Assembly (NCBI GenBank): GCA_012728315.1
Contig: JAAYFI010000026.1
Coordinates: 237,778-301,777 of the forward strand
DNA length: 64,000 nt
From: Gammaproteobacteria bacterium
GTDB taxonomy: Bacteria; Pseudomonadota; Gammaproteobacteria; Pseudomonadales; Pseudomonadaceae
Direction: 5' to 3'
Shown here: in pieces, positions 1-64,000 of the stretch
Layout: each line of letters starts with the position of its first letter
Numbering within the stretch: position 1 is the stretch's first letter
Notes under the pieces: model-generated
What the model saw: the letters and a program-made list of their open reading frames with translations, nothing else
Database searches by the model: none
Told to the model about the DNA's origin: nothing
Program-made: the position numbers and the translations under genes

Positions 1-85
1 ATTTGGCTCGAGCCCAGATTGCAATCCAAGTGTAGATTGCAAAGGAGCCAGCCACAAAGATCATGTTGATCATAAACTGACTCAT
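1..85 (-). CDS. Sodium:solute symporter large subunit (N-terminal fragment, runs off the window)
   Basis: Reverse complement from ATG at 85 reads MSQFMINMIFVAGSFAIYTWIAIWARAK..., directly downstream of the DUF4212 small subunit; open to the window edge. Confidence 0.7.
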   Translation of the reverse strand, partial: MSQFMINMIFVAGSFAIYTWIAIWARAK

Positions 86-88
86 AGC

Positions 89-352
89 TTACTCCTTGAG
101 ACCAAATTTTTTATCGAGCTTGTTCATTTGCCATGCATAGAAAAAGATCAAGCATACGAATGTGTAAATTGAGCCTTGCTGTGCGAACCAGAACCCTAAA
201 TCCGCTCCGCCAATCGAAAAGCCCATCAGGTATGGACGCAGTAGCATTCCAAAACCATAAGACACTGTGGCCCAAATCGCTAAGCAGATGACGATAAGTC
301 GCAAGTTTGCCGACCAATAGGCTCTGTTTGTTGCTTCTTTAGAATCAGTCAT
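89..352 (-). CDS. DUF4212 domain protein (sodium/substrate symporter small subunit)
   Basis: 87 aa, two TM helices, ANLRLIVICLAIWATVSYGFGMLL...FWFAQQGSIYTFVCLIFFYAWQMNKLDKKFG pattern typical of DUF4212. Confidence 0.85.
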   Translation of the reverse strand: MTDSKEATNRAYWSANLRLIVICLAIWATVSYGFGMLLRPYLMGFSIGGADLGFWFAQQGSIYTFVCLIFFYAWQMNKLDKKFGLKE

Positions 353-744
353 AACAACTGCTCTCCATTTTTTTTTGTATTTAGAATATGGATAAGTCTC
401 GAGGGTGAGAAATATACAGTTGCTACTATCCTAAAAATAAATTAAAACGGAAGTCTGGACTTTAGTCTTAAGCAGCATATTTTTTTAATAATCCCTGAAA
501 ACAGGGCTTTTGCAGCCTTTTTTGCCTGTTCTTCGTTTTATTTATGCGGTTATGCCACTAACGTATAGTGCTGTGTGAGTTGAGCTTTAAGCGATAAAAA
601 TAAATAGCTGTGTGTTTTTGTAATTTAATCTAAGCATCGTATGCATTAAATATAAGCGTATGTAATGCTTAAAATATATTTAAAGCAGATCAATTTAAGG
701 CCCATGTATCGCGGTAGGGGCGCGTATTTAATTGCGGGCGCACG

Positions 745-774
745 CTTGAAATCTGCAGTGCCGGCCTCATTATA
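745..774 (+). promoter_or_regulatory. Sigma-32 (RpoH) heat-shock promoter of clpB
   Basis: CTTGAAA-N14-CTCATTATA, close to CTTGAAA-N(11-16)-CCCCATnT, ~80 nt upstream of clpB. Confidence 0.75.
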
Positions 775-850
775 TAAAGCATGAGAGTGAGTGGCGGTTG
801 CAGAACGCAAATAGACCGACTCACTGTATTGACTATGAGGGTTAGGAATT

Positions 851-3415
851 ATGCGTATTGATCGATTTACCAGTCAGTTACAGCTTGCGCTGTCTGATGC
901 GCAGTCATTGGCCATTGGCCATGACCATGCCGCCATTGAGCCGTTACATTTAATGTCAGCGATGTTGGAGCAGCAAGGTGGTGCCATTCGCCCCTTGCTG
1001 ATGCAGGTGGGTTTTGATGTAAAAAAACTGCGTGACGCTCTGAATAAGGGGCTGGATCAGCTGGCAAAACTGCAAAACCCTACCGGTGATATGAGCATGT
1101 CACAAGATTTAGCGCGCCTGCTCAATCAAGCTGATCGTTTAGCTCAGCAAAAAGGTGACCAGTATATTTCCAGTGAGTTAGTTTTACTCGCTGCGATGGA
1201 CGCCAATACTGTGTTGGGTAAAATTCTGCTGGCGCAAGGTGTCAGCCGCCAGTCGTTAGAAAATGCTATTACTCATTTGCGTGGTGGTGAAAATATCGAT
1301 GATCCCAATGCCGAACAATCACGCCAAGCGCTGGATAAGTACACCATTGATTTAACCAAACGTGCCGAAGAGGGCAAGCTGGATCCGGTGATTGGTCGTG
1401 ATGAGGAAATCCGCCGTACCATTCAAGTATTGCAGCGCCGTACAAAAAATAACCCTGTCTTAATCGGTGAGCCGGGTGTCGGTAAAACCGCCATTGCCGA
1501 AGGTTTGGCGCAGCGCATTATTAATGGTGAAGTACCCGATGGTTTAAAAAGCAAACGCCTACTGTCGCTGGATATGGGGGCGTTAATTGCTGGTGCTAAG
1601 TACCGTGGTGAGTTTGAAGAGCGCCTGAAAAGCTTACTCAATGAAGTGGCCAAACAAGAAGGCCAGATTATTTTGTTTATTGACGAACTGCATACCATGG
1701 TTGGCGCCGGTAAAGGCGAGGGCGCGATGGATGCGGGCAATATGCTCAAGCCTGCGTTAGCGCGCGGTGAATTGCACTGCGTCGGTGCTACCACTTTGGA
1801 TGAGTACCGTCAGTACATTGAAAAAGATGCAGCACTTGAGCGTCGTTTCCAGAAGGTACAGGTGGATGAGCCGACAGAAGAAGACACCATTGCCATCCTG
1901 CGTGGATTAAAAGAGCGTTATGAAGTGCACCACGGTGTCACTATTACCGATGGTGCAATTATCGCTGCTGCTAAACTTTCGCACCGTTACATCACCGATC
2001 GACAACTGCCGGACAAGGCGATCGACTTGATTGATGAAGCGGCCAGTATGATCCGTATGGAAATTGACTCTAAACCTGAGGCTTTGGATCGTTTAGACCG
2101 CCGCTTGATTCAATTAAAAATTGAGCGTGAAGCGCTGAAAAAAGAAGATGATGCTGCGACCATTAAACGCCTAGAGAAGCTCGAAGAAGAAATTGTTGAG
2201 CTGGAGCGAGAGTACGCTGATCTAGAAGAAATCTGGAAGTCAGAAAAGTCTGAAGTACAAGGCTCAGCCCAGTTGCAACAAAAAATTGAGCAAGCGCGCC
2301 AAGAAATGGAGCTGGCGCGGCGCAAAGGTGACCTCAACCGTACCGCTGAGTTGCAATATGGTGTGATTCCCGATTTGGAACGCAGCTTGGAAATGGTTGA
2401 TCAAAACAGCAAGCCGGAGAACCAGCTGCTGCGCAACAAAGTGACCGATGAAGAAATTGCTGATGTGGTTTCGCGTTGGACGGGTATTCCTGTGGCGAAA
2501 ATGCTGGAAGGTGAGCGCGATAAATTGCTGAAAATGGAAGCACTGCTGCATACGCGAGTGATCGGCCAGAATGAAGCGGTGACCGCAGTATCCAATGCGG
2601 TACGGCGTTCACGCGCGGGCTTGTCGGATCCTGATCGTCCAAGCGGCTCGTTTTTGTTCTTAGGTCCAACCGGTGTGGGTAAAACTGAGCTGTGTAAAGC
2701 ATTGGCTGAGTTTTTATTTGATACCGAAGATGCGCTGGTGCGTATCGATATGTCGGAGTTTATGGAAAAACACTCGGTTGCGCGTTTAATTGGTGCGCCT
2801 CCAGGTTATGTGGGCTACGAAGAAGGTGGTTATTTAACCGAAGCGGTGCGCCGCAAGCCGTATTCCGTGGTGCTGATGGATGAAGTCGAGAAAGCGCATC
2901 CCGATGTCTTTAACGTGCTGTTACAAGTCTTGGATGATGGTCGCTTAACCGACAGTCAAGGTCGTACAGTGGACTTTCGCAACACCGTGGTGGTGATGAC
3001 CTCGAACTTAGGCTCGGTGCAAATCCAAGAGTTGGTGGGTGATCGTGAAGCACAGCGTGCGGCGGTGATGGATGCGGTGGGTTCACATTTCCGACCAGAA
3101 TTTATCAACCGTATTGATGAGCTGGTGATTTTCGAGCCTTTAGGTCATGAGCAAATTGCCGGTATTGCTGATATTCAGTTGGGCCGTCTGCGTCAGCGTT
3201 TAGCCGAGCGTGATCTGCGCTTTGAGTTAACGCCTGAAGCTTTAGAGAAGCTGGTTGCTGAAGGCTATGATCCAGTCTATGGCGCACGTCCATTAAAGCG
3301 TGCGATTCAGCGCTGGATTGAGAACCCGCTGGCACAGCAAATCCTTTCTGGCGAGTTTGAGCCTGGCCACACTATCCGGGCTTTGCTGGAAGACGGTGAG
3401 ATCGTGTTTAAATAA
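851..3415 (+). CDS. clpB: ATP-dependent chaperone ClpB
   Basis: 854 aa, two AAA modules ([30 protein letters not shown]) with coiled-coil middle domain. Confidence 0.98.
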
Positions 3416-3439
3416 ACATCACTTTGCTGGCTATAGATA

Positions 3440-3469
3440 AAAACGCAACCTTCGGGTTGCGTTTTTTTT
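3440..3469 (+). terminator. Rho-independent terminator of clpB
   Basis: AAACGCAACC-TTC-GGGTTGCGTTTTTTTT hairpin plus T-run. Confidence 0.9.
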
Positions 3470-3537
3470 GGGGTATGCGAATGTTGTAGTATTGGATGAT
3501 GAGGTTAAACCCTTGGCGCGGAGTTGGCGTCAGTCCA

Positions 3538-4323
3538 TTACTTGGGTTCGCGGTAGTGCTGCTGCTCCAGCAAGTCGATGCCACAATCAAAACTTTCCAC
3601 CCAGGCTAAAAAGGCATTGATCATTTCTTTGCCTTTAAAGGGACGGCCATGCTGCGGAACTATCATCTCCACATCCATCTGTCGCACCATGTTGGCCCAT
3701 AAATGAGTGACTTTTTTGCTCACCATATAGCGGCGATGGAAGCCTTCCATGGACGGAATATGCTCATTAAAGCGGGTGACCGGTTGAGCATCATCCAGTA
3801 ACGAGGCGCCCATATCGCCAGAAAATAAAATTTTGCTCACAGGGTCATACAGTTGAAAGTTGCCCACAGAATGCAAGAAGTGTGCAGGAATAGCTTTGAG
3901 CTTGCTTTGCCCTAAGGTGAAAGTAATGCCTGCATCGGGCACGGCAATCACGCGTTCGCTGGTTGAAATGCCGTGGTTGGCGGTTAAGTAGCCTGCGGTT
4001 AAATGCGGTAAAAAACGCGCCCATAACTTCGAGGTAATGACTTTTGCCTTGGTGTGCAGTAACCATTTATCTAACGCGGCGATAATATCCGGATCTTGGT
4101 GGGAGGCAAAAATATAGGTGAGATCTTTTAGGTGAATACGCTTGGAGAGCTCTAAGGATAAGGGGGTATAGGTCAGGTCGCCGCCGGGATCCAGCAGTAA
4201 TGACTGCCCGCTATCGGTGATTAAAAACTGGTTAGACTGAATGCCATCGCCAGTCACTAAGTCATCAAACATCAGGCATTGATGGCTACCGTTATCAAAT
4301 AACACAATAGGGTCGCGACGCAT
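3538..4323 (-). CDS. MBL-fold protein, oxygen-binding diiron (ODP/FprA-like) domain
   Basis: 261 aa; FASHQDPDI, HFLHSVGNFQLYDPVSKILFSGDMG and PQHGRPFKG motifs; no flavodoxin domain. Confidence 0.8.
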   Translation of the reverse strand: MRRDPIVLFDNGSHQCLMFDDLVTGDGIQSNQFLITDSGQSLLLDPGGDLTYTPLSLELSKRIHLKDLTYIFASHQDPDIIAALDKWLLHTKAKVITSKLWARFLPHLTAGYLTANHGISTSERVIAVPDAGITFTLGQSKLKAIPAHFLHSVGNFQLYDPVSKILFSGDMGASLLDDAQPVTRFNEHIPSMEGFHRRYMVSKKVTHLWANMVRQMDVEMIVPQHGRPFKGKEMINAFLAWVESFDCGIDLLEQQHYREPK

Positions 4324-4379
4324 AATAAACTCACTGCTGAAAATGAGCCAAGACTATGCCAGCGCTGTATAGACTTGAG

Positions 4380-4393
4380 CTGATTTATATCAA
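4380..4393 (-). promoter_or_regulatory. Candidate FNR/ANR/DNR box upstream of the diiron MBL gene
   Basis: CTGAT-TTAT-ATCAA (9 of 10 vs TTGAT-N4-ATCAA); a -10-like CATAGT on the minus strand (plus 4353-4358) fits class II spacing. Confidence 0.45.
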
Positions 4394-5272
4394 TGCTAAT
4401 GCACTCAAGGCCACCTCCAATCGTCGTATGCGGGCGTGAGTCGCTAGGTCTAAGACCGCTTTATCACGTTGCCACATCAGTGTTGTGTCGGGGCTTGAAT
4501 ACGTCGTTAGGGCTTGACTGATTGGGTTTTGTAAGCGGGCAAATTGCGCAATCAGGCTGCCCAGTAAGAGGTGTGTGGCGGGGGTGTTGCAGGGCTGCTG
4601 TAGGCTTTCTTTGAGTCCAGCAAGTAGGGCAATCAGTTGTAATTGTAAGTCTTGTGGCCAGCGATCGAGCAGGCTGTGGCCATACAGCCAAGCACAGAGC
4701 GCCGCCAGCACATGACCGTCTTCTAGAGTGCGAAAGGCTTTGCTGTAATCTTGCCAGCCGTCACCCGCTAAAATATCGCACGGGACTTGATCAAATTGCA
4801 CATGGCTGTGCGCAATATCTGGGATCAAGGGTAAAGCTGGGCGTGTTTGCAGCCTGAGGTTGGGATGTGCCGTGGAAACGACTACAGCGCGTAGCGGGCA
4901 CGGATGCTGAGGGGCGTCTTCGCGTGCGATAACCAGCAACCATTGTGCGGCATTGCCTGCGATAACAAAATCTTTTTGCCCAGTGATTTTTCCGGCTTGC
5001 AGTTGGGTGTGAATATCCGCAGCTTTACTCGAGCGCTTTTCCGTCAAACAAAATGCGCCTATGCCGGCTGGGGCTGTGGGTACTAAAGCGCGTAATGCCG
5101 CTTGATAGCCAGCAAAAAACGCAAGACCTGGTGTTGCGGATAAGCGCCCACCGAGCATGGCAAACTCGCAGCTGGAAGCCTGTGCTGCGCTCTGGCTAAG
5201 CTCTGCGAACCATGCGGTTAGATCGGTTTCAGTCGAGCGAGATAAGGGTCCGAGGAGCTGAGCCCAGCGCAT
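4385..5272 (-). CDS. Divergent, N-terminally shortened acyl-CoA-dehydrogenase-like protein
   Basis: 295 aa; GAFCLTE...AADIHTQLQAGKITGQKDFVIAGNAAQWLLVIAR resembles the ACAD middle domain; helical C-terminus. Confidence 0.55.
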   Translation of the reverse strand: MRWAQLLGPLSRSTETDLTAWFAELSQSAAQASSCEFAMLGGRLSATPGLAFFAGYQAALRALVPTAPAGIGAFCLTEKRSSKAADIHTQLQAGKITGQKDFVIAGNAAQWLLVIAREDAPQHPCPLRAVVVSTAHPNLRLQTRPALPLIPDIAHSHVQFDQVPCDILAGDGWQDYSKAFRTLEDGHVLAALCAWLYGHSLLDRWPQDLQLQLIALLAGLKESLQQPCNTPATHLLLGSLIAQFARLQNPISQALTTYSSPDTTLMWQRDKAVLDLATHARIRRLEVALSALALI

Positions 5273-5453
5273 ATGCTGTCCTTAAAAGTTATAGATTCTT
5301 AATGCTGTACTCTGGCAAGCATATAACTTGCTTTAACCTGTAGCAAAGTGCCGGCAAGAGTCGGCGATGCTGTTAAGTCGAGAGTGTGGCTGCATGTTAG
5401 CTTGGCGTGCAAATCTGTTAGACTGCGCGTTTTCTAATTGCTGGTATTGAGTT

Positions 5454-6170
5454 ATGCCCCACGCCGTATCGCGGTTGCGTGATCAGCGCTTAGCGCGCAG
5501 TAAAAAGCCTTTTTTAGCTCGAGGGGCGCATTTAGTGCGTTGCCCGCGTTGTCGCGTGGGTATTCATTATTGTATCTGTGCTTGGCAGCCTCAAGTCACA
5601 GCGCATAGTGCGGTGTGCTTACTGATGTACGATGCCGAGCCGCTCAAGCCAACCAATACCGGCTGGCTGATTGCCGATGTGGTGCCCGACACTTTTGCTT
5701 TTAGCTGGTCGCGCACCGAGGTCGATGAAAATATACTGGCGCTTTTAGCCGATCCACAGTGGCAGCCTTATGTTGTTTTCCCCGAAGAGTATGTGCCAGT
5801 TGAGCGTGTGGTGCATGATGTTGCACATGCTGAAATTCAAGCGGCAGGGAAACGTCCATTGTTTGTGGTTCTCGATGGAACTTGGACGGAAGCGCGTAAG
5901 ATGTTTCGTAAGTCGGCCTATCTTGCGCATCTACCTGTGTTGAGCCTGCAGCCTGAAGATATTTCACGTTACCGCCTGCGTCGTTCCACTCGAGAAGAAC
6001 ATTTATGTACCGCCGAGGTTACTGCTCTGTGCTTGCATCTGGCGGCTGATAACTTAGCTGCGCAGGCGCTTGAGGAGTGGTTTGCACGCTTTAGCCGACA
6101 CTACTTGGCCGCGCGCAAGCCCCCGTCAGAGAGTCAGCAGCGTGCATTACACAGCGGCATTGCTCCGTAA
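5454..6170 (+). CDS. tapT: DTW-domain tRNA-uridine aminocarboxypropyltransferase
   Basis: CPRCRVGIHYCICAW zinc-binding motif and VVLDGTWTEARKMFRKS (DTW motif). Confidence 0.8.
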   Translation: MPHAVSRLRDQRLARSKKPFLARGAHLVRCPRCRVGIHYCICAWQPQVTAHSAVCLLMYDAEPLKPTNTGWLIADVVPDTFAFSWSRTEVDENILALLADPQWQPYVVFPEEYVPVERVVHDVAHAEIQAAGKRPLFVVLDGTWTEARKMFRKSAYLAHLPVLSLQPEDISRYRLRRSTREEHLCTAEVTALCLHLAADNLAAQALEEWFARFSRHYLAARKPPSESQQRALHSGIAP

Positions 6171-6184
6171 AGCGAAGCTTTGTG

Positions 6185-6595
6185 TTAAATGGCTATGCCT
6201 TGGGCGCGAAAGTGCTCCACATATTTTTTGTCCACTTTGATGATGTGATTGGTAAGCCAGTCTTTTAATAAAGTTAATGCATCTAAGCCAACTGTTTCGC
6301 CCATATCATGTCGGGTCAGTAGGCCCATCACGCGCTCACAAAATAGATTATGTTGTGCTTTGTGGGCTGCACTTTCTGGGTAGCCTAAACGCTGGAACAG
6401 CTCTTCCTCAACAATAAAATGGTTCATGGTGTAGTCCATCAGTTGCTCAAGGATGTCCCCCAGTTGATCTGCGCAGGCCTCTTGCGAGCTGAGTAGGCGG
6501 TGCAAGGTATTGGTGGTATCAACGAGCCAGCGATGTTGCTGATCAATTTCAGCAATGCCCACTTCCAGTTGCTCACTCCAAGGCATAAAAAGCAT
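6185..6595 (-). CDS. Bacteriohemerythrin
   Basis: 136 aa; WSEQLEVGIAEIDQQHRWLVDTTN...HFIVEEELFQRLGYP...H..H, hemerythrin signature. Confidence 0.92.
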   Translation of the reverse strand: MLFMPWSEQLEVGIAEIDQQHRWLVDTTNTLHRLLSSQEACADQLGDILEQLMDYTMNHFIVEEELFQRLGYPESAAHKAQHNLFCERVMGLLTRHDMGETVGLDALTLLKDWLTNHIIKVDKKYVEHFRAQGIAI

Positions 6596-6661
6596 TGTTA
6601 TTCTCTCTTTCTGTTGTTTTTATAGTGTCATCTATATAGCGACAGCCTTATTGATTTAGCT

Positions 6662-6675
6662 TTGACCTTAGTCAA
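6662..6675 (-). promoter_or_regulatory. ANR/DNR/FNR-family box upstream of bacteriohemerythrin
   Basis: Perfect inverted repeat TTGAC-CTTA-GTCAA; -10-like TATAGA on the minus strand (plus 6631-6636) gives ~41.5 bp spacing to the predicted TSS. Confidence 0.65.
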
Positions 6676-6743
6676 TAGAAAGGTGGGCGCAGTCTTGCTG
6701 AGGCATAACGAAAGATAACGTGGCATGATTTTTAGGCTGATTT

Positions 6744-6773
6744 CTTATACAGTTAGCTTGCTAACTATATAAG
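6744..6773. promoter_or_regulatory. 30-bp near-palindromic operator (SlyA/MarR-type core)
   Basis: CTTATACAGTTAGCTTGCTAACTATATAAG; core TTAGCTTGCTAA (6753-6764) is the reverse complement of TTAGCAAGCTAA, the SlyA consensus. Confidence 0.65.
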
Positions 6774-6783
6774 TGAAGGTGTT

Positions 6784-7653
6784 ATGAATAGTGCGTCAAA
6801 ACCTCTGTACGGTATTTTTTTAGTGCTCTGTGCTGGGATTTTATTGGCTTCCCATGATGGTGTTTCTAAGTATCTGACCCAATTCTATCCGCTGATTATG
6901 GTCATTTGGTTGCGCTATTTTGTGCAAACACTGGCGATGATTGTGCTGTTTTTCCCAACAATGCGCTGGGCTATTCTGCGCACTCGACGGCCTTGGTTAC
7001 AAGTGCTGCGGGCAATCAGTTTGCTCAGCATCAGCCTTTTGTTTATTGGTGGTTTGCGCTATATCCCATTGGGTGAAGCCACTGCGGTGATGTTTTTAGC
7101 ACCCTTGATTGTGACTCTATTGTCGGCGCTGGTGCTGCATGAACAGGTGAGCAAAGGGCAGTGGCTCGCTGTTGGTTTGGGTTTCGTTGGGGTGTTGTTT
7201 ATTGTGCGGCCAGGTGGTGCTCTGTTTACCCCAGCTATTTTATTTCCGGTTTGTGCATCTTTTTGTTTTGCTGTTTACCAGTTGATTACCCGGCGTTTGG
7301 CCAGTACGGACCATGCAGTGACCAGTAATTTTTTATCAGGCTTATTTGGTACTCTGGTGCTGACAACGCTACTGCCGGGGCAATACACCTTGGCCGTGCC
7401 CACTGCTGATTGGCTGCTGATGTTGCTGTTAGGCTTGCTGGCAATGACTGCGCATATGTTGCTGACCATGGCTTTGAAGTACTCCAGCGCCGCAACCCTT
7501 GCCCCCTTTACCTATGCGCAAATTGTTTTTGCAGGCGTGGTCGGTTACTTCGCTTTTGCTCATACCCCTGATCTGTGGGCGGTTTTAGGTGTGCTGATTA
7601 TTAGCGGTAGTGGTTTAGCGGTGGCTTACTTGCAACACCATGCTCGCGCTTAA
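6784..7653 (+). CDS. EamA/DMT-family transporter
   Basis: 289 aa, ~10 TM helices, duplicated EamA repeats. Confidence 0.9.
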   Translation: MNSASKPLYGIFLVLCAGILLASHDGVSKYLTQFYPLIMVIWLRYFVQTLAMIVLFFPTMRWAILRTRRPWLQVLRAISLLSISLLFIGGLRYIPLGEATAVMFLAPLIVTLLSALVLHEQVSKGQWLAVGLGFVGVLFIVRPGGALFTPAILFPVCASFCFAVYQLITRRLASTDHAVTSNFLSGLFGTLVLTTLLPGQYTLAVPTADWLLMLLLGLLAMTAHMLLTMALKYSSAATLAPFTYAQIVFAGVVGYFAFAHTPDLWAVLGVLIISGSGLAVAYLQHHARA

Positions 7654-7671
7654 CTGCCTGCTACATGATCT

Positions 7672-10044
7672 TCAGCTGGGTTTTGCTCGCGGGGCTGCTG
7701 CGTTGTTGCTTAACAGCGCTTGTAGCTTAGCCAGTTCAATAGGCTTGGCGAGGTGACCGTCCATACCGGCTTGCTTGGCACGCACTCGGTGTTCTTCGAG
7801 TACGTGGGCGGATAAAGCTATAATAGGTACAGCAGTTAGACCGTGCTCAGCTTCATAGCTGCGTCGTTTTTGGGCGGCGGTAAAACCGTCCATAACCGGC
7901 ATTTCACAGTCCATCAGCACCAAGTCATAGGTGTTTTTTTGCAGCATCTCTAAGGCGATTTTGCCGTTAGCCGCAATATCTAGGGTTGCACCCAATTTAT
8001 GCAGTAAGCCGCTAATGACCTTGACTGAAATGGCATCGTCTTCTGCAACCAAGACGTGTTTAGTCGATACGTTTGGCGTTGTGCGATTGTGCATCGTTGC
8101 CTGTTGTATCGCATTGATCAGTGTGGCTTTTAGGGTGGAGCCGCTGACAGGCTTGATTAATACTTGGCTGATGCCGGCATTACGGGCGGCAATCAGGTCA
8201 GTTTGACTGCTGCTGGTGAGCATAATTAAGGTGGCATCTGTGGTCAGTATAGGGTCTTCTTTAATGCGCACAGCAAAAGCAATGGCGCTGGGTTTGTGCG
8301 TGGTTTCGCTGATTAAAATGGCAGCAAAATGTTGACCTTGCAGGGCTTTGTTACGTAATAAAGCAACAGCATCTGTTGGCGATGAGCAGGTGCTCACGAG
8401 CAGCCCCAGCTCAGAGCACTGCTGGGCTAAAACCTTTTGCGAGAGCATATTGCTGTCGATAATCAAAATATGCTGCTGGTGCAGCACGGCTTCTGCTTCT
8501 GTATGCGCGCTTTGACTGTGTTGTGGATTAAAGGCAATGCTAAAAGTAAAAAGGGTGCCTTGAGCGCTGCGCTGAATTTTAAATTGGCCCGCCATAAGCT
8601 GAACCAGTTGCCGGGCAATAATGACGCCTAAATTACCACCGATAAAAGACGCGCTCAGTAAGTCTTTACTGTGCAGTTGCGCTGTGTTGAGGATATTGCA
8701 CTCTTCAGCACTGAGTGGTGTGCCGGTGTCTTGTACGCTAAACACCAGCTGAGTCTGGGTATTATGCAGCTCAAGGGCTGCGCTTAGGATCACTTCACCA
8801 TCGAAGGTGCGCTGGAAACAGTTTTTCAGAATACTGAGTAAAACTTGCCGTAAACGAACCGGGTCGCCTAATAAAATTTCTGGCACCTGAGGTTGTAAGA
8901 AAATAGTGAGCTCAGTGTGTTGCTCATGGGCTTTATTAGAGAATATTTGGCTGCATTCCTGTAGCAAAGCAGCCAAGTTGAATTGTGTATGACTTAACGC
9001 CACTGCATTGGACTCGAGGCGTGTAATATCCAAAATTTCATTAATCAAACTCAGCAGCTCATTGCCAGACTCCTGAATCGTTTGCGCGTAATCCCGCTGC
9101 TTACTGGACAGGGGGGTGTCCAAGAGTAAAGTGGTCATACCCAGTACGCCACTGAGTGGCGTGCGGATTTCATGGCTGATTTTGGCTAAGAACTCAGTTT
9201 TCGCCCGGTTTTCTGCCTCTTGGGCCACATGGCGTTGTGAGACGCTGGTGTTTTTAGCAACTTGCTCACGGTGACTTTTACTGAGGCCAATACTAATAAT
9301 AAAAGCACTGACGGCAATACTGATTAAGGATATTAAAGCCGCTGTATCGGCGGAGAAAAAAGCGTTATTGCTAAATGCCGGCCAAGCCAGAAGCTGCGGC
9401 ACACATAGGGTGCTTAAGCCAATAAATAAGGTGCGTGCAGAAGGGTAGTGGTTTCGCCACAGCTGTAGCGCTGTGCCCAGTAACATCACGCTTGAGCTGA
9501 GTAGCAGGTAAAAGCTAAGAATATAGGCATAAGGGGGCGCCAAAATTAATAGACTGATACCGCCGACGCACAGCACAGCCATATGCTTGGTCAGTTGTTT
9601 GGGAAGTTTTTTAAAACGCGTCGCTTTGGGAACATAGCTCATACAAAGGGCGTGTAAAAACAGCAGGCCCAGTACGGCGGCAATATAGATAAAATCGCTG
9701 TTGAGCTGGGGTAGAAAAGACGCTTGCGTTGACAGTAAGCCCGCTGTAAAAAACAGCAGAAAAAAACCGAGCGCTATGGCAAAAAAAATGTTGCAAGTGT
9801 AGCGGGTGTAGATAAAGCGCAGAATATTGTAAAGGAGTGCCGCAAGGCTGCAGCCAAGTAACAGGCCGATCAGTAAAGGCTGGGTCGTAGTCCAGCTCCA
9901 AGGCTGTTGGGTCAAGAGAGGCGGCTCAGCAATAGTGCTGATTGAAGGTATTAAGCTGTAGCTGTTTGAGGTGCTAATAGCAAAGTATAGAGAGCCTAAA
10001 ACTAAGCTGGTCACTAAGGTAATGATTAAGCCAATGGGGTTCAC
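7672..10044 (-). CDS. retS: Hybrid sensor kinase with two receiver domains, RetS-like by architecture and position next to purD
   Basis: 7TM-like N-terminus, H-box [22 protein letters not shown]1 (HILIIDSN...), REC2 ([15 protein letters not shown]...[14 protein letters not shown]); adjacent to purD as in Pseudomonas. Confidence 0.65.
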
Positions 10045-10124
10045 GTCAGTACTTAATGCCTCAGCGGGCTCATGATACTCCCCGCAGCTTTAGCTGTCGG
10101 GGAGTTGAGCGATGGATTGAGTGC

Positions 10125-11411
10125 TTATTGCTGCTCACGGGCAATCGCGCGGTAGCCAATATCTTTACGGTAGAAACTGCCTTCCCAGCTGATTTGCTCA
10201 GCCAGTTTGTAGGCGTTGGCTTGTGCCTCGGCAACGGTATTACCCATGGCTGTTGCGCAGAGCACGCGACCGCCGGTGTTGACGATTTTACCGTCCTTCA
10301 GGCTGCTGCCCGCGTGGAACACTTTACCATCGAGCTTGGCTGCGGCATCCAAACCTTTAATCTCATGCCCGGCGCTGTAGTCAGCAGGGTAGCCACCAGA
10401 GGCCAGTACCACACCCAGACTTGGACGCGGATCCCACTGTGCTTCGACTTTATCCAGCGCTTTAGCTAAAGCCGCTTCAATCAGCAGAATTAAGCTGGAC
10501 TCTAAACGCAGTAAAATCGGCTGAGTTTCTGGATCGCCAAAGCGGCAGTTGTACTCAATGATTTTTGGTGCGCCCGTTTTATCAATCATTAAACCGGCAT
10601 ACAAAAAGCCAGTGTAGACATTGCCTTCAGCCGCCATGCCGCGCACGGTTGGGTAGATGATCTCTTCCATCACACGCTGGTGGACCGCATCGGTGACAAC
10701 AGGCGCAGGGGAATAAGCCCCCATGCCACCGGTGTTGGGGCCGGTATCACCATCGCCGACCCGTTTGTGGTCTTGGCTGGTGGCCATCGGCAAGACGTTT
10801 TCACCGTCAACCATCACAATAAAGCTGGCTTCTTCACCGTCGAGGAACTCTTCAATGACGACGCGTGAGCCGGCATCACCAAAAGCATTGTCAGACAGCA
10901 TATCAATCACTGCGGCTTCTGCTTCTTCGAGGGTCATGGCCACGATCACGCCTTTACCTGCGGCTAAGCCGTCGGCTTTAACCACAATCGGCGCACCTTG
11001 TTCGCGGATATAGGCCAGAGCCGGCTCGACTTCAGTAAAGTTGGCATAGCGCCCGGTAGGGATATTGTGGCGCGCTAAGAAATCCTTAGTGAAAGCCTTT
11101 GAGCCTTCCAATTGAGCTGCAGCCGCAGTGGGGCCGTAGATGTCCAGATTGCGTTCGCGGAATTTATCTACAACACCGGCAACCAGCGGCGCTTCAGGAC
11201 CAACGATGGTCAAAGCAATATCATTTTGCTCGGCAAAGTCAGCCAGTTGGTCAAGGGCGAGCACATCAATGGCAACGTTTTCGCACTTGTTTTCTGTTGC
11301 ACTGCCGGCGTTACCTGGGGCGATAAACACTTGAGTAACACGTGGATCTTGTGCTGCTTTCCACGCTAGAGCGTGCTCACGTCCGCCATTACCGATAATT
11401 AAAATTTTCAT
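10125..11411 (-). CDS. purD: Phosphoribosylamine-glycine ligase
   Basis: MKILIIGNGGREHALAWK..., ATP-grasp GARS. Confidence 0.98.
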   Translation of the reverse strand: MKILIIGNGGREHALAWKAAQDPRVTQVFIAPGNAGSATENKCENVAIDVLALDQLADFAEQNDIALTIVGPEAPLVAGVVDKFRERNLDIYGPTAAAAQLEGSKAFTKDFLARHNIPTGRYANFTEVEPALAYIREQGAPIVVKADGLAAGKGVIVAMTLEEAEAAVIDMLSDNAFGDAGSRVVIEEFLDGEEASFIVMVDGENVLPMATSQDHKRVGDGDTGPNTGGMGAYSPAPVVTDAVHQRVMEEIIYPTVRGMAAEGNVYTGFLYAGLMIDKTGAPKIIEYNCRFGDPETQPILLRLESSLILLIEAALAKALDKVEAQWDPRPSLGVVLASGGYPADYSAGHEIKGLDAAAKLDGKVFHAGSSLKDGKIVNTGGRVLCATAMGNTVAEAQANAYKLAEQISWEGSFYRKDIGYRAIAREQQ

Positions 11412-11435
11412 AGAAACGGTCCTTTAAAGAGCTAA

Positions 11436-13043
11436 TTAATGGCGGAAGTGACGCATGCCAGTGAATACCATGGCAATATCTGCTTCGTCAGCTGCAGCGA
11501 TCACTTCTTCATCGCGCATTGAGCCGCCGGGCTGGATCACCGCGCGAATACCAACTTTCGCAGCATTATCTAAACCGTCACGGAATGGGAAGAAGGCATC
11601 TGATGCCATCACTGCTCCAGCAACTTCTAAACCTGCATGTTCGGCTTTAATCGCAGCAATACGGGCTGAGTTAACGCGGCTCATTTGACCGGCGCCAACA
11701 CCAATGGTTTGACGGTTTTTGGCATAGACAATGGCGTTGGATTTAACAAATTTCGCCACTTTCCAAGCAAAGATCAGGTCATGAATTTCTTGCTCAGTGG
11801 GGGCGCGACGGGTGACGACTTTTAAGTCATCGGCCGTGATCATTTCAATGTCGCGACTCTGCACCAGCAGGCCACCGTTAACACGCTTGTAATCCCAGCT
11901 TGGGCTGCGCTCTGCTGGCCACTGGCCGCACTCTAAGAGGCGCACGTTAGCTTTGCTCGCCACTACATCGCGAGCGGCTTGACTGATGCGGGGGGCAATG
12001 ATGACTTCAACGAATTGACGGTCAACAATGGCTTGTGCGGTTGCACCATCCAATTCGCGGTTAAAAGCAATGATACCGCCGAAGGCTGATTCACTGTCGG
12101 TGGCGTAGGCTAAATCGTAAGCCTTACGGATACCGCCTTCCTCTTCAGGGACTACGGCAACGCCACAAGGGTTGGCGTGTTTAACAATCACACAGGCAGG
12201 CTTGACAAAGCTTTTCACGCACTCTAGGGCTGCATCAGTATCGGCGACGTTGTTAAACGACAGCTCTTTACCTTGCAATTGTATCGCGCTAGCAATGCTG
12301 GCTTCTTGTGGGTTGGCTTCAGTGTAGAACGCAGCTTTTTGGTGTGGATTCTCACCATAACGCATCTCTTGCGCTTTAATAAACTGGGTATTAAAGGTGT
12401 TGGGGAAGTCTGAACGCTGCTGCGTGCTGAGGGTTTCTGCAGACTGATCAATCGTGCCTAGGTAGTTCGCAATCATGCCGTCGTAGGCTGCGGTGTGCTC
12501 AAAGGCTTTAAGGGCAAGATTAAAGCGCTGAGCATAACTTAAACCACCTTGTTTTAGGCTGTCGATGATTTCGCTGTAGTCGCCAGCGTTCACCACGATG
12601 GCCACATCTTTATGGTTTTTTGCCGCACTGCGCACCATGGTTGGACCGCCAATGTCGATGTTTTCAATGGCGTCAGGCAGGGTGCAGCCAGGTTTGGCGA
12701 CAGTTGCGGCAAAGGGGTAGAGGTTCACTGCAACTAAATCGATTGGCTTGATGCCGTGCTCTGCCATTACTGCGCCATCGAGGTCGCGGCGACCGAGGAT
12801 GCCACCGTGAATTTTAGGGTGCAGAGTTTTAACGCGGCCGTCCATCATTTCCGCAAAGCCTGTGTAGTCGGCAACTTCAATGGCTGGAATCGCGTTGTCT
12901 TTGAGCAGTTTAAAGGTGCCACCGGTGGAGAGAATTTCTACGCCGAGGGCGTGCAGTGCTTGCGCAAACTCAACAATACCTGTTTTATCAGAAACACTGA
13001 TTAGAGCGCGACGAATAGGCGTTTTTGAAGTGTGGTCAGTCAT
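11436..13043 (-). CDS. purH: Bifunctional AICAR formyltransferase/IMP cyclohydrolase
   Basis: 535 aa, [33 protein letters not shown]. Confidence 0.98.
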
Positions 13044-13110
13044 TGGGGTTCCTAGCTATAAACGGCGAAACAGCACTGAGCCTTGCAGAAGGCGAGTGCG
13101 GGGTTAGATT

Positions 13111-13383
13111 TTAAAGAAGGTTGTACTGCTTAAGTTTTTTACGCAGTGTCCCTCGGTTTAAGCCGAGCATTTCTGATGCGCGCGTTTGATTGCCTTGCAC
13201 ATGTTGCATAACTGAGGCAAACAAAGGGGCTTCAACTTCACTTAATACCAAGTTGTATACGTCATTAACATGGGCACCATCTAAGTGAGCAAAGTAGTCT
13301 TGCAAAGTTTTTTCGACACATGCACGTAACGTCAGGTGTTCGGTACTTTTAATGGTGCTAAGCGGCATAGTGTTTTTTGTCAC
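13111..13383 (-). CDS. fis: DNA-binding protein Fis
   Basis: C-terminal HTH GNQTRASEMLGLNRGTLRKKLKQYNLL; dusB-fis order. Confidence 0.95.
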   Translation of the reverse strand: MTKNTMPLSTIKSTEHLTLRACVEKTLQDYFAHLDGAHVNDVYNLVLSEVEAPLFASVMQHVQGNQTRASEMLGLNRGTLRKKLKQYNLL

Positions 13384-13420
13384 GACAGATATCTCATAAC
13401 TGGGCGTTTTATCAATTGAA

Positions 13421-14419
13421 TCATGCAGCGTCTTTTAAACCTAAAGAGCGAAGGTAATTAAAAAAATCTTGGATTTGATTTTTTTGTGCTTCTTCACACT
13501 CAAGCCGGTTAAACGTTGTACGAAATTGTTGTGCCTCTGGTAATGATGCTAAGTACCAGTGCGTATGTTTTCTTGCAATACGTAGACCCATAGGCTCGCC
13601 ATAAAAGGCATGCAGAAGCTCCAGATGTTCAAGCAAAATCAATTCCAAAGCGTTTAAACTGATGGCGGGCAGCAGTTCACCGGTCTTAAGAAAATGATTT
13701 ATTTCTCGGAAAATCCATGGCCGTCCTTGCGCCGCTCGACCAATTAATAATCCATCTGCACCAGTGTAATCGAGCACCTGCCGAGCTTTTAGAGGGCTAT
13801 CAATATCACCGTTAGCAAACACGGGAATAGATACTGCATCCTTAATGAGCGCAATAGTATCGTATTCGGCGTCACCATTGTAGCGGTCTGCGCGGGTGCG
13901 GCCATGTACCGCAAGGGCATTGATACCTTCGGATTCAGCAATTTTGGCGATAGTTACACCATTTTTGTTCGTTTGATCCCAGCCTGTACGGATTTTTAGC
14001 GTCACAGGTACATCCACCGCTGCACGTACGGCCTGTAGAATCTCGGCAACCAGCTTTTCATCTTTGAGCAGTGCTGAACCGGCTGCTTTATTGCATACTT
14101 TTTTGGCTGGGCAGCCCATATTGATATCGATGATATGCGCGCCTAAGGCTACACATTGCTGGGCGGCATGGGCGAGCATTTGTGGTTCTGCGCCAGCAAT
14201 CTGTACCGAGCGAGGCTCAGGATCACTGTCGCTGAGCAGGCGTAAGCTGGATTTACGGCTGTTCCAGAGGCGTGTATCACTGGTGAGCATTTCAGATACG
14301 GTGAGGCCTGCACCAAAGCGTGCGCATAATTGACGTTGTGGGCGATCAGTCACGCCAGCCATGGGCGCTAAAATCAGGTTGTTAGCTAATGTGTAGGAAC
14401 CAATACGAACCGTCGACAT
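13421..14419 (-). CDS. dusB: tRNA-dihydrouridine synthase B
   Basis: LAPMAGVTDRPQRQLC, DINMGCPAKKVCNKAAGSALL. Confidence 0.96.
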   Translation of the reverse strand: MSTVRIGSYTLANNLILAPMAGVTDRPQRQLCARFGAGLTVSEMLTSDTRLWNSRKSSLRLLSDSDPEPRSVQIAGAEPQMLAHAAQQCVALGAHIIDINMGCPAKKVCNKAAGSALLKDEKLVAEILQAVRAAVDVPVTLKIRTGWDQTNKNGVTIAKIAESEGINALAVHGRTRADRYNGDAEYDTIALIKDAVSIPVFANGDIDSPLKARQVLDYTGADGLLIGRAAQGRPWIFREINHFLKTGELLPAISLNALELILLEHLELLHAFYGEPMGLRIARKHTHWYLASLPEAQQFRTTFNRLECEEAQKNQIQDFFNYLRSLGLKDAA

Positions 14420-14628
14420 GGACTGTCCAGCCTGTGCGCTTATTGAAAGAAAAGATTATAGGGTTGAGCGGCGTATGATACCTGCTCACACTCTGTGGAT
14501 AAAGCAACAAACCTGCTGTAGTGATGAATGGGGCGAGCTGTGGGGCATTATATTAGGCGTCGTGCCGCTCAACTCCAGTGCATCTAGATGAGGGGCAGCC
14601 CAGCGCGATGATGCGCCGGTTGCTAAAG

Positions 14629-16707
14629 TTAATCGTCGCTGCTGGAAAAATCGTAATTCATCGCTTGGCTTGGCCCCTGTAGATAATGCCCTTGGATATA
14701 GTTCACCCCGGCTTGCCAAAGTACCGATAAAACGCTGGCGCTTTCGACAAAAGGCACAATGCTTTGCTTGGCTTGTGCATGCAGGGCCGCGAGCATTTCT
14801 TTCAGTGTTTCTTGGTCTTCTGGGTTGTTTAGCTCTTTAGTGAAAGAGCCATCGATCTTTACAAAATCAATATCTAAGTGTTTAAGCGTATTAAATGGGT
14901 TGAGTGTGCAGCCAAACTGCCCTAAAGCAATTTGACAGTGCAGCGCACGCAGCCCTTCAGTCAGCTGCTTGGCTTGTTTTAAATAAGCGACCGCATCGGT
15001 TTCGCGTATTTGTAAAATAATTGAATCTGCAGGTAAGCGTGAGGCCTTGAGCGCTACACTTAGCCAAGGCAGCAGGCTTTGATCTTGTAAGCTGGCGCTG
15101 GATAAGTGGATAAAGAAGCGGGTTTGATTACCTTTACTGCGATGCTCGGTCAGCAACTTAATTGAATTGAGTAAAACCCAGCGATCAATTTTTTCAGCTA
15201 AACCTGCAGAGACTGCGGCTTGTAAAAAGTCCGCCGGTGGGACTTCTTCGCCTTGGGGGTTAACCAAGCGCAACAGAACTTCATACAACTCATCTTTGTT
15301 GCCGCGCAAGCTAATGATGGGTTGGAACAGCAATTTAAAGCTATTGTTTTCTAGAGCCTGCTGCACCATGGCGATAATATCACCGCGATTGGCTGCGGCG
15401 GCAAGATCATCCGCCGGATTATGAATTTTTAAGGCATTACCTTGAGTCAGCTGATCGGCGCAGTCATGTGCACGTTTGAGCACCTCTGCAGCTTTGGCGG
15501 TTTTCTCATTAAGACCGGCGACACCAATGGTGAAGGTGGTTTGTGCAGTGCGGCCATTGATATCGAACAGCTGAGCTTCCGTCTTGTGCAGTAAGTTAAG
15601 CAGCTCGGCTTGATGTTGTTCGGGTGTGCTGTCGAGCAGTAATACGCTAAATGCATCATCTGCAAAACGTGCGATTTTCGATCCGGCACTGAGCTGTTGA
15701 CGTAACAGGTTGGCCATATCTGCAAGCAGTAAGTCGATGCCAGCGATACCCAGATCTGTTTGCAGGTTTGGGTAGTGGTCAATTTTAATGTAGGCCACGC
15801 TGGCTGGCTGTCCCATATTGATTGCCCGTTCCGCAGCATGGTCTAACAGCTCTAAGAAGTGTTGGCGGTTATACAGGCCGGTCACTAAATCTTGGCTGCT
15901 GATTTCACGAAGTTTTTCTTCGAGATCGACGTTATCGTTAGCCACGCGTATCACGACTTGCACACAGGGCTCGCCGTCGTATTGGGCCGCTGAAAAGCTC
16001 ATGCTGGCTTGAAAGTGCTCTGCAGATGCAGTGACGCCGGTGCATACCAGTTCAGCACTGCCATTTTCACTGCGATAGTTTTTAAAGAAGTCTTTAAAAT
16101 GGCTTTGATCGCTGGCAGCAATCAGGTCAATCATCGGCATCCCTTCCATTTCGTCAGGATCGATATAGCCGAATAACTGCAGATAAGCGCCGTTGGCATA
16201 AATGTGCATGCCGTCATGTACATAAGCAATGGCATCAACTGAACTGTCGAGCAGCAGTTGGCAACGTTTTTCGGTTTCGCGTAACGCCACTTCCGCTGAG
16301 CGACGGCCGCGTCGTTCTTCAAGATTCTGCAGTTCGCGCATGGCGACTAAGATTAAGCGTTCGTCTTCACCTTCAGGCACGGCATCTTGTGCGCCTTGTT
16401 TGAGTGCTTCGGTTAGCGCCTCTGATGAAGGATCTTGGATCAGCTGAATAAAAGAAATATCGCGTGGGGTGCGCTGAATGGTTTGCAGTGCGAGTAGGGG
16501 ATCTAAATCTTCACAGTTGTCAGTGGCGATGCATAAGTCCCAGGTGTTCTTCAGTGCTTCATTGAGCTCATCGAGTGAGCTGATGCAGTGCGCGCGAGTG
16601 GCATGGCCCGCATTACGAAAGAGGCTAACGATGCGTTCTGCTTCGTTTTGCGAGTCCTCTAAAATAAGTAGGCGAATAGTTTTTCTATCAGTAACCATAA
16701 TGACCAT
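14629..16707 (-). CDS. fimX: FimX-like REC-PAS-GGDEF-EAL protein with degenerate motifs (probable c-di-GMP effector)
   Basis: 692 aa; ARFADDAFSVLLL at the GGDEF position, YEVLLRLVNP at EAL; followed by the PilZ-like gene, psd, HDOD, motAB, rsgA. Confidence 0.85.
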   Translation of the reverse strand: MVIMVTDRKTIRLLILEDSQNEAERIVSLFRNAGHATRAHCISSLDELNEALKNTWDLCIATDNCEDLDPLLALQTIQRTPRDISFIQLIQDPSSEALTEALKQGAQDAVPEGEDERLILVAMRELQNLEERRGRRSAEVALRETEKRCQLLLDSSVDAIAYVHDGMHIYANGAYLQLFGYIDPDEMEGMPMIDLIAASDQSHFKDFFKNYRSENGSAELVCTGVTASAEHFQASMSFSAAQYDGEPCVQVVIRVANDNVDLEEKLREISSQDLVTGLYNRQHFLELLDHAAERAINMGQPASVAYIKIDHYPNLQTDLGIAGIDLLLADMANLLRQQLSAGSKIARFADDAFSVLLLDSTPEQHQAELLNLLHKTEAQLFDINGRTAQTTFTIGVAGLNEKTAKAAEVLKRAHDCADQLTQGNALKIHNPADDLAAAANRGDIIAMVQQALENNSFKLLFQPIISLRGNKDELYEVLLRLVNPQGEEVPPADFLQAAVSAGLAEKIDRWVLLNSIKLLTEHRSKGNQTRFFIHLSSASLQDQSLLPWLSVALKASRLPADSIILQIRETDAVAYLKQAKQLTEGLRALHCQIALGQFGCTLNPFNTLKHLDIDFVKIDGSFTKELNNPEDQETLKEMLAALHAQAKQSIVPFVESASVLSVLWQAGVNYIQGHYLQGPSQAMNYDFSSSDD

Positions 16708-16755
16708 CAGAGTGCGCGCGGCGCATATTTTAAGCTGAATTGAATCGTTGAGAAT

Positions 16756-18552
16756 CTACAGCGACTTCCAGAGCGAGTCAAAGTCTTCGCTCTTGGTTGT
16801 ACCTTTTAGTGTGGATGTTGTGCGCGTGTCCACAGGTTGAGTTGGGGTTAATAAGCGATATTCAAATTGGTTGATACTGCCAGTATGCATTGAGCGCTGA
16901 GTTAAGATCGCTTTCAGCTCTTTGCCTTGCTGGTTGATGGCTACTTTATGACCTTCTTGGAAGGGGATGCGTGGCGCGATCACACTGGCCGGGCGTGACA
17001 GAGCAGGAATTTCTGGAACCAATAAAGCGCGCAGGAAATGGCTGGATGTTTCGCCACTGCGCAGCAACTGTAAGCCACAGGGTTGTGCGTTTGGAGCGAT
17101 CAGCTCAATACCGATTTGGGTGCTGGCTGTGCCCACTTGTCGAATCCAGCGAATCACTGCAGTGGCCCAAGGTTTGTCTGGGCTTTCTCGCAGAGCAATA
17201 ATCTCACCCGCCTGCAGTTGCGAGGGGGCTGCAGCGTTCCAAGCTAAGCAATAACCGCCAGGGCTGTGATTGATGATTTTCAGCGGATAGATGGGATACA
17301 ACAGCTCGGGCTCTGCTTGTGACGGCTCACTGGCTTCTGCGCTGTCAGTCATCTGCGGTGCTTCATATTCAATGAGATCCGCTTGTAAAGGGTCTTGCTC
17401 AATGGCTAACTCAGCATCAATAGCATTGGCCCAGATATCAGGAGGGCTGTTATCTGTTTGATATTGCACTACTGTGGTTTGCGGTAGCTTAAGTGTCATA
17501 TCAAAGGGCTCTTGCCCTGCTAAATAATAATGAACAGCACTCATACCTAAACATAACTCCAGGGTGCCCGTGCTGCTGGTGCGCTGGAAGTCACGCTTGG
17601 CGATATTACCCCATGCGCTACAGAGCTGGGCGAGTAGAGTGGACGACATATTTTCAGGCACATGAATGCGTGCTTTGATTTTTTTGTTTGCTAATGATTG
17701 CTGATATTGGGCGAGCGCTTCTGCCAAATCGAGGGTATTAAAACCGAGGCGTGCAGGGCTGCTGTCTTCGGCAATCAGCTCTTTGTAACGCGGCGGGGCG
17801 TCGCTGTTGAGGTTGACGATAAATAAGCTGCTTGGCAAATCTGCATTTTGCAGCGTGGCCAAGTGACACCAGCTGGGTAAGGTATGTGCAACAATGGAAA
17901 TGTCACTTTGGCGCATTTGATTGATGCGTGAGCAGCTCAGTAATAATGCACAACTGTAAGCCGCTTCGACGCTTTGCTCATTAATATGGCCGAGTAAAGT
18001 ATCGCGAATAGGCTGTGTGTGTAAGTTGTTTTTTCGCGCCAACCAATAGATTTGGTGCAGCTCTAACCAGAAGTTGGTCACCGCTGGGTAGTACAGCTGG
18101 TAGGTGCGCACCAGAGATGCAAACATGCTGTGCATCGTGCGCTGCAGCGCTAAAGCGAGCATGGAGTTCGGTTGCTGCACGCTATCAATCAGTACCAGTT
18201 TATAGCCCGTGGTGAGATGGTTTTGTAAGGCTTGGCTTAAGTTTGCAACCTTTTGTGCACGCTCGTTTAGCATGACGGAGTTATTTAAAAAGTGCTTCTC
18301 AAGCTGTGAATTAATAAATGTCACTTCAGGGCGTAGTAGCTCAAGCAGTTGCAGACGATTGTCCGCAGGGGCTTGCAAGTTATTGAGCTCAATCAACGCT
18401 TGGTAGAGCAGCCTCGCGGTCTCACCAATATTAGCCTTGGGTAAATTTTGGATCCACAGCTTTAAATCACGCACGCTTGGCTTACAGAACGATAAGTGTG
18501 TCTGTTCTGGAGTTGGCACGCGCAAGCGTAATTTTAGGCTGTGTGTATCCAT
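16756..18552 (-). CDS. Conserved protein next to fimX with a C-terminal PilZ-like segment
   Basis: 598 aa; IINHSPGGYCLAW...GEIIALRES...WATAVIRWIRQ...IGIELIAP resembles a PilZ barrel; RxxxR not evident. Confidence 0.6.
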   Translation of the reverse strand: MDTHSLKLRLRVPTPEQTHLSFCKPSVRDLKLWIQNLPKANIGETARLLYQALIELNNLQAPADNRLQLLELLRPEVTFINSQLEKHFLNNSVMLNERAQKVANLSQALQNHLTTGYKLVLIDSVQQPNSMLALALQRTMHSMFASLVRTYQLYYPAVTNFWLELHQIYWLARKNNLHTQPIRDTLLGHINEQSVEAAYSCALLLSCSRINQMRQSDISIVAHTLPSWCHLATLQNADLPSSLFIVNLNSDAPPRYKELIAEDSSPARLGFNTLDLAEALAQYQQSLANKKIKARIHVPENMSSTLLAQLCSAWGNIAKRDFQRTSSTGTLELCLGMSAVHYYLAGQEPFDMTLKLPQTTVVQYQTDNSPPDIWANAIDAELAIEQDPLQADLIEYEAPQMTDSAEASEPSQAEPELLYPIYPLKIINHSPGGYCLAWNAAAPSQLQAGEIIALRESPDKPWATAVIRWIRQVGTASTQIGIELIAPNAQPCGLQLLRSGETSSHFLRALLVPEIPALSRPASVIAPRIPFQEGHKVAINQQGKELKAILTQRSMHTGSINQFEYRLLTPTQPVDTRTTSTLKGTTKSEDFDSLWKSL

Positions 18553-18646
18553 TAGATTTTCCTATTTACATGATCAACTGTAGTAGCATTTAGATCATTG
18601 AAGAGCGAGACAATATGGGGTCTGGCTCGACATATTGCATTGATAT

Positions 18647-19510
18647 TTAAAGTTCTGCAGCAAGACGTTGACCAACTTGTACAGCGCTGGCTGGCGCGAG
18701 TGTATTGTCCCAAGTTACATGGTTTGGGCCAAATAAGACTATGGCTGTAGAGCCCAGTTTAAAGCGACCGAGCTCGGCTCCTTTTTCAAGGGTAATAGGT
18801 TGTCGAGCGGTTTGACTATAATCATACGAACGCAGGCTGCGCATGGGTGGGGTTACTAAACCGGCCCACACTGTTTCAATGCTCGCCACGACCATCGCAC
18901 CAACTAAAACGACTGCCATCGGGCCTTGTTCCGTATCAAAAATACAGGCAACACGTTCGTTGCGGGCAAAGAGTTCGGGTACATGCTCGGCAGTGGTTTG
19001 ATTGACGGAAAATAAGCGCCCAGGAATATAAACCATCTCACGTAGAATACCCGTCAGCGGCATATGCACGCGGTGGTAGTCTTTGGGTGATAAATATACT
19101 GTCGCAAAATGACCGCCCATAAAAGGAGCAGCGCGCTCAGCATCACCGCCAAGGAGTTCTAACAAGCTAAAACTATGGCCTTTGGCTTGAAAAATACGAC
19201 CGTGTTCAATGTTACCCAGCTGGCTGATCGCTCCGTCAGCGGGACATAATACGGCTTTTTCACTCTGATCTAAAGGGCGAGCATCGGCTTTGAGTGCGCG
19301 GGTGAAAAAATCATTGAAGTGGCGATAAGCGCTCGGGTCTTCTAATTGCGCTTCACTCATGTTCACTTGGTAGCGTTTGATAAACCAAGCGATGAGACGG
19401 TTTTTAAACCAAGGCGCTTCGCATTCGGCGAGGTATCCGATCAGGCGTGACAACGTATGATGAGGCAAAACGTATTGCATAAAAATAAATAGACGTTGCT
19501 TGATGTCCAT
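18647..19510 (-). CDS. psd: Phosphatidylserine decarboxylase
   Basis: 287 aa; [33 protein letters not shown]-like, C-terminal LGST (pyruvoyl) motif in [11 protein letters not shown]. Confidence 0.97.
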
Positions 19511-19661
19511 GTACTGAGCCCTTTAGCTTTGATAAGTCAGTGTAAGAGTTAAGATGATGAGTGTAACGAAGATTGCACAGTAGCGGGCACATACTAATCA
19601 GTTATAGGCCAGTTTGCACGATGTACATGCACTCTAGCGGCTGTTGATGATGGCCAATAGA

Positions 19662-21191
19662 TTAACGTGAACGCGTGCTAAAAAGTAGTAGCGCGCGCTC
19701 AACGCAGGCTAAGGTTTTTTTAAAAGCTTGTAGCGTGGTTGGGTGTAAGGTGCGTGAGCATTGGTCAGCAGCAATCAGCATCACGATGCGACGGCTGTTT
19801 GAGACAGAGGCGAGCACCCAGTTGGCCTGAGTGAAAATTTGGGTCAACTCAGGGGCTAACAGCGGTGCGAGACGTGCTGAGTTAGTGTCCGTCAGCAGCA
19901 CAGATGTTGGCTGTTTAAGCAGGTGCTGTAGCAGTGGGCTTGTTGCTAAGGTAAAGCTGTGGGGGAGTTGATCGGGTTTAATCCCATGTAGATGGCTGAC
20001 TTGTGCACGTTGAGCCTGCGAGTCGAGCAACAGCATGCAAATTCGCTGCATGCCGCAGGCTTGTAATGCCAGACTGATGCGCTGAGTGATTTGTACAGTG
20101 TTACTAAAAGGTGAAGGTGCTTGTAGCAGTTCAGCACAGTGTAAGCGCCATTGGACTAAATCAGCGCCGGGTGGTGCCGATGCGCTTGCAGGCTCTGCCG
20201 CTCGGCGCAAGCGCTGGGTTGACCAAGGCCATAATAATGCTTGCGCAGGATGCCAGAGATCAGCATGGTGCTTGATGCGTGCATGCTTAACCGCTAGCTG
20301 GTGAGTGCTTTGTTGTACGTTGGCCAATTCGTCTTTTAAATATAAGCTGATTAACCGCTGCCAGCGTAAGCATTGTTCGCTACCCCATGAATTATGTGCG
20401 GCCATAACTAGGCCGCAGGTGAATATAAGCGTATTGGCAGGGCGGTTGAGCCAGTTGTTGAGCTGTGGCTGCTGGTCAAGCATTTGTTGTTGCAATAAGG
20501 GTTGCTCCGATTGTCGAGCAATATGTAGAGCCTGTACCAGTTGTTGCGGGTTTTCGCTCAGCAAACGGTAGCCTTCAATCACCCAGTGCGGTAGTTTCCA
20601 GTGTTCGGCCAGACCTAAACATAGGGCTGTCAGTGGCATGCCTAATAATTCATGTTCAACCTTCTCAGCGGGTTCATTATCGCCCAGTACGCGGCGCTCC
20701 CATTGCTCAAAGAGTTCAGGGTGGCGAGTCAGTAGCGGCCAAGAAGGTGCTAGAAATAGCAGGCTGCCCCAGTGTATTTCTTGCCATAAACGCGCCATCC
20801 GCGTACTGAATAACCCCATGGCTTGGATATTTAAATGCTGGCCAATGAGCCAGACTTGACGCAAAGCTATAGGAATATTGGATTCTTGGTCGTCAATAAG
20901 GCTTTTTAGCAGTACGCCGCAACGTTGTAAGCCAAGGCGCGATAAAGCGTTCTCAAGTGTTTGCACAGGTTCGGCCAAAGAACTGTTACCGCGATTGGCT
21001 TCGCGCATAATAATAAATGCGATGGTTGGGGCTTGGCTGATGACTTGGGCAATATCGCGTAATGATTTACTTGGACTGTGCAGTGCCTGTAGTGCAAGTT
21101 CGCGGTGGCTTTGATAAACCGGTAGGCGCGTGTTATCGAGGCGTTTTATCCACTGATTTAAAACATCATGTTGGGGTACAATATTTGACAT
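19662..21191 (-). CDS. HDOD-domain protein
   Basis: 509 aa; RLPVYQSHRELALQAL...LRDIAQVISQAPTIAFIIMREANR...LENALSRLGLQRCGVLL. Confidence 0.8.
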   Translation of the reverse strand: MSNIVPQHDVLNQWIKRLDNTRLPVYQSHRELALQALHSPSKSLRDIAQVISQAPTIAFIIMREANRGNSSLAEPVQTLENALSRLGLQRCGVLLKSLIDDQESNIPIALRQVWLIGQHLNIQAMGLFSTRMARLWQEIHWGSLLFLAPSWPLLTRHPELFEQWERRVLGDNEPAEKVEHELLGMPLTALCLGLAEHWKLPHWVIEGYRLLSENPQQLVQALHIARQSEQPLLQQQMLDQQPQLNNWLNRPANTLIFTCGLVMAAHNSWGSEQCLRWQRLISLYLKDELANVQQSTHQLAVKHARIKHHADLWHPAQALLWPWSTQRLRRAAEPASASAPPGADLVQWRLHCAELLQAPSPFSNTVQITQRISLALQACGMQRICMLLLDSQAQRAQVSHLHGIKPDQLPHSFTLATSPLLQHLLKQPTSVLLTDTNSARLAPLLAPELTQIFTQANWVLASVSNSRRIVMLIAADQCSRTLHPTTLQAFKKTLACVERALLLFSTRSR

Positions 21192-21303
21192 AAATATTCA
21201 GCCTATGATCTGTCAGCTTTGCTGGGCACTATGCCAGTATAGTAACCAATATTTACAAAGGCTGTTATCCTACCAACGGTTTTGGGGTTGTGCGGTTTAT
21301 TTT

Positions 21304-22155
21304 ATGGTAAAAATTATTGGGATTGTCGTTGTTTTTGCGAGTGTTTTAGCTGGGTTTATACTGTCGGGCGGGAAAATTGCTGCGATTATCCAGCCATTTG
21401 AAGTGTTAATTATTGGTGGTGCGGCATTGGGCGCTTTTTTACAGGCTAACCCCAGCAGTACCTTTATGCAGGTTGCGAAGAAGTCATTGACTATGTTCAG
21501 TACGCGCTTTACTAAGGCGCTGTATCTGGATGTGTTAAAAATGTTGTATGAGATCCTTAACAAGAGCCGTCGTGAAGGCATGATGGCCATTGAGGTCGAT
21601 ATTGAAGATCCTGCGGCCAGCCCGATTTTTAGCAAGTACCCCGCATTATTGAAAGATCAGCGCATGACGGAGTTTGTCTGCGACTATTTACGTATTATGT
21701 CGACTGGAAATATGGCGCCTCATGAGTTTGAGGGGCTATTTGATATGGAATTGGCCAGTTTAAAAGAAGACCTTGATCATCCAGGTCATGCAGTGACCAG
21801 CGTAGCAGACGGTTTGCCAGGCTTTGGTATCGTTGCTGCAGTGCTGGGAATTGTTGTCACTATGGCCATGCTGGGTGAGGCCGAACAGGCGGCTTTAGGG
21901 CAGCATGTGGGGGCGGCTCTGGTGGGGACCTTTTTAGGTATTTTGGCTGCGTATGGTTTTTTTGGCCCCTTAGCTGCCAGCCTGAACCACGACGCTAAAG
22001 AAGAGCTTAATTTGTATGAGGCGATTAAAGCCACGCTGGTAGCCTCTGCGTCCGGGATGCCGCCGAGTCTGGCGGTGGAGTTTGGGCGTAAGGTTTTATA
22101 CGGTGCGCATCGACCCTCATTTGTTGAATTAGAGCAAGCTGTGCGAGGCGGCTAA
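21304..22155 (+). CDS. motA: Flagellar motor stator protein MotA
   Basis: MVKIIGIVVVFASVLAGFILSGGK start at ATG 21304; the ORF track extends upstream without support. Confidence 0.95.
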   Translation: MVKIIGIVVVFASVLAGFILSGGKIAAIIQPFEVLIIGGAALGAFLQANPSSTFMQVAKKSLTMFSTRFTKALYLDVLKMLYEILNKSRREGMMAIEVDIEDPAASPIFSKYPALLKDQRMTEFVCDYLRIMSTGNMAPHEFEGLFDMELASLKEDLDHPGHAVTSVADGLPGFGIVAAVLGIVVTMAMLGEAEQAALGQHVGAALVGTFLGILAAYGFFGPLAASLNHDAKEELNLYEAIKATLVASASGMPPSLAVEFGRKVLYGAHRPSFVELEQAVRGG

Positions 22156-22160
22156 AGGCG

Positions 22161-23165
22161 ATGGATACCAATCAGCCGGTTATCGTTAAGCGGGTCAAAA
22201 AAGTTGCTGCAGGCCACCATGGCGGCGCTTGGAAAATTGCCTTTGCTGACTTTGCAGTCGCTATGATGGCGTTTTTCTTAGTGATGTGGCTGATGTCGTC
22301 TGCGACCCCTGAGCAGAAAAAAGCTATTTCAGGTTACTTTCAAGACCCTATTGGTTTTTCAGAGAGCGCCAGTCCTTATGTCATTGATTTAGGCGGTACG
22401 CCGACGCCGGCGCCTGATCGCACGCTGAATCCTGAACTCAATGAGCAGATTACTCTAGGTGAGCAGCCACTGAATGAACAGCAGCTCAGTGAGCAAGAAG
22501 CCGAGCGCTTGTATGAGCAGTTAGAGCGTGAGCGTTTAGATATTTTACTGGTTGAGCTGCAGCGTAAAATTCATGAAAACTTGGATTTGCGTCCCTATAA
22601 AGAGCAAATCTTGATGGATGTTTCGCGCGATGGCTTGCGTATCCAAATTGCCGATGCGGCCAATCGGCCGATGTTTGATTTAGGTAGTGCGCGTTTGCAG
22701 CCTTATTTTGAAGATATTCTGTATTTAATGGCGGATACCATACGCGCGGTCCCGAATAAGATCAGTGTCGGGGGGCATACCGATGCCAAGCCTTATGCGG
22801 GTGACAGTGGTTTTGGCAACTGGGAGTTATCAGCCAGCCGTGCCAATGCTGCGCGGCGGGCATTGCGTGCCGGAGGCTTGGATGATGAGAAAGTGGCTCA
22901 AGTTGCCGGCTACGCCTCATCGGCATTGTTTGATCGCGCTGACCCATACAGTCCGAGTAATCGTCGGATTGATATTTTAGTCTTAACTAAGCGCGCTCTG
23001 CAGGCCATTGAAGGCGAGCCGGAGCGCCCGGCAGAGTCTGCTAAGACTGAAGCTGCTGGTGAGACTGAGCAGGCACCTACAGGGGGTTCGGCGGGTAAGC
23101 CTTTGCGTGAAAAGCTGAATGTATTTGAGCAAGGTGTTTTACAGTTTGACGATGTAAAAAACTAA
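22161..23165 (+). CDS. motB: Flagellar motor stator protein MotB
   Basis: WKIAFADFAVAMMAFFLVMWLMSS plug/TM and OmpA-like VGGHTDAKPY...SASRANAARRAL. Confidence 0.96.
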   Translation: MDTNQPVIVKRVKKVAAGHHGGAWKIAFADFAVAMMAFFLVMWLMSSATPEQKKAISGYFQDPIGFSESASPYVIDLGGTPTPAPDRTLNPELNEQITLGEQPLNEQQLSEQEAERLYEQLERERLDILLVELQRKIHENLDLRPYKEQILMDVSRDGLRIQIADAANRPMFDLGSARLQPYFEDILYLMADTIRAVPNKISVGGHTDAKPYAGDSGFGNWELSASRANAARRALRAGGLDDEKVAQVAGYASSALFDRADPYSPSNRRIDILVLTKRALQAIEGEPERPAESAKTEAAGETEQAPTGGSAGKPLREKLNVFEQGVLQFDDVKN

Positions 23166-23213
23166 TCGGATTGAGCCGCCTTTACTGCGCTGCACAGTAA
23201 AGGCGGGGCTGAT

Positions 23214-24245
23214 TTAATACTGTTCTGTTTGAATGCCGCTAATAATGTGTTTAAAGCTGGCTAAACGCTGTGGATTGATCTGGCCGGCTTCGACCGCTGC
23301 TAAGAGTGCGCAGCCTGGCTCATGTTCATGGCTGCAGTTGCGAAAGCGGCAATGGCCTAAGTGTTCTTGGAACTCAATAAACCCTGCCTCCACATCAGCA
23401 ACGCTGACGTGCCCGAGCCCAAATTCGCGAATACCCGGTGAGTCAATCAGCTGGCCGCCGGCGGGAAAGTGAAATAGGCGGGCCGTGGTTGTGGTATGTG
23501 TGCCTTTGCCTGTGAGCTCAGATAGAGCGCCCACGCGTGTATCCGTATCGGGCAGTAAACGGTTGACGAGAGATGATTTACCCACCCCAGATTGGCCGAC
23601 AAAAACACTCACCTGATTGTTTAGCAGGCTTTGCAGTTGCGCTAAACCATCGCCGGAGTACGCAGACACCTCCAGCAATGGATAACCCAAGCTGTGATAG
23701 GTGTTGAGCAGGGTGTGTACTCGGGAGCTGCCGCTTGGGTCTAGCAGGTCAGATTTGTTCAGCAATAACAGCGGCTTAATTCCCGCATGTTCCGCCGCAA
23801 TAATATAACGATCAATAAGATTGGCGTGTGGCTCGGGCAATGGAGCAAAGACAATCACAATCAGATCCACGTTGGCCGCCACGGGTTTGAGTTGTCCGCG
23901 CGAATCGGGACGGCGCAGTTCGCTGTGGCGAGGTAATTGCGCAACAATAATCCCTAAGCCTTGATTGCCAGGTCGCCAGACGACGCGATCGCCGGTCACT
24001 AGAGCAGGTAAGTTAGCGCGTAAATAACAGCGGAAGGTTTGTCCAGCCAGCTCAGGTGATTCGGCTTCTACTTCAACTTGGACGCCGAAGTGTGCAATCA
24101 CTAAGCCATGCTGCTCTGCGCCTAAATCACCACCCTCAAGTTCTTCAAGGGTGCGCTCTTCACGCTTGGCGGCACGGGCGAGGCGTTCTTCTTGGATTTT
24201 ATTAATGCGCCAACCTTGGCGGCGATTTAAAGTGCGTTTGGCCAT
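23214..24245 (-). CDS. rsgA: Ribosome small-subunit-dependent GTPase RsgA
   Basis: [12 protein letters not shown], circularly permuted GTPase, C-terminal zinc cluster [16 protein letters not shown]. Confidence 0.97.
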
Positions 24246-24270
24246 ATATAACTCATTTAGTGAAAACGCT

Positions 24271-24300
24271 AAAAGTGGGTGCTTAATCGGCTAGCACCCT
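24271..24300 (-). terminator. Terminator after the Ca/Na antiporter gene (minus strand)
   Basis: GGGTGCT (24277-24283) / AGCACCC (24293-24299), followed on the minus strand by ACTTTTAG. Confidence 0.6.
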
Positions 24301-24306
24301 CTTGAT

Positions 24307-25410
24307 TTAATTGTTGAGTGGTAAACCGCGCTGAATACGCCAAGCTCGGGCGGCAATTACAAATAAAGTAATGGCTGTTAAAGGGACCACATAGCCCAGC
24401 ATCGCATCGGCAAAGGTGCTGGCAAAGGAGTCGCCGTTGCTTTGCATAATTAGATAGGCGGTATAGGCAATGTAGTAGCCTAAAAAAAGCGCACCTTCCC
24501 AGCGGTTGATACGGTAACCGGCAAAGAATACCGGCAGGCACGCGATCATAACGGCGATCATTACTGGAAAATCAAACTCAATGGCGCCGCGTGCAACCGC
24601 AATGCTTTCAGGAGAGACTAAGCCTGCTAAACCAAGCACCGCCAGTAGATTAAATAAATTACTACCAACGATATTACCCACGGCGATATCACGCTCACCT
24701 TTCCAGGCGGCAATCAGCGAGGTCGCCAGCTCGGGCAAAGAGGTGCCCACTGCAATAATGGTTAAACCTATCACCAATTCTGAGAGACCTAAGGCTTGGG
24801 CCAAGCTAACAGCGCCGCTAACCAGTAAGTTGGAGCCTACGACAAGCAGTGCTAAACCCGCCAGAATATATAGGGCGTTTATCAGTGGAGCTAAACGGTG
24901 TGGGTTAATTTGTGCGCTGTATTCATCATCGCTGTCGGTTGATTGGCCGGGTTTCCAAGCCCTTAAACTGCTAATAATTAAATAGCCGGTGTAGGCAATA
25001 ATGCACGCAAATAAAATTAAGCCATCTAAGCGGCTGTAGCTGCCATCCATTGCTAAAAACCAAGCTAACAAGCCTGCAGCAATCATAATAGGAACATCTA
25101 AGCGCACCAGCTGGCGGGAAACAATTAAGGGGGTGATAACAGCGGAAAGACCCAGAATAAACAGGACGTTAAAGATATTGCTGCCAATCACATTACCAAT
25201 CGCAATATCACCTTGGCCAAGAAAAGCCGATTGTGTGCTAACCGCCATTTCCGGGGCACTGGTACCAAAAGCCACGACGGTTAAGCCAATGATCAAGGGC
25301 GATATACCAAATCGTGCCGCCAGCCGAGCTGCGCCGCGCACCAGAACTTCAGCGCCTATGACCAACAAAATAAAGCCGCCAATGAGATAGGCAAAGGTTA
25401 AAACAGACAT
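24307..25410 (-). CDS. Calcium/sodium antiporter (YrbG family)
   Basis: Duplicated GTSAPEMAVS / GTSLPELATS and GNVIGSNIFN / GNIVGSNLFN motifs. Confidence 0.93.
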   Translation of the reverse strand: MSVLTFAYLIGGFILLVIGAEVLVRGAARLAARFGISPLIIGLTVVAFGTSAPEMAVSTQSAFLGQGDIAIGNVIGSNIFNVLFILGLSAVITPLIVSRQLVRLDVPIMIAAGLLAWFLAMDGSYSRLDGLILFACIIAYTGYLIISSLRAWKPGQSTDSDDEYSAQINPHRLAPLINALYILAGLALLVVGSNLLVSGAVSLAQALGLSELVIGLTIIAVGTSLPELATSLIAAWKGERDIAVGNIVGSNLFNLLAVLGLAGLVSPESIAVARGAIEFDFPVMIAVMIACLPVFFAGYRINRWEGALFLGYYIAYTAYLIMQSNGDSFASTFADAMLGYVVPLTAITLFVIAARAWRIQRGLPLNN

Positions 25411-25495
25411 GCGGGAAACTCCGACTCTTTCCTAAGTGATGGTGGTTAGATTAGCAGGTTGTGAACGGTGGGTAAGGAGTTTTCATTAGAAAATA

Positions 25496-25858
25496 TTAAC
25501 GCACGGTGTGCAGACGCACCGGCACAACACCGCTATGGATCATGTTGATTTTTTCTGCAGCAGCGCGCGAGAGATCAATAATGCGCCCCTTAGCGTAAGG
25601 GCCGCGGTCATTGATGCGCACGATGACGCTCTGATTATTGAGGGTGTTGGTGACTTTGACGCGCGTTCCAAACGGCAGGGTTCGATGTGCGGCGGTCAAT
25701 GCATGCTGATTGAAAGTTTCACCACTGGCGGTTTTCTTACCATGGTGCTGGGCACCATACCAAGAGGCTTGACCGCTTATACCTGTATCTAGGCTGCCAC
25801 GCTGAGTGGAGCAGGCGCTCAAGAGCAGCACGACAGCAAAGAAAATATAGAAGCGCAT
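25496..25858 (-). CDS. RlpA-like double-psi beta-barrel lipoprotein
   Basis: Lipobox [48 protein letters not shown]...VRINDRGPY. Confidence 0.9.
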
Positions 25859-25933
25859 GGTTGGTGTCCTTGAACAGTCGTCAGTCAGAGCTGCTTAAAG
25901 CTGGCGACAATGCCAGCTTTAAGCGCCTGTGAG

Positions 25934-27379
25934 CTATTGATCAAGTTTTTTCTTGAGCAGCTCGTTGACTTGTTGCGGGTTGGCTTTGCCTTTTGAGGCG
26001 CGCATGGCTTGACCAACAAAGAAGCCAAACATTTTGCCGCGCTTGTTTTCATCGCTGGCGCGGTACTGTTCAACTTGCTCGGCGTTGGCTGCAAGAACTT
26101 CATCCAGCATTGCTTCAATCGCGCCGCTGTCTGTGACCTGCTTTAAGCCGCGTTGTTCAATGATTTGATCCGCATCGCCTTCGCCGGCAGCCATGGCCTC
26201 AAAGACCATTTTGGCGATTTTTCCGGAAATGGTGTTGTCTTTAATGCGCAGCAACATGCCGCCTAACTGCTCGGCAGTCACCGGTGACTGGCTGATCTCT
26301 AGGTTTTCTTTGTTGAGTAGGCTGGACAGCTCGCCCATCACCCAGTTTGTCGCCAGCTTGGCATCCTGACAAATCTTTTCTACGGCTTCAAAATAATCGG
26401 CCATTTCACGGCTGGCCGAGAGTACGCTGGCGTCGTAGGTGGATAGGCCAAACTCTTGCTCAAAACGCTCGCGCTTTTGTGCGGGTAATTCCGGTAACTG
26501 CTTGCGCAAGTTATCGAGCAACTCCCGCGGGATATGTACGGGCAATAAGTCTGGGCACGGGAAGTAACGGTAGTCGTTGGCTTCTTCTTTAGTGCGCATC
26601 GAGCGGGTTTCGTCTTTATTGGGGTCATACAGACGGGTTTCTTGTACCACTTGGCCGCCATCTTCAATCAATTCAATTTGGCGTTGAATTTCATAGTTGA
26701 TGGCGCGCTCGATAAAGCGAAACGAGTTCACGTTTTTGATTTCAGTGCGAGTGCCGAGCTCGGTCTGACCTTTTGGGCGTACAGAGACGTTACAGTCACA
26801 GCGGAAGGAGCCTTCGGCCATATTGCCGTCACAGATATTTAAATAACGCACTAGAGTATGAATTGCGCGCGCATAAGCCACAGCTTCTTTGGCGTTGCTT
26901 AACTCAGGCTCAGAAACGATTTCCAAAAGTGGTGTGCCGGCACGGTTTAGATCAATACCGGTCATGCCGCTAAAATCTTCGTGCAGGCTTTTCCCGGCAT
27001 CCTCTTCCAGGTGCGCACGGGTAATGCCAATACGTTTGATGCTGCCGTCTTCAAGCGCAATATCAAGGTGGCCTAAACCAACAATGGGATGATCCATTTG
27101 ACTGGTTTGATAGCCTTTAGGCAAATCTGGATAGAAGTAGTTTTTGCGCGCGAAAATATTATGCTCGGCAATATCAGCGTCAACTGCGAGGCCAAACATA
27201 CAGGCCATGCGCACGGCTTCTTGGTTGAGCACGGGTAAAGTGCCAGGCATGGCTAAGTCAATCAGACTGGCCTGAGTATTTGGAGCGGCGCCAAATGTGG
27301 TGGCGCTGCCCGAGAAGATTTTTGTATCAGTTGCGAGCTGTGCGTGGATTTCCAGCCCGATCACGGTTTCCCATTGCAT
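25934..27379 (-). CDS. gatB: Asp-tRNA(Asn)/Glu-tRNA(Gln) amidotransferase subunit B
   Basis: [24 protein letters not shown]; start trimmed from ORF-track start 27421. Confidence 0.97.
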
Positions 27380-27390
27380 GTGAGTCGTCC

Positions 27391-28842
27391 TCAGAATCCG
27401 GCTGGCGTACGAGTGTGCCAATCAGTGTGTTGTTGAAATTGATGTGCAACCTGCAGCATGCGCGCTTCTTGGAAGTAGGGCGCGAGCAGCTGTACGCCGA
27501 CGGGTAGACCATCGATCATGCCGGCTGGCATCGATAGGCCAGGAATACCAGCTAAGTTGGCGGGCACGGTATAAATATCTTCTAAGTAAGCGGCGACAGG
27601 GTCATTCGCTTTACTGCCCAGCTGCCAAGGCAGGTTGGGTGTGGTTGGGCCAAGAATCAGGTCAACATCTTTAAAGGCGCTAATAAAATCGTTTTTGATT
27701 AAGCGACGGATTTTTTGCGCTTTTAAATAGTAAGCATCGTAGTAGCCGGTGGACAGAGAGTAGGTGCCCATCATAATGCGGCGCTTAACTTCTTCCCCGA
27801 AAGCTTCACTGCGTGAGCGCAGATACAGATCTTCTAGATCTTTCGGATCGGCACAGCGGTAGCCAAAACGAACACCATCAAAACGCGCTAAGTTTGTGGA
27901 GGCTTCCGCGGAGGCAATCACATAATAAGCGGGGACGGCATGCGGTAAGCTGGCGAGGCTGATGTCAATAAAAGTTGCACCGAGTTGTTTGAGTTGCTCA
28001 ATCGCGGCGGACACAGTGTCACCGATGCGTGCATCAAGGCGGTTATCGAAATACTCTTTGGGCAAACCAATGCGCAAGCCTTGCAAAGGCTGACTTAAGG
28101 TCGCGCTGTAGTCGTCAACAGGCTGTTGTGCGCTGGTGGAGTCACGCTCATCAAAACCTGCTGTGGCTTGCAACAGCAGTGCGCAGTCTTCCGCGGTGTG
28201 AGCTAAGAAGCCTGCTTGGTCAAAGCTGGATGCATAGGCGGTCATACCCCAACGTGAAATGCGGCCGTAGGTGGGTTTGATACCGGTAAGGCCGGTAAAG
28301 GCTGCAGGTTGGCGAATCGAGCCGCCACTGTCGCTGCCAGTACTGGCTGGAATTAAACGTGCTGCCACCGCAGCGGCGCTGCCGCTGGATGAACCACCGG
28401 GTACACGGGTAAGGTCCCAAGGGTTTTTGCTGGGGCCGTAAAAGCTGGTTTCACCGGACGAACCCATAGCAAACTCATCCATATTGAGCTTGCCAAGGCT
28501 GATGCAGCCGGCTTGATCAAGCTTGTCGACTACGGTTGCAGTATAGGGCGCAATAAAGTTATCGAGCATTTTTGATGCACAGCTGGTGCGTACGCCTGTG
28601 GTGCAGAATAAATCTTTATGCGCCAATGGCACGCCGAGTAATGGCGTAACAGTGCCGTTGCTGCGTAATGCGTCAGCAGCTTCAGCTTGCTGCAGTGCGG
28701 CGTCTGGGGTCAGGGTAATAAAGCTATTGAGCTGAGGATCCAGTTGCTCAATGCGGGACAATAAGTGAGCCGTCAGCTCGCGCGCTGAAAACTGCTTGGC
28801 AGCCAGCGCTTTAGAGATCTTGGCTAAGGTAAGTTGATGCAT
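27391..28842 (-). CDS. gatA: Asp-tRNA(Asn)/Glu-tRNA(Gln) amidotransferase subunit A
   Basis: Amidase signature [34 protein letters not shown]. Confidence 0.98.
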
Positions 28843-28855
28843 GACAAATAAGTCC

Positions 28856-29143
28856 TTAATCGATGACTTTAGGTACCAGGTATAAGCCGTTTTCTACAGC
28901 GGGCGCTAAGGCCTGGTAGTCATCACGGTGGTTGCTTTCAGTGACTGTGTCTGGGCGTAGACGTTGATTGGCTTCGAGTGGATTGGCCAAGGGTGTGACA
29001 TCGTCAGTGTTAACCGCTTGCATGGCATTGATCATGTCGAGGACGGCATTTAAGGATGCGGTGCTGCTCTCGATTTCGGCATCATCGAGGCCGAGTCGCG
29101 CCAGATGAGCTAGTTTTTCCACGTCGCCGCGTTCAAGTGCCAT
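28856..29143 (-). CDS. gatC: Asp-tRNA(Asn)/Glu-tRNA(Gln) amidotransferase subunit C
   Basis: 95 aa, [17 protein letters not shown], adjacent to gatA. Confidence 0.96.
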
Positions 29144-29306
29144 GTGAGGATCTCCTAGGTAAAAAATGTATGCCGGCCATTAAAACAGCCAAAATGGAAC
29201 AATCAAACAATTGTTGCATCTATAAGCCTGTAAAAAACATACTGATGTTCAGAAAGTGTTAATCTATCACAGTGCGTACCTTGCTCAAAAGGACGATGGT
29301 TGTTAG

Positions 29307-30404
<1,098 letters not shown>

Positions 30405-30449
30405 GCTGTACAGAACCGTTTAGGGTTTCATAGAGTGCTTATCGTTCAT

Positions 30450-30487
30450 CTTAACTGCAGATAGCTTTATACTATTCTGCAGTTAAG
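30450..30487. repeat. 12-bp perfect inverted repeat (hairpin) between mreB and mreC
   Basis: CTTAACTGCAGA (30450-30461), 14-nt spacer TAGCTTTATACTAT, TCTGCAGTTAAG (30476-30487). Confidence 0.9.
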
Positions 30488-30503
30488 TCGCCGAGGATGC
30501 ATC

Positions 30504-31424
30504 ATTAAGCCGTTATTTGCTAAAAGTACTTTACTCAGTACACGCTTTTTAATACTCACCTGTTTTTCTGTCGCTTTAATGCTGGTTGATGCGCGCCTTG
30601 AGCTGCTGAAACCGGTGCGCAGTAGCTTGGGTATGGTACTTACACCTTTGTACTGGTTGGGCGATCTGCCCGTGCGCGCTTGGACCGATAGTTTACAGCT
30701 GTTCAGCAGCCGCACAGACCTGCTCGCGGAAAATGAACAGCTGCGCGCGGAAACTTTGTTGATGCAGCGTCGTTTACAGAAGCTGGCGACATTAACTGAG
30801 CAAAATGTGCGTTTGCGTGAGCTGCTAAACTCTTCTGCACTGATTGATGACCGCGTTTTAGTCGCGGAATTAATTGGTATTGATCCCAACCCTTATACGC
30901 ATCGTGTCTTGATCAATAAAGGCAGTAGCAGTGGGGTAACTGTGGGGCAGCCGGTGCTCGATGCCCGCGGGGTAATGGGGCAAGTGATTGAGGTGATGCC
31001 TTACACTTCACGGGTACTTTTAATCACTGACAGTAATCACAGTTTGCCGGTGCAAGTGAATCGAAACGGTTTGCGCGCTATTGCCAGTGGTACCGGTAAT
31101 CTTGAGTCACTGGAATTACGCTATGTGACCGACACTTCCGATATCCGTGAAGGTGACTTATTGGTGACCTCAGGTATGGGGCAGCGTTTTCCTGTGGGTT
31201 ACCCCGTGGCGGTGGTCAGCGAAGTGCAGCGTAATACCGGGCAGCCCTTCGCCCGCATACAAGCATTACCGGCGGCCAACCTCAATCGCAGTCGTTATCT
31301 CTTGCTGGTGTTTAGTGACAGTAAAAGTTCGACGCAAGCGCTGGATGAAGAAGTGCAAAATGCCTTAGAGGATGCGAAACAATTGCTTAAAGCAACTGAA
31401 ACAACGGCAGTGGAGGCGCAATAA
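30504..31424 (+). CDS. mreC: Rod-shape-determining protein MreC, apparently with a non-canonical ATT start
   Basis: ORF track starts at ATG 30579, but the upstream frame reads IKPLFAKSTLLSTRFLILTCFSVALM, the expected N-terminal TM helix; no ATG/GTG/TTG in frame between the stop at 30462 and 30579. Confidence 0.8.
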   Translation: MKPLFAKSTLLSTRFLILTCFSVALMLVDARLELLKPVRSSLGMVLTPLYWLGDLPVRAWTDSLQLFSSRTDLLAENEQLRAETLLMQRRLQKLATLTEQNVRLRELLNSSALIDDRVLVAELIGIDPNPYTHRVLINKGSSSGVTVGQPVLDARGVMGQVIEVMPYTSRVLLITDSNHSLPVQVNRNGLRAIASGTGNLESLELRYVTDTSDIREGDLLVTSGMGQRFPVGYPVAVVSEVQRNTGQPFARIQALPAANLNRSRYLLLVFSDSKSSTQALDEEVQNALEDAKQLLKATETTAVEAQ

Positions 31425-31913
31425 ATGAGTGCGTCGACGGGTAAAGTCACTGTGGTTATGTGGATGACATTAGGCTTAGCTCTATTGCTATCTGTTGTGC
31501 CGATGCCTGAGCACTTAGAAATTGGCCGGCCTTTATGGTTGGCGCTGGTGCTGACATTTTGGGCAATGAATTATCCGCAACATCTAGGCTTATTGACTGC
31601 TTGGTGTTTTGGTATTGCTCAAGATGTCTTATATGGCACGCTCTTTGGCCAGCATGCCTTAGCGCTTGTGTTGGTTGTGTTTCTGGTTTTAACCTTGCAG
31701 CAGCGTTTAAAAGTCTTTCCGCTGTGGCAGCAATCCTTGGCGCTATTGGTTATTTATGGCTTGGCTCAGCTGCTCTTATTGTGGCTCAGTACACTATCGG
31801 GCATGCGCCCTGAAATCAGTTATTATGCTGTGCCGGCTGTGGTCAGTTGTTTGCTATGGCCTTGGCTGTATATGTTGCTGGTTAATGTAAAGCGCTGGCG
31901 CGATTTTCGATAA
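31425..31913 (+). CDS. mreD: Rod-shape-determining protein MreD
   Basis: 162 aa polytopic protein directly after mreC. Confidence 0.93.
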   Translation: MSASTGKVTVVMWMTLGLALLLSVVPMPEHLEIGRPLWLALVLTFWAMNYPQHLGLLTAWCFGIAQDVLYGTLFGQHALALVLVVFLVLTLQQRLKVFPLWQQSLALLVIYGLAQLLLLWLSTLSGMRPEISYYAVPAVVSCLLWPWLYMLLVNVKRWRDFR

Positions 31914-32126
31914 AGTCTGTGTTCGCAGCGGGCCGGTACTGTGTATGCGTGTCGTTTATTGCGCAGTAGATGCTGGTCTTTGTTAGCTGTATTGCGCAGA
32001 ACGATGTAATCTGCTCAGGTGTAGCGTCTTGATTTAATACAAGATTGATCGTGTTTTGCCCAGCCTATGTTTTGTCGCACGATATTCAATAGGTCGTGCA
32101 TACCCATGCCTGATACTGAGAGCACC

Positions 32127-33584
32127 ATGACAGAAGAAATTTTAATAAATATAACGCCAATGGAATCTCGCGTTGCTGTCGTCGAAAATGGCGTTTTGCA
32201 AGAAGTGCACGTTGAGCGCACTCAGCGTCGCGGCATTGTGGGTAATATCTATAAAGGTAAAGTGGTCCGCGTGTTGCCAGGTATGCAGGCCGCTTTTGTC
32301 GATATTGGTTTGTCACGCGCAGCTTTTATTCATGCGGCTGATATCAGCGGTCGAGAAGGGGTAACCGGCGAAGGTATCAGTGGCTTGGTGCATGAGGGAC
32401 AGGCATTGGTGGTGCAGGTGACCAAGGACCCTATCGGTAGTAAAGGCGCGCGCCTGACGACAAATTTATCCATTCCTTCGCGCTACTTGGTGTATATGCC
32501 CAGCAGCAGTCACATTGGTGTATCGCTAAAAATCGAAGAAGAAGCCGAGCGCGAGCGATTAAAGCAAGCGGTGACTGAGTGTTTAATCAGTGAAGGCTTA
32601 GAAGATAAAGGTGGCTTTATTATTCGTACCGCCACTGAAGGTGCAGACATATCTGCGATTATGGTGGATATCCGTTATTTGCATCGACTCTGGGGGCAGG
32701 TACGCGAACAGATGCAAGTGTGCGCAGCGCCTGCGATTATTTACGAAGAGTTATCGCTCCCCTTGCGTACATTGCGTGACTTAGCTGCTGAACATACCGA
32801 GAAAGTACGCATTGACTCGCGGGAAACTTTACAGAAAGCCCAGCAGTTTGTTGGCGAACTCATGCCGGAAATTGCTGATCGAGTTGAACATTATCCCGGC
32901 GAGCGTCCTATTTTCGATCTATACAGCATTGAAGATGAAATCCAAAAAGCATTAGAGCGCAAGGTGCCACTGAAGTCGGGCGGGCACTTAGTGATTGATC
33001 CCACTGAGGCGATGACCACCATTGATGTGAACACCGGGGCCTTTGTCGGGCACCGTAATCTTGAAGAGACTGTCTTTAAAACCAATCTTGAAGCGGCGTT
33101 AACCATTGCGCGGCAACTGCGCTTACGCAATGTGGGCGGCATCATTATTATTGATTTTATCGATATGGAAGATCAGGAGCACCGCCGCCAAGTGTTGCGC
33201 ACTTTAGAGCGTCAGTTGGAGCGTGATTACGCCAAAACCAATATTATCGGGATCACTGAGCTGGGCTTAGTGCAAATGACGCGTAAGCGTACCCGAGAAA
33301 GCTTGGCGCAGGTGTTATGTGAGCCTTGTGCAACCTGCCAAGGACGCGGACAAGTGCGCACAGCAGAAACCATTTGTTATGAGATCTTTCGTGAGATTTT
33401 ACGCGAGGCGCGTGCCTTTCAAGCCGATGGTTACATGGTTTTGGCCAGTCAAAGTGTGGTGGATCGCTTGCTTGATGAAGAGTCTGGCAATGTTGCTGAT
33501 CTCGAGTCTTTTATTGGTCATCCCATACGTTTCCAGGTGGAGAGTATGTATTCACAAGAGCAGTATGACGTTGTTCTGTTATAG
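32127..33584 (+). CDS. rng: Ribonuclease G
   Basis: MTEEILINITPMESRVAVVENGVLQEVHVER; S1 and RNase E/G catalytic region; start trimmed from 32067. Confidence 0.96.
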   Translation: MTEEILINITPMESRVAVVENGVLQEVHVERTQRRGIVGNIYKGKVVRVLPGMQAAFVDIGLSRAAFIHAADISGREGVTGEGISGLVHEGQALVVQVTKDPIGSKGARLTTNLSIPSRYLVYMPSSSHIGVSLKIEEEAERERLKQAVTECLISEGLEDKGGFIIRTATEGADISAIMVDIRYLHRLWGQVREQMQVCAAPAIIYEELSLPLRTLRDLAAEHTEKVRIDSRETLQKAQQFVGELMPEIADRVEHYPGERPIFDLYSIEDEIQKALERKVPLKSGGHLVIDPTEAMTTIDVNTGAFVGHRNLEETVFKTNLEAALTIARQLRLRNVGGIIIIDFIDMEDQEHRRQVLRTLERQLERDYAKTNIIGITELGLVQMTRKRTRESLAQVLCEPCATCQGRGQVRTAETICYEIFREILREARAFQADGYMVLASQSVVDRLLDEESGNVADLESFIGHPIRFQVESMYSQEQYDVVLL

Positions 33585-33608
33585 CCTGTTGCGTCAGTAA
33601 GGGGCAAG

Positions 33609-36600
33609 ATGAGTACTGCTCTTTATATACTGAATCGGCTGTTGCGCTTGAGTTTATGGTTGCTGGCCAGCTTGCTTATTTTTGCTGCGCTGTATGTCAG
33701 CTTGGGTCGACAATTGACCCCGTTGCTGGCGGAGTATCGTCAAGAGATTGAGCAGCAGTTGCAGCAGCGCTTAGCGCAAAAAATCCAAATCGAAAGCCTT
33801 AAGGGCAGCTGGTATGGTTTTTCTCCGATGTTAGAGGCGAATTATGTCACCTTAGGCAGCGGCGATGATGCTATACAAGTTGAGCAGCTGCATATCCAAC
33901 CTGATGTGGTGGCCAGTCTGCTGGCTCGCGAGTTGCGTTTTAAATCGGTGGCCTTGTCGGGTCTGCAGATTCACCTGCAAGAGGATGCTACGGGTCGTTG
34001 GGCGTTACAAGGCTTGCATCTTGAAGGTGCTGAGCAGACCGCTTTTCACTTGAATGACTGGCTCAATAAGCTGCAGCAAGTGAGCCAGCTGAGCGTTTTA
34101 GACAGTCGCATTATTATTCAAGCGCAAGGGCAGCAGCCGCTGGCTTTAACCTATGCGGGTTTTACCTTAAAGCGTAGCGCCTTGCAGCAACGCTTAGATT
34201 TGCGTGCCGTACTACCCGATGGGCAAAGCTTAGAGTTGAGCGCGCAAGGGCAGCTGCTGAAAGGTGACTGGCGACACAGCGATCTGGCGCTATACCTGAA
34301 ACTTCCCTCCAGTAACCTCGCCCAGTGGATCCCTGAGACCTATCTGCAAAAGTGGCAGCTATCGCGCTTGAAATTGGATGCTGAGTTGTGGTTTCGCGCC
34401 CAGCAGGGCCAAATGCAAGCGGCAGCTTTACGTCTTGCGCATTTGGAGCTGCAAGGGCAGTTCGCGGATGCGCCAGTGCTGCATGTGCAAGGTGAAGATG
34501 CGCTGGCTTTTTACCAGAATAAAGCCGGTGTACAGACGGCTTGGTTTGAGCGCTTATTAGTGCAGGTGGATGAGTTAGCGCAACATGATTGGCGCATGCG
34601 GTTGGATTATACAGAGCAAGACAATCCAGTATGGAACTTGGCTGTTGCACAGCTTGATTTAGCGGATCTACATTACCTCGCTGAGCGCATTGTGCAGCTG
34701 CCGGATGTGGCCGCAGATGTGTTGCAGACGATGCAGCCTACGGGTGAGCTGAAGAACTTGCACTTACAATGGCAGCCAGAGGCTGCGCAAGTCGAGCGTC
34801 TAAGTTTTGTCAGTAATTTGAGTCAGGTCGGTTTCTCGGCATGGCATGATGTGCCGGCTGCCAGTGCGATCAATGGACAGATATCCGGCAACCTTGAGCA
34901 AGGCGAATTGCGTTTAGCCAGCCATGCGGGTTTTAGTTTGCATTTAGCGAATTTATTTGCTGCCCCGTGGCAGTATCAAGAGGCTCATGCCCAGTTGTTA
35001 TGGGCGTTTGATCAGCATGGCTTCACCTTAAAAAGCCCGTATTTGCAGGTGTTAGGTGAAGAGGGGGCAATTGCCGGGGACTTTTTAATCCGCTTGCTCC
35101 ATGATCCTGCAGAAGAAGATTATATGGATTTGCGGGTTGGCTTGCGTGCCGGAGATGCGCGTTTTGCTGGCAAGTATTTGCCTTCACGGGCGCCTGCGTT
35201 TAGTGATGAGCTTGAGCGCTGGCTCAATGGCGCCATTCAGAGTGGGCATATTGAGCAGGGGTATTTCCAGTATCAAGGATCGTTAAATAAGGGGGCGCCT
35301 GCGGAGTCTCGCTCATTGAGCTTGTATTTTGCGGTGCAGGATGTCGAGCTTGAGTATCAGCCGGGTTGGCCCGCTTTAAGCAAAGCAGCCGGTGAGGTGG
35401 TCATTGAAGACAGTGGTGTGCGTATCAGTCTTAATCAAGGACAGATTTTAAATACACCGGTGCTCACTGCCTATGCCGAAGTAGCACATGTGCCAGAAGG
35501 GCAAGTGCCGGTCCTGCAGCTGCATGCTGAACTGCAAAGCAATCTCGATGATGGGCTGTATTTTTTACAAAAAACACCTATTGCTAAAGTCGCTCATGAA
35601 ATGGCAGGTTGGCAAGGTAAAGGGCATTTACCGGCAGTTTTAGATTTAACTGTACCGCTCGCCGCACAGCAGCAGGTACAGCTTGAATTGGTTCTTGATG
35701 CGCAGCGTGTTGAGTTGTACATGCCTGAGATCAATGTGCAGTTGCGCGAGCTCACCGGCGAGTTTAAGTTTGACAGTCAGCGGGGCTTGAGTGCGCCAAA
35801 GATTAGCGGCCAGTTTTTAGGGCAATCCTTTAGCGGCCATATTGATGCGCAAGGCACGGCTAAACAGCTCAGCACCCATATTGATGTGCAAGGGCTGATG
35901 CCTGTTGACTCGCTAACGCAATGGGCAAAAATCACCCAGCCTCTGCCGGTATCGGGCAGCTTACCGTACCGCTTGCGTGTATTGCTCGATGGTGAGGACA
36001 GCCAGCTGCGCATCGATTCCAGTTTGCTGGGGGTTAACATTGACTTGCCTGCTCCGTTTGGAAAAAAAGCCAGTACACAAAGTTATGCAGATTGGCGGAT
36101 GACTTTATCGGGGGCAGAGCGTCGTTACTGGCTCGATTATGCTGATCAGTTAAGTTTTGCTTTAGCTGCGGCGCCCGATCAGCTCTTGGGCGGACGCGGG
36201 CAAGTGCGTGTCGGTGGTGGTTTAGCACAGCTGCCAACGCAGGCGGGCTTGCAGTTACGTGGGCGTTTCAATCAGTTTGATTTGGCGCAGTGGCAGCAGG
36301 TGCTACAACGCTACCAATTACCTGAACAGGGCAAGCAACAGTTGTTAACCCACGCACAATTTGAAATACGTCACTTCACAGGCTTGGGCCTGAATGCCGA
36401 GCATTTAAGTGTCAATTGGCGACCGCAGGCAACGGGCTGGCAATTACTGTTGGAGAGTCAAGCAATCAAAGGAAAGATTGTAGATAAGGGTGCAGGGCAG
36501 CCGATGAGCGTTGACCTTGCGCATTTATATGTGCCGAAAAATATCACCACAGCAACGGATGCGCAGGATGTACTCAGTGATTTTGATATCAGTAGTATTC

Positions 36601-37421
36601 CCGCATTAGATATTCGAGTGGCTGCACTTTATTTGGCTGACGAGAGCTTAGGCGCTTGGTCCTTAAGTACCCGGCCACAGCCGCATGGCGTGTTGTTCGA
36701 TAAGCTCAATTTATCGCTTAAAGGGCTCAATGTTACGGGTCAAGCAGGCTGGGAACGGGTCAATGGACAGGCACGCAGTTGGTATAAAGGGCGCATGCAA
36801 GGTGATGATTTAAGCGATGTGTTGCTGGCTTGGAAGTTTGCTCCCACCATGACCAGTCAAACATTTCGGGTGGATGCGGATGTGCGCTGGCCAGGCTCAC
36901 CGGCAGCCTTGGCCTTGACTCAATTAAGTGGCGATTTAGATGTCAGCTTTCGCAAAGGGCAGTTGGTCACTGTCGAGGGCGGTGCGCAAGCTCTGCGGGT
37001 GTTTGGCCTGTTGAATTTTGACTCGATTGGTCGGCGCTTACGCTTAGATTTCTCTGATCTAATTGATAAAGGCTTAGCTTACGATCGGATTAAGGGCAAA
37101 TTGCAGGTTGCGCAGGGTGTTTATCGTACGCATACACCGCTGCAGCTGGAGGGGCCATCCAGCAATATTGATTTGCAAGGCCAGATTAATTTAGTCAATG
37201 AGCAAATTAACGCAACTATGTTGGTGGCTTTGCCACTGTCGCAGAATCTGCCGCTGGCGGCGATTGCGGTGGGCGCTCCAGCGGTAGCGGGGGCGCTGTT
37301 TGTGGCTGAGCGTTTAATTGGCAATCGCTTGGATCGTTTTGCCAGTGCGACTTATTATATTTACGGTGATTGGCAGCAGCCGAAGATCACGCTTAAGAAA
37401 AACACTAAAGAAGCCAAGTAA
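33609..37421 (+). CDS. YhdP-family large AsmA-like protein
   Basis: 1270 aa, single N-terminal TM, DUF3971/AsmA-like C-terminus, adjacent to rng. Confidence 0.9.
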   Translation: MSTALYILNRLLRLSLWLLASLLIFAALYVSLGRQLTPLLAEYRQEIEQQLQQRLAQKIQIESLKGSWYGFSPMLEANYVTLGSGDDAIQVEQLHIQPDVVASLLARELRFKSVALSGLQIHLQEDATGRWALQGLHLEGAEQTAFHLNDWLNKLQQVSQLSVLDSRIIIQAQGQQPLALTYAGFTLKRSALQQRLDLRAVLPDGQSLELSAQGQLLKGDWRHSDLALYLKLPSSNLAQWIPETYLQKWQLSRLKLDAELWFRAQQGQMQAAALRLAHLELQGQFADAPVLHVQGEDALAFYQNKAGVQTAWFERLLVQVDELAQHDWRMRLDYTEQDNPVWNLAVAQLDLADLHYLAERIVQLPDVAADVLQTMQPTGELKNLHLQWQPEAAQVERLSFVSNLSQVGFSAWHDVPAASAINGQISGNLEQGELRLASHAGFSLHLANLFAAPWQYQEAHAQLLWAFDQHGFTLKSPYLQVLGEEGAIAGDFLIRLLHDPAEEDYMDLRVGLRAGDARFAGKYLPSRAPAFSDELERWLNGAIQSGHIEQGYFQYQGSLNKGAPAESRSLSLYFAVQDVELEYQPGWPALSKAAGEVVIEDSGVRISLNQGQILNTPVLTAYAEVAHVPEGQVPVLQLHAELQSNLDDGLYFLQKTPIAKVAHEMAGWQGKGHLPAVLDLTVPLAAQQQVQLELVLDAQRVELYMPEINVQLRELTGEFKFDSQRGLSAPKISGQFLGQSFSGHIDAQGTAKQLSTHIDVQGLMPVDSLTQWAKITQPLPVSGSLPYRLRVLLDGEDSQLRIDSSLLGVNIDLPAPFGKKASTQSYADWRMTLSGAERRYWLDYADQLSFALAAAPDQLLGGRGQVRVGGGLAQLPTQAGLQLRGRFNQFDLAQWQQVLQRYQLPEQGKQQLLTHAQFEIRHFTGLGLNAEHLSVNWRPQATGWQLLLESQAIKGKIVDKGAGQPMSVDLAHLYVPKNITTATDAQDVLSDFDISSIPALDIRVAALYLADESLGAWSLSTRPQPHGVLFDKLNLSLKGLNVTGQAGWERVNGQARSWYKGRMQGDDLSDVLLAWKFAPTMTSQTFRVDADVRWPGSPAALALTQLSGDLDVSFRKGQLVTVEGGAQALRVFGLLNFDSIGRRLRLDFSDLIDKGLAYDRIKGKLQVAQGVYRTHTPLQLEGPSSNIDLQGQINLVNEQINATMLVALPLSQNLPLAAIAVGAPAVAGALFVAERLIGNRLDRFASATYYIYGDWQQPKITLKKNTKEAK

Positions 37422-37439
37422 TAACGCTGTGCGCGCTGT

Positions 37440-39134
37440 TTAAGCGCGCTGTGCAGTTGCCACAGGCTGGGCGTTATCCAGTATTTTTCGTGCGTGTTGT
37501 AATGATTCATCGGTCAGGTCAATACCACCGAGCATGCGCGCCACTTCTTCCACACGTTGCTCGTAAGTGAGCCGCTTCACTGCAGTGTGCGTAGTTTTCT
37601 GCTTGCGCTCTTTATGGACAAACAAGTGCTGATGGCCTTGTGCTGCAACTTGTGCCAAGTGCGTGACAGTCAGCACTTGCCCTGTTTCGCCGAGCTGACG
37701 TAACAGCTGACCAACGATTTCTGCGGTAGGGCCGCCAATCCCAACATCAACTTCATCAAAGACCAAAGTGGGTACCCGTGAGGTTTGCGCAGTAATAACC
37801 TGAATCGCTAAGCTGATGCGCGACAACTCACCCCCGGAGGCGACTTTGGCTAGACTGCGCAAAGGCTGGCCGCGGTTGGCGCTGACTAAAAACTCAATGC
37901 TTTCTAAACCATGCAGAGCGGGTGCAGGGTTGTTGGTTGTTTGCAAACTAACGCTGAATTCTCCATCGGGCATGCCGAGCATATGCAGCTGCTGCATAAC
38001 GGCCCGCGCGAGTTTTTTTGCCGCTAAGCTGCGCTGCTTGCTCAATGCTTGGGCTTTTTGTTGATACTCATCCACCAGTAGCGCGGCGGCCTGTTGTAAA
38101 TGCTCAAGGCTGGCGTCATCGGCATCCAGCTCAGCCAATTCAGCGCTGAGTTGGTTCTGCAAATTGTGCAGTTGTTCGGGTTGTACCCGATGTTTGCGCG
38201 CCAAGGTGTAAATGGCATTTAAACGCTCTTCAAGCCACTGTTGTCGTTGTGGGTCTGCTTCAAAGTAATCAGCAAAATGATTAAATTCACTGACGGCTTC
38301 TTCAATTTGAATCTGTGCGCTGGACAGCAGTTCAGTCGCTTGAATAAAGGCTTGCGGTGCACCGTTTAAACTTTGTGCACGCTGTAGCAGTGAAGCCAAA
38401 GTGCTGAGGATATTGTTGCTATCATTTTCGCGGCAGCTGTCAATGATCTGGTGACAGGTCTCAAGTAGAACTTCTGAATTGCTTAAGCTTTTATGTTCGT
38501 GCTCAAGTTGCTCCAGTTCGCCAGCGTTGAGGGCCAGTGTTTCGAGCTCTTCCAGTTGGTAGGTGAGCAGCTGGCGGCGGGCGCGGTGTTCTTCTTCGTT
38601 AGCACTGAGCTGTTCCAGTTGTTGCTGGGTAGTGCGCCAGCGCTGGGCCAAGCTGTACACTGCACGTGTCAGTTCGCTGGCGCCGGCAAACTCATCTAAT
38701 AGGCGGCGATGGGTGTCTGTTTTTAACAGCGATTGATGCTCATGCTGGCTGTGAATATCAATGAGCAGCTCACCTAATGCTTTTAGATCAGCTAAAGGGC
38801 AAGGGGTGCCATTAATATAGGCGCGTGAACGCCCTTCGCGTGTAATGACGCGGCGTAAAATACACTGCGCCTCGCTCCATAGTTCCCGTTCTTTAAGCCA
38901 TTGTTGGGCTTCGGGGATGTTGCTGATGTCGAAGCTGCTGAGAATATCGGCTTTATCGGCACCAGGGCGAACTACGCTGCTGTCGGTGCGAGCACCGAGC
39001 GTGAGACTCAACGCATCCAGCATAATGGACTTTCCTGCGCCTGTTTCTCCGGTGATTACGCTCATACCTTCATGCAGTTCAAGGTCGAGGTGATCAACGA
39101 TGGCGTAATTTTGTACTGAAATATGTAGCAGCAT
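37440..39134 (-). CDS. recN: DNA repair protein RecN
   Basis: MLLHISVQNYAIVDHLDLELHEGMSVITGETGAGKSIMLDAL; start trimmed from 39164. Confidence 0.97.
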   Translation of the reverse strand: MLLHISVQNYAIVDHLDLELHEGMSVITGETGAGKSIMLDALSLTLGARTDSSVVRPGADKADILSSFDISNIPEAQQWLKERELWSEAQCILRRVITREGRSRAYINGTPCPLADLKALGELLIDIHSQHEHQSLLKTDTHRRLLDEFAGASELTRAVYSLAQRWRTTQQQLEQLSANEEEHRARRQLLTYQLEELETLALNAGELEQLEHEHKSLSNSEVLLETCHQIIDSCRENDSNNILSTLASLLQRAQSLNGAPQAFIQATELLSSAQIQIEEAVSEFNHFADYFEADPQRQQWLEERLNAIYTLARKHRVQPEQLHNLQNQLSAELAELDADDASLEHLQQAAALLVDEYQQKAQALSKQRSLAAKKLARAVMQQLHMLGMPDGEFSVSLQTTNNPAPALHGLESIEFLVSANRGQPLRSLAKVASGGELSRISLAIQVITAQTSRVPTLVFDEVDVGIGGPTAEIVGQLLRQLGETGQVLTVTHLAQVAAQGHQHLFVHKERKQKTTHTAVKRLTYEQRVEEVARMLGGIDLTDESLQHARKILDNAQPVATAQRA

Positions 39135-39156
39135 AGTCACGGCTCCGGTTCTTGTG

Positions 39157-39172
39157 CTGTTCATTTATACAG
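39157..39172 (-). promoter_or_regulatory. LexA (SOS) box upstream of recN
   Basis: CTGTTCATTTATACAG vs consensus CTGTATATATATACAG; 23 bp upstream of the recN start codon. Confidence 0.8.
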
Positions 39173-39327
39173 TTAAATTAACAGTCTTTTCAAGTGCTGG
39201 AGCACGTTTTTTGTTGCAGTGTATGCATAGCGAGGCTGGGATGCCGAGTTTTCCTGCGGTTACGCTGCGCCTGACATGAAAAAAATATAAAAATAACGGT
39301 ATAAATGAATAATTTCACTGAGTAACG

Positions 39328-39357
39328 CTTGAAGTTAAAGGTGTCAGCCCCATATAT
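39328..39357 (+). promoter_or_regulatory. Sigma-32 promoter of grpE-dnaK-dnaJ
   Basis: CTTGAAG-N13-CCCCATATAT. Confidence 0.85.
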
Positions 39358-39408
39358 CAGGCATAACGCAGGTAATTTGGCCTGCATCACTGTATTGAGG
39401 AGGGTGCC

Positions 39409-39987
39409 ATGACTGACGAGCAAACTTTGGATGAGCAAGTAGCTGATCGAGCGGCGGATGAGCAGAATGCCGAAACCGGTTCAGGCGATAGTGCTGAGCT
39501 GCGCATTGCTGAGCTGGAAGAGCAGTTAGCCGGGGCACAAGAAAACGCCTTACGCGCCGCTGCAGAGATGCAAAATATTCGTCGTCGTGCCGAGCAAGAT
39601 ATTGAAAAGGCGCATAAATTTGCGCTGGAAAAATTTGCCACAGACTTATTAGCGGTCGTGGACAGCCTTGAGCGCGGGATCGAAGTGTCTGATCCGGCTG
39701 ATGAGAAAATTCGGCCAATGCGTGAGGGTATGGAGCTGACTTTTAAGCTCTTTTTAGACACGATGAAGCGCTTTCAAATTGAGCGCTTGGATCCTCAGGG
39801 TGAGCCCTTTAATCCAGAGCAGCATCAGGCGATGGCCATGGAAGAAAGCACCCATGTTGAGCCCAATAGCGTATTAAAAGTTTTCCAGTGTGGTTACAGC
39901 ATGAATGGTCGTTTGTTACGACCTGCAATGGTCGTGGTCAGTAAGGCGCCCAGTGAGCCACCCGTAAAAATTGATGAGCAGGCTTGA
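39409..39987 (+). CDS. grpE: Nucleotide exchange factor GrpE
   Basis: [36 protein letters not shown]. Confidence 0.97.
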
Positions 39988-40084
39988 AATTTTTAGAAAC
40001 AGCCCCATCTAGTATTACAAGCGAATAAACACTTTGTTAGTCCAGCTTCGTGCTGAGAATGCATGCCAATTTAGGAGATGTAAA

Positions 40085-42004
40085 ATGGGTAAAATTATCG
40101 GTATTGACTTAGGTACCACCAACTCCTGCGTATCTGTTATGGAAAACGGTGTTGCCAAGATTATTGAAAACGCCGAAGGCGGCCGTACAACACCTTCAAT
40201 CATTGCATACACCAATGATGGTGAGATTTTAGTGGGTCAGGCGGCTAAACGTCAGGCCGTTACCAACCCGCACAACACTTTGTATGCAGTGAAGCGTCTG
40301 ATTGGTCGTCGTTTTGATGAAGATGTTGTACAAAAAGATATCAAGATGGTGCCGTACAATATCGTCAAAGCAGATAATGGTGATGCTTGGGTTGAAGTAA
40401 AAGGCGAAAAAATGGCGCCGCCGCAAATTTCTGCGGAAGTTTTGAAAAAAATGAAAAAGACCGCCGAAGATTACCTCGGTGAGCCGGTAACAGAAGCGGT
40501 TGTCACTGTACCTGCGTACTTTAACGACAGTCAGCGTCAAGCCACTAAAGATGCGGGTCGTATTGCCGGTCTTGATGTTAAACGTATTATTAACGAGCCA
40601 ACTGCTGCGGCCTTGGCTTACGGTATGGATAAAGCTAAAGGCGACCACACAGTTATCGTGTATGACTTAGGTGGTGGTACCTTTGACGTGTCTGTGATTG
40701 AAATCGCTGAAGTGGATGGTGAGCATCAGTTTGAAGTGTTGGCGACCAACGGTGATACCTTCCTTGGTGGTGAAGACTTCGATAACCGCTTAATCAACGA
40801 CTTAGTGGATCAGTTTAAGAAAGACACAGGTTTTGATCTTAAAGGTGATCCATTAGCCATGCAGCGCCTCAAGGAAGCTGCAGAAAAAGCGAAAATCGAG
40901 CTGTCTTCAGCACAGCAAACAGATATCAACTTGCCGTATATTACCGCTGATGCGACAGGTCCTAAGCACCTGAATATCGTGGTAACTCGTGCCAAGCTTG
41001 AGGGCTTAGTTAGCGATTTGGTTGAGCGTACACTTGAGCCATGCCGTGTTGCCTTAAAAGATGCGGGCGTTGATGTGAGCGCGATCAATGATGTGATCTT
41101 GGTCGGTGGTCAGACACGTATGCCTTTGGTGCAGAAGACTGTTGCTGACTTCTTTAAGAAAGATGCACGTCGCGATGTTAACCCTGATGAAGCCGTGGCA
41201 ATGGGTGCGGCGATTCAAGGTGCGGTATTGTCAGGTGATGTAAAAGACGTTCTGCTGTTAGACGTTAGCCCACTGACCCTAGGTATTGAAACCATGGGCG
41301 GTGTGATGACCGCGCTGATTGAGAAAAACACGACGATTCCAACGAAGAAATCACAAGTGTTCTCAACGGCAGACGATAACCAGAACGCAGTAACCATTCA
41401 TGTGTTGCAAGGTGAGCGTAAGCAGGCGTCAGCGAACAAATCACTGGGTCGTTTTGACTTGGCTGATATTCCACCAGCGCCACGTGGTGTGCCACAAATT
41501 GAAGTGACCTTTGACATTGATGCCAACGGTATCCTCAACGTATCGGCAAAAGATAAGGCCACAGGTAAAGAGCAGTCCATCGTCATTAAAGCCAACTCAG
41601 GTTTAAGCGATGAAGAAGTTGAGCAAATGATTCGTGATGCAGAAGCCAATGCTGATGAAGACCGCAAGTTTGAAGAGCTGGCTACGGCACGTAACCAAGG
41701 TGATCAGCTGATTCATGCAACGCGCAAGATGCTCACTGAAGCAGGTGATAAAGTCACTGCAGACGAGAAAACTGCGATTGAAGCAGCTTTAACAGAGCTT
41801 GAAGACGCAGTAAAAGGTGACGATAAAGAAGCGATTGACGCTAAAGTTGCCGCGCTTTCAGCAGCGAGCGCACCAGTGGCTGAGAAGATGTATGCCGAGC
41901 AGGCGCAGCAAGCTGATGCTACTGCTGATGCAGGTCAGACAAACGATGCTGATGATGTCGTTGATGCTGAGTTTGAAGAGGTTAAGGATACTGATAAGAA
42001 GTAA
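40085..42004 (+). CDS. dnaK: Chaperone DnaK
   Basis: [22 protein letters not shown]; start trimmed from 40034. Confidence 0.99.
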
Positions 42005-42043
42005 TCCTACCAACCCAAGCCCTGCAGTGATGCAGTCGTGATT

Positions 42044-42073
42044 CACCACGCGGGACTTGCTCCCGCGTTGGTG
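42044..42073. repeat. dnaK-dnaJ intergenic hairpin
   Basis: CACCACGCGGGA-CTTGC-TCCCGCGTTGGTG, 12 bp with one bulge, no T-run. Confidence 0.7.
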
Positions 42074-42108
42074 TGTCTGGCAGATGAGAATCCGGAGTTA
42101 AAAGAGTT

Positions 42109-44093
<1,985 letters not shown>

Positions 44094-44169
44094 TGCATTT
44101 GAATGCTTCCGGTTAAACTAAAAAAGCCGTACAATCGCTTTTTAGTGTATCCACTAGAAGTGCGCCCAT

Positions 44170-44193
44170 ATGAATAATTTAAAAGCGGAATGA
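44170..44193 (+). other. Candidate carA leader peptide ORF (MNNLKAE)
   Basis: ATG AAT AAT TTA AAA GCG GAA TGA; its last codons form the 5' arm of the downstream terminator. Confidence 0.4.
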
Positions 44194-44221
44194 TGTGAGG
44201 TTTACGTCATTCCGCTTTTTT
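44181..44221 (+). terminator. Intrinsic terminator/attenuator upstream of carA
   Basis: AAAAGCGGAATGA (44181-44193) / TCATTCCGCTTTT (44208-44220), 13-bp perfect stem running into a T-tract. Confidence 0.85.
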
Positions 44222-44264
44222 GCAAATTATGAGTGCAAAACAGGCTAAATAACGGGAGGTCTTC

Positions 44265-45401
44265 TTGACTAAGCCAGCCATACTCGCCCTTGCTGACGGC
44301 AGCATCTTTCGCGGCGAATCCATTGGAATTGACGGTGCAACCGTTGGTGAGGTGGTCTTTAATACTGCCATGACCGGCTATCAGGAAATTCTTACAGATC
44401 CATCCTACGCACGGCAGTTGGTTGCCTTAACTTATCCGCATATTGGTAACACAGGTACCACTCCTGAAGATGCTGAATCAAATCGGGTTTGGGCTGCGGG
44501 ACTGATTATTCGTGACTTGCCGCTGCTATCGAGCAGCTGGCGTGATAAGCAGCCTTTAGGTGAGTACTTAAGGGATAACAAAATCGTGGCCATTGCCGGC
44601 ATTGATACCCGCCGTTTAACGCGCTTGTTGCGCGATAAAGGGGCGCAAAGTGGTTGCATTTTAGCGGGTGCAGACGCCACTGAAGAGCGTGCACTGGAGC
44701 TGGCGCGTGGTTTTAAAGGGTTGCAAGGTTTGGATCTTGCTCAAGAAGTGAGCAGCGATAAAATCTACGAGTGGCGTTCAGCGCCATGGCAGTTAATCAC
44801 TGACAGCCATCCAGAGATACAAGCCGGTCAGCTGCCTTATCATGTTGTTGTCTACGATTTTGGAGTGAAACGCAATATTTTGCGCGTTTTGGTTGCGCGC
44901 GGTTGCCGCTTAACCGTCGTGCCTGCGCAAACTCCGGCCAGCGAGGTTTTAGCGTTGAACCCCGATGGGGTTTTCCTCTCCAATGGCCCAGGTGATCCAG
45001 AGCCCTGTGATTATGCGATCAGCGCCATTCAGCAGATTCTTGAAACGGATACCCCCGTATTTGGTATTTGCTTAGGGCATCAGTTGCTGGCTTTAGCATC
45101 AGGTGCGCGCACTATGAAAATGGTGAATGGTCATCACGGTGCCAATCATCCAGTGCAAGACTTGAAAACCGGCATGGTGATGATTACTAGTCAAAACCAT
45201 GGCTTTGCTGTGGATAAAGACAGCTTGCCTGCTCATTTAGTGGCCACCCATGTGTCATTATTTGACCATACCTTGCAAGGCATTGAGCGTACTGATAAAG
45301 CAGCATTTGGTTTTCAGGGTCACCCAGAGGCGAGCCCGGGACCTAATGATGTCAGTTCTTTATTTGACCGCTTTGTTGCCAGCATGGCAGCGCGTCGCTA
45401 A
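44265..45401 (+). CDS. carA: Carbamoyl-phosphate synthase small subunit (TTG start)
   Basis: GGAGGT-SD then TTG ACT AAG CCA; GATase class [16 protein letters not shown]. Confidence 0.97.
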
Positions 45402-45413
45402 GGAATAGAGGTT

Positions 45414-46070
45414 ATGTTGCCAAGCTTGGGAATCACTGATCTTTGGACCTATATTCTAGGGACAGTGTTTGTCGTGTTGCTGCCAGGGCCCAACTCTTTG
45501 TTTGTTCTGGCAACAGCGGCCCAGCGTGGCATTGCTTCGGGATACCAAGCAGCTTGCGGTGTGTTTCTCGGTGATACAGTACTGATGACTCTATCAGCCA
45601 TAGGTATTGCTTCGTTATTGCGCACTGAGCCGATGTTCTTTGTTGTTTTAAAGTACTTAGGCGCAGCTTATTTATGCTGGCTGGGCGTCAATATGCTGAT
45701 TTCAGCGTGGCGCTCCATGCGCGGCCCAGCGTTGTCTGCTGAAACACTTGAGCAGCAGAAAGCTGTGAGCAAGCCGTTACGCAAAGCTTTCTTGCTGAGT
45801 ATCTCCAATCCCAAAGCGATTCTGTTCTTTGTTTCGTTTTTTATCCAATTTGTTGATCCAGGCTACGCCCATCCTGGTTTATCGTTTTTAGTACTGGGGT
45901 TGATTTTACAGCTGATTAGCGGAATCTATCTGAGTCTATTAATTTTTACTGGCGCCCGATTAGCGCAGTGGTTTCGTCAGCGACAACGCTTGGCGACCGG
46001 TGCACTAAGCGGAGTAGGCGCTATGTTCGTCGGCTTTGGCGTGAAGCTGGCTACCGCAACCTTGTCCTAA
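45414..46070 (+). CDS. LysE-family translocator inserted between carA and carB
   Basis: 218 aa; [33 protein letters not shown]. Confidence 0.92.
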
Positions 46071-46086
46071 ACATTACGAGAATCCC

Positions 46087-49000
46087 ATGCCAAAACGCAC
46101 AGATATCAAAAGCATTCTTATCATCGGCGCCGGTCCAATTGTCATTGGGCAAGCTTGTGAATTTGACTATTCGGGCGCGCAAGCTTGTAAAGCCTTACGA
46201 GAAGAAGGCTACCGCGTTATTTTAGTCAACTCCAACCCTGCCACCATCATGACTGACCCAGCCATGGCGGATGCCACCTATATCGAACCGATTAAATGGC
46301 AGACGGTTGCAAAAATTATTGAGAAAGAACGTCCCGACGCATTACTGCCAACCATGGGCGGGCAAACCGCACTGAATTGCGCACTGGATTTAGAGCGTGA
46401 AGGCGTTTTAGAGAAATTTGGCGTTGAGATGATTGGCGCCAATGCCGACACCATCGATAAAGCTGAAGATCGCTCACGTTTTGACCAAGCCATGCGCGAT
46501 ATTGGTTTGGCCTGCCCGCGCTCAGGGATTGCGCACACTATGGAAGAGGCTTACCAAGTACAAAGTGAAGTCGGATTTCCATGCATTATTCGCCCGAGTT
46601 TCACCATGGGCGGTACAGGCGGCGGCATCGCTTACAACCGTGAAGAGTTCGAAGAAATTTGTACTCGCGGCTTAGACTTATCACCCACCAAAGAGCTGTT
46701 AATCGATGAGTCATTGATCGGTTGGAAAGAGTATGAGATGGAGGTTGTGCGCGATAAAAATGATAACTGCATTATTGTCTGCTCAATCGAAAACTTTGAC
46801 CCAATGGGTGTACACACCGGTGATTCTATTACCGTAGCGCCTGCGCAAACCTTGACTGACAAAGAATACCAGATCATGCGTGACGCCTCTTTAGCGGTGA
46901 TGCGTGAAATTGGCGTGGAGAGCGGTGGCTCTAACGTACAATTTGGTATTGACCCGAAAGACGGCCGTATGGTGGTGATTGAGATGAACCCGCGGGTTTC
47001 ACGCTCATCAGCTTTGGCTTCTAAAGCCACAGGATTCCCCATTGCTAAGATTGCAGCCAAATTGGCAGTGGGCTACACCTTAGATGAGTTGAAAAACGAT
47101 ATTACCGGTGGCCGTACCCCAGCGTCTTTTGAGCCGTCCATTGATTATGTTGTCACTAAAATCCCTCGCTTTGCGTTTGAGAAGTTCCCTAAAGCGGATG
47201 CACGCTTAACCACTCAGATGAAATCTGTAGGTGAAGTGATGGCCATTGGTCGCACCTTCCAAGAATCTTTGCAAAAAGCCTTGCGCGGATTGGAAGTGGG
47301 CGTTGATGGTTTAGATCCTATTCTTGATCTCAACGATCCAGAAGCTGCGAGCATTTTGCGCCGTGAGCTCACAGTGCCAGGTGCTGATCGGATTTGGTAT
47401 GTGGCCGATGCCTTCCGTTTTGGCATGACGCGTGATGAGATTTATGAGTTAACCAAGATTGATCACTGGTTCTTGGTGCAAATGGAAGATTTAATGCTGG
47501 AGGCTGAGCGTTTAAAAACAGTAGGTTTGGCAGAAATTGATGCTGCACAAATGTACAAACTTAAGCGCAAAGGTTTCAGTGATGCACGTTTGGCCACTTT
47601 GCTGGGGGTTTCTGAAAAGAACCTGCGCAGTCGCCGTCATCAGCTCAATGTATTTCCGGTCTACAAGCGTGTGGATACCTGTGCAGGTGAATTTGCCACA
47701 GATACGGCGTATATGTACTCCACCTATGAAGAAGAGTGCGAGGCCAATCCAAGCACGCGCGATAAGATTATGATTTTAGGTGGTGGTCCAAACCGTATCG
47801 GGCAAGGTATTGAGTTTGACTATTGCTGTGTACACGCGGCGCTGGCGATGCGTGAAGATGGTTATGAAACCATTATGGTCAACTGCAACCCGGAAACAGT
47901 GTCCACAGACTACGACACCTCCGATCGTTTGTATTTTGAGCCTGTGACCTTAGAAGATGTACTGGAAATTGTCCGCGTGGAAAAACCCGTGGGTGTCATT
48001 GTCCAGTACGGCGGTCAAGCCCCGCTGAAAATTTGCCGTGCTTTGGAAGAAGCAGGTGTGCCTATTATTGGTACCAGCCCTGATGCGATTGACCGTGCTG
48101 AAGACCGTGAGCGTTTCCAGCAGATGGTTGAGCGTCTGAACCTGCGTCAGCCAGAAAACGCCACTGCGCGCAGTGAAGAAGAGGCGATTAGCGCATCTCG
48201 TGAAATTGGCTATCCATTGGTTGTGCGTCCATCCTATGTGCTAGGTGGTCGTGCCATGGAGATCGTTTACGATGAAACTGAGCTTAAGCGCTATATGCGC
48301 GATGCAGTGAAAGTATCAAATGACAGCCCAGTACTGCTGGATCACTTCCTCAACAGTGCGATTGAGGTGGATGTGGATGCGGTGTGTGACGGTGAAATCG
48401 TCGTTATTGGTGCGATTATGCAGCACATTGAGCAGGCGGGCGTGCATTCCGGTGACTCTGCGTGCTCTTTACCGCCGTATTCATTGCCTGCCCATATCCA
48501 AGATGAGATCCGTGAGCAAGTGCGTCGCATGGCTCTGGAATTAGGTGTGCTGGGTTTAATGAACGTGCAAATGGCCGTGCAGGGCGAAGATATCTATGTG
48601 ATCGAAGTCAACCCGCGCGCTTCACGTACTGTGCCTTTTGTGTCGAAGTGCATTGGTGAGTCATTAGCGAAAATTGCTGCGCGCGTTATGGCGGGCAAAA
48701 CTTTAACTGAACTCAACTTTACCAAAGAGATCATTCCACCTTTCTATAGTGTGAAAGAAGCAGTGTTCCCGTTTGCTAAATTCCCTGGTGTTGATACGAT
48801 CTTAGGCCCAGAAATGAAATCGACGGGTGAAGTGATGGGTGTCGGCGATAGCTTTGCTGAAGCCTTTGCCAAAGCGCAAATGGGTGCTGGGGAAGTCTTA
48901 CCAACCAGCGGTTGTGCATTTGTCAGTGTGCGTGATGATGACAAGCCCTTTGTTGCTGACTTAGCGCGTGATTTAATTGATTTGGGCTTCACCGTGGTGG

Positions 49001-49308
49001 CGACTGCCGGGACTGCGAAAGTTATTGAGGCAGCAGGCCATGCAGTGCGCCGTGTGAATAAAGTGACTGAAGGTCGTCCGCACATTGTTGATATGATCAA
49101 GAATGATGAAGTGACCTTAGTCATCAATACTACCGAGGGGCGCCAGTCTATTGCTGACTCCTTCTCGATTCGTCGAAACGCTCTGCAACGTAAAGTCTAT
49201 TTCACCACGACTTTTGCTGGTGGCCAGGCTGTTTGCGAGGCGCTTAAATTCGGTCCAGAGAAGACCGTGCGTCGTTTGCAGGACTTGCATTCAGGAATTA
49301 ATGCGTGA
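46087..49308 (+). CDS. carB: Carbamoyl-phosphate synthase large subunit
   Basis: 1073 aa, duplicated ATP-grasp halves. Confidence 0.99.
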
Positions 49309-49781
49309 CTAAATTTCCAATGACTGTCCAAGGCGCTCGCGCCTTGGAAGAAGAACTTAAACATTTAAAAACAGTAATGCGTCCTCAAATCACCGCTGCC
49401 ATTGCGACAGCGCGTGAATTGGGCGACTTAAAAGAAAACGCCGAATACCATGCGGCGCGTGAGCAGCAAGGTATGAGTGAAGCGCGTATTCGTGATATTG
49501 AAGGGCGTCTATCTGCCGCGCAGATCATTGATGTCACTACAATCCCGTACTCCGGGAAAGTGTTTTTTGGCACCACAGTGGATCTGGTTAACTTAGAGAC
49601 AGAGGAAGAGCTGAGTTATCAGATTGTCGGCGAGGATGAAGCTGATCTTAAGCTGGGTAAAATCTCTGTAACATCGCCTATTGCTCGCGCCTTAGTGGGT
49701 AAAGAAGAAGGTGAAATTGTTGTAGTGCAAACACCCAGTGGTTTGATCGAGTATGAAATTCTCGAGGTTCGCCATATCTAG
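49305..49781 (+). CDS. greA: Transcription elongation factor GreA
   Basis: GTG start overlapping the carB stop (GTGA); [18 protein letters not shown]. Confidence 0.97.
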
Positions 49782-50202
49782 TGCAGCACCTTTACGCGCC
49801 GGCGCTATCACTTGGCAATTGGCTCAAGTGCTGTGGGTCGGCGGTTTATGGGTGATGCATTTTGTGTTGCTCAAAGCGCTGGAGAAGATTGGCTTTGCCA
49901 GTCTTCTGGTGCAAGAAGTTGCACTCTATGTGCGGCCTTTATTGGTGGGTCTGGCGCTGGTGTGTGTGTTTTTGCAGTTATTGGTGCTTAAGCGTCTGAT
50001 GCCGCTTAGACAATTACTCAAAGATACGCGTGGCCAGCTATTACTGGTGGCTGCGGCATTGGCTTGTAGTTTTTTTATAACCCAAGCCTATTGGCCTGAT
50101 GCGCAGTATTGGTTGGTTTATAGTTATTTGGCGCTGGGTATGTGCGGGCTGTTATTGGCCGTGCAGCCTGTGCCAATGCGGCATCCAGCCATAAGCCACT
50201 AA
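49753..50202 (+). CDS. DUF4149-type membrane protein
   Basis: 149 aa, four TM helices; overlaps greA by 29 nt. Confidence 0.8.
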
Positions 50203-50220
50203 GGTGCTTATGGAGCTGGA
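50184..50220. repeat. Bulged inverted repeat between convergent DUF4149 gene and yhbY
   Basis: TCCAGC-CATAAGC ... GCTTATG-GA-GCTGGA, 13 bp with a 2-nt bulge; the DUF4149 stop codon lies in the loop. Confidence 0.75.
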
Positions 50221-50235
50221 TGAGCAGCGTTGCCA

Positions 50236-50547
50236 CTAAGCGTTGTAACGCAAAATGTTGGATAGATTTTTGTTAGGTTGCTGATTTTTGCGGTAAATTA
50301 ACGCAACTTTGCCGATGCTTTGTACCAAAATGCTACTGCTTTTTTGGCATAATTCATCAATGATGGCTTTGCGGTCTTCGCGCTCAGCGAGGCGTAACTG
50401 AACTTTAATCAGTTCGTGGTCGTGTAGAGCACGATCAAGCTCGGCCAGCACGCCTTCGGTTAGGCCGCCATCAGCAACTGTAACAATCGGCTTTAAGTGA
50501 TGGCCGATGGATTTAAACTGTTTCTTTTGCTCTTGTGTGAGCGTCAT
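50236..50547 (-). CDS. yhbY: CRS1/YhbY-type RNA-binding protein
   Basis: KKQFKSIGHHLKPIVTVADGGLTEGVLAELDRALHDHELIKVQL. Confidence 0.95.
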   Translation of the reverse strand: MTLTQEQKKQFKSIGHHLKPIVTVADGGLTEGVLAELDRALHDHELIKVQLRLAEREDRKAIIDELCQKSSSILVQSIGKVALIYRKNQQPNKNLSNILRYNA

Positions 50548-50618
50548 AATCGCCCTCTGAGTCGTAACATTGAATGAAGGTGGGTAGTTTACCTGACCTG
50601 AAGCTTAAGAGGTATTCT

Positions 50619-51254
50619 GTGGCTCGATCTAAAAGCAGTTCGCGTTGGTTAAAAGAACATTTTGATGATCCATTTGTAAAAATGGCGCAAAAAGATGGTT
50701 ATCGTTCGCGAGCCAGCTATAAACTGTTAGAAATTCAAGAAAAAGACCGTATTCTGCGTCCAGGTATGACGGTGATTGATTTAGGTAGTGCGCCCGGTGG
50801 TTGGTCGCAAGTGACCAGTCGTGTCATTGGTGATAAAGGCACCCTGATCGCTTCAGATATTCTGCCGATGTCGGCCATTGCCGATGTCACCTTTATTGAA
50901 GGTGACTTCACTGAAGAGAGCGTTTTCAATAAAATTATGGATGCAGTGGGTGGGCAGCCAGTAGACCTTGTTATTTCTGATATGGCCCCCAATATGAGTG
51001 GTATACGTACGGCCGATCAAGCAGCTGCAATGTATTTATGTGAACTGGCTTTAGATTTAGCGTCTAAGGTCTTACGTCCCGGAGGAGATTTTTTAATTAA
51101 AGTATTCCACGGTGAGGGGTTTGATGAGTACTTGCGTGATGTGCGCAGTCGTTTTGATAAGGTGCAAATGCGTAAGCCAAGCTCTTCGCGAGATCGTTCG
51201 CGTGAGCAGTACTTGTTAGCGCGCGGTATGCATGCAGTGGATCAAGATGCTTGA
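50619..51254 (+). CDS. rlmE: 23S rRNA 2'-O-methyltransferase RlmE (GTG start)
   Basis: [40 protein letters not shown] aagagg before GTG 50619. Confidence 0.95.
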
Positions 51255-51372
51255 TGGACGTATTTAAATGTATTGTTACAGGACAAACGTACGCAGAGCG
51301 TCAATGTGTAGTAAGTTTGTTATATGTAATTGACGTATTTGTTGCGGTTGTTGCAGCAGAGGGTATATAGAA

Positions 51373-53319
51373 GTGAATGATATGACTAAAAACCTGCTTT
51401 TATGGTTGGTTATCGCTGCTGTCCTAGTGACCGTAATGAATAATTTTTCCTCGCAAAGTGAGGCGGGCAAGCTGAATTACAGCACCTTTATTGAAGAGGT
51501 GAAGTCCGGTCGTGTGCAGCAAGTTACGGTGGATGGCTTTGTCATCACAGGTAAGCGCGCAGATGGCAGTGTTTTTGAAACCGTACGCCCTGCAATTCAA
51601 GACAACGGCTTAATGGGTGACTTGCTGGACCATAATGTCAGCGTTGTTGGTAAACAACCTGAGCGTCAAAGCATGTGGATGCAGTTACTGGTTGCCAGTT
51701 TCCCAATCTTAATTATCTTGGCTGTGGTGATGTTCTTTATGCGCCAAATGCAAGGTGGAGCAGGCGGTAAGGGCGGCCCCATGAGCTTTGGTAAAAGCAA
51801 AGCGCGTTTATTAGCAGAAGATCAAATTAAAACCACGCTGGCGGATGTAGCTGGTTGTGATGAAGCTAAAGAAGAAGTGGGTGAGTTGGTTGAGTTTTTG
51901 CGCGACCCCAGCCGATTCCAGCGCCTGGGCGGTAAAATTCCTCGTGGTGTGCTGATGGTTGGACAGCCGGGTACCGGTAAAACTTTACTGGCCAAGGCTA
52001 TTGCGGGCGAGGCGAAAGTTCCCTTCTTCGCTATTTCAGGTTCGGATTTCGTGGAAATGTTTGTCGGTGTCGGTGCCTCACGGGTGCGTGACATGTTCGA
52101 ACAAGCAAAAAAGCATGCACCTTGCATTATCTTTATTGATGAGATTGATGCGGTCGGTCGCCATCGTGGTGCCGGTATGGGTGGCGGTAACGATGAGCGT
52201 GAGCAAACTCTAAACCAATTGCTGGTTGAGATGGATGGTTTTGAAGACAATGATGGTGTGATTGTTATTGCGGCAACCAACCGCCCCGATGTATTGGACC
52301 CTGCGTTATTGCGTCCTGGCCGTTTTGATCGTCAAGTTGTCGTAAGCTTGCCCGATATCCGTGGACGCGAGCAAATTTTACAGGTGCATATGCGCAAAGT
52401 GCCGTTGCACGATGATGTGGACGCAGCGGTGATTGCCCGTGGTACCCCAGGTTTCTCCGGTGCTGACTTAGCCAACTTGGTCAACGAAGCTGCGCTATTT
52501 GCCGCGCGTTCGGACAGCCGCTTAGTGACTATGAAAGAGTTTGAGTTGGCGAAAGACAAAATCATGATGGGCGCTGAGCGCAAGTCTATGGTGATGTCTG
52601 AAAAAGAGAAGCTCAATACGGCCTATCACGAAGCGGGTCATGCGATTGTGGGGCGTTTAGTGCCTGAACATGATCCTGTGTACAAAGTATCCATTATTCC
52701 GCGTGGGCGAGCCTTGGGTGTGACCATGTTCTTGCCTGAGGAAGATCGCTATAGCCTATCGAAGCGTGGCTTAATCAGTCAGATTTGTTCATTGTACGGT
52801 GGCCGTATTGCTGAAGAAATGACGCTAGGTTTTGATGGTGTGACGACCGGCGCATCGAACGATATTATGCGCGCCACACAGCTGGCACGTAATATGGTGA
52901 CCAAGTGGGGTTTATCAGAAAAGCTTGGGCCGTTAATGTACGCCGAAGATGAAAATGAAAGTTTCTTAGGGCGTTCTGGTGGTGGCAATGCCAGCAATGT
53001 TTCTGGTGAAACAGCCAAACTGATTGATCAGGAAATTCGTGAAATCATTGATAACTGCTACACAACAGCTAAGCAAATCTTGCAAGAGAATCGCGATAAA
53101 CTGGATGAAATGGCGCAGGCTTTAATGAAGTATGAAACCATTGATAGCGATCAGATTGATGACATTATGGCAGGACGCACGCCACGCGAGCCTAAAGATT
53201 GGGGCGGCGGTGGCTCGGCAGGTAAACCGCTGAAGCAGTCTGAAGAACACACTGCGGAGCCTAAGTCCGACGCTGAGCGTCCGGATGCGCCAATTGGCGG
53301 GCCTGCAGGCGAACACTGA
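51373..53319 (+). CDS. ftsH: ATP-dependent zinc metalloprotease FtsH
   Basis: AAA ATPase [18 protein letters not shown] and HEAGH zinc motif. Confidence 0.99.
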
Positions 53320-53327
53320 TACTTATT

Positions 53328-53351
53328 ACGGGCGCTTATAGCGCCCGTTTC
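53328..53351 (+). terminator. Hairpin/weak terminator between ftsH and folP
   Basis: ACGGGCGC-TTATA-GCGCCCGT followed by TTTC. Confidence 0.6.
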
Positions 53352-53371
53352 AATGGACCAAAAGGCAGACT

Positions 53372-54229
53372 ATGCACGGCACTGCACATCCTGTATTACG
53401 CTGCGGCAGTAAACACACCCTCGATCTTTCTCGCCCACATGTGATGGGTATCTTGAATATGACGCCTGACTCTTTTTCAGATGGTGGGCGCTATAACACC
53501 CTTGATGGCGCGCTGCGGCGTGCTGAACAAATGCAGGCGCAAGGTGCCAGTATTATTGATATTGGCGGTGAGTCAACGCGACCTGGTGCGGCACCTGTCA
53601 GTGCTCAGCAAGAGCTTGATCGTGTTGCGCCTCTTGTGGAGCGTATCAACCGCGAATGTGACTTAATTATTTCAGTGGACACCTCTACGCCTGCAGTCAT
53701 TCGTGAAACGGCTCGCTTAGGTGCTGGGTTGATTAATGATGTGCGTTCACTGCAGCGCGATGGAGCTTTAGATGCTGCAGCGGCAACCAATTTGCCGGTG
53801 TGCTTAATGCATATGCGCGGCGAGCCGCAAACCATGCAGGTGGATCCGCATTATGACGATATTGCCGCTGAGGTTATTGCGTTTTTACAGGAGCGGATGA
53901 CGGCTTGTGCGCAGGTTGGGATTGCCGCCGAACGTATTGTCTTGGACCCGGGCTTTGGCTTTGCGAAAAACACTCAGCATAATTACGAGTTGTTTCAACG
54001 TTTACCGCAATTGTTGGAATTACAGCGTCCTTTATTGGTGGGTGTGTCGCGTAAAAGCATGGTGGGTAATGTATTAAAACAGCCCGTTGATCAGCGTTTA
54101 TATGGCAGTCTGGCATTGGCAGTGATGGCGCTGGAGCGTGGTGCAAAAATTTTACGGGTGCATGATGTGGCAGAGACCATGGATGTGCTGAAAATATTTA
54201 ATGCGGTGCAAACGGCTGCAAAGGAATAA
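53372..54229 (+). CDS. folP: Dihydropteroate synthase
   Basis: VMGILNMTPDSFSDGGRY; IDIGGESTRPGA. Confidence 0.98.
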   Translation: MHGTAHPVLRCGSKHTLDLSRPHVMGILNMTPDSFSDGGRYNTLDGALRRAEQMQAQGASIIDIGGESTRPGAAPVSAQQELDRVAPLVERINRECDLIISVDTSTPAVIRETARLGAGLINDVRSLQRDGALDAAAATNLPVCLMHMRGEPQTMQVDPHYDDIAAEVIAFLQERMTACAQVGIAAERIVLDPGFGFAKNTQHNYELFQRLPQLLELQRPLLVGVSRKSMVGNVLKQPVDQRLYGSLALAVMALERGAKILRVHDVAETMDVLKIFNAVQTAAKE

Positions 54230-54232
54230 ATA

Positions 54233-55576
54233 ATGGCTAGAAAATATTTTGGTACAGATGGTATTCGTGGACGTGTTGGTGAGCATCCAATCACGCCTGA
54301 GTTTATGCTGAAGCTGGGTTGGGCGGCAGGCATGGCGTTTCGCAAGCAGGGCAAGTGCCGTATTTTAGTCGGTAAAGATACGCGTATTTCTGGCTATATG
54401 TTTGAATCTGCGTTGCAAGCAGGTTTGTCAGCGGCTGGCGCCGATGTGATGTTGTTAGGGCCGATGCCAACGCCTGCGGTGGCTTATCTGGCACGTACTT
54501 TTCATGCTGAGGCAGGTATTGTGATCAGTGCTTCGCACAACCCGCATCATGACAATGGTATTAAGTTTTTTTCGGGGCGCGGCACTAAATTACCGGATGC
54601 GATAGAGCTGATGATTGAAGAGTTGATTGATACGCCGATGACGGTGGTTGATTCTGATCAGCTTGGCAAGGCATCGCGGGTGAATGATGCTGCTGGACGT
54701 TATATTGAATTCTGTAAAAGCAGTGTGCCCACCAGTACTGATTTTTCCGGACTGAAGATTGTTTTGGATTGTGCCCATGGCGCTACTTATAAAGTTGCCC
54801 CAAGTGTTTTCAGCGAGCTGGGCGCTGAGGTGATAACCACTGCAGCGCAACCGGATGGGTTAAACATTAACGATGGCGTAGGTTCTACCCATTTAGGACC
54901 CTTACAAAAAGCAGTGGTTGAGCATGGCGCAGATTTAGGTATTGCCTTTGATGGTGATGGTGACCGTGTGCAAATGGTCGATCACACCGGTGCCATCGTT
55001 GATGGTGATGAGCTTTTGTATATTATTGCAACTGACATTCAAGAGCGTGACCGTTTGCCGGAAGGTTCCGGCGTAGTGGGCACCTTAATGAGCAATCTGG
55101 GCTTAGAGTTGGCGCTGAAAGAGCGCAATATCCCCTTTGTTCGCGCCAAGGTCGGTGACCGTTATGTGATGGCAGAAATGCTCGAGCGTAAGTGGGTGTT
55201 AGGTGGTGAGAACTCTGGACATATTCTTTGCGCTCAGCATGCCACCACCGGTGATGCGATTATCGCTGCATTACAAGTGTTATTGGCTTTGCGTCGTCGT
55301 GGTCAGAGTTTAGCGAAAGAGCGTTTGGCTTGGCAAAAGCTGCCGCAAGTGCTGATTAATGTGCGCTTTAATGGTGACGCTGATCCAGTGAATGATCCAC
55401 AAGTGCAGGCCGCCTGTGATGAAGTGACCGCAGCAATGGCTGGGCGTGGTCGAGTACTGTTGCGTAAGTCAGGTACTGAGCCGCTGGTGCGGGTAATGGT
55501 TGAAGGTGACAATGAGCAGCTTGTGCTGCAGCATGCGCAGCGCTTAGCCGATGTTGTTCGGACGGTATGTGGTTGA
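54233..55576 (+). CDS. glmM: Phosphoglucosamine mutase
   Basis: [48 protein letters not shown]. Confidence 0.98.
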
Positions 55577-55641
55577 TTCTACTTGCATGTTTTGTTGCGC
55601 TTGAGTAATATTTGCGCCCACTTTGAGCGAAGAGGACTGAC

Positions 55642-56397
55642 ATGCGTCGCCCATTGGTAGCTGGTAATTGGAAAATGCATGGCACCTGTGCCAGCATCAA
55701 GCAGTTGTTAACTGAGTTGACCGAGCAAGCCTTGCCATTGAGTGTTGATGTGGCAGTTTTTCCGAGTTTGATTCATTTGCAAACTGTAGGTGCTCAAGTC
55801 GCGTCGAGCAATATTGTAATTGGTGCTCAAGATTGCGCGGTGCAGCTCGAAGAGGGTGCATTGACCGGTGAGACATCGGCTTTGCAGCTTAAAGATATCG
55901 GATGTTCAATGGTGTTAATTGGACATTCTGAAAGAAGACAGTTGCAAGATGAAACTGATCGTGTAATATGCCGCAAGTTTATTGCAGCGCAAGCCGCCGG
56001 TTTAACACCTGTACTTTGTGTGGGTGAAACGCTCGAAGAGCGTGAAGCGGGACAAGCGCAGGCGACAGTACAGCGTCAGGTTGATGCGGTATTGCTTGAG
56101 CTGGGTGTAGATGTGTTAAAAAATGCAGTGATTGCTTATGAGCCAGTGTGGGCAATAGGCACGGGTTTGACTGCAACACCTGAGCAAGCGCAAGAAATAC
56201 ATGCACAAATACGTGCACATGTGGCAAAATACAGCGCATCTGTTGCGCAGGGTTTAAGAATTTTATATGGCGGTAGTGTTAAAGCTGCCAATGCTGCTGA
56301 GCTGTTTGCTCAGGCAGATATCGATGGGGGGTTAGTGGGCGGAGCCTCCCTCAATGCTAAAGAATTTGGTGCGATATGTCGCGCTGCGGGAAATTAA
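55642..56397 (+). CDS. tpiA: Triosephosphate isomerase
   Basis: [26 protein letters not shown]. Confidence 0.98.
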
Positions 56398-56398
56398 A

Positions 56399-56794
56399 AT
56401 GCTGGAAACAGTTATAATTGTTGTTCACTTGGTAGTCGCCATTGGTGTTGTAGGTTTTGTCCTGATTCAGCAGGGTAAGGGCGCAGAAACCGGTGCTTCA
56501 TTTGGCTCAGGTGCTTCAGGCACTGTATTTGGATCGCAAGGTTCAAGTAGCTTTTTGAGTCGTTTGACTGCAGTATTGGCAACAGTGTTTTTTGCAACAA
56601 GTTTGGGTCTCGCTTTTTATGCGAAAGACCGTGCAAACACAATCTCGCAATTGGGTTTGCCTGATCCTGCGGTGCTAGAAGTGCAGGCTCCGGTGTCGGT
56701 CTTGCCGGAAGATATTCCGCAAGTTGAAGACAAAGCTGCAGGTCAAGCTGAAAGTGATGTACCTGTTGTAGATACGGAAGTAGACGTAGAGTAA
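56399..56794 (+). CDS. secG: Preprotein translocase subunit SecG
   Basis: [48 protein letters not shown]; start trimmed from 56354. Confidence 0.96.
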
Positions 56795-56797
56795 TTT

Positions 56798-56884
56798 GCC
56801 GAGGTGGTGGAATTGGTAGACACGCTACCTTGAGGTGGTAGTGGCCTAAAGGCTGTAGGGGTTCGAGTCCCCTTCTCGGTACCA
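56798..56884 (+). tRNA. tRNA-Leu (anticodon GAG)
   Basis: 87-nt class II tRNA with encoded CCA; anticodon arm CTACC-TTGAGGT-GGTAG; T-loop GTTCGAGTC. Confidence 0.95.
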
Positions 56885-56890
56885 TATACA

Positions 56891-56925
56891 AACGACCTGC
56901 TTCAATAGCGGGTCGTTTCGTTTGT
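56891..56925 (+). terminator. Terminator after tRNA-Leu
   Basis: AACGACCTGC-TTCAATA-GCGGGTCGTT then TCGTTTGTG (10-bp stem including one G-T). Confidence 0.75.
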
Positions 56926-56931
56926 GTTTGC

Positions 56932-56960
56932 TTGACTATAAAAGCTATACGTTGTATCAT
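56932..56960 (+). promoter_or_regulatory. Candidate sigma-70 promoter for rimP-nusA-infB
   Basis: TTGACT-N17-TATCAT. Confidence 0.6.
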
Positions 56961-57024
56961 TCGTCATCGGTTTAAAGGGCGCGAATGTGTGGTATGTGCT
57001 TTTAAATGTCAAACGTTTAAATAA

Positions 57025-57048
57025 AGAGCCCCTAGTAAGGGGCTTTTT
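57025..57048 (+). terminator. Leader terminator 1 upstream of rimP
   Basis: AGCCCCT-AGTA-AGGGGCT followed by T-run. Confidence 0.85.
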
Positions 57049-57080
57049 ATTAGGTCTAAAAAATAGATTTTAATTTTTGG

Positions 57081-57101
57081 ATGGGCGTTATGCCCATTTT
57101 T
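57081..57101 (+). terminator. Leader terminator 2 upstream of rimP
   Basis: ATGGGC-GTTAT-GCCCAT followed by T-run, ending 28 nt before rimP ATG. Confidence 0.75.
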
Positions 57102-57129
57102 CATTTCTACAGCATGCATTGGAGGTCGG

Positions 57130-57588
57130 ATGACGAGCAAGCTGGAACAGTTGCAGGACATATTGACGCCAGTGATTGAAGCGCTGGGTTATCAGAAGTG
57201 GGGCATTGAGTATATTTCTCAGGGTCGCCACTCAGTGCTGCGCGTTTACATTGATCATGAAAATGGAATTGTTGTTGATGATTGCGAAAAAGTCAGTCGT
57301 CAGCTCAGTGCTGTATTGGATGTCGAAGATCCAATTACTTCTGAGTACACGCTGGAGGTTTCTTCTCCGGGGATGGATCGCCCGCTATTTACCCTTGAGC
57401 AGTTTGCTGCTTCTGTGGGCGAGCAAGTAAAAATCAAACTGCGCTCGCCGGTTGAGGAACGCCGTAACTTTCAAGGGCTGCTTCGATCAGTAGAAGATCA
57501 AGATGTGGTTGTTCAGGTGGATAAGTATGAGTACCTGTTGCCGATCGATCTGATTGAAAAAGCAAACATACTTCCTAATTTTGAATAA
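57130..57588 (+). CDS. rimP: Ribosome maturation factor RimP
   Basis: [30 protein letters not shown]; upstream of nusA. Confidence 0.97.
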
Positions 57589-57636
57589 CAATACGGACTC
57601 CGCGACTCTTGCAGTTTGCGAAAGACGAGGCATGCG

Positions 57637-59118
57637 ATGAGCAAAGAAATTTTACTGGTTGTTGAATCAGTCTCGAACGAAAAAGGTGTTCCGCCAGCGC
57701 TGATTTTTGAAGCGTTAGAGTTGGCGCTGGCCACTGCGACAAAGAAAAACTACGAAGATGAAGTTGATCTGCGTGTGGCAATTGATCGGCAGACAGGTAG
57801 CTATGAGACCTTCCGTCGTTGGACAGTTGTTGAAGAAGCGGACTTTGATGATCCGGCGCATCAGCTGACCATCGATATGGCTGAAAAGCGCGTGGAAAAC
57901 CCAAGCGTTGGCGATGTCATCGAAGAAAAAATTGAATCCATTGAGTTTGGCCGCATTGCTGCGCAAACCGCTAAACAAGTTATTGTGCAGAAAGTTCGTG
58001 AAGCTGAACGTGCACAAATTGTCGAAGCCTATCGCAGCAAGTTGGGCGAGATTATTTTTGGTACCGTTAAAAAAGTAACCCGCGACAATATTATTGTTGA
58101 TCTGGGTAATAACGCTGAAGCAATTTTGGCACGTGAAGATATTATTCCGCGCGAAACCTTCCGTGTAGGCGCACGTGTTCGTGCGTTGCTTAAAGAAATT
58201 CGTTCAGAAAATCGTGGACCACAATTGATTCTGTCGCGTACTGCGCCAGAAATGATTATGGAACTGTTCAATATTGAAGTGCCTGAAATTTCTGAAGGTT
58301 TGATTGAAATTATGGCGGCTGCCCGTGACCCAGGTTCACGTGCTAAAATAGCCGTACGCTCGAAAGATAAACGCATTGATCCGCAAGGTGCCTGCATTGG
58401 TATGCGCGGCTCGCGTGTTCAAGCGGTGTCTGGTGAATTAGGCGGTGAGCGTGTTGATATTGTGCTGTGGGATGATAATCCTGCGCAGTTTGTTATCAGC
58501 GCCATGTCGCCTGCTGAAGTCGTAGCCATCATCGTTGATGAAGATTCGCATACGATGGATATCGCAGTTGCTGAAGAAAATCTAGCGCAAGCTATTGGTC
58601 GTGGTGGCCAAAACGTACGTCTAGCTTCGCAGCTGACCGGCTGGACACTCAACGTGATGAGCCAAGAAGAAATTCAGGCACGTCAACAAGAAGAAACAGG
58701 TGACCTGCTGCAACTCTTTGTCAGAGACCTCGAAGTGGATGAGGATTTGGCGCAGATTTTAGTCGATGAAGGCTTTAGCAGTTTAGATGAAGTGGCCTAT
58801 GTGCCGATGGAAGAGATGCTCAACATTGAAGGATTCGATGAAGAAATCGTTAATGAACTGCGTACTCGTGCCAAAAACTGTTTATTGACTCGCGCAATCG
58901 CGACTGAAGAAAAGCTGGCGGATATTCAACCGGCACAAGATTTGCTCGACTTAACGGGCATGAGCAAAGAGCTGGCCGTTGAGCTAGCCGTCCGCGGAGT
59001 GCTCAGCCGCGAAGACCTAGCAGAGCAATCGATTGATGATTTGCTCGATATCGAAGGCATGAATGAAGATCGTGCCGGCAAGCTGATCATGGCCGCCCGC
59101 GCCCATTGGTTTGAATAA
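57637..59118 (+). CDS. nusA: Transcription termination/antitermination factor NusA
   Basis: [38 protein letters not shown]1, KH, two C-terminal repeats; start trimmed from 57616. Confidence 0.98.
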
Positions 59119-59146
59119 GCACATTGCGGCTTGAGGAGAGAAGTTC

Positions 59147-61621
59147 ATGACGCAAGTTACGGTTAAAGAACTGGCTAAAACAGTTAATACGCCAGTAGAA
59201 AGCCTATTGCAGCAAATGCAAGAGGCCGGTTTAGCACACACCAGTGCTGACCAGAAAGTAAGTGAAACTGAAAAACAAACACTGCTGACCTTTTTGGAAA
59301 AGGGCAGTGGTGCAAAAGCTGAAGGATCTAAGAAAATTACTTTACAGCGCAAGACCACAACAACCCTGCGTGCGCCTGGTAGTAAATCCATCAGTGTTGA
59401 AGTACGTAAAAAGAAAACTTTTGTAAAGCGCAGCGCTGAAGAGATCGAAGCAGAAAAGCAAAAAGATCTAGCAAAACTGCAAGCTGAGCAAAAAGCTAAA
59501 GAAGCGGCGCAAGAAAAAGCTAAGCCTGCACCTGTAGCACAGCCAGAGCCTGAGGCACAAAAGCCTGCAGAGACTAAAGCTGAGCCTGTGGTGGCTGAGA
59601 AAGTTGAACCTGCGATCGATATTACCTTGCCGGTCGTGGATGACGTAGTTGCCCCTGCGCCAGAGCGCAAAAAAGATGATACGGCACGTCGTCCTACCAA
59701 GCGTATTGATGACGATGAGCGCCGTGAGCGTAAAGCAGCGCCGCGTCCAGCCGCTAAAGGCAAAGCGCGTATTGAAGATGAAGAGCAAGCGGCACGTCGT
59801 GGTGGACGCAGTCGTGGTAAAGCGAAAAAGCGTAATCAGCATGGCTTTACCAGTCCTGCAGGTCCAATTGTGCGCGATGTTGAAATTGGTGAAACCATCA
59901 CAGTTGCTGAACTGGCTGCACAGATGTCGGTTAAAGGCGTCGAAGTGGTCAAGTTTATGTTTAAACTAGGCTCGCCGGTGACCATCAACCAAGTTCTTGA
60001 TCAGGATACTGCGGTATTGATTGCCGAAGAACTTGGACATCGGGTAACGCGCGTGAGCGATAACCTGATTGAAGAAAAGTTTGCTGAATCATTAAAAATT
60101 GATGGTGAAGAGTTCCATCGTGCGCCAGTGGTTACCGTTATGGGTCACGTTGACCATGGTAAAACCTCGCTGCTGGACTACATTCGCCGCGCCAAGGTAG
60201 CAACCGGTGAAGCGGGTGGTATTACCCAGCATATCGGTGCTTACCACGTTAAGACTGAAGGTGGCATGATCACTTTCCTTGATACCCCAGGTCACGCAGC
60301 CTTTACTGCAATGCGTGCACGTGGTGCCAAGGCAACCGATATTGTTATTCTTGTGGTGGCCGCTGATGATGGCGTGATGCCGCAAACCATTGAAGGTATT
60401 GAGCATGCAAAAGCTGCAGGTGTGCCTTTAATTGTTGCTGTTAACAAAATTGATAAGCCAGAAGCTGATCCAGATCGCATTAAAAATGATTTGGCAGCGC
60501 ATGATGTCATCCCCGAAGAGTGGGGTGGTGATACTCAGTTTGTGCATGTCTCCGCGAAAGTGGGTACAGGTATTGATAGCCTGCTTGAGTCTGTTTTGCT
60601 GCAGGCTGAAGTGCTTGAGCTCAGTGCAACACCATCGGCTTCAGGCCGTGGTGTAGTGATTGAGTCACGTCTTGATAAAGGTCGTGGTCCGGTTGCTTCG
60701 GTCTTAGTACAAAACGGTACCTTACGCCAAGGCGATATGGTGCTGGTGGGTGTTAACTTTGGCCGCGTGCGCGCCATGATGGATGAGAATGGTCAAGCCA
60801 TTCAAGAAGCCGGCCCGTCGATTCCAGTTGAGATTTTAGGCCTTGACGGAACACCTGAGGCAGGTGATGAAGTGACTGTGGTGGTTGATGAGCGTAAAGC
60901 CCGTGAAGTGGCCTTATTCCGTCAAGGTAAGTACCGTGAAGTGAAACTGGCACGTGCCCATGCGGGTAAGCTGGAAAATATCTTCGAGAGTATGGGTCAG
61001 GAAGAGAAGAAAACCCTTAACATCGTTATTAAAGCGGATGTGCGCGGTACGCTTGAAGCATTACGTAGCTCGCTGTCCGAGCTGGGTAATGATGAAGTGG
61101 AAGTGTGCGTAGTGGCTGGCGGTGTGGGTGGTATTAACGAAAGTGATGCCAACTTAGCCTTAGCCTCGAATGCGGTGATCTTTGGTTTCAACGTGCGTGC
61201 TGATGCCGGTGCGCGTAAAATCGTTGAGCAAGAAGGTCTCGATATGCGCTACTACAATATCATTTACGATATTATCGAAGACGTTAAGAAAGCACTGTCT
61301 GGCCTGCTGGGTACTGATGTTCGCGAGAATATCTTAGGTATTGCAGAGGTGCGTGAAGTGTTCCGTTCACCTAAGTTGGGTGCAGTGGCCGGTTGTATGG
61401 TTGTTGAGGGGCATGTTCACCGTAACCGTCCAATCCGTGTCTTGCGCGATGATGTGGTGATCTTTGAAGGTGAGCTTGAGTCGTTACGCCGCTTTAAAGA
61501 TGATGTCAGCGAAGTACGCTCCGGTATGGAGTGTGGTATTGGCGTTAAGAGTTACAATGACGTGAAAGTAGGTGACAAAATCGAAGTGTTCGAGAAAGTC
61601 CAGGTCGCACGTACTCTGTAA
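59147..61621 (+). CDS. infB: Translation initiation factor IF-2
   Basis: 824 aa; [38 protein letters not shown]. Confidence 0.99.
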
Positions 61622-61638
61622 TTCATAGTCGTATAGGC

Positions 61639-61690
61639 AACGGCAAGTTCGTTGGCACGGTATATAATCGAGCCAATTGAGCTTGCCGTT
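61639..61690 (+). repeat. Long hairpin in infB-rbfA intergenic region
   Basis: AACGGCAAGTTCGTTGGC (61639-61656) folds back on GCCAATTGAGCTTGCCGTT (61672-61690) as about 18 bp with one bulge and two G-U pairs. Confidence 0.8.
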
Positions 61691-61745
61691 TGCTGCTTAT
61701 ATGGATCAGAACAAAAGCTGCACAGTGCAGCACAAGGTGAATGTT

Positions 61746-62132
61746 ATGGCGAAACAATACAGCCGTACCCAGCGTATTGGTGATCAGATTCAGCGTGAGC
61801 TGGCGACTATGATCCCACGAGAAATTAAAGATCCACGCTTAGGTTTTATTACGGTGACAGGCGTTGATGTCAGTCGTGATATTGGTCATGCCAAGGTGTT
61901 TATCACAGTGATGGGCGACAACTCGCCTGAAGTGATTAAAAACAATCTAGACGTGCTTAAAGATGTTTCAGGCTACCTACGCATGTTGCTGGGTAAAGCA
62001 ATGAAGTTACGCAGCGTGCCGACGTTACATTTTCATTACGATGAAAGCATCAGTCGTGGTGCACATTTGTCGGCATTGATTGAGCAGGCGGTCTCAGAAG
62101 ATCAGCGTAAGCTTCAGTCTGACGGAGAGTAA
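61746..62132 (+). CDS. rbfA: 30S ribosome-binding factor RbfA
   Basis: [43 protein letters not shown]; start trimmed from 61677. Confidence 0.97.
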
Positions 62133-62135
62133 GGC

Positions 62136-63056
62136 GTGGTCCAGCAGGTTAAACGTAAGCGCCGCAGTGTCAGTGGCATTATTATTTTTGATAAGCCTTA
62201 CGGCTTTAGCTCCAATGGCGCCTTGCAGAAAGTTCGTTGGTTGCTGAACTCGGATAAGGGTGGGCATACCGGCAGCTTGGATCCGTTAGCCACAGGCGTG
62301 TTGCCTTTGTGCTTTGGCGAGGCCACTAAGTTTTCTCGCTATTTGCTAGATGCCGATAAAGTCTATGAGGCGACCATGCAGCTGGGTGTCACCACCAATA
62401 CCGCTGATGCTGAAGGTGAAGTGCTAGAAACCAAACCGGTTCATGTTAGCGCCGCCGATATTGAGGCGGTGTTGCCGCAGTTTCGTGGTGAAATTGAACA
62501 AGTGCCGCCGATGTATTCAGCGCTGAAAAAAGATGGTCAGCCGCTCTATAAATTAGCCCGAGCGGGTATTACCGTAGAGCGTCCTGCACGCAAGGTGACC
62601 ATCAGCCGTTTAGAACTCTTATCTTGCGAAGCTGAGCAGGCGCGAATTTTAGTAGCGTGCAGTAAAGGTACTTATATTCGTAGCTTGGTTGAAGACATTG
62701 GGGCTGCTTTAGGTTGCGGCGCTCATGTGGCGCAGTTGCGTCGCATCGAAGCTGGACCTTTTGATTTAACCCATGCAGTGACTTTAGAAGAGCTGGAACG
62801 CGCGCACGAAGAGGGCGGAGCCGAGGCCTTAGATGCTTTTATGATCCCGGTCGATAGCGGTCTGCAACACTGGCCCGTTGTGCATTTGACTGAGCACAGC
62901 AGCTTCTTCTGGCTGAATGGTCAGCCTGTACGCGCGCAGCAAGCACCACTGGAAGGAATGGTGCGGGTGTACAATCACAACAATGAGTTTATTGGTGTGG
63001 GCGAAATAGATGATGACGCAATGGTTGCACCAAAGCGCCTAATTCGGTCACAATGA
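62136..63056 (+). CDS. truB: tRNA pseudouridine(55) synthase TruB
   Basis: [14 protein letters not shown]...[25 protein letters not shown]. Confidence 0.98.
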
Positions 63057-63179
63057 CCCTGTTTTTCTGGCCGTGCTTTATGTGCGGCGAGAAAACACTC
63101 AGGTAGGCTGTTGGCAGGCACGGTCATACCTTATCTTTTGCACGGGTTTATCCCGGCCTGTCCACTTTAGGAGCCCAAC

Positions 63180-63449
63180 ATGGCACTTAGTAACGAAGAA
63201 AAAACTCAGATTATCAATGACTACAAGCAAGCTGAAGGTGATACAGGTTCTCCAGAAGTGCAAGTTGCACTTTTGACCTTTAACATCAACAAGCTGCAAG
63301 GTCACTTCAAAGCCAATAGCAAAGATCACCACTCACGTCGTGGCTTAATCCGTATGGTTAACCAACGTCGTAAGTTGCTTGATTACCTCAAAGGTAAAGA
63401 TCTTGGCCGTTACGCGACTTTGATTGCTCGTCTGGGTCTACGTCGTTAA
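63180..63449 (+). CDS. rpsO: 30S ribosomal protein S15
   Basis: 89 aa; [25 protein letters not shown]...[22 protein letters not shown]. Confidence 0.99.
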
Positions 63450-63467
63450 GACGTACGCTGTAACGTG

Positions 63468-63530
63468 AAGCTGAAAGTCTGGAGTGCTGTGCGTGAAGTG
63501 ATTTGCGCTGTGCTTTGGGCTTTCAGCTTT
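63468..63530 (+). terminator. rpsO-pnp intergenic stem-loop (terminator and/or RNase III-type processing structure)
   Basis: AAGCTGAAAG (63468-63477) / CTTTCAGCTT (63520-63529), followed by TTTCGCTTTT. Confidence 0.65.
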
Positions 63531-63609
63531 TCGCTTTTCAGGAGCATGCTGGGCCGATACCCAAGCTCTTGCCAATTTCCCCAAGGTCACATAAGAGAAG
63601 GAAGATACC

Positions 63610-64000
63610 GTGAATCCGGTTATTAAAACGTTTCAATTTGGTGAATCCACCATTACTTTAGAAACAGGTCGCGTAGCGCGTCAAGCGTGCGGCGCTGTGT
63701 TGGTCAGTGTCAATAATGATGTCACTGTTTTGTGTACCGTTGTTGGTGCAAAACAAGCAGATCCAAGCAAAGACTTTTTCCCGTTATCTGTGCATTACCA
63801 AGAAAAAACGTATGCTGCAGGTAAAATCCCAGGTGGTTTCTTCAAGCGTGAAGCACGTCCATCTGAGAAAGAAACCCTCACTTCGCGTTTGATCGACCGT
63901 CCAATACGTCCGCTGTTCCCAGAAGGTTTCAGCAATGAAGTGCAAGTGATTTGTACCGTCGTATCCACCAGCAAGAAAACGGATCCAGACATCGCTGCGA
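63610..64000 (+). CDS. pnp: Polyribonucleotide nucleotidyltransferase (N-terminal part, truncated by window)
   Basis: GTG start; [48 protein letters not shown]...; absent from ORF track because no stop in window. Confidence 0.96.

Follow-up and report, generated by a model that had tools for sequence, protein, structure and literature searches.

An AUH initiation codon at mreC across most Gammaproteobacteria, probably retained for weak translation initiation

Introduction

Genes initiated at AUU, AUC or AUA (collectively AUH) are few, the classic one being infC, the canonical example of discrimination by IF3 (PMC5472188). Other non-canonical starts have been described, including, for example, Streptomyces sigR, where a GTC start repressed by IF3 has been proven experimentally and is misannotated in genomes (PMC5472188); S. 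aureus ccpN (AUA) and cvfC1 (AUU), where extended Shine-Dalgarno (SD) sequences precede start codons yielding ∼10% of the AUG level in reporters in poor medium (PMC13009471); and the Listeria core genes rnhC (ATC) and infC (ATT), where non-canonical starts are fixed (PMC13068326). In Listeria rsbW mutants, the order of start codon efficiency (ATG > ATA > ATT) changes stoichiometry (PMC13068326), and the AUU start of E. coli pcnB limits expression (Binns and Masters 2002, as cited in PMC13009471).

Non-canonical, IF3-sensitive starts are already known, and it is the membership of mreC among such genes and the breadth of its conservation that are apparently unreported; no earlier report of a non-canonical mreC start was found in a literature search limited to open-access papers. 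The locus considered here lies in a 64,000-nucleotide stretch of a gammaproteobacterial genome, referred to throughout as the window. The reading proposed, to which a probability of roughly three in four is given, is that mreC of the window is initiated at AUU, with AUH kept at this site for a weak, presumably IF3-discriminated, initiation that would hold MreC at a low dose.

The mreBCD operon of the window

The gene order mreB-mreC-mreD of the window is that of the mreBCD operon, and the three genes form one operon on the forward strand. Canonical ATG starts are found for mreB (29367–30404; Pfam PF06723, 484 bits) and for mreD (31425–31913; Pfam PF04093, 89 bits), the latter adjoining the mreC stop codon. 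The mreC coding sequence (30504–31424; 306 amino acids plus stop) encodes a protein matching NCBIfam TIGR00219 with 210 bits (cut-off 92.75) and Pfam PF04085 with 150 bits (cut-off 28). An in-frame stop, TAG at 30462–30464, lies 42 nt upstream of ATT 30504, and between this stop and the ATG at 30579–30581 no ATG, GTG or TTG was found in the mreC frame of the window, as the first-pass annotation had stated. The latter ATG, 75 nt downstream of the ATT and in frame with it, is the start expected from a gene caller and would correspond to the internal codon Met26.

The same annotation held that the open reading frame from ATG 30579 loses the N-terminal transmembrane (TM) helix (approximately residues 10–28), and hydropathy agrees, with a best 19-residue value (KD) of 2.11 from ATT 30504 versus 0.87 from ATG 30579; an N-terminal cytoplasmic segment followed by a TM helix is obtained only when MreC is started at AUH. 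An AGGA had also been noted just upstream of the ATT, and an SD is present as GAGGA (30493–30497), with strong anti-SD pairing and a matching dip in sequence entropy; 7 nt separate the end of its GAGG core (30493–30496) from the start codon. As judged from the sequence, full-length MreC of the window can begin only at ATT 30504–30506, the sole in-frame candidate, which would be read as fMet, there being no canonical codon predicted to give the full protein.

Conservation of the start codon across relatives

Of 58 relatives, 55 yielded an mreC in a protein search. Start codons were read in genus, order, named and class sets that partly overlap and share ancestry, such that the following counts are not independent events: alignment across relatives placed ATT at the same position in 10/10 available genus members; AUH was present in 107 of the 114 loci of a Pseudomonadales sample (ATT 57, ATC 48, ATA 2), the others having ATG (4), TTG (1) or GTG (1), apart from a single unplaceable site; all 80 named loci, nearly all of them Pseudomonas or Stutzerimonas, had AUH (ATT 61, ATC 17, ATA 2; ATG 0); and 60 of 75 readable loci had AUH when one genome per family was taken across Gammaproteobacteria, with AUG in 12 (Salmonella counted in), GUG or UUG in 3, a further 15 not placeable, and three loci shifted by one codon before counting. 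The start codon in other Pseudomonadaceae is ATC, ATT or ATA.

Several lineages, including Enterobacteriaceae, have AUG at the mreC start; in E. coli, Salmonella and Aeromonas an ATG occupies the same alignment column, and MreC begins MKPIF. In a phylum-level search, MreC matches outside Gammaproteobacteria mostly begin past the N-terminus, so that start codons are not placeable there. This distribution would be best explained if mreC had started at AUH ancestrally, or at any rate for a long time, in most Gammaproteobacteria. The comparison indicates that the ATT of the window exemplifies a conserved AUH start and is not a peculiarity of one genome. A family-level relative (L245) carries GTT AAA at the start site (oriented position 150) after an ATC, with a strong SD, and could initiate at either the GTT or the preceding ATC.

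Exclusion of AUG and Shine-Dalgarno compensation

All four ATN start codons would be read as fMet, and a change to ATG would therefore leave the protein unaltered. At 4-fold degenerate sites of the named mreC genes the third base is G in 44% of cases, whereas at the start wobble position G is found in 0/80. For the start wobble, the tree requires a minimum of 49 substitutions within the set T, C and A, versus 12 between G and non-G. The mreB start is ATG in 51/51 scored loci and the mreD start canonical in 54/55, indicating no general tolerance of AUH in these genomes. Taken together, these counts indicate that the mreC start is kept off AUG by selection, with G excluded while T, C and A interchange.

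The strength of the SD, taken as the energy of pairing between the upstream 20 nt and the 16S anti-SD, has a median of -7.3 kcal/mol before AUH starts versus -2.75 kcal/mol before AUG starts. Just two independent pairs fall on well supported branches, too few for power, and phylogenetic regression was therefore used (PGLS; 183 tips, 16 AUG, lambda 1), giving a shift of +3.5 kcal/mol for AUG (p=3e-6), a value based on a quick tree and this regression. Three AUG lineages (L048, L236 and L264) retain strong SDs, and compensation is thus a tendency. Such a pattern is expected if similar initiation rates result from both pairings, weak codon plus strong SD and AUG plus weak SD.

The association of AUH with strong SDs and of AUG with weak ones would also be produced by epistatic lock-in, in which the combination of AUH and a strong SD traps lineages on a low-expression peak, a change to AUG overexpressing MreC and a weaker SD starving it, while the level of IF3 carries no signal. 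Such a trap is in keeping with the escape of several lineages to AUG, but not with the three AUG lineages in which strong SDs persist, and to account for class-wide retention beside canonical mreB and mreD starts it would need to hold almost everywhere; this alternative is considered possible, at odds well short of even. Maintenance of AUH by selection for weak initiation is the preferred reading.

Coding signature and downstream start codons

Initiation of mreC at ATT 30504, the central claim of the first-pass annotation, is backed by the phase of codon conservation, the conserved SD, the in-frame stops and the TM helix that would otherwise be lost. Entropy by codon position in the named loci is 0.24/0.08/0.89 for codons 2–9 and 0.52/0.09/1.03 for codons 10–16, the first two bases of the start codon being invariant; upstream of the start it is flat (1.18/1.22/1.21), with a dip at -11 to -8 in the named Pseudomonadaceae loci that corresponds to the SD. 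With periodicity present from codon 2 onwards and a flat profile upstream, the coding signature begins at AUH. An in-frame stop, without a canonical start in between, lies upstream in 211/247 AUH loci, as near as -6 nt in some. Initiation at AUH is strongly supported by these sequence comparisons.

Under a second interpretation, MreC translation would begin further downstream, at a canonical codon (ATG 30579 in the window; codon 17, a GTG, in P. aeruginosa), and the conservation upstream would be incidental. This start is the one used by automatic annotation of P. aeruginosa mreC, and codon 26 is ATG in 79/79 named loci scored. The downstream start is nevertheless judged very improbable: codons 2–25 evolve as coding sequence, the position of the first canonical codon is scattered from codon 4 to codon 68, the conserved SD stands before AUH, and the TM helix would be missing or halved in the truncated proteins.

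The effect on annotation is evident in P. aeruginosa entry CP123788.1 (L051, 219–267), where the annotated mreC start is a GTG and the conserved ATC lies 48 nt (16 codons) further upstream. A structural study of P. aeruginosa MreC names Glu188 and Arg190, and assigns the cytoplasmic part and TM region to the first 14 residues (PMC8137920); numbering from the downstream GTG puts E and R at positions 188 and 190, whereas numbering from the ATC puts N and L there, and the published numbering therefore follows the downstream start. For the real P. aeruginosa MreC this predicts 16 additional N-terminal residues and an intact TM helix. As mreC is without a normal start codon, annotation software removes the membrane anchor, at least in P. 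aeruginosa, and the mreC start thereby exposes a recurring annotation error. CP123788.1 itself (1131 bp) was submitted as a plasmid of P. aeruginosa; it is a fragment carrying the end of mreB and mreC, and probably represents a piece of the chromosome left over from assembly.

Intercistronic stem-loop and overlapping mini-ORF

A perfect inverted repeat upstream of mreC had been reported correctly (30450–30487; 12-nt arms at 30450–30461 and 30476–30487, loop of 14), together with an out-of-frame mini-ORF, ATG CAT CAT TAA (30497–30508), that overlaps the ATT; the accompanying hint that both are parts of the start feature was not upheld. The repeat occurs once in the genome, and its stem covaries across nine genus members (L001–L009), with 89.8% of cells paired, a share that drops to 41% or less on sliding, and with compensatory change on both sides in 4 of 12 pairs. 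Mean folding z is -4.4 in the genus versus ∼-0.6 elsewhere, the stem being absent as a class in other genera. No Rfam family scored above its cut-off for the repeat and no terminator-like U-run was found after it; a promoter in the loop (TATACT) was considered and rejected, no consensus promoter being found there. Being genus-specific and single-copy, the repeat was rejected as part of the start mechanism, and is regarded as a separate genus-level intercistronic element, perhaps with a role in mRNA stability or processing.

The overlap of the mini-ORF with the ATT would permit initiation at ATG 30497, with the mreC frame then being reached through either a +1 shift or reinitiation after termination where TAA and ATT overlap. 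This route was rejected, with even slimmer prospects than a downstream start, because the mini-ORF is not conserved: it is kept in 3/10 genus members plus one variant and is absent from the wider set. In addition, its ATG abuts the SD with no spacer in between, and it is probably not used. A sequencing or assembly error that removed a normal ATG, raised beforehand as a cause of the missing start and conceivable for an assembly fragmented into 139 contigs, is refuted by ATT in all ten genus members, single-contig genomes among them, and by AUH in most of the order.

Proposed mechanism and implications

In the proposed mechanism, AUU 30504 would be read by initiator fMet-tRNA, directed by the GAGG SD, to give a 306-residue bitopic MreC beginning M-KPLF. 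AUH would be kept because its initiation is weak, and in combination with a strong SD would set a fixed low level of MreC relative to MreB on the same mRNA; a fixed low MreC:MreB ratio from the shared mRNA is the likeliest purpose of the AUH start. The weak step would most likely be rejection by IF3 of the imperfect codon–anticodon match, a dependence presumed by analogy with infC, pcnB and sigR and with the S. aureus AUU and AUA reporters. Mutation to AUG would overproduce MreC, an excess that would presumably be harmful, and limited MreC expression, suggested by the same analogies, would fit with AUG being excluded and with the compensating SDs.

A more speculative extension, thought unlikely and somewhat less probable than lock-in, is that MreC synthesis acts as a sensor of the translation machinery, with IF3 activity, initiator tRNA and growth rate shifting the MreC:MreB ratio and so coupling cell elongation to translational state throughout Gammaproteobacteria, a link that would have been lost in Enterobacteriaceae. 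An essential or near-essential cell-shape gene held off AUG through most of a class would be a strong natural case for selected codon weakness; the AUH start predicts sensitivity to MreC dosage and makes a coupling of IF3 to cell shape directly testable.

Comparison with known non-canonical starts

A close counterpart is found in the same relatives, where infC has an AUH start followed mostly by AAR (L290–L316), a start context similar to that of mreC (AUH AAR); the two genes have in common an AUH start with an SD, a second codon that is usually AAR, and conservation in the same genomes. They differ in their products: infC encodes IF3 and for that reason is autoregulated, whereas mreC encodes the cell-shape membrane protein MreC (PF04085/TIGR00219), a bitopic component of the elongasome for which we know of no role in translation. 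Evidence for the AUU start of pcnB is, to our knowledge, from E. coli only. Both pcnB and mreC are non-translation-factor genes with an AUU start, which limits expression in pcnB.

Streptomyces sigR resembles mreC in that a non-canonical codon lowers, or in mreC would lower, one protein relative to a partner from the same operon, and in its misannotation; sigR has a GTC start, concerns a sigma/anti-sigma pair and has experimental proof, whereas mreC has AUH and is known here from sequence comparison. The Listeria cases involve different genes in a different phylum, those of rsbW being selected mutants. A conserved AUH start with a strong or extended SD is common to mreC and the S. aureus genes ccpN and cvfC1, although the latter are Firmicutes genes in which conservation extends among Staphylococci or to B. 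subtilis, whereas that of mreC extends through a proteobacterial class.
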